From NCBI GenBank assembly GCA_000467715.1, contig AJFK01000311.1:1-64000 (forward strand): a stretch of 64,000 nt of DNA. The letters are read 5' to 3'. A program made the position numbers and the translations under genes. The stretch comes from Hysterium pulicare CBS 123377. Taxonomy: Eukaryota; Ascomycota; Dothideomycetes; Hysteriales; Hysteriaceae. This document shows positions 1-64,000 of the stretch, piece after piece (the first letter of the stretch is position 1; every line of letters begins with the position of its first letter). The notes under the pieces are model-generated. The model made no database searches. It was not told the origin of the DNA and worked only from the letters and a program-made list of their open reading frames with translations.

Positions 1-620
1 GTTATTAAGTAATAGTATTAATAAAAGTAAGAAACTTAATAAGTAGCTTATTACTAAAAGGTTTAAGTAACTTAAATATATAATTAAACTATTATAATTA
101 TAAGTAGGTTTAGAATTAGTAGGTTATAGGTTACTAGTAGATAAAGCTAGTAAACTAATAAGCTATTTAGTAGAAATAGTAGCTAGAATTCTACTACTTT
201 AACTATAATAAAAGTTAGTTAAAAGAGTAGTTAAATTTAGAATACTTATCTAAGTAGAATAGGTTTCTTAAAAGCTTAGCTATTAAATATTATAAATGCA
301 ATATATAGGGTAATAAAGTTAGTTAATTATATAAAGAATCTACTAGCTAGCTAAAATATAGAGTAGAAGAGGCTAGTGCTAAGTAGCGCTAACTAACCTA
401 TATATAACTAACTAGATATATAATTAACTAATTATACCTTTAAATAATAAAGTTTATAATAGTAATAGTAAAAAAAAGTAGCTAAAATAATAAACTAGCT
501 ATAATAAAGAGTTAAATAGTTAAATAGATTTAATTAGATAATAACACTACTAATAGGCAACTATGTTTAGATTAGTAACGTAACGTAGTTTAGAGGTAAT
601 AGAAAGGCTTACCGCAACTT
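1..620. repeat. RIP-saturated AT-rich repeat relic (left end outside window)
   Basis: The sequence is almost only A and T with scattered G and C, and the dinucleotides CA and TG are nearly absent: I find about one CA and two TG in the first 540 bases, while TA is everywhere. That pattern is the product expected of repeat-induced point mutation (CpA to TpA), which acts on repeated DNA in Pezizomycotina. No open reading frame or terminal repeat is visible, so the element family cannot be named. Composition returns to normal between about 580 and 640. It is an old, decayed element copy. Confidence 0.8.
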
Positions 621-889
621 ACTAAGTACAAATAACTCTAGCAGTTTTCGGAGGCTTTATTAAATAGACTAGTACAACCAACGTTAGACTTTTGGACCCC
701 TGAACCCCTGAAAGATTTTTTGCGCTAGCCTGCCTTGCCACCGCTTGTTGAATGTCAACCTCAGTTTGTTGGTGTTGCTGTCTCGCTAGAGAGAGAGTTC
801 CTAGGCTGCGGTATCCAATAGGATATAATTTCATTTCTGTATCAAGTTTCTAACACAAACGGTGAGATGGCCGAGTTGGTTATGGCGCC

Positions 890-940
890 GTCAGTCCACA
901 CCCTCCTCACTTGTCAAATTGTTTCTAACTTTATTCACAG
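890..940 (+). other. Spliceosomal-intron-like 51-bp insertion inside the tRNA gene
   Basis: The insert starts GTCAGT, a donor also used by protein genes in this window (hmgA, COX19, azgA), has a perfect fungal branch site TTTCTAAC (922-929) with the branch A at 928, and ends TTATTCACAG, the AG lying 12 nt after the branch A. Its length matches nearby mRNA introns (49-58 nt). It lies in the anticodon stem, not at the 37/38 site used by the tRNA splicing endonuclease. What is seen is the sequence match; that it is a true spliceosomal intron is inference. Confidence 0.75.
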
Positions 941-949
941 AGGTTAAGG

Positions 950-965
950 TTACCTTAACATTAAT
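950..965 (+). other. Canonical tRNA intron (16 nt)
   Basis: This intron begins after the purine at tRNA position 37. Its CCTTAA (953-958) is complementary to TTAAGG (944-949), which contains the anticodon, giving the anticodon-intron helix typical of eukaryotic tRNA introns cut by the SEN endonuclease and rejoined by Trl1, whose gene lies 1.8 kb downstream. Confidence 0.85.
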
Positions 966-1047
966 TCCTGGTCACGAAAGTGGCGTGGGTTCGAGTCCCA
1001 CTCTCATCAATATTCGTATCGAATTCCAATTCGATTACACCTGGAAG

Positions 1048-1056
1048 TTTTTTTTT
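1048..1056 (+). terminator. RNA polymerase III T-run terminator
   Basis: Nine consecutive T residues start 39 bp after the tRNA discriminator base. T-runs of this length on the non-template strand end Pol III transcription. Confidence 0.75.
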
Positions 1057-2792
1057 GGGGTTACCTATTGTGTAGTATATTTTTTGGTGTTGAGTTTTTA
1101 ATGATGTCGCGAGGTGCTTTCCTCTATCGACCCCTGGAAAAAAGGGGCATGCACGTGTCTAGAATGGCAACCTCAACCGTTGGTCGACAAATTTCTTTTG
1201 CTCTTCAACATTAAACAAACCTCATGTTGCCTCCTAAAATGTCATCTCTCGCCGAAGTAGAATAGAACAGCTTCCGACATAGAGACCAAGGTGCGAAATC
1301 ACAATGCCTCATTTATAGCTTGCAGATACGATAGCCTTCCTTCATTTACCAGCTTGTTGAAAGTTTTCTCAGAAGCACTGGGCGGCCATATCATAATGCC
1401 CAGAATCCTTTCCACTCTGTCAAACTTTTCTCTGCTTTTACACTTCAACTCCCATATCAACTATTTCGTCTTACGGCCTTGTTGATAGCTAACGAGATTC
1501 TAACAGCCAATAAAATCTCATCTCCCCACCACCTCTTGCCAGGAACAAGCACTAGATAGTGAAGTGAAGCGGAGTGTCTTGCGGTGGTAAACTCTATTCT
1601 GGACCTGCCGTTGAGCTCAAAGGGCTCAGTGTACGGCGACAACCTTAGTAGAAATGTACGTTCACATCGACCGGTGCCACGAATACCGTGTGCTTAGTGC
1701 TTTTACTGTTGGCCTTAATCCATGTCTGTTAATAATAGCGTCGTCAGAACATATGCTTCGTTACTGTGATGGTACTGACCTGGACTGGAGCATAAAACAC
1801 GCTCAGCAGGATTCTGGCCCTGACAAAATCCATCCTTTGGCACTTGCATGGGGCTGTTATTTAACGATACTCGAGTACATTTGAAGAATCCACTGCTTAA
1901 CGTTGCCGGACCCTTTGAAATACCTAGACGAGTTACTTAAGTAAACCTAGATAGACTTCTTTGACGTGTCAAGGTATTTCCTTGAGTACGTATGGAGTAA
2001 AAGCAAGCCGGAGTCTCGAAAGAAGTTACCACAAGGGGATATTGCACTCTATTGCTCGACTTATTCCAATCGCGTTGGCCTTTGTAGCTCTTGAGAGTCA
2101 CCAGAGAATGAGTGTATGATATGACATAGACAACGAATTTTACCGAACGTCTTCTGAGCTATAGGTTAAGTTTTACTTATTACATTACAAGTTTACTACA
2201 TTCTAGAGCTCGAAATGAAAATCGAACTGAATCTTTGGTTTACCCCCCATAACATGCACCCATCTATCTTTACGGAATGGATCAGAACACTATCCAGCAC
2301 CTCATCATACCGAGTTCCTTTCAACGCACGATCGAGAAGAACAACTGAACCACGACACGCTGCAATCGAGTCTGTTCACATGGAAGAAACCTCTTTATCA
2401 ATAGCGTACGCAGGTAATTAGGATTTGGTATAATGCCGTGAGAGGACTTGGCCCTTCTGTAAATATTTGGAAGGGAGCATAATAGATAAAACTTCGTTTA
2501 AGATGGGAGTAAAAAGGTTTCTGTTGAACTTTTTGTTATAACATGTCACATTATATCATCTAAAGAGATGATCTGGACTAGAGAGTTGGGATTGATGTTT
2601 TTTGAATTCTGCTGAGGTATCGAAACCCGAGGAGATACCCATGTAGGATCACTCATTATTATGACCCATTTCCCCTTTGGTCATACCATGCTTTTATCGT
2701 AGTCCTTCATCATACCATGCTTTATCGTATTACCTCTCGACATAAAATGCATCCATTCCCATCGCAGGAACGCCTATGTCGAAAACCACCCC
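1057..2792. other. Intergenic, tRNA to trl1 3' end
   Basis: No convincing gene on either strand. The only structure seen is an imperfect direct repeat of about 20 bp (2681-2701 and 2710-2729, core CATACCATGCTTT). The last part should hold the trl1 3' UTR. Confidence 0.6.
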
Positions 2793-5288
2793 TCAAAGTC
2801 TCTGCAAGACCCCCCTTACACTCCCCTCCAGGACCACATTCCCCTTCATAGACAACTCTCCAATTCCGCTTCCCTCTCCGCTTCCCTCTTTCAACCACCG
2901 CTGCAGCAAATCATTGCTCTCTTTTGGCTTGATGCTCTGATTTGCCGTTCCTACCGTGACATGCGCTACTGCATTGACACTCTGAAATGGTATCTCCTCT
3001 CCGCCTCCTTCATTCTTCAACATTGCGGATCCATTCAGGCGCACCACGAAACACATAACGCGATTATCCCAGACCACTCGTTCGAGCTGGACATTACATT
3101 TTCCAAGTTCAGGTTCCATGGAAGCTTCGGCGTACGAATTCGAGGTGAAGGAGGCATGCAGACGGGCGAGTTTATCCCATTCTCCGGCACGTTGGGTGGC
3201 AGAAGCGCGATGGATGAGTGTAACATGGAATTCGGGCTGAACGCGTCGCGTCTGGTGGAGCTGGCGGTAGACTTTTGCGGTATTGGGGTCCTGATCTTTG
3301 AAGAGGGCATCGAGGATGGCATTGACACGGGGAGCGGGGAGGCGGACGGAGAAGTATTCTAGTTTGGGGGACTTGGCGGGTTTGGAAGCAGTGCCATTCG
3401 CTGACTGGTTCTGCGTTTGGCGTTGTTTATTTTGCTGCTGGGGTTGTTTTGCCCACTTCCCACCAGTACGGCTGAGGTCCATTTTGATATCGGGGGCGTA
3501 GTCATTGAGGGCTGATTCGATGGCTTCATCAAGGTCGTCGCCGGTCGGCATGTCGGTGAAAATTTTGGGGTACTCGTTATGCAGCTTTTCTACGATGACT
3601 TCGAGATTGTCTCTCGAGGAGGCGACGGGGTCGAGGTCGATGACTAGATCGAAGGCATCGTCGGGAGGCTCGCTAGTATCGATGGGCTGGAATCGATGCA
3701 TGAAGCCTTCCATGATTTCGATGATCTCGTCCGGTCCCTTTGAGCCTGCTTGGATGGTTTGATGGTTGTCGCCACGAGCTAGCACGCGGTCTCGAGTAGC
3801 TTTACGAATGTTATCGTAATTGGAGCGTTCGTGGACATAATGTAACGCCACGAATTTGGCCTCTGGAATGGTTTTGGAAATGTCATTGATCAACTGGTCT
3901 CGTTCGCGCTTCTGATGGTTGTTCCTATCTGCGATGACCACAGGATGCGGGGTCATCAATGCGCAGACAGAGCTGGCAAAGACCTGGGGACGATTTCTCT
4001 TGGTTTGAACGTTGTCATTTTGGAAATGGCCCCAACCAAATAGCTTCACCAGTGCAAGTGCTAAAGTTGTCTTTCCGCATCCAATTGTGGCCGCAGGGAC
4101 GAGGACAATGTTGTGTGTGACCTCTTTGGAGTTGATCTCGCCATTCTCCATTTCCTGGCGAATAATGTCTGAGCCCTTCAGCCCCCGCTCGGCGAGGAAG
4201 TCATCTCGGAGTGCGATAATACCGTGGTTCTGGTTGTATTTTTTCGAAAGTCCTGGTTCTCTAGCAAAGCGTCGTCTGGCATACTGGAGATATTCTTCCG
4301 TAACATTCTTGTGCTTCTTGAACCGAGGGGGTTTGCCTGCTATGATAGCTTTTGTGCATTCTCGCCACTGCCGGTACATCAAGTATGGTTCCTCGAACTT
4401 GTACTTGAAGAACCAGTCCTCCCATGGCGAATCTGCCGTCTCCCTTGCTTGACACCGGACAACGAATCCTTCTGTATCACGACCAGCATAATTGCCTGTT
4501 TCTGCCACCTGATCGAGGAAAGTCTTGACGTTCGTTATGTCGTCCTCCATCACGTACATGACCTTTTTCATTCCCCACTCGTCGGCGAACTTGGCGACTA
4601 GATGTCCAGGGTACGTGGTGAATTCTGGAAGATTGAGATTGATACCATGGACGTATAGGCCGGCGGTTTCGGGGGTGTATGCTAGCACGTGCTCTTCAAA
4701 AGCATCATCGCACAACTCGGCCACACACGTCGCATTCATTTCTCTCAACGCCTTTGCCAGCTCTTCCTTTGTCTTGCCCACAGTCGCCAGATGTCTCTCC
4801 ACCCAGCGCTCCCCAGCAACAGCATGACTGAGCTCCACATCTCCCCTAGCACCAGTCGAATGCTTGCTACACACGAGCAAGGTGCCATCATCAAGTCCTG
4901 AGATGAATATGATACACCCGTTTTCTTTCACGCTCAATTCATAGGGCCCCCGCGTATGAGTCTCGACATTCCGCCACTCGGTCTTCCTGACCTCGTTGAC
5001 ATTGAAGAACTTGTCGTATCCTCGTACCGCGATCTCGTCTTTGTTGTCCAGGGTGACGTATGTGAAGAGACCTCGGGCGTATGTTGGAAGGTTGGGCTTC
5101 TTGTAGTCCCAATCCTGCATTTTCCACGAATCGACAGAGCGGCCATTGGAGAGTTGGAAGGTGGATTTCTTCACAGAGAAGCCTCCTCCACCTTTGCCTT
5201 TCTTCTGGTGCGAGGAGAGTGCCTGGACGAGCTGCTTGATCTGATGGGGGTCTTGAGGACAATGCGGGGCCTTTTCGCGGTGGGCCAT
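2793..5288 (-). CDS. trl1: Fungal tRNA ligase Trl1
   Basis: Single-exon gene, 831 aa, close to the usual fungal length. Trl1 joins tRNA halves after intron removal and, in fungi studied, also the HAC1 mRNA of the unfolded protein response. Three domains are visible in order. The N-terminal adenylyltransferase has the KxxG nucleophile motif KENG with Lys121, motif IV EGFVVR (273-278) and motif V FKYKF (294-298). The central polynucleotide kinase has P-loop TIGCGKTT (401-408). The C-terminal cyclic phosphodiesterase has the 2H pair HVT at 688-690 and HVT at 776-778. All catalytic signatures are intact. A Q/N/K-rich linker (about 610-642) separates kinase and CPD. The start ATG at 5288 is the first in frame and precedes the conserved N-terminus. 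It lies 1.8 kb from a tRNA gene with an intron, probably by chance. Confidence 0.95.
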   Translation of the reverse strand: MAHREKAPHCPQDPHQIKQLVQALSSHQKKGKGGGGFSVKKSTFQLSNGRSVDSWKMQDWDYKKPNLPTYARGLFTYVTLDNKDEIAVRGYDKFFNVNEVRKTEWRNVETHTRGPYELSVKENGCIIFISGLDDGTLLVCSKHSTGARGDVELSHAVAGERWVERHLATVGKTKEELAKALREMNATCVAELCDDAFEEHVLAYTPETAGLYVHGINLNLPEFTTYPGHLVAKFADEWGMKKVMYVMEDDITNVKTFLDQVAETGNYAGRDTEGFVVRCQARETADSPWEDWFFKYKFEEPYLMYRQWRECTKAIIAGKPPRFKKHKNVTEEYLQYARRRFAREPGLSKKYNQNHGIIALRDDFLAERGLKGSDIIRQEMENGEINSKEVTHNIVLVPAATIGCGKTTLALALVKLFGWGHFQNDNVQTKRNRPQVFASSVCALMTPHPVVIADRNNHQKRERDQLINDISKTIPEAKFVALHYVHERSNYDNIRKATRDRVLARGDNHQTIQAGSKGPDEIIEIMEGFMHRFQPIDTSEPPDDAFDLVIDLDPVASSRDNLEVIVEKLHNEYPKIFTDMPTGDDLDEAIESALNDYAPDIKMDLSRTGGKWAKQPQQQNKQRQTQNQSANGTASKPAKSPKLEYFSVRLPAPRVNAILDALFKDQDPNTAKVYRQLHQTRRVQPEFHVTLIHRASATQRAGEWDKLARLHASFTSNSYAEASMEPELGKCNVQLERVVWDNRVMCFVVRLNGSAMLKNEGGGEEIPFQSVNAVAHVTVGTANQSIKPKESNDLLQRWLKEGSGEGSGIGELSMKGNVVLEGSVRGVLQRL

Positions 5289-5767
5289 GGCTGCCAGATA
5301 GCGTGTTCGCCCTGTTGACAGTAGATATTGTAAATGTTGAAGCGGTCAACCAGCTGTGTCTTCGGGATTACCTGGGATAACAAGGCGCGTCGAATGCAGC
5401 GAGGGTGGAAGCAAGAGGGCTTTAAAAGCCTGAGTTGCCATTCAGGCAGCCACTTGTTCCGAGTCTTGTTGAGGGCGCAAACACCGAAGAGGCGGAAAGG
5501 GCGCAGCTGTGGCAGACATGCAGCGTTGGAGTCACCTTTATTTTCTTCGCTTGCATACGACGTCAGGTGGGGGATCGCAGCAACCAGCAACCAGCAACCA
5601 GCACCCAGCAATCACAGTCACAATTATCTTCACTTGAACATGGGCAATTACATGTCACTCAATCGTGTTGATTGGACTGTGTAAATACATATCCGCTAAG
5701 CTGAACGACAGTTGTAAAATACCCCCCAGTCAACTCCAGATACACGTACAAGAACAATTCACCCGTT
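5289..5767. other. hmgA 3' end to trl1 promoter
   Basis: Short intergenic region holding the trl1 promoter and the hmgA 3' UTR. It contains a 7-bp tandem repeat, three exact AGCAACC units and two variants (5579-5613). No gene seen. Confidence 0.6.
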
Positions 5768-7661
5768 TCAATGCCCGTTCGCACCGTTTGAAATGCCCAT
5801 CTTCTTGACGCCTTCCGCCAGTATCTTGTCCACTTCTTCCTTGTGCTTACTGAAATTATCCACGAGGTCGTCCCTGGAATGTCTGTCAGTCTCTCCCTAT
5901 CTGCTTTGCGGTGCCGGAATACATACCACATCTTGGGGTCGTGCTCGTGCTTCTTCTTGCTGTTCCAGGCCCAGTCTGTGACGGTGAACGGTCTGCTGCT
6001 CTCCATCATGAACGCCACCGCGCCCTTCGAAATTTGCATCTCTGGGGGTGGAGCTGCACTCGCTGCCTTGAACTCCTCGTATGCAACGCCATGGGGCACG
6101 AATCCACATTCGAAGCTGACACCGCCGGGCTGGAATTCGTCTGACCGGCCTGCGTACTCACCATAGATAAGACCCATCAGCTCCGAGGCTGCATTTCGGT
6201 GGTAGTAAGGTGGACGGTAAGTGTGCGACGCGACATCCCACCGGGGAGAGAAAATGAGGAAGTCTGCCAGGGGAGCGACAGGGTCGCGCGAGCGAGCTGT
6301 GAGGACGCAGAAGATGGAGGGATCGATGTGGTCGACAGATATGGAGCCAACATTGACAAACTTGGTCAGGTCATACTTGTACGGGACCTTTGAGACATTA
6401 GCTTCTCCCCGGAGGTGTGGGAAGCTCGGTAGAAGTAGCACGAGGACTTACATAGTTTCCATGCCATGCTACGACATCGAATGGAGAGTGATTCTGGGTG
6501 CTCTTGAAGAATTTACCGCCCAGCTTGTAAATGATCTCCCAAGGCGCCTGTTCAATCTCATATTTCGCTACGGGGTGAAGGAAGTCTCTGGCATTCGCCA
6601 GTCCATTAGCTCCTAGTGGTCCTAATTCCGGGAGCTCGAAGTTTGATCCCCAGATTTCTGTAAGACCATCAGTATGTACCCAGGCCAGGTTTTTGCAGGT
6701 TTCCCGTACCAAGGATGTAGCCACGAGTGGGTCCATCAGGCAAGTTGACCTTGAATCTCTGTCCTCGCTGGATAATGCAAATTTCGCCAGGCTGCACGAA
6801 CAACATTCCAAACTCCGTTTGAATGTCGAGAGCACCATGCTGGGGCACAATCAAGAAGTCACCATCTGAATTGACAGCTGCCCGCTTGTTCATGCTAGCA
6901 TTAGCCAAAAATGTGTGCACAGCTAGACCCTCACGGAGCGTGGGGTCTCCTGACCCAGCGATGGTCTTGAGGCCAGAAATAAAATCAACCTCTCCATCTG
7001 TGGGAATATCGAAGGGCAACCAAGCAAGCTGAGTAGGTGATACATGAACACGTGAATTGATGGGCAAAAAGCTACACTCGGTATCTGGGTTATCCGGGAG
7101 CTCGGTCTAATCAACCCTGTCAGCAAACAACTTTCCTTTCCACCAATTTCAATCCCTGAATATAGGGCTACTGACAAATCCTTGATGTGCGACAGCAGGT
7201 CTCGCCCTATACAGCCAGGCTTTCTTGTTGAGGTGCCGCGGAGCCACGAAAGCAGAAGCTGTCATCTGCTCCGCGTAGAGGCCCCATCTGACGCATCGAG
7301 GACTGTTTTGGCCTTTTGGGATAGTTCCTACATATGGAGTCAGAGTAAGCTCCTATCTGACAATTCGACGCCCACACACCTGGGACAGCTTCTGATTCGA
7401 AGCTTCATTATCGTTGATGTGTCAGCTAGGAAATCCATACCCACGCAGCCCTATGAGAAATGACGTACAGATTGTCGAAGCCGGGTTGATACTGGACACA
7501 AGATTGTCAGAATTTATCGGAAAGCTATTGAGCGGTCATCAGCTGACCTCATACGGATCGTTCTTTCTTGTACCAAAAGAGGGAATAGTCCCGTCTTTCT
7601 GGGTCTCTGCCCAATGAAAGATATTTTGGTATTCTTTAGGATCGGATAGTTGGGCTGGCAT
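5768..7661 (-). CDS. hmgA: Homogentisate 1,2-dioxygenase
   Basis: Opens the aromatic ring of homogentisate to maleylacetoacetate in phenylalanine/tyrosine breakdown (non-haem Fe(II) enzyme, cytosol). Exons, in order of translation: 7548-7661, 7469-7491, 7380-7402, 7176-7327, 6710-7106, 6452-6657, 5927-6387, 5768-5873; total 493 aa. Each junction keeps frame and rebuilds family blocks, for example GQNSP, AWHGNY joined to VPYKYDL, and KMW joined to DDLVDNF. The iron ligands are His368, Glu374 (SELMG) and His404 (FVPHG), with the same 6 and 30 residue spacing as in the human enzyme. Exons 2 and 3 are only 23 nt each. The start ATG 7661 gives MPAQLSDP. Other genes of the tyrosine degradation cluster (fahA, maiA, hppD) are not adjacent in this window. 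Confidence 0.95.
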
Positions 7662-9567
7662 CGTAAAGAGATGAAGCTTCTGGAGCTGGTTCTGGTCGGA
7701 AATAAGGAATTGATTGATTCAGAGAACAGCAAGACGATAGCTTCACGGAGAAATCGTGGAATTAGAAAATAAATGAACTGGAGCAATGATAAAGCTACCC
7801 CTCGCTGACCCCACATGCCGCGACATATGTATATATATACCTACGACGTTTGGTGGGGCAAGCTTACGACCCTCATAGAATGGGGCATTGAAGGTCCCCC
7901 GGAACCCCAAGATCGGGGCAGCGCGCACCCATTATTGCCCAATGACCGCATTAGAAGTGATGGCCAAAACATGTCCCAAGTCCGCGGTTGAGATGGCAGT
8001 TGCAGTTGGCTCAACTGCCGAAGAAGGGTCTGTCAAGCCAGGAAGATCCAGAGCTCACATCTGCCGGCTCGTGACTGCGGAACGAAAGCGCGTCTCGGGC
8101 CGTCCGTCGTGGGTTATCGCACGTGGAACACCAGCGGTGAATGGCTGGGAGGGGCGGTAACAACTCAGTCAACATAGGATGCTCTGGAGGACTACCTATT
8201 AGCCAAAACACCAGCAGTTCGCGAAGTTGATGTGCACCGGTATTAGACTTTCGAAATCAAGCTAGGGCAGGATGGCCTCGATATTGAGGTGAGGCCACAG
8301 TAAGCTTCTCACAGCCCTACCAGACATTACTGACCCTTGGACGTTGTGCACCACTATGCGGACCTCGCCTACTCATCTTGCATCCTCCTCGGATTTCCAA
8401 TTTGGAATCCTGCACGGTGAGATTCTTGCTGCACCATCGTCGCATGCGGCAAGCGAAGGCAATATTCCAAGAATGCTTCTTTCGATATCCGGGTTTCTAT
8501 ATATAAATATCGCACTTATTGCAGCGCGTACAGGCCCAGAATCCAGGTCGGATTAGAGTGTTCAGAGTGTACGCTAGCTCAGCGGCGAGCAGTTTCTGGA
8601 AACAGTGAACAGAGGTTGGCACGGTCTCCCAAAGGCGTCGCGACAGCAGACAATTCACCAGGCAAGCCAGAGTGCATGGTGTGCCCCGGCTACGGGGCTT
8701 CAGCAGTCGTACGGGCGAACGAATACGGAGTGGCTTGCGCAAAGCAACTGCCATGGTTGCCAGGAATGTGAAATGCCACCACCACACGTGGGTGTGGTGG
8801 CGCCCGTTGGCTAGATCCGTCACGGCGCATAATGCGGGGAAAGTTCAATTTCAAGGATTCCTGTTAGTTCATCTTTACCCTGCACCGCTCAACACCATCA
8901 GAAAAGTCGAGGAAATCGAGATCATGAGGACGTCGACTCCCCACCCTCCCCTAGAGAGCGCTTAGTTGACAGATATGGTGGTCGATCAAGAAAAGACAAC
9001 GGCCGGCTCCGCAAACAAAGCCGGTAGTGTATTGCACCCTGGGGACTTGACCTGGTACATCACCGCATCTAGTATGGCATTCTCGACCTTCCCGCCCTCC
9101 TTTTCGATCTCTTCGCTCTGGCCTCGGAAATATCTGTCTGGAGCGCGTAGTGTTGACTGATCTTGCACCAAGCCACCCCCGGTCAGCGACTTGAAAGATT
9201 GGTCAACCCGAGACGTTCCGGCCACAATGTAGTGTTGATCCGCACACTTAAGCAGGTTTCGTTGAGTGCGTGTAGCTGAGGTCAGACAGAGCGATGGATC
9301 ATTCATCATGCTTTGTGGACGTTGCCACCAACAAATCAAGAGAGTAACACTAGCAGCGTGAAATCGTGTGTGGGTGAGGATGCAATGTGATGTTAGTTAA
9401 GGATGACCTCTACGAAGCCCTGGTAATATTGTTTGCTCTGAGCATTATTACAATGTCGTAGTTGTGGTGTTTGTTTGACGCGCGGCGCGTCGTCCAGCTC
9501 GAGTCCACCACGGTCTTACCGCCCCAAATTCCACAGCAGTACTCGTACAAAATGTCGTTTGATACCA
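7662..9567. other. Gene-poor interval between hmgA and SFT2
   Basis: Upstream region of hmgA and downstream region of SFT2. I see no supported gene. It holds a 9-bp inverted repeat (8779-8787 with 8792-8800) with an E-box CACGTG at 8785-8790. A minus-strand open frame at 8986-9339 has no recognisable domain. Confidence 0.5.
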
Positions 9568-10916
9568 TCAATCGTTCATCCACGCTGCAACCCTGCTTCC
9601 ACCAAAGCGCGCAGCAAACCGCAGGCCGGTCGAGCCCATGGGAAAATAGGAAACGAGATACCAGACAAGGCAAACCAGCTGGGCGATGGACGCGATAAAG
9701 GTCAAAACGGTGCTGTGCAGCTACAACCATCACGCGGACGGACCACCAGTTAATGACACGAGCAATCGATAAGCCGCTAGCGTGGGGGATGTGATGGGAA
9801 GAAAGGCAAGGATTTGCGTGGGATGCGCTCAAGGATTATTGGATGCAGGGATGTCATGAACAAGGACTCACCCCGAGTGAAAAGTAGAGTGTGAGAGATA
9901 TGCTCCCAAAGTAAGCGGCCGTAAATGGCAGTCTTGGACCGGAGATGAGATGTTGGACTAGAAACAAGCATTAATCTTTACTTGAAACCGGCAGTGGGCG
10001 AGAATGTGAGGGCGGAAGTAGTAGCTTACCGTATTGAATAGGGCCCATCATGACTGCCCATGAAGCTAGGAAGAGAACGGAGCCCATAGTCCACCTGAGT
10101 CGGGCATAGCATTAGCTTCCGAGGACCCTTGACGGCTGACGATTGGAGCAGGGTTGAGGAGGGAGTTGAAATTAGGTAGGCTCTTCTGCAGCGCCCCGGA
10201 TCTAGCACACGCATGATCGATGAAGGGTTGTCTAACCCCAATCGTCGAGTGGCTAGAGAGGGTCATGATGCAAAGGAAGCGCCACAGGCACACCGGGGCT
10301 TCACCCAAGGCTCACTCTGGAATCAGAAATCAAGGAATGCAAAGACCTACAGGATGGCAAACTTCCTTGGTTTAACGAGGAAAACGGGCGTGAACATCAA
10401 TGCGAAGCAGGTAGCAAACATGGCCAAGGCTGCAAGATTGAGGCCACCAAAGACGAGTAATCGGTCCCACCGGCTCACTGTATAGAGAAGAAATAACTGT
10501 CAGCACACTTCTATATCCACTACGGCCGGACAGGTTGCACGGGTATATGCAAGCCTCCTGCAACCAGAGGGATATACGCAGGAACTACGCTTCTATCATT
10601 GTCGCTCTTCGGATCGGCACTGTGCAAGAGCCAGGTGATGTTGCGGATAATGGAACCACCCGTAACGACCATGCCGTTGGGTTCAAGACTTACAAGCAAA
10701 CCATCCTTCCTCCTCTTCTCTTCTTGAAGGTGCCGGTAGTGGTGCCCCAGGACCCTCGGTGGTCGGCAGCCTAACATAGCCACCGGAGCTAAACGGGTTC
10801 AGATTCTGAAGCCTGCTCAAAATGGGTGTGGATGAGAAAGTGTTCACGGGAACGTCTTGGTCCCTTCTACTCCATCCTAATGAGTTCATCGAATCTCGAA
10901 AAGAGGCGGACGCCAT
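9568..10916 (-). CDS. SFT2: Sft2-family Golgi vesicle transport protein
   Basis: Small tetraspanning membrane protein that acts in endosome/trans-Golgi to early Golgi retrograde traffic with the t-SNARE Sed5. Exons: 10694-10916, 10351-10477, 10030-10094, 9872-9957, 9568-9720; 217 aa, the usual length. The cytosolic N-terminus carries the family blocks SLGWSRRDQDVPVN and GYVRLPTTEGPGAPLPAP followed by EEEEGWFALSRWDR, then four hydrophobic segments and a final cytosolic-looking tail. Introns 1 (216 nt) and 2 (256 nt) are long for this genome and contain stop codons. The start ATG at 10916 gives MASASFRDSMNSLGW, matching the family N-terminus. The gene is divergent from the bHLH gene, with about 3.4 kb between them. 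Confidence 0.93.
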
Positions 10917-13900
10917 AGTGTATGTTCTAGGGAGTGCGAATCGAAGGAGAGACAGGTTTTCGAAGAGCAGATAATCAGGCGACGAGGAAATCAAGGTCCA
11001 GTATACTAAACGGTAGCCTGTTCCAAGCCCCAACTCTGTCGCGTACTGAAGTGTAGGTATACGGGTGCGTACGTAACGGCGCACAATCTCGTACTAGAGG
11101 AAGCTTTTGCGGGAGCCGCAGCAAGCGACACAAGATAGCAAGACCCTGAGCAGCCAGGGTAGATGCTGTGCTCTGTAGTTCCCAACTCCAAGAGTGTGGC
11201 TCGTAGTGGTGTGCAGGACGGATAGAGGAGTTGACAAGCGGCGAGAGAGTGGAATAGCTGCGCGACGGGAACGGAGATTTCTTGCAGATGATCTCCACAG
11301 CGTCCTCCTGCAGTTTGAAACGAAAGTGTCCAATGACAGATGTCAGACAGGGTCTTAGACAGGTAGGGCCGGTGCAGGAGGCTTGTGATTAGGTTGAGGT
11401 GCAACAGCTCTCGAGCGCGGAGCCTGGTGCAGTCGAGCAGCAGTGTAGCCCTGGCGGCGGGAGCAGTGGGGAATGCGGCAGACGGAGGCTGTGGAGCGGA
11501 TGATTGGCTGGGAGTGTATCCGTGGATATCAAGCAGAGGAGGGTGTGAACTCAAAGTGGTAGCTTAAGGGTGAATTTGATGATGGCATGGAGCTTGGAGT
11601 CGCAGCTCTTTTGGGGAGATCACCGGGCAATTCGAGCCTAGCGGGCCGTCTCAGCGCTGGAAAGAAAGCAGAGTGGCGGCGCGTCGGCAACCCACCACAC
11701 CGGATTGTTCCATAGCACTTAGCACTCGGACACTCGTAGAAGCAGCACGTCTGAAGGCTGTCGCGAGCAATATGGCATGGCATTGCACCGCACTGCAACA
11801 GACTGACCCTGGGGGCCAAGCGTCGCAGGCAAACCAGAGCCCTCTCACCGTGCTGCCTCTTGCGTGAGTCACATTGGCGCGCCCTCAGTCACTATGTACA
11901 CACGCGTCTGTTTGATCTGAGACCTTGAGACGCTCCATTTCCACTTTGCACCCTCTCTGCGCCGCGGATGACCAGACGAGGCCGCCCTGTCCCGGACAAG
12001 CTGTGGGCGGAGGGCATTCTGGGAGAGGAGGGAGGCCTGCACCTGCAATTGAGTGAATGAGCCACAGCAGGGCACTGGGAGCCGCGAAGCATATAATATC
12101 TCGCACCGTCCGCGCTGCTCCGGCCAACCACTCCTGTTGCCATATATGCCATATCCCCAACCAGCTGCTGCTGCTGCTCTCTCCGTACCTCCAGCCTGCG
12201 CCAGTCCGCGAAGTCCGAGCCTAGCCGCGCCTGTCGAGCCCCTTCGCAGCCGTGAAGAGCTGGCTGGTCGAGTGTGCGCTCCCAGCTGCTGGCTCGCATC
12301 GTGAAGCCCTGCCTTGCCGGCCAACCTGCGCACCAGCAGCACTGATTCGCCATCGGGCGGCTTGGCAAGCGCATCCCGCATTTTGCACCTCCACCGCCTT
12401 TGCCCTCGCCTTTGCCCTCGCCTTCGTGCCCCAGGCCCCAGAGTAGCAGGCTGGCTGGCAGCGAAGTCACTGCGCTCAACCACACTCTCGACGCCGCACT
12501 CGCTCTCCTGTCTCTTCTCGATTTCTCGCCCGCCTCAGCCTCATCCTCGCCTCTTCAGCTCCCCCGTCTCCTCACTCCCGCCTGCATTCACTCCACCCCC
12601 GGCCGGGCGCATCGCCATTTGGTATTTGCCCTATCTTACTGAGGCCGGATCAAAAACCACCCCGAAACCACCACCCCCGGAGACGTTCCCCGCCATCGTC
12701 ACCTATTTTCTCGACGTCGCACAACCACCGCCCACGACCCCTCCATTGAGCGACTCAGCGTCCACTCTGCGGAAAGCTTCTTGTCCGCCGCAGCTCGTGT
12801 CGACTACTTTCCCTCAAAGAAACGGCAAACTTGTCCCACCGACCGCCCTCCCAGCGCCCGTCCACTCATCTCGTTTGCTGCCACCGACGATAGAAGCACC
12901 TAGCCGGCCGCTGCCCTGAGGAGCCAATCGAGTCTACCTGCAATTCCTGTGCCTGCGAGCCATCGTCCTGATTGCTGAGTGTCAAGGTGAGTTCACCTTC
13001 ATTGCTTTTCTTTCACTTTGCCGGCATCGCAACACCTCCACGCTTGTTCGCAACCTGAACCACAACACCTGAGCGCATTAAATATCCCAAAGGGAACAAC
13101 TCAGTCCGGTGTAACCAGTTCACCGACTGCTGCGCTCTCCTTTGTGTGTTTCACCGTCTCCACGCCGAGGTGCATCGCCGCTGCTGTCCGCCTTTACTCG
13201 CCTCGCAGCCTCTTCCCTGTGCGCCACACTCATGCAACCAACCTCTGCACCGTAGAACCCTCGATTTTCTTTGGCATGGTGTAATTGCTAACAGAAAACC
13301 TCTATAGCGCACTTCAACACCTTAGCCACGAGCGACCATTCTGACCGAACACACCGCCAGGTCTGTATACTCATTTCCGCAGCTCATACATTGAACACCA
13401 GCCGACTTGGAGGATAGATACGAGTTTACTGTGACACCCAGCACATACAACCACCTCGATTTCTCTCCAACATCTAGTTTGGCGGATTCCACCGCCCTTT
13501 AGCATACACCTCTCCATTTGGGCCCCACAGGGTTGATTGGGAGAGCAAAACGTTGCAACGATTGTAGAGCACTGCAGCCTTCGAAAGCAGTTTCTGGTCG
13601 GGTGAGTCTCCTCCCCTGGTAATGAAGCGCAGACGGCAGCAATGGTACAGGAGATGCGGGCCTAACGCTTCTTATGCAGAACTCAGAGCAAACTCGATAC
13701 CCAAAGCGAGGGCATCAGAAGAGGCTTTGCTAGTAGTGTCAAGCTACTGAAGCGAGGTTCCGCTTAGACTGCCTAGATTGCTTTTGTGCACACACCCTCA
13801 CAAACTCTCATTGAGAACACTTATATGGTCACGAACCGGTCTCGTGCTGCAATCATCCATTCAATCCTGCCTCTGTGCATTCCGTACTCACTCGGCTGGG

Positions 13901-14362
13901 TCGAAGTCAAGATCGTTTCAGATCGTTGAGACCGGGGACCAACAGCAGGCCTCGGCCTCATACATCCACATTCCAAGGCTACTGCAACCTTCTCCAACTA
14001 ATTATGCCAGTGTCCAGTAAGTATTCAGTCCGTCACATCCCCTCAACCCACCCCCCTTCACTTGTCATGCGACTGCTTCCCGAGTGCATTACTATTTTAA
14101 GCCATCACTGTCTTTCCTTTGTTATATATCATGCAGGACCTCAGAGTTCAAAGAGAATTACTCGCTCATTCACTTCCTACTTTAATTGTTCACAATGCTA
14201 CGAGAAGGAATCTTACTAACAGTCCCCCAAGCGGACACATTTCTTCGTTCTCATCCCTCCAACTCTTTTCAGCCTCTGAAGTTATTCGTGAAGCCGGATC
14301 TGCATTTTGGCTCCATCTCTGACGACCGTTTAGACCAGGACATTTTCAATAACAACGCTGCC
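10917..14362 (+). promoter_or_regulatory. Long upstream region and spliced 5' leader of the bHLH gene
   Basis: No protein gene seen in 3.4 kb between SFT2 and the bHLH gene; the right half is rich in C/T runs, as in fungal promoters and leaders. Three well-formed plus-strand intron candidates point to a spliced 5' UTR: 12987-13307 (GTGAGT, TGCTAAC, TATAG), 13602-13679 (GTGAGT, CCTAAC, TGCAG) and 14017-14135 (GTAAGT to TGCAG). Several short upstream reading frames are present in the leader. SFT2 promoter elements must lie near 10917-11500. Confidence 0.6.
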
Positions 14363-15988
14363 ATGGCCGCCAACGGCTCACCTGCACCTTACATCAAGGA
14401 GGAGGTTGACGACATGGCCTTCAATCCAAACAACTATATGAGCCACAATGGATTCAACGTGTCGCAACAATACGGCAACCAACACTTCAATAATTCCCAC
14501 GAGAATGTTGGCGGCATCAATCCTTCAGATCTAACCATGAGTGGGAGCTTCTCGATGAACAACCAATTTGGGAACTCCAACATGAGCTCCAGCTACATCC
14601 ACGGTGCTGCTGGAATAGCTGACGACGAGCTGGAGGATTCCTTAGGCAACCTAGATCATGGAAGCCACCAAGGATTTAATGGCTTTAATGACCAAGATAA
14701 TATGGGCCACCAAGGATATTTCCCTGGGAACGTCAATGGCCTCCCAGTGTCGGGAAATAATCCTAACATGAACCAGATGTATTCCAACACTCCCGACGAC
14801 CTCCCTATTCAAAGTCCATTCGTGCAAAACCACAATTTCGACTTCTCTCAATATCAGTCAGCGCCACAGCGAATGGGATTCCATCAACAAACGCCCAACA
14901 TACAGAACGGAGCCATGGCACGAGCGAGGATGCCAGCACAAATGAGCCGAAATGGCTCTGACGGACGTAGCCCCATGTCTCCAAAGACACCGGCCCTAAG
15001 CGGTCTACATCTCGGGACACCAGATTCCGGCAGTTTCCCCTCGCAACCAATCATGACCAATCCGATCAATCACCGCCACCAGAAGAGCATGTCTAGTCAG
15101 TGGGACAACACTCCAGGCAGTGCCCACTCATGGATCGACTCTCCTACGCAGTCCCCCCATGCTTCATCATTGCATCATCAACAGATTTCGGAGGTACTCC
15201 AATCAGGCAAGCATGCCTCGCTACCCGCGAAAGTCGACATTGGGCAATCACAGGATGCAAAGAAGCGTAGACGACGAGAGTCTCACAATCTTGTCGAGCG
15301 TAGACGAAGAGACAACATCAACGAACGTATTCATGATCTGTCTCGCCTTGTACCGCAGCATCGTCTTGAGGACGAGAAGGTCCGAAAACACATCAACAAC
15401 AACGGGCCGATCTCGCCGACACTCGCTGCAAGCGGCATGTCACCACCGCAAGCTACTTCATTATTGGCTGGTGGTAGTGGACGACGAGCTGCTGGGAACA
15501 TCACACAGGGCCTGCCTATCGAAGAGAAGGATAAAGGGCCGAATAAGGGCGACATCCTTAACGGGGCTGTGAGCTGGACTCGGGACCTTATGTGGTTCCT
15601 ATACAAGAAGATCCAAGAGACCGACGAGATGAGTGCACACATTAGGACTCTTACAGGCGAGGACTGGCCGAGCGATGAGACTGAGGAAGAACGACGCATG
15701 CGCACAGAGCTGGTCGATGCTGTGGATAAGAATGGTGTTAATACCTTCAAGTACTCTCGAGGACCCGGCTCAGGTCTACGTGTACCGAAGCATACCAATG
15801 TCGCTGGTGAACCAATACACCAGATCTCTCCGCAGAGCCTAAGCCCAGGTATGCAGAGTGGAGGTAGTGGTACCAACTCCGGTGGCAACGCTCAACCGCA
15901 GTTTTGGATCAACCAGCAAGGTGGCAATAGTAGCGGTTCCTTCACTTTGAAGGAGGAAGACGAGTATAACGGTATGGAGATGGGTTGA
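14363..15988 (+). CDS. bHLH transcription factor with a long loop
   Basis: 541 aa from ATG 14363 (context GCTGCCATGG); an in-frame ATG at 14195 would add 56 residues. The first 290 residues are Asn/Gln/Ser/Pro-rich and disordered, typical of an activation region. The basic region (about 300-317) has the His308-Glu312-Arg316 triad of class B bHLH proteins that bind CACGTG. Helix 1 ends near Pro331, helix 2 begins near Asn394 (NKGDILNGAVSWTRDL), so the loop is 62 residues rather than the usual 5-20. No leucine zipper is clear after helix 2. Resembles a fungal family annotated loosely as HLH/GlcD-gamma or USF-like; target genes unknown. Probably regulated through its long multi-intron leader. 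Confidence 0.88.
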   Translation: MAANGSPAPYIKEEVDDMAFNPNNYMSHNGFNVSQQYGNQHFNNSHENVGGINPSDLTMSGSFSMNNQFGNSNMSSSYIHGAAGIADDELEDSLGNLDHGSHQGFNGFNDQDNMGHQGYFPGNVNGLPVSGNNPNMNQMYSNTPDDLPIQSPFVQNHNFDFSQYQSAPQRMGFHQQTPNIQNGAMARARMPAQMSRNGSDGRSPMSPKTPALSGLHLGTPDSGSFPSQPIMTNPINHRHQKSMSSQWDNTPGSAHSWIDSPTQSPHASSLHHQQISEVLQSGKHASLPAKVDIGQSQDAKKRRRRESHNLVERRRRDNINERIHDLSRLVPQHRLEDEKVRKHINNNGPISPTLAASGMSPPQATSLLAGGSGRRAAGNITQGLPIEEKDKGPNKGDILNGAVSWTRDLMWFLYKKIQETDEMSAHIRTLTGEDWPSDETEEERRMRTELVDAVDKNGVNTFKYSRGPGSGLRVPKHTNVAGEPIHQISPQSLSPGMQSGGSGTNSGGNAQPQFWINQQGGNSSGSFTLKEEDEYNGMEMG

Positions 15989-17860
15989 CGCACCCTCATC
16001 TCATCTCATCTCATTTCGAACGAACCTTCTTACCGACACTCGATGTCAAATCCTCGAATTGTTACTACGACGTTTGCAAATTCATGATACCCTCTGGCGA
16101 TACCCCTACGACATAGTGTTTGCATTTGGCATAATTTGTTTGCAAGAGTAGGGAGTGAAGAAGAAGGGGCTGTCTACAGTGTTTGTCTTGAATACTTTAG
16201 ACCCACTTGAAGGAGCAAGCATGATCAGATAAAGCTGCTTCAACACACCCACGCTCCATCTGACCCTTCTTCTTCTCTCTCCCATCTATCGTCTTTTGCT
16301 GGACACTAGACGGAGATTTCTTTGCATACTTACACCCAGTTTGATATCATCACATTTCTGGCGTTCCTGGCGCCCTATAGGTTTTGAGTTACGTGGTTCT
16401 GCTTCTCATATCCCATTTTCTAGCAAGTTTCTGCTTTTCAATCTGGCATACGAGGGAGATACTTTGGGATCATACTCTAGTAAGGATATGTTTCTGATTT
16501 GTTTTCCTTGCTTGCACTGCACATCTGTCATATGGATCATTTTTATCAGCACACACGGCACGACTCTCCACTACATCGGATACAGTTTGTCTGAGCGAGG
16601 AATTGTAGGGTAAGGGAGGTTCGCTAGGCGTTGGTGGCGCGACGTTCGATGGATTTGTTGATCTGAGTGACCGAGCGATTGAGACATGAGCGTCGCATAT
16701 AGCCATCGAGGCGGAGACTGTTGTTGTTGTGCAGTGATATATCATCTTCGTTTTCATTACGGGCGGTGGGGTTTATGCATTTCCATGGATTTCTCTTATT
16801 TTTGTCCTTTACACTACTACGGATGGTGATGGGTTGTGGTTTATTCCTGGGCTTATGCTTTAATCTCTTTGATACACGTATCAACCAATCCATCATATCG
16901 GGACTACTGGTGTTCATGACCGAAGAGATCATTATCGAGACTACGTATACTTTACCAACTGGCTTGAACTGAATCGAGCCTTGCGCCATATGAGTTTCTG
17001 AAAGGGAAGGGACTTTTTGCCTAATCTCTTCACACCCGCTGTGAATACAAAAGTAGATCTTGAGGAACGTATCTGAGATCTAAGTAAGATTCAACCGTCC
17101 CCACATGCTCCCGCCAAAGACAGCCATATGACAGCTGCTGTGCCATAACTTCTCCACTCCAACAATCAGCTTTTCTTCGTCTGAGACCCTGCTGCATCAC
17201 CTCTCGTCCATTTTTGACATTTTTGACAGCCTGCTGCATCGCCTAACTCTCTTTGGTTCCAAGATCCCCGCTTTGTTCTCTTTGCCTGCTGCACAACTAC
17301 CACCAATAACACCACCCTCATTATTACCCGAAAACTGAAGTCCAAGGGTTTCAAAGACGCACCACCGTTCCTGTATGTTGTGCAAGAAGCGCACAGACCC
17401 TTCTTTCTTTGATGTTGTGGAACGTTGCTCGACAGCGACTACGCTATCGTTAGAGATAAAAATACTTCGTGGCACCAGTTGTCTCTGTATCCCAAGCCCG
17501 GGCTTTAGGCCGGATTCCTGGTGGGGTTCTTGGCATCGGCGCCAGAGGAGTGTGGCGGTGCGTCTAGGGCACTGCACTTTGTACTTCCGAGCTCTTCCGG
17601 CCACGATCTACTGTATGGATCCTGCTGTGTGCAGTGCAGTACTTCATGCTGTGACCTTCCTTTTCCCCAGAATGTTGTGATCAGGTCTGCACAGGCCAAG
17701 GTCTGAAAGTTGTGATGAAACCTGTCAGAATCTCTGCTTCGCTTTTCCCTCCCCATGCCCGAGCTCGGACTTGTCAGAGTCCTCCCCTTCTCGGCAGCTT
17801 CCGAACCAGGAACCGGGAATAAAAGTTGGGGGCTGCTGCATTCCAATGAAACGTTGGTAT
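15989..17860. other. 3' region between convergent bHLH and COX19 genes
   Basis: Begins with a CATCT repeat just after the bHLH stop and carries a T-rich 3' UTR-like segment. Two copies of CCTGCTGCATC with a repeated TTTTTGACA lie at 17190-17245. No gene found on either strand. Confidence 0.5.
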
Positions 17861-18943
17861 CTATGGTTCCTTAGGCTTATCTTGTGCTTTAGATTCGGTT
17901 ACAGATTTTAAAGTGCTATTTGTAGGAGTCATTGGTAAAGCTTTATCAGTGTCGTCCCCGAATCCCAGATTCTTGAAGGAGTCAGGGGCCATAAGATTGC
18001 TGTCATAAGGAAACAAATTGTCAGTTCAAGTTATTTTTAGTATGTTTCATCGGACCGAGTCGGAGTTGTGCAACAAGGGATGTAGAAAAAGTGAAGAAAA
18101 GCGTAATTGACCCGGTCAAGACCATGGAAAGAGGGATGTGGTTAGATAAAATACGGACAAAGTCGGGAAGCTTTTTGCAGAATGGGGTATGACGATATGA
18201 TAAGTTGCAGGTCGGGGAGATAAACGCCCGTTCACGGGTTTCAGAGCTTGACAGAATGCCAGGGAGAGCAAAGACAACCCCCTTGCGTCTCAGTGGAGAT
18301 AACCCTGTTGATCCTTTATTGTCCCGAAGACCCGGTCCAAAGGCGTAAAACCGATGGGAGTGACATTGACAGTGTGGTATCACAAGACCTGTGTCTTTTC
18401 TATCCCTTGCAGCGCGAGAGACGAGTGGGTGGCTTAAGACATGCGAATACTGGTGCGAATGAGGCTGTTGTGGGAAATGTCGGAACAACAAGGAAAGACT
18501 TAGTACGTACCGCTCCATTCGGCACTGAAGGTATGACTTGGATAGCATCCGACATTCCGGGTCGTTACTCCCGCGGTGTGAACGTAGACACCTAAGATAC
18601 GATGCCATGATGGACTTGCATTCCCCTGGTTTGAGATATCAGTCATGATGATAGGTGTCGCGTCATAAGGGTACTTGGTAAGTGTCATGGGGGATGATGT
18701 AGGTGTGTGATGGTCGTAAGAAAAGGCCGAGGGGATGAGGTAGACTGACCGTCGTGATCAAGGGGAAAGGATCCTCGTTCAGGCCTGTGCGAATGAGCAT
18801 GTTAGCCGGAGTTTCCAATTCCTCACTGTCTGCCGCAGACAGAATAGACGGAAAGGGAAGAGGAGTGAAGGGTGGCACACGAGAACTCACGGGATTGGCT
18901 TCTGGATTTTCTGGCCGCCTCCTGGACCCCCAAATGCACTCAT
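17861..18943 (-). CDS. COX19: Cytochrome c oxidase assembly protein Cox19
   Basis: Twin CX9C protein of the mitochondrial intermembrane space that takes part in copper delivery to cytochrome c oxidase with Cox11. Exons: 18891-18943, 18750-18784, 18511-18625, 17861-17999; 113 aa. Family blocks MSAFGGPGG, PPERGSFPLDHDGEC, NDPECRMLSKSYLQCRMERNLM and NLGFGD are rebuilt across the junctions. The twin motifs are Cys32/Cys42 and Cys54/Cys64, each with exactly nine residues between, as required for Mia40 oxidation. The intron between exons 3 and 4 is about 500 nt, unusually long here. Convergent with the bHLH gene. Confidence 0.94.
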
Positions 18944-19341
18944 TGCACGTCGGAGTCTTGTAGCAAGACTGATTGATGCTCGGAAAGTCAATTGTGACGA
19001 GGGAGGAGGCTTAATGTAGCTACACGGGCAATCACCAACTCTTGGAAGTCAAAAGCTGGAGACTTTGAAGACAAGGACGCGGATTAAAGATTCGCCGCTT
19101 CCACCAATGACGAAATATCATAGGCATTACCTAATCCTCAAACAGCAAAAAGATCGGAATCGGATTACTCTCTTTGTTTTCTTGTTGCTGTATAAAGGCC
19201 TAAGGTCACTTTGCGGGTGGGGTATCAATTCATCTCTCATATCAGCAACGCTCCAAACCCAGACTCCAGCCATCCCCCCATTTCGCCGTCATCTCTGCCC
19301 AGCCGGTTGCCTTTTATCTCTTTACTCAAGGTCAAGACCAC
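18944..19341. other. COX19 promoter / NPR3 3' flank
   Basis: About 400 bp holding the COX19 promoter and NPR3 3' UTR. No gene or clear structure seen. Confidence 0.5.
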
Positions 19342-21922
19342 TCACCAATGCCTAACAGTAACCAGCCAGCCCCCTTCCCTCACCCCTGACAACAGCGCCG
19401 CCACCCTCTTCCTCTTCAAGCCCTCTATAACCGCGATGTCGTCAAGCGCATGTTTGCCATCAAAATATTTCAATAGTAGTGGCCACATATCTCTTAGGTC
19501 CTTGTCTGAAAACGTCTTCCCAATTCTCTCCAACCATCTTGCCTCTAGAGCGTTTGCTTTCTGCGGAGAAATGATAAGTGTCGGCTTGAAGTGGGTTGGA
19601 GACGGGGGACTCGAAACAGTAGCGTCTGGAGAAGGCAAGAGCGGGAATAAAGGGCTTGGAGTATCATGGTTTGCTGTAGGCGAGCGAGAGGATGAGGGAG
19701 ACGATGTCTGTTTTACGTGTAGCGGTGAGGGTCGATGTGATCTGTGGTCTCCAGAGGGGTGCTGTACGGTAGTGCGATTGCTGCCTGTGCTGCCAGCGTC
19801 GGAGGAGGGTCGAGATGGGGAACGATGAGGAGTTAGTCTAGGTGAGAGGATCGTCGAACTGGATGATTCTGTGGCGTCTGTGGCCGTATGACGTAGGGGG
19901 GTTGAGGGCCTGTTCGCGGAAAGAAACGAGGAGCGCTTGTTATATTCGGAGCCAGAGAGGATTGAGGAAATGGATTCGGCGTCGTCGGCGTGGCGGGAGG
20001 ATTCTTCTTCGGCCTTCTTCGTGGCGGCTTCACGCTCTGTCTCCACAGCTACTTCTGCTTTTATGTCTGCAGTTACGCGTACCCAAGCAAATGTACGAAG
20101 TTGCGTCACCCATCCCCCTCGCATCAGCCAGGCAAGAATCTCCATGTAGGCCTCGCGGTGGTCGTTTGTCGGAATAAACATTCTATAAGGACGAGGCGTT
20201 CCAGAAAGCAGACTTAATATTTTTGGCAATGATGGAAGTGTCGGGAAGCGTGTTGCAAATGCTGGGATAGCAGCTTTCAAAGCCGCCACGTCTGCGTTCG
20301 GAGAGACAATGTAGGTGTCCCGTGGATGGAGGGGAGGAATAAGGCGAGCCCGACGCCAGTATACGAGATGTCCAGCAATGTATTCGATGTCTTGGGCAGG
20401 TATGGAGTTCTTTATCGAGATTTTCTGCAAGGATTTCGTGGGTGTGATGTTTCGGATGTAAAAGGCTAATGGCGTGTTCATATCCTTTGAATCACCTTCC
20501 AATTCCTTCACAAGGGTTTCTGTGTCCTCTAAGAGGAGAAGCGCAGAATGTTGTGTGAGGGGTGCGTCGTTCTCCTTATTATCATCCACGACATTTGCAG
20601 TCGTCAGCCAGAGACCGGGCATTTGTGGTTCAAGAGCGGATGGAAGATATGGGGTTGAAATCGCCTGGGGAATCTGGAACGATGTGTCGAATGTAGCGTC
20701 GAAGTGAATGTGAGCAATTTTATCATTGGAAATAGCATCGAACATTATTGCAATGGACTTTGCTAGCAGAGAAGTGTTGATGATTTCATGCCATGTGATG
20801 GACATTGGATCTCCTACATCGATGTTATTTCTTGTAACTTTAACAATGACTACAATAGAAATACTCACCATTCTCTTTTGCCCTCTGCTTCATATGTAGG
20901 ATTCGCTTTGTCTCCTTCCAAACGTAGTTGAATCTCGCTTGCTCGTACTTGAGTGCCTTTGCATACTTCCTGCTAACATTGTCGTACATCTCCTTGACCC
21001 TTAGTTGATATTCTAGTGCCGGTGGATTCAGCACAAAGACAACATTGAACATAGTCATATCAGGGCCAGCTTTGATTCCATTTGTTGAGCTCTGTGTATC
21101 CGATCCAGCGTCCGAGACTGCCTCAGAGGCAGCACCAGACATCAAGCCGTGTCCATAGCCGGGTTCAAAGCCCTCTGGATAAACAAACCTCTCCTCTGGT
21201 TCTTGCTCATGCATGTCAAGACCCTCATCTTCACCCACGATCCTAAGGCTCGCAAGAATTTCCTGCTCGTGCTGTTGCTCTTCTGGGGTGGTCTTTTCCT
21301 TCTCCATTTCCCATCGTCGCCCCTTCTTCCAACCGCCGTCACCCCGAACAAACATGGGCGCACCCACAAACACAATGTTCTCCACACCGAGCTCGAATCG
21401 CCTTTTGTTGAAAGATTTGCTAGGACAAAGCATCTTCTCCAAAGCATCTACTTTGAAGCCCAGAACAGTCTCCCAATCCGGCGTACCGTCGCCATCGCCC
21501 CTGCCATGGGCACTACCTTTACGCGAGCCATCTCCATGCGCCGGCTCATCCAGCAACCCGGGGTCGTCATCCTCAATTGTGTCCTGCCTGCTCCATGCAC
21601 CTCCCCCGCCGGCCCGGCTCTTTTCGCGGTCTCGATGACTTATTACAGTGCGACCTGAGCCCCTGCCACTAGCTCGGCTGCCTCCTTCATCATCCCCTTC
21701 ATTCTCTGTACTGCTGTCCCAGTCGCTGCTGCTGCTGGCACTGTCGTCAGTGCCTGTTGAAGTTCGGTTTCCGTACCATGAGGGTACTGAATTAGCCGCA
21801 AGGGAGGCGGCGGACGGCGAGGAAGGCGGATAGTGAAAGACGAGGCGAGGACCGAGAGAGCGCGACTTAGTCACTAGAAGAATGGCATGGAGGTTCGACG
21901 CTGGTGGGAGAGGAAGGGACAT
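19342..21922 (-). CDS. NPR3: Nitrogen permease regulator 3 (SEACIT/GATOR1 subunit)
   Basis: Subunit of the Npr2-Npr3-Iml1 complex, the GTPase activating complex that restrains TORC1 when amino acids are scarce; acts at the vacuole. Exons: 20869-21922 and 19342-20813; 841 aa. The N-terminus (SNLHAILLVTKSRSLGPRLVFHYPP) is the conserved Npr3 longin opening, followed by an acidic, Ser-rich insert (about 60-145), then VLGFKVDALEKMLCP and FVGAPMF blocks and the MFNVVFVLNPP motif. The 55-nt intron joins RAKENG to DPMSITWHEI. The C-terminus has a helical/winged-helix block (WLERIGKTFSDKDLRDMWPL). A Ser/Thr/Pro-rich insert (about 690-760) is of low complexity. Divergent from the cyclin-like gene. Confidence 0.92.
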
Positions 21923-22867
21923 TACTTTCCTGCCGGGATGAAGAATACAGTTAGAGAGACGACAAATAATGGTCGATTAGCTAGTCAACGTCCAGCGCTG
22001 CCACAAACAGCCATGCACCGCGCCTAGCCGAGATATAGGACATTGTGATGGGTGATGTTGTGGTGTTTTGATGTTGTGTACTTCTAGTATCCGGGTGATT
22101 GGAGGAGGTGGGGAAGCTTCTTTTTGTGTTGGCCAACTTCAACCCCACCGTCTCTCCTTCAACACCATCCTCTACAACTATCTACAAGTTTGGATCTGCT
22201 ATTGAGCATGTCATTGACTCGTCTTTATCTATAAGACAACCGCATTCTATAGTCCCTTCAGCAGCTAAATCTAACATTAGTCCCCCTGACTAGACTCTCT
22301 TGAGATGGCTATCCGAGATGTAGGGTGACGGTAATTTGCCCAGTATAGGTTGAAGAACGTTTAGTTGATTTCTTTTGTCCAAGTTCCTTTGCCTTCATCT
22401 TGTTGGAGTAAACTGTACTTTGATTCTTAGCATCAGTGGAGAGAAGATGGAAAGTGATTATTCCACCAGAGTTTCCCTACACAGGTTACTCAAGTGGAGC
22501 CGAGCCGCATCTGAACTCTCATCGTTGGCGATTTGACCGTTTCTGCAATATGAATCGCTCTTCGTACTACAGTGACTCCCTTCCAGTTTGGTCTCTGATC
22601 AAAGTCGTAGGCAATTCCATACTTTCGTGCAAACGTCTAGCCCTCATGATAAGGCACAAAGCCCTAGAAGACCCGACTAACATTCACTGACGAGATACTT
22701 TACGAGTGAAGACAAGTACTCTTCTGCGACTTGACCGCCTTTTTCATCCAACGTTGAGAATAACACCATCACCGTTATCATGCGCACCACCATCGCAACT
22801 GCCCAAAGCTTCATACAGCTACCTCGTTCACGCTCTGTCTTTTGTCCCACAGCCTACGAGCACGAAA
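21923..22867. promoter_or_regulatory. Shared upstream region, NPR3 and cyclin-like gene
   Basis: A 945-bp divergent intergenic region. It holds C/T-rich stretches near 22130-22200 and 22790-22860 but no gene I can support. Confidence 0.45.
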
Positions 22868-23702
22868 ATGGACACTCCATCTGAAGCCTTCTCCCCACCA
22901 GCGAAGGCTCCAGAGCAAGCAGAAGCAACTCTACCCTCACCACCCCAAACGCAAGACACAGAACAGGTTAGACGTCACTCTTCTGAAATGTTTGCTCGCG
23001 TAAGTCAGCATAATAGGACCGTTCTCTCAGAATTCAAGTCGTACTGATAATGCTCTTCTTCGCCTTAGCTAGGCACCTTCATTCACCTAACTACCACTCG
23101 CACCCTTGACCTCTTTCTGCTAAGGAATGAAGACTCCGACTTATTACCCGCAGCACTCCCGAACTATCTCCCACAATTTCTCAAACCCCCCAAACAGATT
23201 CTAGAGTGGACGGAATACGTTCTAAACTGCTTACGGAAGAAGAAGGACCACTCGACAGACATTGTTCCCCTGGCCTTATTCCTGATGTATAGATTCAGGA
23301 AAGTGGACGAAGAAGCGGAGTTCGATGTGCGCAGTGTGGGAAGATGGATGTGTGTTGCACTGATGGTAGCTTGTAAGTGTATGTGAAACGAGCATACATA
23401 GGCCCAGTGCTGCATTTTCGAGCAGGCTGGTCGGATCAGGCCTACCGGTGCAATCTATCTACCGGAAGCTCTTGTTTGACCCTGCTAACGTCTTCTTTCG
23501 ATCTGATATAGGGCTACAGGAGACCGCTTATACCCTTGATCATTGGTCGTTTTGGAGCGGTCTGCCGAAAGATGCTCTCCGCAAAGGCGAACGAAATTTC
23601 CTCAACTATATCGGGCATAACGTTTGGGTGAAAGGAATGGAATTCCTAGGATTCATTACGCAGATTGAGGAGTTGGACAGGTATCTTTTGAAAGTGTCAT
23701 GA
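22868..23702 (+). CDS. Small cyclin-like protein
   Basis: Predicted exons 22868-22999, 23069-23372 and 23512-23702; 208 aa. Splice sites are good (GTAAGT/CCTTAG and GTAAGT/GATATAG with a GCTAAC branch) and frames are kept. The first 45 residues are Pro/Glu-rich. From about residue 48 the sequence has the order of a Pho80/Pcl-like cyclin box: a hydrophobic helix with LVPLALFLMYRFRK-type spacing (IVPLALFLMYRF), RWMCVALMVA, then TLDHWSFWSGLPKDAL and GERNFLNYIGHNVWV, which resembles the box helix after the HY(T)N motif. If right, it would bind a cyclin-dependent kinase. The match is by pattern only; identity of the partner is unknown. Confidence 0.65.
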
Positions 23703-24276
23703 ATTTTGATTGGCAGGAAAACAGGGAGCAATCACATGGCTACGGTCAAATAGGCTGACCCTCGGGTGATGGGTCAATAGACTCTAGCGAACAAGAAGTT
23801 TCTAACTTGGGGAATCGGTGGGAGAGTCTTTGGGCTCTGTTGTTTTAGAGGTACTGGCATTTTGTTGCCAGATATCTTGAGTTGAGGCAGAATGGAAAAT
23901 GTGTTTCATAACAATAGGTATTCCAAGTTTTTGGACTTGTGGAGAAGTTAATTATATGGAGGTTTTGCCCAATACTAACACTATGCTAATATCTACCGCG
24001 TGCGAAGTTACCAATATCGGTATGAAAATCCGTGTACGCGTCCTGGGTATCAAATATGAATCAGGGGTCAGACGAAGAATTAGATCAATTGGGCGCATAG
24101 TTGGGGGGAGAGGCAATGAAGCCCTCTAAATTCTCTACTTTACAGATTTGGGTGGTTTTGTAAGTAAACCAAATGTACAGTCTATGTACCCTTCGATGAA
24201 GCACGTAGCCCTCCACATATGCAAATATGCAAACTCAAGCGGTATCTCGACCTCCAAACGAGCGATCTACTCAACT
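23703..24276. other. Convergent 3' region, cyclin-like gene and carrier
   Basis: 3' UTRs of two convergent genes. Nothing else seen. Confidence 0.45.
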
Positions 24277-25450
24277 TCATTCTCCCCTCATCTTCCTGAA
24301 GAAGTCCATCATACCGGTGAACACGACAAGCAGAATTCCTCCGCCAGGTCCTAATCGTAAGACCTTGGGCAAGAAACCCTTGTAGAGTGCGGCGAAACCC
24401 TCCTCTTTCATGACGGTGCCTAACGCTGGCCACGCCCAATTGTACTTGGGAACTTGGCCCTTGATCTTAGGCGAGTTTTGAATACGGGATTTGACGACAT
24501 CCATAGGCGTGTTGAGCATCGTTCCAACAGTACCACCGATAGAACCCGAAATAAGATCGTTAGTGATCTGACTCTTCTTGTTGGTCGCCTTGGGCAGCAG
24601 CTCCTTGACCTGAAAAATAACACCAAAGTAACCCGCGTTCCACAGTATGTGTCGCCACATGGTACTCTCAAGCCCCTGGTAGAGTGTCAAAAGCCCTTCT
24701 TGTCTGACAATCTTTTGCACACAGTCGAGCATGCCGTTGTATTTGGATGCTTGGGCTCTATCTTGCAGACGAATTTTGACGAGCTCGAAGGGGACGACAA
24801 CGAATGATTCGGTAGCTCCGGCGGAGGCACCAGTGAGAATGGAGAGGGATTGAGTCATTTGCGGCATGCCAAACATTCTGCGATAGGCTTTGCCCCATTC
24901 ATCGTTTGCGGCGAATTTGGTAGCTCTTTTGGGGGCTTCCATAAGGATGGGCGCGCTGATTCCACGGTACAATCTCGAGAAGCTACAGGAAGATGTCAGA
25001 CATGATGCGCAATGCGCAGGAGGATAACTTGTATGTACCCCTCGTTCTTAATGATCTTTCTGAAGCAGTCTGCCATGCCGTTATAGGCTTCTTCGCCTGT
25101 TCCCTTGCCGGTCTGAAGCTGGCTGCTCAATCGTTAGACCGAATTCGAATGCGCCAGCATGTACGACCTTACACTCGAGTCTTCACTACGTCCAATGGGT
25201 ACCTACAGAGCTGTTAATGCTGGAACTAACTCAGTCAATAAGCATGGACTAACATGACAAGAATCTATGGGCAATGCCTCCAATTAGCACCTGTGCAAAT
25301 GTTCGCGACTAACGAATGCCACTCACTTCAGAGACCCCAGCCACGGCACCTGAGCTCTGGTAAGCATGATTTCCAAGAATTGGAGTGCGAGCTGAGGTAC
25401 TTACCAGCCGCGAACTGGTAGAAGAAGGGAAGAGGCTTGTCGGACGACAT
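24277..25450 (-). CDS. Mitochondrial 2-oxodicarboxylate carrier (Odc1/Odc2 type)
   Basis: Inner-membrane carrier of the SLC25 family that exchanges 2-oxoadipate and 2-oxoglutarate, linked to lysine and glutamate metabolism. Exons: 25405-25450, 25327-25349, 25254-25264, 25173-25202, 25039-25122, 24277-24982; 299 aa, the usual length. Three carrier signatures are present: YPLDVVKTRVQ, VPFELVKIRLQ and TPMDVVKSRIQ. ODC-type blocks include SRLYRGISAPILMEAPKRA and FAANDEW. Exons 2 (23 nt) and 3 (11 nt) are micro-exons; every junction keeps frame and rebuilds the family sequence (FAAGAVAGVSEILVMYPLDV spans four exons). Divergent from DNA2 with 451 bp between start codons. Confidence 0.94.
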
Positions 25451-25901
25451 GTTGCTGGCGTCGTGGTTTGGTGAGAGGAGAGGTAGGAGAGGAGGGAGAG
25501 AAGCAAAGGGTTGGCCTTTCACACCGCTGCTGCAGATACCGGGGAAGAGTTGGGGAAATGACTTAGGTAAGGCGGGTGATGGTCGGAGCCCGGGGATTGA
25601 GCTCCAGCATGCAGCGCAACGACTGTCAGTCCGTCGCCTGCAAACCAGCTGGTCGGTTCAGTACATCGCCATCCACCAGACGAATGTGTACCGTCGCTGC
25701 CTGGCCGGTTTCCTTATTGCTACTATCCAGCGTTGCTTCTGCTGAAAATTGCGTGGTAGATGCTCGATCCCACCCCTGCTACTCTGTTCTAAGGCTCACC
25801 ACCTGGGCAGCCTGAGGCTCGTAGAATACACGTGATCCGTGCAAGTGCGTCTCGCGACACCCAAGCGCGCGACGCGTCAGTGCATAAACATCGCGTACAC
25901 T
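25451..25901. promoter_or_regulatory. Divergent promoter of the carrier and DNA2
   Basis: The 451-bp region between two ATGs holds both promoters. No gene seen. No regulatory site I would name with confidence. Confidence 0.5.
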
Positions 25902-28900
25902 ATGTCAACTCGCCAGCAATCTTTCTTCAATCAGGCCAACAACCAGAAGGTGTGTGGCTCTCTGCCTGCTATATTTTCACTTTCAGTCTGATCATCCCAA
26001 CTTACAGCCACGGCCGCAATGGAATCGAAATCGCACCGCAAATAACCCTCCCCAGCCCAACAACACAAACTCCATCACGGGAGAAGTCAAGACAGGCCCT
26101 CCGATAGAACCATCTACCCAAGCGAAGAAGAAGTTGAAAGCCTTTCAATTCATTGAAGGGGCGCCGATGGTCAACAACTTGGAAATGGACAAGGAAAACC
26201 AACTGTTGCAGGCTACGGCGAACGAGACCCCGAAGATACAGGTGCCTCAAAGCGATGGCGGAGGCGTCGAGGGAAAACTGGCCGCCACACCTAAGCTTGT
26301 TCAATCCAAGACATGCCCTCCACCTTCCACGCCAGCAACAAGGCTTCCTTTAGCTGACTTGGTGGGAAACTCGGATGACGCATCCAGACATGCCAAACCT
26401 ATCATGTCTCCACAAGAACAGCTATACTGGCGCGGTGTACAGTCTCCGAGCAGTTCCAATCCTACTACGACTCCAGCTCCGCGGAGAAAGAAGCGCGCTA
26501 GAAGTTCCTCCCCAATTGGCCCATCGCAACCGGAATCCGCTACCAAAGAACCGTTCGATCTCCAGCATATGCATCAAACACTGAAGACACCTCAGGCAGA
26601 TCCCGCGGCCGAGTTATGGAGTCGTTATACTGCAAATACAGGGATTAAGTGTACTCCTACTACAAACAAGACCGTTCCCTTTGCACACTTGATAAATGAA
26701 TCATCACCGCATTCTTCCGCCACTGCCGGGAGTGTCAGTGGTCTTCGAAGATGGGCAAGCTGTGGAGTGGAATGGCCAGTGTCCGGTGCAAAGCGGCGGA
26801 AAACAAGAGGTGGCTTCAAACTCGATAAAGAAGGAGAGGAAGACCTGTTTGGTGCTCCAAGCTCAGAGGCCGCGATGCATGAACCATCGAAACTTCAATC
26901 TATGATTGAGCGAATGAGAGACACTATAACGAAACCATCTGGATTGGCATCTTCCTCCAATCTTCCATCAAGTTCTTCTCCATTGCCGGAGAATGGAGAT
27001 TTGCGTGCGGAAGAGTCCCATTCGCCTCTGCAGAAACATGGTCAAGGACACCGCAAGCAGCCAGAAGAGGAGCGACAGGCGCTCTCTCCGTGCATCGAGG
27101 TTAGCGAGAACATCCATGAGGAACCGTCAAAGCGTTCGTTCTCGTCGGATGAGTTTGGAGATCCAGATCTAGATATTGATATGGTGGAGGCCATTGAGAG
27201 TGCAGAGGGCCCAGCTCAACAACCTGCCAGTATGCGCATCGAGACGGCAATACACTTAGGCTATGTTCCGCAACTTCAGCCTTCAAGGTCCTCTCCAGCC
27301 ACAGCTCTTCCTAAGCAGGACGAGGCCGTGGGTAGTGATGACGAATTTGGACTTGGCGATGAGGATTTCTTCGCTGCCGATATGGAAAATGTTGCTTCGC
27401 TCTATGATAGCAGACCTGACTTGACGCCTTCAGTGGGCCTCGGTTCTCTAAAGGCTGGACTCAAGGATCCCTCACCACCAGCACCTGCTATACCTCCCAT
27501 TATCAATTTGTGTGACGATGATACGTCTGATGAGTTCGGAGGAGATGACATTGATATTGAACAGTTCACAGCTGCGGAAGCAGTGGCGACGCAGCAAACC
27601 ATCAGTGCCAGTGCTGCCAAGGAACTTCCTGTATGTAATTTTCATTCAGATACTCCCGCGAAGTACAATGCTAAGTATTGAAGAGTAAACACGACGCCAG
27701 AGCCATCCAGCGGTATCTCATAACTCGTGTTGATGAGGGGCAGTATGTGAATGCGCGAGGTCATATACTACCAGAAAAAGTATACAATCTCAACCGACGC
27801 ATCCTCTTCTTGTACTAATCATTTGGTAGGTCCTCCTTGTTGAAGACGAGAAGACGAAGTTATTCAATGCCATAACTCTCCGGCAAGCCTGGTATGACAC
27901 TCCATGCACTCCCGGTTCGTTTGTCCACGTCATAGGCGAATTCACGTCGACTGGACAATGCCTAATTGATGATGCGAATAACATGCTTATTTTGCACCCG
28001 GATCATCTGATCTCTGCAACCGTCGTTGCTGATTCATTTGGTTGCATGCGTCGTGCCGTATTGCAAGATCGTGTCAAAGCCACAAGCAAGGCGAATGCCC
28101 CGATGCTTTATGGTACTCTTTTGCATGAGTTATTCCAGGAGGCTATGAAAGCAAACCGATGGGACTCCGAGTGGCTCCATGAGACCATCCAGAAGATACT
28201 CCCAAGTAAATATGAGACTATTTTGGAGATTGGTTACACTTGCGAGTATGTCACAGATCATCTTAAAAGCAAGATCCCAGAACTCCAAGCATGGGCTGAG
28301 ATTTTTGTCCGCGTAGAACCAAGGGTAAGTCTTACTCTTGTCACTATAGAGAACGTGACTAACTCGCAAACAGGATGACGCCACTGTCAAGGAGAGGAAC
28401 GGAAAACAATCGCTAATGAGCATCAATAAGCTTTTAGATGTTGAAGAACACGTTTGGTCGCCTCGATATGGCCTTAAAGGAAACATCGATGCCACGGTGC
28501 AAGTCGTCATGCAGGATGATACCGGCGAACGCGTTCTCACCGTCCCCTTCGAAGTCAAAACCGGGAAAAACTCTTCGAACGCAGCGCACGTAGCCCAGAC
28601 AGCTTTGTACAATCTGTTATTATCTAATCGCTATGGTAAGTCCCTTTGCCTGTTTGCGGACTTCGCTCATGATTCAGATGTTGATGTAGCATACGGCATC
28701 TTGTACTACCTCGAAACCTCTGATATCAGCCGCATACCCACGGTACGGAATGAGATTATACATATGATCATAAAGCGCAATGAGCTCGCTTGCTATGTTC
28801 GGGATCGTATTGAACTACCTCCAATGCTCAAGCAGGACTTCAAGTGTCAAAAATGCTATGCGCAGGAACCATGCTTCCTTTACAATAAACTCGTCGAAGA

Positions 28901-31334
28901 CGAGAATGGTGAATTGCTGAACAAAAAGGCGAAGGAGAAGTATGACGAGTTGGTTCGAAACCTGAAGCCTTTAGATCAACAATTCATGAAGAAGTGGGAT
29001 TCACTTTTGACGAAAGAAGAATCTGACATGATGAAATTTCGGAGGGAATTATGGACAATGCTCAGCACTGAGCGCGAAAAACTGGGACGATGTTTCTCGA
29101 ACGTCATCCTCGATCCTGGATCAGCATCCGAGCAACAAGATGGTTCGAAGATTAACCGCTACAGCTATACTTTTATAAAACAAAAACCGAAAGCAGGCTT
29201 CTCATTCATGGAATCGCAGCTTATCATTGGGGAACCAATAGTTATCTCCGACGAAAAAGGCCATTTCGCCCTGGCAAATGGATATGTCACCAATGTCCGG
29301 AAACGACGCATCACTGTTGCTGTAGACAGACGGCTTCACAATGCACGCACTAAACTCCCTGGTTTTCATTCGCAAAATAACCAGGTGTTTACCGGCATAA
29401 TGGAGGTAGCCAAGGAGGGAGCCAAGGAGGGAGCTTCGGATGCAACATCGCAGCAAACGAACGACAACTCACTCCTCTATCGTCTTGATAAAGATGAGTT
29501 CAGCAACGGCATGGCGGTGCCTCGCAATAATCTCATTCAGATTATGGACGACAATGTGTTTCGAGCAAGAGAGCTTAGGTCTCTCATTGTTGATGAGGAT
29601 ACACCATTCTTCAGCTCTAGCCCGAGCGCGTGTTTTTCCCCAAGCCAATCCACCCAGATGGCCATGAATCCGGATCAACGGGCTGCAGTCGAGAAAGTCA
29701 TGTCAGCACAGGATTATGCACTTGTCCTTGGCATGCCTGGCACTGGAAAGACAACAACCATTGCACATATCATTCGAGCCCTTGTCGCCAAGGGCAAAAG
29801 CGTATTGCTGACTTCATATACTCATACTGCTGTCGACAACATTCTTCTGAAGATTCGTAACGACAATATCGGAATCCTGCGCCTAGGTGCGTCAGCAAAA
29901 ATTCATCCAGAAGTTCACGAATTCGCTACTCTCGCTGTAGAACCAAAACAGAGTCTCGAGGAGCTTGAGCGGTCTTGGATGAAACCGCCGGTTGTAGCGA
30001 CAACGTGTCTCGCCATTGGGCATCCACTCTTTGGCCAGCGGACCTTCGACTATTGCATAGTGGATGAAGCATCTCAAATCACTCTTCCTGTTTGTCTAGG
30101 CCCCATTCGCATGGCCAAAACCTTCATCCTAGTGGGCGATCATCACCAACTTCCTCCTCTGGTCCAGAATAAGGAAGCTGCAGCAAATGGCTTGGACATA
30201 TCCCTCTTCATGCATCTTTGCGAAAGACATCCGCAAGCTGTGGTGTCGCTTGAGCACCAGTATCGCATGTGCGCAGATATCATGTTGCTTTCAAACACTT
30301 TCATCTATTCAGGCCGACTTAAATGCGGTACCGACGCTGTGGCAAATCGCAAACTATCCATGCCCAACCTTCATGGACTTGTGAAGCACCATCGCCGAGT
30401 TACCATAACGTACCAACCTACCCAGTCTCACAATGTTTGCCCTGGACCCACTACTTCGGTATGCTGGCTATCCCGTGCACTTGAACCCAGTGCGACAGTG
30501 CTTTTCCTTAACACAGATAATATCTCTCCATCACTAGAGACGGTCGCCGGTTCCCGGATCACGAACGCCTTCGAGTCTCGCATTGTCACCCATCTTACCT
30601 CAGCGCTACTCACAATTGGCATCTCCGCATCTGATATTGGCATTATAGCTTTCTATCGCTCACAGCTTGCACTACTTCGCTCATCCCTCCAACACGCGCA
30701 CACACAACCCCAAGGGACCGAGAAGGCGGCCCCACAAGCAGATCAGCTAGCGGCGGCTGTTGAACTCCATACCGCAGATAAATTCCAGGGCCGTGACAAA
30801 GAAGTAATTCTTGTTAGTTGTGTCCGCAGCAATGGGAATGGTGTTGTTGGTGATTTGCTGAAGGACCATCGGCGCGTAAATGTGGCACTTACGAGAGCGA
30901 GATCAAAACTGATCATCGTTGGCAGCGCGCAGACCTTATCTGGCAATGAACTTTTGAGGGGATTGGTGGGCTTATGTGAAGAGAAAGGATGGATGTTCAA
31001 CCTTGCGTCTGACAATGTTGAAGGGCATATCTTCGAAGAGGGATGGACTCAGCCAAGTGGGCGAACACCGACTTCTACGAGAAAGAAAGCAGGCACACCA
31101 TCCGTCAGTCCAGCGAAGAGAAAAGCGTTGGGTGACGTGACGATGACTGGGAGTGCAAACGTGGGCAAGAAGAGGGAGACGACCAAGTCCACGTCCAAAA
31201 CACCATCGTCAAGCCCCGAAGTGATGCGGACAGGGAGGAAGAGCAGAAGTCCGGAGAAGATATTTAGGGCGGGAAAGAAAGCTTTGTTGGAGAGCAGGCC
31301 GGTTATGAGAGATGTTTTCCATAACGCCATGTAG
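25902..31334 (+). CDS. DNA2: DNA replication helicase/nuclease Dna2
   Basis: Essential nuclease-helicase that trims long Okazaki flaps and resects double-strand breaks. Exons: 25902-25949, 26008-27630, 27684-27746, 27830-28324, 28374-31334; 1729 aa. The first 560 residues are disordered with a PIP-like start (QQSFFNQ, compare QxxhxxFF). The RecB-type nuclease has Asp782 (KGNIDATV) and Glu803-x-Lys805 (PFEVKTGK); the iron-sulfur cluster cysteines are Cys650, Cys901, Cys904 and Cys910. The SF1 helicase has Walker A GMPGTGKTT (from 1196), Walker B VDEAS (Asp1307), GDHHQLPP, HQYRM, DKFQGRDKE and NVALTRAR. All catalytic residues are present. A basic Ser/Thr tail ends the protein. The first intron follows codon 16. 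Confidence 0.96.
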
Positions 31335-31969
31335 CATAGGGGCCGGGCATCTTACGGATTGCAGATGATTTTGAAATTTTCATAGACATTTTGCGTACAG
31401 CTTGGGGCTGGTTTGATTGATAGTTTTGCTTGTTCTTTTCTTGGTAGTTTGCGACGTCTAGATCATACAAGAAGAAACTCGATGCTTTGTTTAGCACACG
31501 GCTGTTCTCTCCGCTAAGATGTTCGCCGTTCAGGTGCGCCGGAAGGTACTCATAGGGTATAGAGGTTGCTAAAGTAGCTAGATGGCGAAAACACGGAGCC
31601 TGCGCAGGAAGGCGTTTAAGGCTGGAGTATATCGCCGGGTAAGGATTGCCCGCTCTCTTGTGATGTTGTCAGAGGAAATCAATTTGCGGATGGGTAAAGT
31701 AAGGCAGAGCTCTGGATGCTTATGAGAACGATAGTGATCGTCATCACACTTTGCACTGTTTGCCCTTTACATGACGAAGCATACATGAAAAGCTTTGTTT
31801 GACGCGGCTTACCTGCAATGCCTACTGCCAGCTATGTTCCAGTGTGAAGTCATGTGATTCATTCACCGCTCCTTCCATGCATTGGTCTTGATGTCTTGCA
31901 CAGTTACAGTTGCTGTGGCATGTCAATTCCAAAAAGGGTATTTGAACAACCCGAGCCGACATATATACC
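31335..31969. other. DNA2 to TEX1 intergenic
   Basis: DNA2 3' UTR and the promoter of the WD40 gene. No gene seen. Confidence 0.5.
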
Positions 31970-33354
31970 ATGGCGAATGCAGCAAGCAAGCAATATCACC
32001 GGAGACAAAAGACCGACGAAAGCGAAAAGGCATGGAAGACAATGCAGGCAACCAGTGATGGTCGAGATGAAGTTGGGAACGGGGTTGATGTTGAGCCTCA
32101 AAGTCCTGGCGCAGATCGGAGCGGAAATCTCCGTGAACATTGGGACTCTCCAACGGATCTTTGTGGAGCACCTCCATCCCCATCCCCAACAGCGTCGCTT
32201 ACCCGAGTCGAATCTTTTGTGTCCAACAGCAGTGTCGAGGTGATAGGCACCGACAACGCCTTGCCGGAAAATCTCGCATCGGTCTTGCGAGCTGCAATGG
32301 CTCCGCCAACCCGTGCTCGGTCTCTTGCAAGAGCCGCATTCCCTTCCACATTTTCAAAGCTCAAGACCTCAACGTATAGCGACACCCCACGACCGTCCTC
32401 AACACACAATGTTCGAACCTTATCGTGGAATGCTGCTGGCACTTTGATTGCGACCGGCGCTCACGACCGGACCTTGAGGATATGGAATCCGGAGAAGACG
32501 CAAGCGAAGTATTCGACCGAGTTACGAGGGCATGGCGGCAGTGTCGAGCGGGTCTCCTTCCATCCGATCAATGAAACGGAATTGGCAAGCTGTGGGTCAG
32601 ACGGTACCGTCCGGTTTTGGGATGTAAGATCGAAAGCAAGCGTTGGAGAGGTGAAAGTGAATGGAGAAGCCTTATACTTAACGTGGAGGCCTGATGGGCG
32701 TGAAATTGTTGCCGGTACAAAGGTGAGTTTAGGGCGGAGAATCCATGTGCATATTTGTTGCTCTTCGCCTCTTCTATATACTTTAGGATTTCTCTAACAT
32801 AGGACGAAAAGGACAACATTCTCATCCCCATTTCCCGCTCAATGTTGATCCCAATAGCCGAACACAGGCAAAACGTTCAGACAAATCAATGCGTCTTCAA
32901 CTGGTCCGGAACCCAACTTTACGTCACAGACGGAGACGGCTGCGTCAAAATTCTCCGCTATCCTTCCTTCGATCACGCCTACACACTGAGCGCTCACACC
33001 TCGTCTTGTCGCTCCGTTTCGATGTCACCAAGTGGAACACATCTCGCAATCGGCGGTAGTGACGCCCTTGTCTCGCTATGGGATACCCAGGAATGGATCT
33101 GCATGCGGACACTGGAGGAGATGAGTGGTGCGGCAACGAGCGTTGATTTCTCTTTCGATGGTAGTTATGTGGTTGCCGGATCAGACGAAGGCAACCGGCT
33201 CTCGATTGCCCATACGGAAACGGGCGAATATGTGTATCACTTCGATACCACATATCCAGCTGCTCATGTAGCATGGCACCCGTGCCGCTACGTGTTGGCG
33301 TACTCTGCCGAGGCTCAGGGACTCAAGATTGTGGGTGGTATCGGAGGTTTGTAA
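31970..33354 (+). CDS. TEX1: THO complex subunit, Tex1/THOC3-like WD40 protein
   Basis: WD40 propeller subunit of the THO/TREX complex, which couples transcription to mRNA packaging and export. Exons 31970-32722 and 32803-33354; 434 aa. Repeats begin near residue 145 (VRTLSWNAAGTLIATGAHDRTLRIW) and include HGGSVERVSFHP, SDGTVRFWDV, WSGTQLYVTDGDG, HTSSCRSVSMSPSG and AATSVDFSFDG. The 80-nt intron joins AGTK to DEKDNILIPI. ATG 31970 has a strong context (ACCATGG) and gives a disordered 109-residue extension; ATG 32297 (MAPPTRARS) matches the N-terminus usual for the family and could be the main start. Confidence 0.88.
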
Positions 33355-33776
33355 TTTCCTTAAATGAAGCAAATCATGGCGTTGGCAGTGCTAGGTATAT
33401 TGGTTTTGATACCCCTGTTTTTCCCTATGTCATGTACGACCGGTTTCGCATCAGGATGGCGTTGCATCAGGCATTCGACTATTGGGCTTGGAAAGGCTAT
33501 GCATGCAGTTCTTGCTAGTGTTATAGGACTACTATCCGACGTGTTGAAGGTCAATCAAGTGTCTACTTATTGTTCAGAATGTCAACCCCTGGTGGATTAA
33601 TCAGCAAGCAAGGGTGCGGTAATTGACTTTCGGGCGTCTTTACACCGATGATGACCTCACGAACTAATGACTCGCCATACAAAAGGTCTGGCACGCGATG
33701 GCTCTGCGAGAGTGTGCGTTATCTGAGCAAATAGGTAGGAAATCGACGGAGCAACACTGCCGTACGAGACCCGATA
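33355..33776. other. TEX1 to SDR intergenic
   Basis: About 420 bp with TEX1 3' UTR and SDR promoter. No gene seen. Confidence 0.45.
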
Positions 33777-34859
33777 ATGGATGTCCAAGCGCCAATTGCA
33801 CCCTCCAACCTTTTCTCCGCAAAGCATCTGGTAGTCTGTATTACTGGTGGAGGTTCAGGTAAGCATCTTAGTAGACATTCACAGTACCCCACCACCTTCC
33901 AAGCTCCCAGTACTATCACTATACATAGAGAAGCCCACCATGAAACTGACAACATACTCAATCAAGGCATTGGGCTCGCTATAGCCGCCGCTCTTCACCA
34001 AACTGGTGCCAAAAAGATCTATCTGCTCGGGCGGCGCACAGCAACCCTCAACACGGCCATCGAGACCCTGACAAGCTCACCGTCCGCACCTAAGCCTGCA
34101 TCCTCCCCTGATCCCGTCCTCGTCGCAATACAATGCGACGTCACCTCTAATGAGTCCATCTCTGCCGCCGTTGCCCAGATAACCCGCGAAACCGGCCATC
34201 TCGACGTCTTGATCAATAATGCTGGCGTAACCGGTCCTCGCAATGGAGCAGACTTCAGGGCAGCCGAATCCATTGAGCAAGTTCGAGATGCAATGGTGCA
34301 GGACTGGGATATGTGGGGGATGACTTTAGCAACGAACACCTCTTCTGTTATCGGCGTATCCGCTGCGTTTCTGCCCCTGCTTGAAGCGGGCAACAAGCGG
34401 AGGGGATGGCAAGGGGGAAAAGTAACTGGCCATGGCAATGCTAGGAAGCAGGACAAAGAAACCTTGAAGGCAGCCGGGTTCGATGCAGACGAAGACCGTT
34501 TCTCCCAAATCATCACTATCGCAAGCGTTGCGTCTTTCATGCGCGCTGCTAAGACAGGGATCGCCTATAATGCTAGCAAAGCCGCTGCCGCGCATCTAGG
34601 TAAGATGCTTGCAACAATGCTCGCTGAGTGGGGTATCAGGAGTAATGTTGTTTGTCCCGGACCCTTCCCAAGTGAAATGTCATCGAGCAATGGGAGGAGA
34701 GAAATGGGCCCCGACGAGAATCCGGCGGGAAGAATGGGAGATGGGAAGGACGTTGCGGGAATGATACTGTTTCTAATCGGAAAAGGCGGCAGTTATGTTA
34801 ACGGGAGCGTTCAACTGACGGACGGAGGAAGGTTGGGGGTCTTTCCCTCTGTATATTGA
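33777..34859 (+). CDS. Short-chain dehydrogenase/reductase
   Basis: Classical SDR, NAD(P)-dependent oxidoreductase of unknown substrate. Exons 33777-33858 and 33967-34859; 324 aa. The splice joins CITGGGS to GIGLAIAAAL, forming the TGxxxGIG cofactor motif. Also seen: CDVT (about 93), NNAG (in LINNAGV), the catalytic Ser within SVASF and YNASK (Tyr-x-x-x-Lys), and PGPFPSEM. The segment between NNAG and the catalytic Ser is longer than usual (MTLATNTSSV then an insert GGKVTGHGNARKQ). The 108-nt intron has no stop and is a multiple of three, so an unspliced message stays in frame, with 36 extra residues inside the cofactor loop. No neighbouring pathway genes. Confidence 0.9.
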   Translation: MDVQAPIAPSNLFSAKHLVVCITGGGSGKHLSRHSQYPTTFQAPSTITIHREAHHETDNILNQGIGLAIAAALHQTGAKKIYLLGRRTATLNTAIETLTSSPSAPKPASSPDPVLVAIQCDVTSNESISAAVAQITRETGHLDVLINNAGVTGPRNGADFRAAESIEQVRDAMVQDWDMWGMTLATNTSSVIGVSAAFLPLLEAGNKRRGWQGGKVTGHGNARKQDKETLKAAGFDADEDRFSQIITIASVASFMRAAKTGIAYNASKAAAAHLGKMLATMLAEWGIRSNVVCPGPFPSEMSSSNGRREMGPDENPAGRMGDGKDVAGMILFLIGKGGSYVNGSVQLTDGGRLGVFPSVY

Positions 34860-35072
34860 ATGGCATTTGCGGAGAATGTTTGAGAACATGAATCACAAAC
34901 CGTGGGCCTGCTTGATTAATGATACTGGCTGTTGAGCTGGCGTAAACGAGAACACAACGCACTCATGGAAACAAGTGGTGGAAGTGCTCCAGTCCACAGA
35001 CTGTTATTCATGATCATCGTAATATCGTACATCTTAGCACTGGTTGTTTCCCGTATCACTGACTTCCTCCAC

Positions 35073-35405
35073 TCACTGCTTTTTACTCTCCGCCCCTTCC
35101 TTCTCCATCCCTTCACATCCTACCAGCGCTCCTGCCTTCTGCTCCACGCCTCCAAATCCCGACGTGTTCGGGTCTCGTTTCTCGCCTGCCTGCTTCATGG
35201 CGTCCACCGCGTGGGCTTTCTGCTCTTCTCCAGAAGACTTCCAGGCTTCAGATCCGGTGACGGAGCCAATCGAGCCCTACAAAATACGCTTATCAATAAC
35301 AACAGAGGACGTGAGAGTAGGGAGAATACAGACCACAGCGGCGCCTTTGACGTACTGAGCGTGTGAGGCGACGAGGCCTGGGGTTTGTTGGTCGTTGGAA
35401 GACAT
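35073..35405 (-). CDS. Small CsbD-like protein
   Basis: Predicted exons 35334-35405 and 35073-35276; 91 aa. The intron (57 nt) ends TTTGTAG. The second exon has the alanine/glycine/lysine pattern of CsbD-like fungal proteins, including GSIGSVTGSEAWKSSGEEQK and VEQKAGALVGCEGM, and ends in EKEGAESKKQ. In fungi this group includes proteins described as binding mismatched or cruciform DNA (Ustilago Hmp1), and bacterial CsbD is a stress protein; the function here is not known. Two donors three bases apart (GTGGTC, GTCTGT) both keep frame and differ by one residue. Confidence 0.75.
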
Positions 35406-35745
35406 TTTGAAGTTTTTGATTAAGGCGGCTTTTGAGAATTGGACAGAAAGTGGGCTCTTTATTTGTGACAACAATGGTATAGAATGGCATGCGGAAGGTG
35501 TGGCTACATCTAAACATATATAGGACCAGATGCTGACGTGACGTCATGACGAAGGAGCTCCAAGGCACGTGATCTGGTATGCATAGGTAGGCACTGGATA
35601 AAATGTCCCGTGAGCCCGCCGAGTTGTAAGGCAAGTAGATTTGCTCCCATTTCCACCGGACATAACGTTGGAGACCAGGCGTCTCACAGTGGATAAGTCA
35701 TAAGCCCTCTCAAGTAACTGTCTGACTCGGGGCATTTCTGTTACT
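35406..35745. other. Upstream of CsbD-like gene / CWF19 3' flank
   Basis: 340 bp; holds the promoter of the small gene, including TGACGTGACGTCATGACG near 35533-35550 with a palindromic TGACGTCA (CRE-like, bZIP-binding) core, which would fit a stress-induced gene. Confidence 0.55.
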
Positions 35746-38064
35746 TCAGCCACCACTCAGCATCCTGGTCCAGTCGAACTTCCTCCACCGTTTCCGAAAC
35801 CCATCCTCCCTTCTATCTCCCTTATGCCACCTCCCCTGCCTCTTGATAATCTCAATGTCTACATCTAGCATACCACCCAAGACTTCTCTAGCAAAGAGAT
35901 CTCCTTTAGGCCAGTGATTGGAATCTTCGACTATGTGGCCCATGCCCCCGTCTAATTCAAACCAGACGTGGAAATAGGGCATCTCCTTCGCCAGACTCTT
36001 CCGGAAAGCTTGTCTTCCCAGACCTGATCTTGACGCTTTGAGCGTATCGATGAGCTTTTTGTGCTGCGTCCATTCCTCATCACTCGATAGGATAGCTTCG
36101 CGGAAGAAAGCTGGGGCAGTCTCACCTAGTTCGAAAGGTATTGGCACAGCCATCATAGCCGAGTGCAATTTTCGCTGAGGCGCCGCGGCGTTCTCATAGA
36201 AGATGACGTCTCGACCTTGGTCATGATACATACGCGTGAGACACTTCATAAAGTTTCGAATTTCCTCCCACTCGTCGTCATCGCATTCGAGGAGATTGGT
36301 CCGATGCTGAATGGGTGTGATGACGGCGCCCCCCTCGCTGATCTCGGGCTCTGTTGGAAGAGTGAGGAAAACCCGAGTTGCGAGTGAGACTATAGGGGCG
36401 ACTGGTGGTTGAGGGGGTGATTTGTCTTCATGGTGGCAGAGAGGACAAGAATCTAATATACGATTCATGCGTTGGAAGTCTGAGATGGCTGCATTTCGAA
36501 GATTAATATCGGATTTAGGGCCTCGGGACGCAAGTTTGGTGGCATTTTCGTCCATGTAGTCAAGATCGTTCTGTTTATAGAAGTTAGTAAACACAGTGAC
36601 ATCTCGAACAAGGTTAAATCGGCCTTACATCAAACTTTGCATCCTTTGCTATTCGTTCTGCAAGCAGAAGACCCTCCCCACCAGGATGACCCTTTGTGCG
36701 TCTTTCCTGTCTAACCATGTCTTCGATGCTCATGTCCTCGTTCTCCTTCACCAAACCACGTTCTCGTCCTCTCTTGTTTTCGACAGCCGTGACCTCGCCC
36801 TTCCGGCCGCCTGCTAGCATTCTGTTGTCCATAGCTCCTAGCACAACCACATCTGGCTCCTTGCGATTCGCGAAATCAGCCATGGCCATATTATACTCGG
36901 TCTCCAGCTGGGCCGCATTGTGCGCCCCTTTCAGCTTGGCTTTCATCATCTGCCCCTTGAGTTTATTCAATGCCGTCTGATCAAGCTTAGTCGTGCTCGC
37001 AGACGGCTGCAGGTCTTCAACAATCTTTCCCTGAGGTAGCTCTATCTCTTCATCAGTCCTCGCAGGTCTCCTGATACCCTGATCGAGCTTGCGCTGCTGA
37101 AAAAGCTCCCCACTGGGTTTCTCCTTTCCAACATAGTCCTTTCCGTACATTCTCCTCCGGTCAACCTCAATTTCTTCTTCCCTCGCGTCGTCAAAGTCCA
37201 GGAGTTGTCCATATCGTTCCAGCGCGACATCTTCAACAGAGCGGCCAGTTTCCTGAGCAGTCCTATACACGGCCTTGAGCTTCGTCATTCGCCATTGGGA
37301 CCCTGCATCGCCGAATGTGTAGCCCACATCCCGTTCAGTTGACCCTTCACCTGCTCCCAATTCTTCGCCCTTCAAATCACGCGGTTGATGGTTCAGTCCG
37401 CCCTCATGGATCTGCATCTGATGATCTGGCTGAGTCGCTCTCGTGTACGTCGACTTCTCCTCCTTCTTCTTCCGCTGCACATAATCTACATCCAGCGAAG
37501 ACGGAGCTTGCATCCACGAATCTCTCTCCAAATCCGCGTTAGCAGGTTCCTCCAGCCGCGTGTCTAGGATGTCATCTGTTGGTGGGGGTCTGCCCTGTTC
37601 AAAGTAATCATTCTCATCTTCAGAGGCTGAAGAGACAGAATCATCACGCTTCTCCTTGCGCCGTCGGCCTATGCGCTCCTCAACATCAGAATCGGAAGGG
37701 TCACGCCGACGGCTCTCCTTCTCCCGTGTCTTTCTTCTTGCTCGCTCTTCAGCTGTTTCGTCGTCATGATGGCGAGTCCGTTTATGTCTATGGCGTTCGC
37801 CGTCCCGTGAGCCGTGGTGCCGCGACGAGTGGCGGTGGCTATGAAGGTGGCTTCGTTCCTTATCCTGATGAAATGTAAGCTTTGGATTTCTCAAGTTGAA
37901 ACCTCTCGCAGATGAAGAAGCGCACGATTGGAATCGGTTGGACACACGTTCGATTTAGGATGATGGCGATGCTCCCTCTCCCGGCTCCTGCTTCTGTGGC
38001 GCTTCTTGTGAGACTCGTTCGTTTTGCTTTGGGCCAACTCTCGTTCGAAATCGGCGAGGCCCAT
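35746..38064 (-). CDS. CWF19: Splicing factor Cwf19-like protein
   Basis: Spliceosome-associated protein related to S. pombe Cwf19 and yeast Drn1, which acts late in splicing with the debranching enzyme Dbr1. Exons 37948-38064, 36629-37864 and 35746-36570; 725 aa. The N-terminus is rich in Arg/His/Ser/Glu (RS-like, about 15-120). The middle region includes AMADFANRKEPDVVVLGAMD and the SIEDMVRQERR block. The C-terminal half carries the CwfJ domains: LDSCPLCHHED, ATRVFLTLPTEPEI, HSAMMAVPIPFELGETAPAF, and the final block MPYFHVWFELDGGMGHIVED with RKRW at the end. Start ATG 38064 gives MGLADFERELAQSK, a conserved opening. Divergent from GPN1. Confidence 0.93.
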
Positions 38065-38342
38065 GATCAACTACAGCGGGCGGAGATGGAGTAAGGTGTC
38101 TGTTTGATCAGAAGGTGACGGAGGATTTCGACATCACCGCCGATCGCTTTACTCACGGACCACCCAAGATTTTCAGAGCAGAGAGCATTCCTCACCACCA
38201 CCCGCTCTACCCCATCACCAACCCACCCAAGAGATGAACAAGATATAAGTATACCACCAGAATACTCTAGAGACTCGATCAACGGAAACTATTTCGACCC
38301 GTCCTCCCCTCCCGAATTCAACCCCACCACCCCACTACCTCC
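38065..38342. promoter_or_regulatory. Divergent promoter of CWF19 and GPN1
   Basis: The 278 bp between the two ATGs must hold both promoters; the last 60 bp before GPN1 are C-rich. No gene. Confidence 0.55.
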
Positions 38343-39629
38343 ATGGCTTCAACCTCGACTTCAGCGTCGTCGTCCGACTCCCCAGTCGCCGTTGTTTGCA
38401 TAGGCATGGCTGGATCGGGCAAAACAACATTCATGCAGCGCATAACCTCCCATTTACACTCATCATCCTCCCTTCCCTACGTAATAAATCTGGATCCCGC
38501 CGTCCGCAACGTTCCTTTCGAACCCAATATCGATATCCGCGACTCTGTGAACTACAAAGAGGTGATGAAACAGTTCAACCTCGGGCCAAACGGCGGTATT
38601 TTGACCAGCTTGAATCTCTTCAGCACAAAAATCGATCAAGTCTTGGGATTGCTGGAGAAGAGGACCGCGCCTCCGCCAGCGCCCTCCTCACCGACCACGG
38701 AGGAATTTATGACAGGAAAGAGCAAAGGATCTGGCACGTCAACACCACAGCATAAACCGATTAAGCATATACTGGTAGATACACCGGGGCAAATCGAAGT
38801 CTTCGTCTGGTCCGCATCAGGCGAAATCCTGCTCTCTTCCCTTGCGTCCACCTTCCCCACCGTAATCGCCTACATAATAGATACCCCGCGAACGACGTCA
38901 ACATCGACCTTTATGTCAAACATGCTTTACGCCTGCAGCATCCTTTACAAAACTAAGCTTCCCATGATCCTTGTATTCAACAAGACCGATGCACAAGATG
39001 CTACTTTCGCGAAGGAATGGATGACGGATTTTGAGGTCTTTCAGGAGGCTCTGAAGAAGGAGGAAGAAGGGGGAAGCTTTGGTGGCGAGGGGAGCGCGTT
39101 GGGGGGCGGGAGTGGATATATGGGGAGTTTGTTGAATAGCATGAGCCTGGTGCTGGAGGAGTTTTACAAGCATTTGAGTGTGGTCGCTGTGAGTGCTATG
39201 ACAGGGGACGGGATCAATGAGTTCTTCGAAGGCGTACAAGAGAAGAAAGAGGAGTTTGAACGGGACTATAAGCCTGAGTTGGAGCGGAGGCGAAAGGAGC
39301 GTGAGAAGGAGAAGGTGGAAAAGAGGGAGAAGGAGTTGGGCAAGCTGATGCAGGACATGAATGTTTCCAGGGTGAAGAGTAAGGCCAAAAAAGGTCGCGT
39401 GGGTGGAGAACCCGAGACTGTGAGCGACGCCTCGGATGATGAGGAGCAGGAAAGGATGATGCTGGATGAGGAAGATGAAGATGACGACGACGACGACGAA
39501 GAAGATCCAAATGCAAGCCTAGAAAAGCGGTACAAGCAAGCAATGAAAGAGTCTCGGGGTGACGACGGTGGTCCTTCAGGAGATGATTTCAGCTTCGCAC
39601 GGTATATGCACAAGGCCAATCTCGGATGA
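38343..39629 (+). CDS. NPA3: GPN-loop GTPase 1 (Npa3)
   Basis: Single-exon gene, 428 aa. GTPase needed for assembly and nuclear import of RNA polymerase II. P-loop GMAGSGKTT (21-29), the family-defining Gly-Pro-Asn at 81-83 (LGPNGG), switch motif DTPGQIE, and FNKTD for guanine binding are all present. The C-terminal third is charged: a Lys/Glu/Arg-rich coiled-coil stretch (about 300-345) followed by an Asp/Glu run (about 370-395) and a short conserved end. A Ser/Thr/Pro-rich insert (about 104-128) follows the GPN loop. Intronless, unlike most genes here. Confidence 0.95.
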
Positions 39630-42600
39630 GATAAGTTGCAAAGATATGGGAACTGCTTTCATTGAAACACCCCGGCACCTACATAGTCTGCTCTTATTTG
39701 GGGAAAGACTAGGCGGAAGGATTGAAACTTGTTGAACAGAAGGGAAGTTGCTGAGCGGGCCCAGCATCACCATGGCGGCAACCTGCTAGACCAAGAGAGC
39801 CACTTCCGAATGTCTTGAAATCTTTCAGCCCGGCGTCTCGTGCAATCCATGGAAAGGTCAATTCGACCTCGTTGCACGCCAAAATCTATCCTGAGAAGCT
39901 GAAAGTGGCCTGTTTGAGTTACATGTTTCAGATGCGAAGGTGGAGAGAGAATGAGGAGAGTGAAGAATGAGAGAGCGGGGAGTTGCATGCTTCATGCGAC
40001 CAAGTCTAGAAAACTGAAAATCAGTAATGAATGTGTTAACTCAGATTGCCCGGACTTGAATATCCGTCGTTCAGTCAAAGTTTGGTTCTGTGTTGCGGTC
40101 CTTCCTTCAGCCCCTCTCTTGTGAGCACTCAAATCTAAAGGTTTCTCATCGTCAAGTTACACAACCCTAATGTTGATCCCAGCCGCGAGAGCCGTCTCCA
40201 ATCGTTGACAGCCGTTAATGACTGTACCGCGAACGTACATGTGCAGCTAGCCTTCGAGCCCTAGCATTCTTACTTTTGGTGCCCCGTGTCTTCGCTTCAG
40301 CTATTAAGATCGATGGTCTGGGTGCCGGTTGTGGAAGTTACGATATTTGCCTCTACACCTCGCAGAGTGGCTTGCTTCAGCCATTGTTTCGCCGTCATGT
40401 TGAGCACCCAGAACAGTGTAGGAGCTACGGCATTGCCCTTGCAGTGCGCAGAGGGAGGAGTCGCAATCTTCAATCGCATGCTTCTATTCAGTCGCCCTAT
40501 CGGGGGTCTTGGAAACGTCCCGGGAGGGTTGATCTGCATGTGAAAACTTTCGTGCTGCCCGTGAAATGATCAAACGTTGCACGTCAATCCCACTTTCGGT
40601 ATGAGATGTGGCCCCCATGGCTCTCTTGTGGAACGACAGATTTCTGAATGGGTAACTTGGGGACGCGTGAGTTCTGGATGTTGATAAGTAAGATGAAGGG
40701 GGGGTGCTGTGGACGTCAAGAATGCCTTAATTCAGATACTTCAAGCTTACACCTGTTCTCGAAGCGCAAGATAGATCAGATGAACTGATAGCCCCGTAAA
40801 TCTGAACCATCTCGACAGCCCAGGAGTATACAGCGAGCCGGTAGCGAAAATCAGAAGCGAACTCGGCAAGGGTGGTCTAGAGAAATGGTACATTCGTCTA
40901 TCTTATCAGAAAACAACCAGGTTCGGGAAGAGAGAGAAGCAGAAGGAGAGAGGAAGCAGCATTTTTGAAACATGGCTTGCTGCTCCCCGAACGTTCCCCG
41001 CATGCTGTCTCGCCTATTTCTAGATCCGCGAGCAGATACACGGTGTTTCACTGCATCATGCTTCTCCCCGCCAGAAATCCGAGCTGGAAGACAGGGAGAG
41101 ACACAAGACCCACAGGACAGGGTGTGGTGGATTCCATCCAGCCGACAGATTTGCTAAACCGGAGTATTGAGGCGGGGTGAAATGCGTGGCCGTTGCGTTA
41201 CAGATTCACATGCAGACGCTCTGCAGTATGCGTGGTGCAGGGGCAAGTACCTTTGGGTATCGATAGCAACGATGTACAAAGGATTAGGATGCAATCCGAA
41301 TAGTACGCCGGGGTTATTGTGATGCGGGAATTCATATGAAGGACAACCTGAGTTTGAGAAGATGTAATCTGTACAAACCCAAAGATCCCATGCCAGTCCG
41401 TAAAGCGAGAGACGAAATGAAAGCTGTGCGATTACAGTGGGTGAAGTGGTTCTTCGTCTCGGCCACCGGTCTGCAGAAATGAGTTGGTCTCGGCGAAGGA
41501 CGTTGAAAGGAAGACGCTGCCTGAAGGTTTCCTGAACAATGACGTTTGAAGTACGTAAGATACAATTTTGACAGGAGCGGTAGGGTTTGAGGAAAGCGGT
41601 ACGGCCAAACCGCGTTGTTGACAACGTGAGTTTGACAATTATGTAACGGGTAGAGAGAGGCAGCAATGAATCTCCGCGGTAGCAGCAAGATGTGAGATAT
41701 CATATTCGAGCCTGATGTACAGGGAGCCAGATGGTGGTGTGTGCCGAAACGAGAAGAGACGAGCAATGCTTGGAGCATTGTCTGCATTGCAGCGTAGTTG
41801 ACGGTCTAGAAGCGTCGACGAGACACGGGAGTTGGTGGAAAGCTATCGTGGTCTTCCTAATTTGTCGGGGAGAAACGCCTGAAGAAAGGTGGTGGAGAGA
41901 AGGCCGCTTCATCAGCCACGGACAGTGACGCCAATGGCATTTGGCGGTCGTCTCCCGTTAGTAGCTTGATGCTTAGGGGCCTGCTAGCGGTATGCAGGGT
42001 CCGTAACTCCCGTGCGGAGGAGAAGGGTACGATTTGATTTGGCCGGAAACGTCTGCCAGGCCGCAACCGACTTCCTTATCGTTCAAACCCAGGCGACAAT
42101 GATGGAGAGGACGAATGCAGTCCGAGATCAAGGCAGACCGCTGCACTAGGGGGCGACATTCACGGCTCGGGTAGAACTTGGTACGTAGTTTCGTTGGACG
42201 CCCGTCGATAGTGGAATAACGGCCTAGGCTACGAGAAGACATTGCCGCCGGCCATAAATCTTGTCTAGGAGGCTACACTTGTGTTGCGGGGATTCATGGT
42301 GCTTGGGCGAAGTTATAATGCTGAAAAGCGTTGGAATCGCTTGTTTGACCCGGTTGTTTCAGGGGACTGAAGGGTCGATGCTTCTATCAATTAGAACTGG
42401 ACCGGGGTTGAGTAGTGCGGAATCTCGAGTAAGGTCATTATTGCAAGCCATCGAGGAGTGTCAGGTTGCCCAAGGGGGCACTCGTATTAGCATCACCAGG
42501 CATTGAAGCAACAGAAGAACCATCCAAATGCCATTAGCAAGAAGCTATCCCGGATGCAATGGCCCTGGAGACCTTGGTCTTCGTCCTCTCCCCTTTTTCA

Positions 42601-43157
42601 TTATCTGCAGAATGTTACAAAACAGCACGAAGCTGTGTGCCTTCAAAAATGGCGGGGTATCCATGTTTGCCCTTAATTCCTCCAATTCCCTCCTCAATCC
42701 TTGACTATCGATGCAACCTCCCAAGCATTGAAACGACACACTGAAACTCCTGGCTGAACCGGAGTGAAGACCGAAACAAATGGTAGTCGCGAAGTAGGGT
42801 CGCTTGCAACCGATAGAGAAACGTGAACACAACAAATCGGATGCAGACGGTGGGTTTAGAAATTTACAGGAGAAGAAGAGAAAAACGTTACATGAGTTTA
42901 ATGAGCATCAATAGCCAGACGCCATTTATCCCGTCGTAGCCATGACGGCATGCGTCTATTGCGTGCACACGTCTCGATCAATACGTCAACTGAAATGTGC
43001 GCCAACCATAGCCACGGAACGCCCCTCCCAAGATAGACTTTTCTGATAAAAAGCCGAGGAGACATTCCGGAGCTTGTGAGATAAGAATTAGGAATTCATT
43101 GCGGATACAAAGAAAACAATGCGAAGCGAGAACAGAAAAGCGTGAGGTGATGAAAAC
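39630..43157. other. 3.5-kb gene-poor interval between convergent GPN1 and C2H2 genes
   Basis: No supported gene on either strand; open frames are short, lack domains and lack splice-linked partners. The right end (about 42850-43157) should be the 3' UTR of the zinc-finger gene. A noncoding transcript cannot be excluded. Confidence 0.5.
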
Positions 43158-44132
43158 TCAGGATTCGAATTTGCGTTTTTCGCCGCTAGCGGCAATTGCG
43201 AGAGCGTCGAGCCCATACGAAGATCCGATTGACTGGTAGGTCTGAGCGAATTGAGTGGGATCCGGATAAGGTGAGCGCAGCGTGTAATCGGGGTCGAAGG
43301 ATTCGACAACAGACTGCACAGCAGCGACCATGCCGAACGTAGAGTGGGAAGGGCTGACAGGTAGGGTGGGATCCATCATGGACAGAGAAGGCATGGATGA
43401 TGCGTTTGCCTGGAGAGGAGCCGGTCTGGGACGTTTTGTCTGCGGCTTTGCTTTCTTTGCACGTTCCTCGCCGTTTTTCGTTGCATTTCGGCCGCTCTGG
43501 TGCGTTCGGCGGTGCTGCTCCATGTTGTCCTTGCGGGTAAAGGCCTTGTTGCATTCTGGACAAAAAGCATCTTTTTTCCCAGTATGTTTCTTGGCATGGC
43601 GGGCAGCGTGGCCAGAGGTGGTGAAGTAGTCATTGCAGTTATACTGTTTGGCCATAGGACATGGGTAGCTGTTTTTCTTGGATCGCGGATTTGAAGATGC
43701 GGACGCGTTTTGGGTTTCCGGTGTCTGCTGTGGTCTGAAGTAAGCCGCTTGGGATGCTGCGGCGGTGTGATATGGCAAGGGACCCGAGTTTGGCGGCACA
43801 GGGGGGTATGCCGAGTCGAACTCTTTTTGAGGCGGGAAAAAACTAGCTTGGGAGAAGATAGGAGAGGGCATGTTTTGGGCCTGCGGCAGTGCATCGTAGG
43901 GATACTCGGGAGTAATGGGCGACGGTGTCTGCATGGTTGCTGAGTCTGAGGAATCGCTGCGTACGAGTCGGGGGGTTCGTGGGGAGCCAATGGGCGAAGA
44001 GGCGTAGCTTGATGTTCGGGAACGTAGAGAGGGTGCAGGTGGGATGGAAGGCAGTTGCGCGGCGGGGTGGGGAGCCTCCTCGTTCTCGTTCAAGAGTGAA
44101 ATTCGACGTCCAGAGGAGTTTTTGCCGTCCAT
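43158..44132 (-). CDS. C2H2 zinc-finger transcription factor, CSP-1-like
   Basis: 324 aa from ATG 44132 (MDGKNSSGRRISLL); an in-frame ATG at 44168 would add 12 residues. Single exon. The N-terminal half is Pro/Ser/Ala-rich. Two zinc fingers follow: an atypical first finger CPMAKQYNCNDYFTTSGHAARHAKKH, in pieces CP...C and H...H, and a canonical second finger FCPECNKAFTRKDNMEQHRRTH, with a basic stretch after it. This finger pair and its HTGKKDAF linker resemble Neurospora CSP-1, a light- and clock-controlled repressor related to yeast Nrg1, but I place it by memory of the family only. The long upstream region suggests complex control. Confidence 0.82.
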   Translation of the reverse strand: MDGKNSSGRRISLLNENEEAPHPAAQLPSIPPAPSLRSRTSSYASSPIGSPRTPRLVRSDSSDSATMQTPSPITPEYPYDALPQAQNMPSPIFSQASFFPPQKEFDSAYPPVPPNSGPLPYHTAAASQAAYFRPQQTPETQNASASSNPRSKKNSYPCPMAKQYNCNDYFTTSGHAARHAKKHTGKKDAFCPECNKAFTRKDNMEQHRRTHQSGRNATKNGEERAKKAKPQTKRPRPAPLQANASSMPSLSMMDPTLPVSPSHSTFGMVAAVQSVVESFDPDYTLRSPYPDPTQFAQTYQSIGSSYGLDALAIAASGEKRKFES

Positions 44133-46600
44133 GGTTCTTAAATGGCACGGCTTCAGAGAACGCGCCAATCAAAGGAATGCGGAAATCCTTGCGCCAGTGA
44201 AAGGGCCGCGAGAGGGGATTGTTGCAGAGGAAGACGAGATGAGATGAAGTGAAGTAGAGTCAATTCACAGCCTCCAGCAGCACGTGCAAAAGGCAGAGGG
44301 AGCAAGCAAGACGCGGTTCGAAGTTGTGCATGTAGCGCGCGGTATTCTACAAGACAGTTGGGACGGACACACAGCTATGACGGAGAACGCGAAGACTGGG
44401 CGCGTGTTGAAAGGAGTGAGAAGGACGCCAGAAACGGGGAATATAGAGGAGGAAGAGGAGGGCGAGAGGCAGCAGGCAGTAGGCAGTTCACTCTGCGTCG
44501 AGCGCGGGACACGATGAGAGCTTTATGAGTAGTGGGCTACCTAGGCAGGGACGAGGATTCCCGGCGACGAGGATGCTTCCAAGGGAGCAGTTTGACCAGC
44601 AGCAGGGTTTCCATTCTGGAACCGGGATGTGTGCTCAGTGCTCAGTGCTGGTGCTGATGCGAAATGCGAAATTCCATCCATGCCGTAAAACCGCATGCGA
44701 TGCGGCCGCTAGCGTCCAGCATGCATTTGGCCTTGGTTCACCGTCGCACGTCAAGCCACCGCGCACCGCTCACGATCTTCACCACAGATTGCCCGAAGCG
44801 GCATGCTGGCTATTGCCGCTTGCTTATTGGTTTGGCGGCCGCAGCGCTCGGCCAAAACAGCCGTCCGAGTCAGATCGAGAGCTTTCGCGGCCATTACTCA
44901 CCACGACATCACGACAGCACTTGCTTTCATGCCTACGCCGCAGCATGGAGGGGCAACAGCCACAGCAGAACAGCACTACTGCGAGCTCCCCGTCGTCTGC
45001 GGTCCCCCAAAGCCAGCCAATGTCAAGGTGCGGATCTGACGCCGCTAAGCAGGCGCATCGATCGATCGATCGCAAACTTCTCTTCAATCCGCGAGGAAGC
45101 AAGAATGCTACCACTGCCATTTGGCGCCCAGGCTCTGCCAGCTCACGCGCCCGAGTAATCCACCGCCTGCTCAGTGCTGAGAGGAGTGCCAGCGATGGAC
45201 AGGAGACAGGCCATGGTCCTACGCAGCAGTTATGGTATTGCAGCACGACTCTCCGATCGTTGCTTTGCACCACAGGCCACAGAAAAGTTACTGATGCGCC
45301 TCCGCAACATCAACCGCGACGATTCACGAGAAAATCACGAGGCGCGGCCTTCTCCCCGGTGTGGGAATACAGGCTTCGAGGGGTGTTTCTCGCCAAAATG
45401 TCTCTCCTCTGCTTCTGCAGGCACGGCAGGGTCTTCGTTTCGAGTCCCTTCTACAGCAGGGCTGGCTGACTGTTGAGTGCATCCGGACAGCGGCACAACG
45501 TCCACCCAGCGTCGACAGTAAAATGGGCGAGGTGGGTCGACGTCGACAGCAACTTGGCCGAATTAAGCTCCTGCAGCCAGCCTGGCAGGGGCAGCCGGCC
45601 AAGGACAGCGGCCCTTTGTTGATCCAACGTGGCTCCGAGGGTCCCCCAAAATCTAGATGACCCCGCCAAAGTTCGATCACCTCTGCGAATCGTCCTGCCC
45701 ACACGACGTCACAGCCAAGGGGGCCTCTGTCAAGCCACACTAGCGCCTCAAGCCCTTTCTGCTTTAGGCCGTCGTTTTCCATTTTAATGCCCCAAACAAC
45801 GGGCCCCTTCGACCACAATACCCGAATTGACTCCTGCCTGACTGCTCCATGGCCAAAACCCGTCTCTGACCCAGTTGGCGATCGTGATCTCTCGAAAGCC
45901 CCCGTGGAACAACCTGTCCGAAGGCAAGTCGGGCCATCTGGGACTGCACCATCTCGAAACCCGCTCTCAATAATCTCTCCATGTGGAAACAAGCCACTGC
46001 CAAACCACTCCAGCGCCCACCCAGACCCTGACTTGCTGCAGGGCAGAACGGCGGCGCCGCTACCCTTTTCTCCCGACGCTTCTGGGCCCTGACGGCCAGC
46101 TTCCTGCCGGCTGAAAGGACCCTGCACGCGGCTATGACGTATCGTCTGCCGACCAACCATAGCCCAGGGACCACTTTCCGAGATTTCGGTCGAACTACTT
46201 CCCAACCAGGCACTCCACGAGAGCGCCCCTCCGAAACCGTTTCTATTACTACTATGCCGCATACTTTTGGGCGCTTCTCTTGCGCATTGATTGAGATGCA
46301 CTCTTTTCCTACCGAAGGTTCCCCTTTCTCAGCTTTGTCCCCTTATATTTTCTCCTTGTCTTCTGGCTCTGCCAACGGTTGTAAGAGCCAGAAGCGTCCT
46401 TTCACTACTTTCTTCTACTATACTCCGTAGGTGTGGTCTCTTTCTTGATCCAAACAGCAGATCTTCATTAGCCACTGTGGCTCGAAAGTCTCGCAGGGAT
46501 CATCTTATTACCACGTGTTGTGACAAGATGCGGCGGCCTTCAGCCATGCATGATGAGCAAGCCTCGATAATCTAAAGGCACCAGCCACTTGCCGCACGAG
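44133..46600 (-). promoter_or_regulatory. Long GC-rich upstream region of the C2H2 gene
   Basis: About 2.5 kb of GC-rich sequence upstream of the minus-strand zinc-finger gene, with long but domain-free open frames on both strands (44525-45469 plus, 45324-46301 minus). Such regions usually hold the long 5' leader and promoter of transcription factor genes. A short (ATCG)n run sits at 45057-45072. Composition drops towards AT beyond about 46600. Confidence 0.5.
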
Positions 46601-49259
46601 TCAAATGAATCATCGCACACGGGTTAAAAGGTTGCCCTTCATACTGTACAAACGATAAAACAAGGAAAAGAAAATGAGCTTATGTCGAATCCTCATTCTG
46701 CGTGCAGTATACCTCAATGGGGCAAATACTACGGCAGTTATAGGCCAAAGCTTTGCTTTCATCAACCTTGATCTCGCCTGGATGTTTTAAATGCGCCTTT
46801 GTTTCGATTGGCCCCCGGCTTGTTAGTTCAGGTGTGGACCCCTTTGTCGCCTATTCGCGAGAATCCTGATCATCTCGAATGGCCTGTTGTGAAACCGAGA
46901 TGGACCCTGAAGATCTAGCTTGAATGTGAGATCAATTTCTTGGCACACCCATGCAGATGGGACGCTTTTACCGTTACGGTAGGCCTTGAAAGGAGTAAGA
47001 ACAGATATGGCTGACTCAAGCCTTAGGTAAACGATCTCGAAGTAAGTCCAAAGTGCCGAACTTGTTGTTCCTGGTGAACTCCAGAGGACCTTTCACAGAA
47101 TCCGGAGTAGAAACAACACTCTTTGCGCAGATTGGGCTCTTGTTCTGTTATTGCCATGGATTGCCATTCACTGGTATCAAGAGATGGTTTGAGCGCTGAC
47201 CGCGCCACGACATTCGCGACGGGCTGCAGCATTCGTAAGGCTCTTGACGTAGGCCTACCAGTTGAGATTAATGTCGCTGCTGTTTGCAAAGGTTACCTTA
47301 GTGAATTCATCGGAGATACTACAGACAATAGTTTTCGTTTCTTCGGATGGACCGAATTTTGACTCGATTCGATATCTTCACTCATATTGATTTGGCCGCT
47401 ATCATCTACCGGACCGAGGCTTTTGGCACATATGGTGCCACTTTCCTCAACCATGTAGGCCCAGTAAACACAAGGCAATATTTTCAACTTTATGAAGTGG
47501 CAGCCTTCCTGCGAGATTTCCGATTTTAGCGCCTTCTGTGGTCGCAACGGAATCCAAGGTACGTACGTATTCCTTATTGTTTCCGCACTTCTCAACGGCA
47601 CGGTTACTAGAACCTGGCGACGTCGTACTGTATACGCGGAGTTGCTCCGAAGCACAACGTACGACAAGCCCCCAGATTTTGGCAACGGCTAGGTGTTTAG
47701 TTCGCGGTTCCTCAATTATTGGCGAACGGCTACCCGCATATAGTACCACGGAAACTAACGACTTAACACGGAGCACCGCCAAGGAAGAGTCGAGGTCGAC
47801 TGCACTGGATCCTTCTTCCTGCGCCGATTAGCTTCTTGTACAGCTTATCACGTTACACTAGGAATGAATTGATAAGCATCCCCCAAATGTAGCCTTGGAA
47901 TGTATAGTGGATATCGTCCCCCGAGGCATCTCTTCAAAGAAGCCGGCCACCGTACGTAGGCCTGCAGATACGCAAGAGAGAACACTGTCTTGGTCCGCCG
48001 CTCAGGACCGCTTCTCCGCCGGAGAGGACTTTCCATTCGTATTTCCAGCTCTGAATCTCCCCGATCACCGTGTCCCAGTCACATGCAGTATCTCGCGGTC
48101 TTCTTTTACGATCCAGAACGATTCACCCATACAATGTTCGCTGGGTTCAAAGGTCTCTCCATAACCAACCAAGAGGATCGGGTTTTCTATTGCATGATTG
48201 AGAGCCATGTGTTCCGTCTCAAATTTGATTTCTACTACTAATTCTCATGAGCAAATGAGGTCCTTCTGTTGCCTTCGTTCTATGTGTCTGCCCTAAGATG
48301 GCATGGCGTGCGACTCAAGTAGCCTGCTTGTGAGAGTTTCCGCTTGGATAGTATTGTCTTTTCACATAACGTCACATGAATCTCACTTCTTTTCGTTATG
48401 GTTTCCCCACTCTCTGTACGCCTTCCGATTGAGACTGCAACGCCATTTGGCTAAATATTCAGTAGCTTACACATCCCATAATCTCTATGGCTAGGCTCTG
48501 ACTGAAGAAGTAGCACCTGACTTGAGCATAGACTTCGGACATTCTCATTATGTGCAGGAGGGGACAATCCTTCGACTGAAGACGAAGACTTCTACAATCC
48601 CACATAGTACATCCAATTAAGTCTTGGGAAAGTACAAAAACGACTCTTTCTGCCGTGAAAGCCAGTTGCATTTCTTCTCAAGCTTCGTTATAGATATACA
48701 GATCAGAAACTAAAAATCCTACCTCTATATCAAACTAGATTACTCAAATTATTTTCTTTAGTACGAGTGCCCAGCTTTATCAATGCGCTACTCCTTCCCT
48801 ATGCTCCCAGTATAAAAGTTAACAATACATTATTATGGATCAAGACCATCAGACTCTATATTCCGCCTTTAGTGTAGCTGGGGAAAGAGAGATTACTAAG
48901 CGTTTAAACTATTGGTATATCTCTATCTAAGCATCAGTCGTGGAAAGGCTATGGTATTCCTTACACAAGCACAAGGACGCTCAGTTCTTCCTCACTGATC
49001 CACAATAGGCTAGAAAAAGATAAGCCTCCACTAAGATCAACAGGTGCGGGCTTGTCCGGTCGGTATTTGATACGCTCCACCTAGACAGGTAATTTTTGAG
49101 CAGCTGGGATATGTGGCCGGGTCCGCAATCCGTGAGGCAACAAAATATCTAGATATAAAGACAATACTCCATCCTTTGCGAATCTATGTCCTACGTCTCC
49201 TTAGACTCCGTAAGAATATCACTTCTTCTTCGCTCCTTTCTTAGGACTTCAAACATCTT
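46601..49259. other. Gene-poor interval, C2H2 upstream to trp4 3' end
   Basis: No gene supported. Part of it (about 48680-48960) is AT-rich but still contains CA and TG, so it is not RIP-saturated like the left edge. It may be a degraded intergenic remnant. Confidence 0.45.
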
Positions 49260-50561
49260 TCAAGCCTTCCCAAGTCTATTCGTGATTTCAACGAATCGCT
49301 TCCACTCTGCGAGCGCCGCACCACTCGTGGCAACCCATCTCGCCCGGCGAACCCCCTCTTTCCATCTTCCACCCCCAGGACCTCTTTCTTGAATGACTTT
49401 CCCATCATCACCAGGGCCCATATCACTGGTGTCCGCCTCACAGATCCCAGAGACAACGAAGAGGGCCGCAGTATTAATGAGCACAAAGTGCAGGATGGGA
49501 TCATCAGGTGCAATCTCTCCCCTTAGAATCTTCATTAGGATCTCGGCGTTCTGTTCCGGACTACCGCCCGGCGAGACTTCCGTCAACGAGTGTCTTGGTA
49601 GGCCGAAATCCTCAGGAGTCAAAGTGAAATTCACAATTTCCACCTCTTCCTTGTCCTCGGATGTAACTAAACGCCAGCAGTGTGTGGGTCCCGCACAACT
49701 CAATTCATCCAGCTCTTCATCTCCACAAATAACCAAGGCCTTCCGCGCGCCGCTCTGTCTCAGACTCTCTGCAAACGCGGGGCCGAGATCCCTGCGCGCA
49801 ACGCCTATGACACGCGCTTCTACCAAATCGTGGAGGGGGTTCGCTAATGGACCTAGGAGATTGAAGATGGTTCTCCAGCCGAGCTGTTTACGGATTGAGG
49901 CAGCATGGCGGGCGCCGGGGGGGGAGACGGGGGCAAAGAGAAAGGCATAGTTTGTTGCGTTATAGACTTCGACGATGGTAGAAGGTGATATTGCGCTGAT
50001 TTGGGGTGGAGTCGGTGGGGCACAGGAGAGTAAGTCTGCGGAGCCAGAGCGGGAGGTTGAAGCTCGGTTGCCATGCTTTGCGATGATAAGAAGAGCGGAG
50101 GCAAGGATCGAAGAGGTGGTGCTTATATTGAAGGTATTGTGGGAGTCACCGCCTGTGCCTACTATGTCGCACTGGCAGAAGTCAGATTGGGTGATGTTCA
50201 GCTAATTAAGGAAGGGGAGTAGGGAGGGTATATACCATACCAGTCCGCCATTATAGTCCCCTTCTCTACGCCCCTTCTGGCGGATTATAGAGGCCAGTTT
50301 TGGTACGTCTATCCCGGTAGCAAAATTGCGCATGGCTTCGGCGCATTTCGTTAGGACGTCTGCTTGGCGGTCTCGGTCTGTGAAGTGCAGACATGTTAGG
50401 AGAGCGCCTGTTTGGACCTCCGAGAGGCTATTCGTGAATATGTGAGAGATGGCGGCGGCGATTTCGGTGGAGGTGGGCTTATCTGTGGATTCGTGCCAGA
50501 GACGTTTGAGCAGTGGAGTGATGGAGATTTTGGGGGGTCCGGAGGAGGGGTCGGATGACAT
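49260..50561 (-). CDS. trp4: Anthranilate phosphoribosyltransferase
   Basis: Second step of tryptophan synthesis: transfers phosphoribose from PRPP to anthranilate. Exons 50241-50561 and 49260-50171; 410 aa. The N-terminal helical domain is seen as LLKRLW...AISHIFTNSLSEVQTGALLTCLHF. The catalytic motifs are GTGGD (112-116) followed by HNTFNIST, KHGNR (139-143), and FNLLGPLANP. ATG 50561 (MSSDPSSGPPKISI) matches the family start; ATG 50633 in the same frame would add 24 residues. The 69-nt intron ends TTCTGCCAG and brings CDIVGTGGD in phase. Divergent from NOC1; a TGACTC element (GAGTCA at 50804-50809) lies upstream, as expected for CPC1/Gcn4 control of amino-acid genes. Confidence 0.94.
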
Positions 50562-50852
50562 TTCGGCTTGATTCACAGACTCTTCGTTGTTATCAAGAAC
50601 TAGAGGTTGGCTCTCAGAGACATCATGGAGCAATTGGTCCTCTAGAGTGAATGGTTCAATTGCTCCAGTGGAAGTCTCGTCAGTAATTGAGTCATGTATT
50701 CCGCATCCGTTCAGTCACGTGTGTGGAAAATCGTTCTTCCGCATTTATAATTTTCCACGTTGCGGTCTCGGAAGTGCCCACTCTCCAGGTCGTGAATCAG
50801 TCAGAGTCACCCTCTGGCCGGCCTACACATCTCGACACGATAGCGGCATCAA
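50562..50852. promoter_or_regulatory. Divergent promoter of trp4 and NOC1
   Basis: 291 bp between the two ATGs. It contains an E-box CACGTG at 50716-50721 and GAGTCA at 50804-50809 (TGACTC on the trp4 strand), the core bound by CPC1/Gcn4-type bZIP proteins. Function is inferred from motif and gene type. Confidence 0.55.
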
Positions 50853-53581
50853 ATGGGCAAGAAGCGCACACATGCAGAGACGAAAGATGGCTTCCACAAG
50901 CCGCCGCCGGATAAGGAGAAGAAAAACAACACCTTGAAGGACAAGAAGAAGATCCATCCGAAGCAATCGTTTGAGAAGCGCAAGCCTAATCTCGTGAGTC
51001 CTCCCATGACACTGGACCTCAAGACGTACTTACTAATGATCACACTCAGACATTCACGCCGCAACCCGAATGGCACACAGTAGGGCTACCACAGTTGCCG
51101 ACGGTGGAGAACCCTACGGCTCCTCCGCGTCACGTCCTTGACGGGCTCCATCAGTATGCAGGGAAACTCCTGGAAGCCGAAGCGTCCGAATATGCTGGGA
51201 TGCACATGTCCTCGGACTCCTCCCACAAGTTTCTGTCCACCATTATGTCTTCTGGCACTATGGAGGACAAGGTTTCCGCCCTCACCCTATTGATTCAGGA
51301 GTCACCTCTACATACCATGAAGGCTTTTGAGCAGCTTCTAGTGCTGTCAAGGAAGAAGGGTGGTAGAAGTGCCGCCTTGATGGCACTCGAAGCTTTGAAG
51401 GATCTTCTAGGGCAGGGTGTGCTACTTCCGCCAGACCGAAAGCTGAAGGCATTTGTGAGACAGCCCGGCCTGATTACCGCGCTGCAAGGAAAATACCCAA
51501 ACTGGAAAGAGGGCGACAACTTACCAGGCTCTGTCCAAAAGATCCATCTGATTGCCTGGGCGTACGAGGATTGGCTTAAGCGCGAGTACTTCGAAATGCT
51601 CAAAATCTTAGAAGGATGGTGTAATGATGAAATCGAACATTCGCGAAGCCGGGCGGTGACATTTGTCTGGGAGCTGCTGAAAGAGAAGCCAGAGCAAGAG
51701 GAGAACCTACTTCGCTTACTTATCAACAAACTCGGAGACACTGCGAAGAAGATCGCATCTAGAGCATCCTATCTTCTACTTCAACTACAGACTACACATC
51801 CGCTCATGAAGAGTGTCATAATTAACGCGATTGAATCTGATCTATTATTTCGACCTGGACAGAGCTCACACGCCAAATATTACGCCATTATCACGCTTAA
51901 TCAGACAGTGTTGAGCATTAAAGAGCAAGAAGTGGCAAACAAGCTGCTCGACATTTACTTCAGTCTGTTCATTGGCTTGTTGAAGAAACCGAAGGATTCA
52001 GAAGACCCAAAGATGCCGCACTTGAATAAAAACGGCTTTGTTCAAGGTGGAGGTGGCAGGCCGGGTAAAATGGCCAAGAAAAAAGCCAAAGCTAAGGAAG
52101 AACAGGGCCAATCGTCCGAGGATGAGATGAAAGAAAAGATGATTGCTCAGGTTTTGACTGGTGTCAATCGCGCCTTTCCATTCGCCAAAACGGATGACAA
52201 GAAGTTCGAGCAGCAGTTAGATACGATATTCCAGGTCACGCACTCTTCGAACTTTAACACTAGCATCCAAGCCTTAACCCTCATTCAGCAGATTTCCGCC
52301 TCTAAACATATATCAGCCGACCGCTTCTACCGTACCCTCTATGAATCTCTCTTGGACCCACGTCTCATTTCTTCTTCTAAACAAATCATGTACCTGAATC
52401 TCCTCTACCGTTCTTTGAAAGCGGACTTGAATATCAAGCGAGTCAAAGCCTTTGTAAAGCGCCTACTGCAGATTCTTAATCTCCACGAACCCCCGTTCAT
52501 CTGTGGTGTCCTCTATCTCATTAACGAACTTATTACCACCTTTCCAGGCATCAAAAGCATGCTTTCGACTCCCGAGGACAACGCATCGGACGATGAAGAA
52601 GAGCATTATGAAGACGCCCTAGAAGAACCTACCACCACTCCGACCTCCGAAACACCCAAATATTCCCAATACGATCCGAAAAAGCGCGACCCAGAACATG
52701 CCGCAGCAGATTTTTCATGCCTCTGGGAGCTTTTGCCCCTTCAAGCGCATTACCATCCCTCGGTACACGTTCTGGCCTCAAAGATTCTACACCGTGAGCC
52801 TCTGAAGGAAAAACCGGATCCGACACTCTACACCCTCATGAATTTCCTAGACAAATTTGTTTACAGGAACCCGAAGACGAAGGCGCAGGCAACGCACGGT
52901 AGCTCTATCATGCAACCCATGTCCGGTACCTCGAAAGCGGCAGACTATCTCATCACCCAACGAGACGGTGCAAAGGGAATGCAACCAGTCAATTCGGAAC
53001 AGTTCTGGAGAAAGAGACTCGAAGATGTCAAGGCAGATGAAGTTTTCTTCCATACGTATTTCGCAAAGGCTGGAAAGGCTAAATTGACGAATAGGAAAGA
53101 AAAGAAGAGAAAAGAGAAGGAAGATGAGAGTGAGGAAGAGGGTGAGGAGGAGATCTGGAAGGCGCTGGTGAATAGCAGGCCAGAGATCGAGGGTGATGAT
53201 GAGGACAGTTTTAGCGATTTTGACATGGAAGATATGAGCAACGAAGATGAAGACGACGGATTGAATGATAGCGTTGAACTGAATCTCGATAGCAGCGAAG
53301 GCGACGCGGAAGGGGCAGAAGATGAAGACGATATGGAGGATGGCTTCGACCTTGAAAGCGCGGATGAAGAGGCTTTCGTGGGAAGCGATGAAGAGCTTCC
53401 AGTCATTCTTGACATGGATGAGGTTGAGGCCGCGGATGAGGCGGCAGCATCAGCATCCCAGAAGGGCAAGAAACGAGAAAATGAGAAGAAGGGAAAGAAG
53501 AAGAGGAAGCTGAAACATCTACCCACCTTCGCGTCTGCGGATGATTACGCGAAACTGCTGGGCGATGAAGGTAGCGAGTGA
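50853..53581 (+). CDS. NOC1: Ribosome biogenesis protein Noc1/Mak21
   Basis: CBF/Mak21 family; with Noc2 it escorts early 60S pre-ribosomal particles in the nucleolus. Exons 50853-50993 and 51050-53581; 890 aa. A basic N-terminus (Lys-rich, 1-47) leads to TFTPQPEWHTVGLPQLP. HEAT-like helices follow, with the family block FRPGQSSHAKYYAIITLNQ (about 240-260), a charged insert, then the CBF domain (FYRTLYESLLDPRL ... MYLNLLYRSLKADLN ... FICGVLYLINEL) and LQAHYHPSVHVLASKIL. The C-terminal 200 residues are Asp/Glu-rich with a final Lys/Arg block. A 56-nt intron joins KPNL to TFTP. Confidence 0.95.
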
Positions 53582-54151
53582 AGTGTTTTTGGAACAAAGA
53601 ATGTCACGACCTGGCACTGAACTTTCGAAAATGCGCTCACTTACCGAGTATTGCTGCAATGATCGACGAGTATATCGAATCAGAGTTAGGAACGGCATGC
53701 AACAGGATTGCTGTCACGGAGGAGATGTTTCAGGGCGCATGATTCACTTAATGACTGTTGACTGAATAATATCAGTGTCCCCTTCAGATATTCGGATTTT
53801 CATGTGCATATCTTAATGAACTGTTCGGATAATAATTAGACCCCGTTCGAACCATTCAATGGTAGTTGAAACCATAACATAATGTCTTTCGGTGTCTTTT
53901 ATATGTCTTTAACTTGACATGTGAGACAGGATTCTTTGCCAAAAGGTGAATGGCGTATTGTTTATAACAAAACTGGTGAATATCGCGGATAAATATTTGG
54001 CCGAAGGTCCCATGTACGACTCTGCCCCACCAATTAATGAGGTTGTCATCATACCACAGCACGCTTCGAATTAACTTTCTCCCACTTCTCAACTCCTCTG
54101 TCCCAGCCAACGGAGACTCTTCTTCTTCATTCTTTGCACTAGATTGCCACC
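53582..54151. other. NOC1 to SGT2 intergenic
   Basis: 570 bp holding the NOC1 3' UTR (AT-rich near 53760-53890) and the SGT2 promoter. No gene seen. Confidence 0.5.
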
Positions 54152-55407
54152 ATGGTACACCCCCAGTCCGAGGTCGTCGCAGCCTCAACATCCCAGCTAA
54201 CCCTCTATCAAGGCAAACCCGAACTCCAAGAAGCGCCTTGCGCTCGCGATCCTCGACTTCCTACAGACATCCACGACGGATGGCACTGTCAGCTCCGAAG
54301 ATGCCGAATCAATCGAAATCGCGAGCAACTGCATCGCCGAAGCCCTCAAAGTAGATGCCAGCGACAAATCCGCCATGTCCGATGCACTAGGCGGATCGAA
54401 TCTGCTCGCAATCTACAGCGTCTACGAGAAACTAAAGGGAAAGAGTACAGCGAGTACAAAAGGGGAGAGTTCGGCTCAAGAAGCACGACCAGCAACGCCA
54501 GCAACGGCGTCAACGCCGGGGACGAGTGTACCAGGCGGAGTAGGCGGACAGAACAAAGAGAAAGCAGAGGAATTGAAGGCAAAGGGTAATGCAGCGATGC
54601 AGAAGAAGGACTATGACACCGCCATCGATTTCTATACGAAAGCCCTCGATCTCGTCCCCTTGAACCCCATCTACCTCTCCAACCGCGCGGCTGCGTATTC
54701 CGGGAAAAGTATGCATGAGGAGGCGAAGGAGGATGCGGAGATGGCGGTTGCTGCAGATCCGAAGTACTCGAAAGCGTGGAGTAGATTAGGACTGGCAAGG
54801 TTCGTCCTTGGTGATACGAAGGGCGCTATGGAGGCCTATGAATCTGGCATGGATGCGGAAGGCGGTGGAAGCGATGTTATGAGGAGGGGATATGAGACTG
54901 CGAAGAAGAAGTATGAAGAAGAAAGCGGTGATGTGGGTGCACCCGATGCCGACACAAGATCACCACTTGGTGGTGGTGGTATGCCGGATCTATCTAGTCT
55001 GGCAAGTATGCTTGGTGGAGGAGGCGGTGGTGCAGGCGGAGGCGGTGGGATGCCTGATCTTGGATCCCTCATGAATAACCCCATGATGAGACAGATGGCG
55101 CAGCAGGTCATGCAGAATCCTGATATGATGAGGAATATGATGAGCGATCCAAGGATTGCGCAGATGGCGGAGAGATTTGGAGGTGGAGGAGGCGCAGGAG
55201 CGGGAGGAGGAGCAGGAGGAGGTGGTGGTGGTGGTGGTGGTGGTGGTGGTATGCCAAATCTGTCAGAGTTGATGAACGATCCTAATATTGCGGAGATGTA
55301 AGTTCAACCTTTGAGCTACAGCTTTTGTATTTCTACTGACCTAAAGTCTCAGGGCTAGAAATTTCATGGGAGGTGGTGGCGCAGGACGAGGAACTCCACC
55401 CCCGTAA
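54152..55407 (+). CDS. SGT2: Small glutamine-rich TPR co-chaperone Sgt2
   Basis: Co-chaperone that hands tail-anchored proteins to the GET pathway. Exons 54152-54154, 54213-55297, 55353-55407; 380 aa. The first coding exon is only the ATG (context CACCATGG), and after a 58-nt intron (branch AGCTAAC, acceptor ATCAAG) the protein reads MANPNSKKRLALAILDFLQ, the Sgt2 dimerisation helix. Three TPRs occupy about 125-240 (AEELKAKGNAAMQKKDYDTA, YLSNRAAAYSGK, AWSRLGLARFVLGDTKGAM). The tail is Gly/Met-rich with repeats NNPMMRQMAQQVMQNPDMMR and SDPRIAQM and a (GGT)10 run at 55221-55250 coding polyglycine. The final exon gives ARNFMGGGGAGRGTPPP. Confidence 0.93.
55221..55250 (+). repeat. (GGT)10 microsatellite in SGT2
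   Basis: Ten GGT units coding glycine inside the Gly-rich tail of Sgt2; likely length-variable between strains. Confidence 0.9.
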
Positions 55408-55791
55408 TCTATTTTACGATTGTACATGCCTGACTTGTTCTCGTTCTGCATTAGTTCCTGTGGATAGACAGTAATGATACCAAAGTTCAAAGTCCCGACA
55501 TGTCAGCCCACATGCTTTTGTAATGTTGACTTAATGATATGCCGAGTCGTAACTCATTATCGCTCTGCGACTGCTTGATATGTAGCGTGTTGCCTTCCAT
55601 GCTAATGGTAGATAGTTCTACCACCGTACCAACATAGAAAGCTCTTATTCAGCTCGTTTTCCACTCCACACGTCTTGCAAGGGCTTTTCATCTTTTCCAA
55701 TGCTGATCATAGGACGGTACTCCGCTACCCAAAAGTGCCTTACTCAAGCAACACAGTTGACTTTCCTGAGCATCCAACTTTCCCCTCTACT
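55408..55791. other. Convergent 3' region, SGT2 and TMA20
   Basis: 384 bp with the two 3' UTRs. No gene seen. Confidence 0.5.
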
Positions 55792-56435
55792 TCATCCTAG
55801 ATTCAAACCCCAAAGCCCATCGCCTAGATAATGACCCCCCTCCATAGCTGGTCCTTTCTTCACCTTCCTGATGTCCGCGGTCCCCATCTTCAGCACGCCC
55901 ACAGCACACGCAGTCTCCTTCCCCTCAGCTTCAATCACCACGACCGTTCCCGGTTCCAAATCTTCGTCTCCGTACCCATAATCCTCATCTGCATCCGGAT
56001 TCGGTAGTCTGCCTCCCGCAGACGTTAACCCCGGCGCCATGAGCGTAGCCCCGCTCAACACAAACCTGATGGCGCCCCTGTCGATCCTCAGCTTATTGAA
56101 GGCATCCGGGAATTTGTGCACAAGCTGCAGATGCGGCATGAGCGCGTCGTCCATGTGTTGGAAGAACAGCGGGGTGGAGCCGAGGGTGTACAGCGAGCAT
56201 CGATCGGGCAGCTTGACGAGGTCCAACTGTTCCTTTTTGGGGATGATGGCGTCGATGTGCGGTTCGAGTAGAGGGTAGATTTCGCAGACTTTGGTGCGGA
56301 TGCCGCGTTGGGCTGACGATTTGACTTTGGATTTTGCGCCGGGGGTTATGCTGAGGCGGGCGTTAGGTTTGATATTGGCGGATAGGAAGGGAGAGGACAC
56401 ATGTGTGCGTTTGTTACGTACTCTTTCTTGAACAT
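55792..56435 (-). CDS. TMA20: Translation machinery-associated protein 20 (MCT-1 family)
   Basis: Ribosome-binding PUA-domain protein; with Tma22 (DENR) it recycles 40S subunits and affects reinitiation. Exons 56422-56435 and 55792-56350; 190 aa. The first exon is 14 nt (MFKKD when joined), the family start; then SKVKSSAQRGIRTKV, the N-terminal domain (PLLEPHIDAIIPKKEQLDLVKLPDRCSLYTL), and the C-terminal PUA domain with MAPGLTSAGG and ACAVGVLKM. The acidic loop DADEDYGYGDEDLE is a fungal insertion. The intron (71 nt) is open in the second-exon frame from an internal ATG at 56400, so an unspliced or internal-start form could have a different N-terminus. Confidence 0.94.
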
Positions 56436-58907
56436 TTTAGAGGTGGTGAGCGGTGCAGTGAAGACGAGCAATTGTGAATGGTTTTATGGTTCTTTCCGTT
56501 GCGTAGTCCCAAGTCGTCTTTGAAAAATGCCCCGCAATCGATACAGAATTACGCAAATGGTGAGTTTGGTCTGCTGCGGGGAGATGAGCCGAATTACGGC
56601 CAGCCGTAGTCTCCGTGCATGCACTACTTTGTGATTGGATCAAGAGTTCGATGTTGATTGGAGAAAGACGATGATGGTGGATTCAGTGCTAAGATTAAGA
56701 CTACACTCACATTCGGATTATCGAATGCAATAACAAAAGCTCCCGGAATTCAGTTCGTATTCTAGTCTTGTACCATCTTGCTACTGATACCAGGATGACA
56801 TCCAGAAATGAGGAACTTGAGCAACTGTGCACGCTTTAACGGCTACGACAACAAGATCCGGAATTGATAATGGAATGGATCATCTTATTCCAACTCACAG
56901 TTCCACCACATCTGTCTCTAGGTTGCTAAATGAGTCACTATAGTCTATGCGTTGTAACCTCGGAACCGAAGCCCAAGAGAGATTGCTGTGCGAGTTGTGC
57001 CGGAGAAGGAGATTGAGGATATGCAGTCGACAAAAATAACAATTCATCGGGAGACTACAGTCGTGGTATGCAGCATTCCGACTTGATACCGGGAAAAGCC
57101 TCAGAAACGTAATCTGGTGACTCCGTTGGCTTGCATGTGGCTTGCAGTCGTGCAACGAGGAGCAGTGAAGATGGCATACTTCATGAGAACTCAGAATTCA
57201 TAATAGTGACAGTGCTCCATGGCTTGCTGTAGTCACCCGAAAGTCGGCGAATTGCATGATTTGAAATGAGAAGCTCTTCGGATGGCGACATAAACAAGCC
57301 AGGTCTGAATTGAACTATCGAGTTCTGTGTCTGACTGAGATCCTCTGGATTTCCGGTCCCTCCACAGCGCCCGTTGAGCGGATGGATCATGGCGGTGGGG
57401 CGACCCCAGGTGTGTATTCTACGTACAACACTTCTCAGCGCTATTTCAAACGTATATCTGCCGAATAGCTTCTATTGGTGTTAAGCTCGCAGCAACCCCC
57501 AAGAGCAACTTCTGGATTAATACGCAGAGCAGCTGCTTGACCGTTAGCGAAGAAAGGAACTATGCTTGCGCAAGCGGACAAGCAAGGAGACGTTTCACAC
57601 GAACTATCCAGGAGTTGAGGAAAGAGAGTCATGATGCCAGGATATGCTCATGGCAAGTAGACGTTCGTAATCCACTTCAGGTAGATCCCTAGATGCGATG
57701 TTTGGTGCAACGTTCCAGACAAACCCTGGCCGGCCAGTTGAATGTTGAAGCAAAGCCTGATCGTGTGACAGGTGCAAAGTCCTTGTAGGTGCAGGACCGT
57801 TGACACTCAACTTTGTTACATGCAGCTACCTGGGTATCACCGGTCGCTTAGACACCCTTGGAGATATAGTCCTCTAAAGACTTGGATGATGAAACCTTCC
57901 CTTAAAACGTCAATAGCTTTTTCGACACTGCATGTCCGCCAAGGTCACGAACATGCGAACTGCAAACGATAGCCCGGCACCAGCATTAGCAAAGAAGCAA
58001 GCCTTCGCGATTTAGTCGGCAGGCCCATCACTGCGCCAGGACATCTGCCGTTGCAGGTTCTAGGAATAACGAGGGCAGCGGCTAAAAACGAGTCAGCTAC
58101 TGGTATTCGAATCAGTGCGATTGCTCCGCGAGCTAAATACGCCTTATGACCTTGAGGCTTGGAAACGTTTTTGCTGATCAAACGCTGCAGGGGCTTCTTG
58201 CAGGACCCCTTGAATCTTTGACGCAGGAGGGTGCGGGGTCGAGTTTTCGGCTTTTCGACAATGATATTGATGTTGTGTTCAGTCGAGGGCGCAGCTTAAG
58301 AGAGATTGCCAAGTTGATCGTGGTTTTGCTATCGGATGACAGCTCGTACATGTACGTGGCAGGAATTGTGTGTAAAGTATGGAGGCGTGCAGTATTGACA
58401 TCCGAGGCACGACTGCTGTTAGCGTTGAATTGCGGTCGACATCGACGTCGTAACCCGGGAACTTTGGTGTTGAGGCGCAAGGATGTGCGCGGCGTGGCAA
58501 GGCGAGGGCGACAGAGGCCCACGAGCGATCTGAGCAACGGGAGCACGTCAGGTCCAGCGCAGATCGTTTCAAGCGATCATGAATATCATCGTCAAGCTGC
58601 GAATCATTTCCGCTGGCTAGTTTTGACATCTAACGTTTACGCGGAAGTTCGAGGTATAGGCGATCCACCAAGTCTCAGTTTCTTTTGGATTCCCACAAGT
58701 AGATTGGCAGAAAATGTATTCGTCGACTGCGGGTATTCAAGAGGGTATAGTAAAATACATATGACGACAGTTGTAGAGCCTCAAAGAGACATTCAACATG
58801 ACTAAAGCAATGTCTCTTTTCCAACAGCCCTGTGTAGCTAACAATGACTTTGCCCCGCCCAGAGCGGCCATCGAGAGCCGATAGTCTTGTTATCGGTCTG
58901 GTTGACA
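56436..58907. other. Gene-poor interval between TMA20 and azgA
   Basis: About 2.5 kb. No gene I can support. The plus-strand frame 58146-58805 (219 aa) is open but has no recognisable domain and is rich in Arg and Leu, as chance frames on the antisense of GC-rich sequence are. Confidence 0.45.
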
Positions 58908-61231
58908 TCAAGGTTTCAAGTGAATCTTCTCGGGGCTGGGTGGTCCAATGACCACAGCCTCAAGTCCTTTGTCAGACTCCTTCGATCCTGTGCGAAAATG
59001 CTGTTGGGAGTTCCCACTTCCAAAAGACCCCGATTCATTGATATCTTTAGAAGAGCCGTGTCCGAAATGAGAGGCAACCTTTTGGCTCGCGGTGATAAAC
59101 CAAGGAAGTCGGCCGTTTGGTGTGACTTGACGTTTAGGTTAGGGAACAGCCTGCGGCGGGCAGATTAGGAGGGGATGCCACTTACTGGTCCAGTACTCCC
59201 GATTATCTTCATCTTCAGGGACGATGCGACCTCTCGAGATGAGTTTGGTAAGGTAAATGGGCCCGTTTAGGGCTGCATACGTCATCAGGCCGCTTGGAGA
59301 AGTTAGACCCGATTGAAATGGGAGGGTTCCGACGACGAAAGACTTACGCAATCAGGCCATAGGCAGCGCTGTACCCAAAGGGAATGAACATGACAGTGAC
59401 AAAGGCAGGGACGGCATCGCCAATCTGGACTATGCGTTAGCGCTTGTGTCAGTGAGGCTGGAAGTTGTGACTGACATATCGCCAGTTTACATTGACAATT
59501 TGACGCATCATGAGACATCCGACGATTACTGCAACTATGTTAGCGCTTGTGCCAGTGCCAGTCGTCCTAAATGTCGTGACTAACCCAAAGTTGATCCTGT
59601 TGCCCAGGGGGGTATGGATGCGAAGATGGGAGCGAAAAACATGGAGATGAAGAAGCAGATGCCGCAAGTCATGGCGGTCAAACCGGTCTTACCGCCCTCA
59701 GCGATACCAGCCCCAGATTCGATGAACGCGGTAACCGGAGAACTGCCAAACAGAGCGCCAACGGAAATGCAAAATGCATCGGTGCAGTACGCTATGGTGG
59801 AGCGCGGGAAGTCCCCGGACTGTTGATCTACAACGCCCGAAAAGCGGGCCATGCTGTAGAGGGTGGCGGTACAGTCCACGATGTCAATGAACAGGAAAGT
59901 AATGAGCGCGAGGGCGAATTCTGCGGGCGCTTTGGCGGCGTCCCAATCCAACACATTGAGTGTTTTATCGATAGGATGGAAGCTTGCAACCTTCTTGAAG
60001 AAGTCGAAACGGTCGTTGCCAGCTTCATTATGGGGAAAGTAGGTGAACGATGTTCCTCGGCTAGACGGGGCTTAGTGTGTTTCGTACTTCTTCGTTTCAA
60101 CCAACTTACGGCCAAGAAATGATGGACACCAGTGCTATACCAACAATGATTGCGCTTTTGACCTTGAAAGCCATGAGGTAGGCCGTGACGATGCCTCCAC
60201 AGAAGATACCAATCCACATCTGTAAACCAGATGTATAAGTCAGGGGAGATGTACAGTTAAGGTTTGGCTTGATCTCGCCTCGCAGTAGCGTTGGGTCAAA
60301 CTCACAGCGGGATTGGTCATCTTATGACTCGTACAGAATCCGTTCGCATCTAGGTATTGAGGCGGGCAGCCACCAATATCCAATGGCGTTGAACTCGACC
60401 CAGTAATGGCACCAATGCCGGCAGAGTAGCTCAACCCTATCTCAGCAAGAAACAATCCAATACCACAAGCGCTAGCAATCTTGATGGACGTGGGAATGAG
60501 TTTCACCAGCCATTGTCTCATGCCAAGCAGAGCGAGGAAGATGAAGATGAAACCTTCCGTAAAGACGGCAGTAAGTGCAAGACGGTAGGAAATGATGCCA
60601 GTTCCGTGGTAACCAACCACTTGATATGCAAAGTAAGCATTCAAGCCTTGACGTCTCTTGTTAGCGAGCGCGACACATACTAGTAGGCAGGAGGACATAC
60701 CCATCCCCGGAGCAAGGCACACGGGCATGTTTGTTGTAAAACCGAACAAGAAAGAACTGAAGCCTGCAATTGCGGCAGTAGCTGTGATCAGATCACGATG
60801 CAAATCTATACCGCGTGAGTAGGGACTTTAATGGGATAGAGCGCATCATTGATTACCTTGAACACATGCAGCATAAGCGGCATCTGTTGCGCATGTTGGA
60901 TCTTTTGCATCATTGCAAACACAGGTACCCCCAGTGTCTGAGAGAATTGTGGCCTTCAATAGTTAGTCATAGTACGAAGACAGCGATAGGGACGTACATT
61001 AACGGCGATGATGTATGCCATCGTGAAGAATGTAGTTAAGCCAGCTCGGATCTCCGTTAAGAATCTGGTATTCTTGATTTCATTTTCCTGCGACTGGGTC
61101 AATATGCAAGCTGCCGAAGCGCGATGAGTTATGCTTACATGTCCCGAACCTTGGAGGCGAAATATGCGTCCGAACGTAGATGCACCCACCGCCTCATTGA
61201 TGGAGGAACAGAGCCGACTGATGGAATCCAT
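58908..61231 (-). CDS. azgA: Purine permease AzgA (hypoxanthine-adenine-guanine/H+ symporter)
   Basis: AzgA-family plasma membrane importer for adenine, guanine and hypoxanthine. Exons: 61139-61231, 60998-61087, 60857-60953, 60701-60805, 60306-60646, 60110-60219, 59585-60060, 59476-59534, 59348-59424, 59186-59292, 58908-59125; 590 aa, in the family range. All phases agree. Blocks seen: FLTEIRAGLTTFFTMAYIIAVNA, DTGGTCVC, GFTTNMPVCLAPGMGLNAYF, FLAEIGLSYSAGIGAIT, FLFIDIVDCTATLY, FGSSPVTAFIESGAGIAEGGKTGLTA, FGYSAAYGLIAGLMTYAALNG. At least ten hydrophobic segments are evident. The C-terminal exon (FITASQKVASHFGHGSSKDI) is hydrophilic. Start ATG 61231 gives MDSISRLCSSINEAVGAS, similar to known AzgA N-termini. 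Confidence 0.95.
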
Positions 61232-62948
61232 ACAGGGCAATTAATGACAAAGGAGCGTTCGAAGAGAAGCGCGGAATTCTATGTGAAATTTGGATGCGGA
61301 GGTTCTGCGGGAGGGGACAGTGCGTCTTTAAGCTAGGCTATAGAGGATACCTCCAGAGGATCAAAAAAACGAACTATGGTGACTAAAGATGGCTGATAAC
61401 CACAGCTCACATTGAACAGAATGGCGGGCAATATCAGACCATAAAATAGGGGACCAAGGGCGCAAGGGCAGATGGGAAATGAGTACGAAAGCAGCTAGCA
61501 AAAGTGCAAAGTCAATTCCAAACTCTTGAGGTCGGTCAATAATATGGAGGTAGCTCGCTTGATCATGGCTGCAGCAACACGCGCGGTGATAATAGTAATA
61601 AGTCGGTAGGGGACTCCGTACGGAGGATGATGAGTTGACGTGCTGTCAGCCGTGGTTGGGATGCATATCTCCACCATTTCTGGCCAGATGGCACACCAAA
61701 CATTTCTTGGGAAAAAGCAACGGGCGTTTTATCGGGCGGGAATTGTTCTAAAGTCGACACGGACTAGCGATGGGTAAAAGCGCAAGAGCCGGCTTTGGGA
61801 GCAATGTTGCTGTGGAACGAGTAATGACTGCCAATGTGCTGCCAATGTACGGCTACTGCTGTGTGCGGTGGTGAACGAGTCAGGGCGATGCGTACACGAT
61901 GCGTACATTCGAACATGGGTGTGGCGTTTCAGGAACTGTGCCTGGCTAGCTGGTCGGTAGCCGGTCTGTGCATGACTCTTCTGGGCCCATTCCGACCCTG
62001 GGCCACCAGGCACCGCGGCGTTCAAGAGCAAGCCCCCGCATCTCGCCGTCATGTCATGGCTTGAAACAAGCTTGCGCGCGTGAAAAGGGATCAGCAGGCC
62101 GCTGCAGCATCTCCTCCGCCGACGATCTGCCTGTCCATATGGTAAGAGTCGAGCAGAACACCCTGGGCCGGCCTGCAATCGGGGTGCATTGCCCATCACA
62201 CCGCCGACGGGCAACAGGAAACGTCCGTCTCTCGACAGGGAGGCAGACAAGCCGGCCTCAGGCCTCGCAGATGCTGTGCGCCGAGCAACAAACAACAAAC
62301 AACAAACAAGCAACATGACTGGATTCGTTTGGCCCGCCTGGTCGCTCCACGATCTGCGGCCTGAAGCGAAATCCACGTGTGGGTCCAGCGACAATGGACC
62401 TTTCCGGCGGATCTGAAGCGGCTCCTGCCATTGGTTCGTGCGCTGGCTTAGACTTTGCGCTTGGCGGCTTGTCGTGGTGGTTGGGACTGAACCACAGCGG
62501 ACACTCGCCTCGCTGCCTCGTACTGCAGCTCGTAGCTGAGTGCCGCGCAACTAAGCCTTGTCCCATCTCCTCAGCAGTCGCTAGTCTGGCTCTCAACCAT
62601 CGCCGTCTTTTTGACATCTGGTCAATACAGCCACATGGTGCGTGCGACTTGATTGCCGACTCCTGACAATGACAAGATGCTGTGCAGAATCCAATTGCTG
62701 TCCAGCCAGCCCCTGGTCGCTGGCCATGCCGCCACTATCAATGCACGTCACTCTCCCAGCTGTCTTGAACAAAACAAAACCTGGGATAATTAGCGACTGC
62801 TTACTGGCAGGGTAATTGCGTTTCATGCTTCATATTCCTCAATCGCCGGCTTTCCCCCACCATTGTTGCCGTGTGCTATATTCCAATCCCCTCTCTGCGC
62901 TCCCACTCGAGGTGCCTCCTTCGCCCGACTCTCCATTCATCCGCCAGA
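61232..62948. promoter_or_regulatory. Divergent upstream region, azgA and the right-edge gene
   Basis: 1.7 kb. The part from about 61720 to 62800 is GC-rich with an AACAACAAACAACAA run (62286-62311). Holds azgA promoter at left and the leader of the right gene at the other end. No gene seen. Confidence 0.45.
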
Positions 62949-64000
62949 ATGTTCACGGCCGATCTCTCCTGGACGGATCCTGCTACTGAGACCGTGGGAG
63001 CACGCAAGGAAAGAAAAGCCCGAGAGCGATCGAGTCCTTCCACCACCAGTCCTTCGGTGAAAAGCTCAGGTTCAGACTCCTCAGATCTATGGCAGCCATC
63101 ATGGAGCTCGAAGAGGTCGAAGACCAAGGGGAGCGCAAGCCGAGAGCAGAATTCAACAACAAAGTTCTCAAAATCTTTCTTTCGACCGCCCGATGTACCA
63201 CCAAAAGACTCCCCAGTGCTTCCACCTCGGTTTCCAGTACGGAAATATGCTGCGAAGACTTCAGCTACGGTGCCTTCTGCGGCACTGTCAGATTCCTCGA
63301 GTAATGGATTGCCAGAGCTAGAAGGTGACTTGTGGACTCGACGTTCCATTTCACGACCTAATTCAACCGGATCGCGTCACTCCAGTAGGTTTCATGGCTG
63401 ACAGAAAAGTATGGAACCAGAACTGATACCTGGTTTAGAAAGCAACTCCTCGGAATGGAAGCCTCCAGCCAATATTCAAGTCATTGATGAGGTTCATGAG
63501 GTGCAACAATTGAGTCCAAGGTCATTTGTTTCACGGACGACTCGTCGAAGTTCAGAGACAATCATCCCAGAAGGCTATCCTTGTGTTCTTACACCGGTAC
63601 CAGAGCAAGTCCAGGTTCACGGCCATGGCGAAAAGTAAGTAATTCAATGCGCACTATGCAGAGCGATTCCTGATGCTTCAAAGGGGCTCGTACTCGGTAG
63701 AGATCTCAGGATGCGTGGAATTGGAACGACTGGAGTTGGGAGGTAATCCAGAAGAAATCGAGTCTCCTAGCAATGATGGTGAAATCCCACCTGTCCTGGA
63801 TTGGAGGCCGCCGTCCACTTTTGGAGTCAATCTCTCAAATGAGCCAGACCAAGGAAACGGTGCATTGCTCTTTGCTGGAGGCGTTGACGCCTCAAACGAC
63901 AGCGAGGCAGAATTGACGCATTTCCAACGTTTCATCCGGCGAATGGAGAGCGCTGGGCCTAAACTGATTCTTGACCGCCTGAATGAAAAGTGGAATGATG
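62949..64000 (+). CDS. Unrecognised protein, 5' part only (runs off the right edge)
   Basis: Predicted exons 62949-63384, 63439-63634 and 63684 to the window end. Splice sites are good (GTAGGT/TTTAG and GTAAGT/CAAAG) and phases agree. The visible 270 residues begin MFTADLSWTDPATETVG, then a Ser/Thr/Lys/Arg-rich disordered region, KFSKSFFRPPD, SRTTRRSSETIIPEGYPCVL, and a third exon with SVEISGCVELERLELGGNPE and EAELTHFQRFIRRMESAGPKL. No known domain recognised; it may be a fungal-specific protein. The ATG is the only good start near the first exon. A longer form is expected beyond the edge. Confidence 0.7.

Follow-up and report, generated by a model that had tools for sequence, protein, structure and literature searches.

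The locus at 861-1009 raises the question of whether a nuclear tRNA gene can carry, besides the usual intron at position 37/38, a second intron of the kind that the spliceosome removes from mRNA precursors. The window in which it lies (the whole 64-kb stretch of DNA that was analysed) is likely to be nuclear DNA of a filamentous fungus, as suggested by its short introns, a RIP-like stretch and fungal protein genes, among them those encoding a fungal tRNA ligase, Dna2, a Mak21-like protein, a CwfJ-like protein, NPR3 and others.

Results

A putative tRNA-Leu(AAG) gene with two interruptions

Rfam recognised a tRNA on the forward strand over the whole length of 861-1009, at 38 bits (gathering score 29), and this was the only Rfam match at the gathering score across the 64 kb. 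ARAGORN found no tRNA at the locus in bacterial mode, and in intron mode it read the intact gene as a tRNA-Arg(CCT) whose anticodon stem is imperfect and which is broken by a 71-nt intron. We rejected this single-intron reading on account of the imperfect stem and of the long variable arm, which is the mark of a class II tRNA. When 890-940 was removed in silico, ARAGORN returned a tRNA-Leu(AAG) with a 16-nt intron at 950-965 (position 37/38), and removal of both introns left a plain 82-nt tRNA-Leu(AAG) according to the same program. Of the 24 stem pairs drawn for the spliced tRNA (acceptor, D, anticodon, T and variable stems), every one is standard, two being G-U, and the resulting cloverleaf has a long variable arm, the anticodon AAG and A73.

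The original prediction had placed a tRNA-Leu(AAG) gene at 861-1009, and its coordinates and letters proved to be as described, with Rfam, ARAGORN and stem pairing in agreement. Its further claim of a 'perfect 82-nt tRNA-Leu' appears sound from the pairing, from ARAGORN and from inspection by eye of the positions that are invariant in tRNAs. The locus thus reads as a nuclear tRNA-Leu(AAG) gene interrupted twice, the product of which would be charged with leucine (Table 1).

Of the two interruptions, the shorter is the canonical 16-nt intron that had been foreseen, located by ARAGORN at 950-965. The anticodon loop can pair with it through an inverted repeat (943-950 and 952-959), and pairing between anticodon and intron is a trait of classical pre-tRNAs. 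The segment therefore combines the 37/38 position with the anticodon-intron pairing of a canonical SEN intron.

Table 1. Features of the putative tRNA-Leu(AAG) locus and its flanks, in window coordinates.
Feature	Position	Strand	Evidence
TATAAT, TATA-like element, 37 bp upstream of the tRNA	824-829	+	sequence
Exon 1: acceptor 5' strand, D arm, G26, anticodon-stem positions 27-28 (CC)	861-889	+	Rfam, ARAGORN
Putative A box of the internal Pol III promoter, TGGCCGAGTTGG	868-879	+	sequence
51-bp insert with mRNA-type intron anatomy, between tRNA positions 28 and 29	890-940	+	
Candidate donor, GTCAGT	890-895	+	
Candidate branch site, CTAAC, branch A at 928	925-929	+	
Candidate acceptor, CACAG	936-940	+	
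Exon 2: positions 29-31 (AGG), TT, anticodon AAG, G37	941-949	+	ARAGORN
Canonical tRNA intron, 16 nt, position 37/38	950-965	+	ARAGORN, inverted repeat
Exon 3: T38, stem CCTGG, long variable arm, T arm, acceptor 3' strand, A73	966-1009	+	ARAGORN, pairing
Putative B box, GGTTCGAGTCC	988-998	+	sequence
T9, likely Pol III terminator	1048-1056	+	sequence

The second interruption has the anatomy of an mRNA intron

The insert at 890-940 reads GTCAGT...TTTCTAAC...CACAG over 51 nt, with 12 nt from A928 to G940. Every hallmark of an mRNA intron that had been claimed for it (the GTCAGT donor, the CTAAC branch site, the CACAG acceptor, the branch spacing of 12 nt and the length of 51 nt) is indeed present, and the segment shows U2-type anatomy, with GT...AG ends, a donor hexamer and a branch site at the proper distance from the acceptor. 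It departs from consensus at three places: the donor is not of the strongest kind, since C stands at +3 and also at exon -1, and the branch pentamer is preceded by T; the fungal branch consensus is given as RCTRAY in the available part of PMC5832005.

The limits of the insert can be set by the tRNA itself. Stretches of 0-89 nt with starts at 881-920 were deleted in 3,600 trials, and each product was read by ARAGORN. Some tRNA was called in 2,007 of the 3,600, most commonly Arg(CCT) (1,037), and other leucine anticodons appeared as well (TAA in 28, CAA in 12 and GAG in 3). Leu(AAG) was taken as the expected product because no other call combines the canonical intron with a full stem, and it was obtained from only 12 of the 3,600 deletions, all of them 50-52 nt long and starting at 888-894; the tRNA alone, without any splice rule, therefore places the insert to within a few bases. 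Among these 12, the deletion of 890-940 is the only one that starts with GT and ends with AG. A boundary at 891-941 (stem CCGGG, with one G-U pair) also gives Leu(AAG) but lacks GT-AG ends.

How often such a segment would arise by chance was gauged with a strict rule (GTNNGT, a CTRAC whose A precedes the last base by 7-20 nt, and YAG) and a loose one (GT...YTRAY...AG). As the sequence had already been seen when both rules were chosen, the counts are guides rather than clean p-values: among 127,900 51-bp segments on both strands, two match the strict rule (the insert and one homology-supported intron) and 71 the loose one, while letter shuffles of the insert matched in 0 of 200,000 cases (strict) and 32 of 200,000 (loose). 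With length left free (42-100 nt), the window holds 20 strict pairs, two of which lie in the tRNA gene (890-940 and 875-940), and splicing at the competing pair 875-940 would ruin the tRNA. The presence in the tRNA gene of a segment with the anatomy of an mRNA intron is confirmed and exceeds chance.

The other strict 51-bp match, 59425-59475 (-), lies in a gene for an AZG1-like purine permease, and allows a comparison with an mRNA intron of the same genome. Retained, it introduces in-frame stops; spliced out, it gives a protein that aligns without a gap across the junction to AZG1 (PDB chain 8irl_A, E 1.4e-54) and lets the Pfam permease match reach profile position 385 instead of 364, its score rising slightly (60.7 to 62.9 bits). 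These Pfam and AZG1 comparisons used the stretch downstream of a further intron near 60059-60107. The permease intron and the tRNA insert have in common the donor GTCAGT, the length of 51 and the branch distance of 12, and both carry CTAAC and CAG, so that the signals and length of the insert match those of an mRNA intron of its own genome. Four further host introns were tabulated, with donors GTTAGT, GTGAGT, GTAAGT and GTAAGG and branch distances (best motif) of 11, 20, 11 and 13, respectively; one of them, 59529-59584, is supported by the AZG1 alignment and the remaining three by open frames on both sides. The branch-to-acceptor distance of the insert (12) can thus be set against 11-20 in the five host introns (best motif).

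Origin of the insert

The original prediction had also suggested that the insert was a recent gain, through an introner or a reverse-splicing event. This part found no support in the window. A BLAST search of the insert within the 64-kb window returned no copy, the best match outside the insert being 12 nt long (E 0.13), and in a comparison with 17 candidate introns of the window the lowest p values (0.0035 and 0.0045) were non-significant after correction for 17 tests. Four of these 17 had p <0.05 where one was expected, which points to at most a weak family resemblance between the insert and the introns of the window. No target-site duplication or terminal inverted repeat was seen by eye at the insert ends.

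Exact scans of viral contigs gave 0 matches for three patterns and three loci (L002-L004) for one; these lie in dense tRNA clusters, L004 together with a bacterial RNase P RNA, and are uninformative on the present locus. The same is true of the single locus (L001, in a bacterial MAG) found in one scan of genome contigs.

The two neighbouring introns of the AZG1-like gene, 59425-59475 and 59529-59584 (-), are alike over most of their 3' halves (CACTGRCACAAGCGCTAAC). Their alignment score of 23, against a shuffle mean of 4.9, was reached by 0 of 2,000 shuffles, which suggests a local intron duplication or an introner-like event behind their likeness.

Pol III signals and genomic setting

The A and B boxes and the Pol III terminator that had been predicted appear to be in place, at 868-879, 988-998 and, for the T9 run, 1048-1056; the two boxes were assigned from consensus motifs. 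The T9 run begins 39 nt past the tRNA end, and no run of at least four T occurs in 821-1047. Between the tRNA and the T9 run lies a perfect 8-bp inverted repeat (ATCGAATT / AATTCGAT, 1018-1035) with 2 nt between its arms. A 9-mer, GTTTCTAAC, is present both in the 5' leader of the tRNA (846-854) and at the branch site of the insert (921-929); it occurs three times in the window against 0.40 expected, and no role was found for it.

The window provides 860 bp of sequence upstream of the tRNA. Its first 600 bp (1-600) are AT-rich, with a GC content of about 0.21-0.23 and RIP-like dinucleotide ratios (TA/AT about 2, (CA+TG)/(AC+GT) about 0.1), and about 260 bp separate this stretch from the tRNA locus. 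The nearest identified gene, on the opposite strand, is that of the fungal tRNA ligase (2793-5345, -), an enzyme with ligase, kinase and phosphodiesterase domains that carries out the last step of tRNA splicing. About 1.8 kb lies between this gene and the doubly interrupted tRNA, a proximity that is probably due to chance.

Discussion

Probable processing of one precursor by two splicing systems

The most likely reading of the locus, and one that we consider probable from its anatomy, is that a Pol III pre-tRNA would lose the 51 nt to the spliceosome and then the 16 nt to SEN and tRNA ligase. Using the A and B boxes, Pol III would transcribe the locus as far as the T9 run. The nuclear spliceosome would then remove the insert, with U1 on GUCAGU, U2 on UUCUAAC and a lariat at A928, joining 889 to 941; this would restore the five-pair anticodon stem CCAGG/CCUGG and permit the normal fold of the pre-tRNA. 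Going by what is known of their families, SEN would next cut out 950-965, and the fungal tRNA ligase would join 949 to 966.

That the spliceosome would act first is suggested by folding predictions, in which the D and anticodon stems hardly form as long as the insert is present. Without the insert (98 nt), the D stem has a predicted mean pair probability of 0.247 and the anticodon stem one of 0.637; with it (149 nt), the values are 0.001 and 0.002. Observations made elsewhere point to the same order. As described in the accessible part of PMC3978253, the yeast endonuclease recognises its substrate by the mature domain and by the pairing between anticodon and intron, so that the 51-nt insert should leave first. 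The folding z-score is unremarkable for the intact precursor (-0.73); it is -2.50 without the insert and -2.56 without both introns. It speaks against the proposed reading that folding does not give the cloverleaf as the minimum, not even once the tRNA is spliced (-30.1 against -32.7 kcal/mol). On the order of removal, PMC3978253, as far as available, also places SEN on mitochondria in budding yeast, which would impose the same order by compartment, although the observation is budding yeast's and not this fungus's. In the red alga Cyanidioschyzon, the 37/38 intron is reported there to be the last substrate, and the cuts to be of BHB type (PMC3978253, in part).

Alternative explanations

The main rival holds that the locus is an interrupted, non-functional Leu(AAG) copy, in which an intron-like segment has landed, no productive splicing occurs and intact copies elsewhere supply the tRNA. 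Fungal tRNA genes are usually multi-copy, and the loss of one of several would be tolerable. The AT-rich, RIP-like stretch about 260 bp away and the failure of ARAGORN to call Leu on the intact gene both fit such a copy, and if a copy that the cell can spare had been hit very recently, the picture would be the same. However, the gene shows no decay, since the 24 stem pairs, the A box, the B box, the anticodon-intron pairing and the T run are all in place, and splice ends that fall exactly at the exon boundaries are not what would be expected of a random insertion. We therefore regard an inactive copy as unlikely, but as the explanation to be taken most seriously after splicing of a Pol III transcript.

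A second possibility is that the insert is spliced from a Pol II read-through transcript, from which the tRNA itself is not made. This would be possible in principle, and the insert does resemble an ordinary mRNA intron, but no ORF of at least 100 aa starts before 2703, the AT-rich stretch occupies 1-600 and the tRNA ligase gene lies on the other strand; we consider it very improbable.

Marginally less credible still is a non-canonical tRNA intron that SEN would cut at a BHB-like structure, as in red algae or archaea. Endonuclease-cut introns at other tRNA positions do exist in Cyanidioschyzon, according to the part of PMC3978253 available. At the ends of the insert, though, the central helix has 0 of 4 pairs, in a weak test by which the canonical intron scores 2 of 4 with the same geometry, and the donor, branch and acceptor signals would all have to be coincidence. 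Least probable of all is an assembly or sequencing artefact, which would hardly give rise to 51 nt that carry host-type intron signals and sit in the tRNA with single-base precision.

Relation to other interrupted RNA genes

Splicing of a tRNA precursor by the mRNA pathway has a precedent in an engineered yeast construct: Koehrer, Vogel and Domdey reportedly obtained it in 1990 with a tRNA precursor into which an mRNA intron had been introduced. That construct was artificial, whereas the tRNA with an mRNA-type intron described here is natural.

Among natural genes, the closest parallels are other small structured RNAs of fungi and fungal rRNA, which serve as precedents for spliceosomal removal from structured RNAs or from RNAs not made by Pol II. 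In the available text of PMC10484740, the U6 gene of fission yeast has an mRNA-type intron, and U6 snRNA genes of fission yeast and other fungi resemble the present locus in that a Pol III-transcribed small structured RNA carries an intron with spliceosomal signals. Unlike the tRNA, U6 is a part of the spliceosome, and reverse splicing is the presumed source of its intron; the tRNA has a SEN-type intron in addition. Fungal U3 snoRNA genes are also small structured non-coding RNA genes with GT-AG introns, found in the vast majority of the Pezizomycotina analysed in PMC5832005, but U3 is not a tRNA and involves no second splicing system. The same paper names U3 and U6 as the only small structured RNAs so far known to be often interrupted by introns (PMC5832005). 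The nuclear rDNA of lichen fungi offers a further likeness, with mRNA-type introns of similar size (57 bp in one that was tested) in an RNA not made by Pol II, and yeast removes one such lichen spliceosomal intron from Pol I rRNA transcripts (PMC8527467, in part); here the RNA is rRNA and the polymerase Pol I.

Introns of tRNA genes themselves are of another type. The 16-nt intron at 37/38 belongs to the SEN/BHB class, which in red algae also occurs at other positions (PMC3978253, in part). The 51-nt insert differs from such ectopic introns in having spliceosomal signals and, by a simple and weak test, no BHB at its ends. The description of tRNAscan-SE 2.0, in its available part, deals with non-canonical introns as a feature of archaea (PMC8450103). 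A nuclear tRNA gene with a natural spliceosomal intron was reported neither in the titles and abstract openings of the open-licence matches listed nor in the available portions of PMC8450103, PMC3978253, PMC5832005, PMC4494063, PMC10484740, PMC8527467, PMC11782384, PMC9860276, PMC13130702 and PMC12730881. As far as the open-licence matches listed go, the locus would thus add to the spliceosomal-type introns of structured RNA genes not transcribed by Pol II the first in a nuclear tRNA gene.

Significance

If the insert is spliced, the locus would be a natural proof that the spliceosome acts on a Pol III pre-tRNA before the folding of the tRNA is complete, and would indicate that intron gain reaches tRNA genes. 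Programs that search for tRNAs would then be liable to overlook genes of this kind or to give them the wrong identity, as ARAGORN did here in returning Arg(CCT) or nothing. The junction of 889 to 941 offers a cheap test case for the order in which two splicing systems act on one molecule. Beyond the removal of the two introns as such, we give about even chances to the fuller proposal, namely that this is a natural nuclear tRNA whose maturation goes through the spliceosome and then SEN and tRNA ligase in an obligatory order, and whose supply would therefore be coupled to the capacity of the spliceosome.
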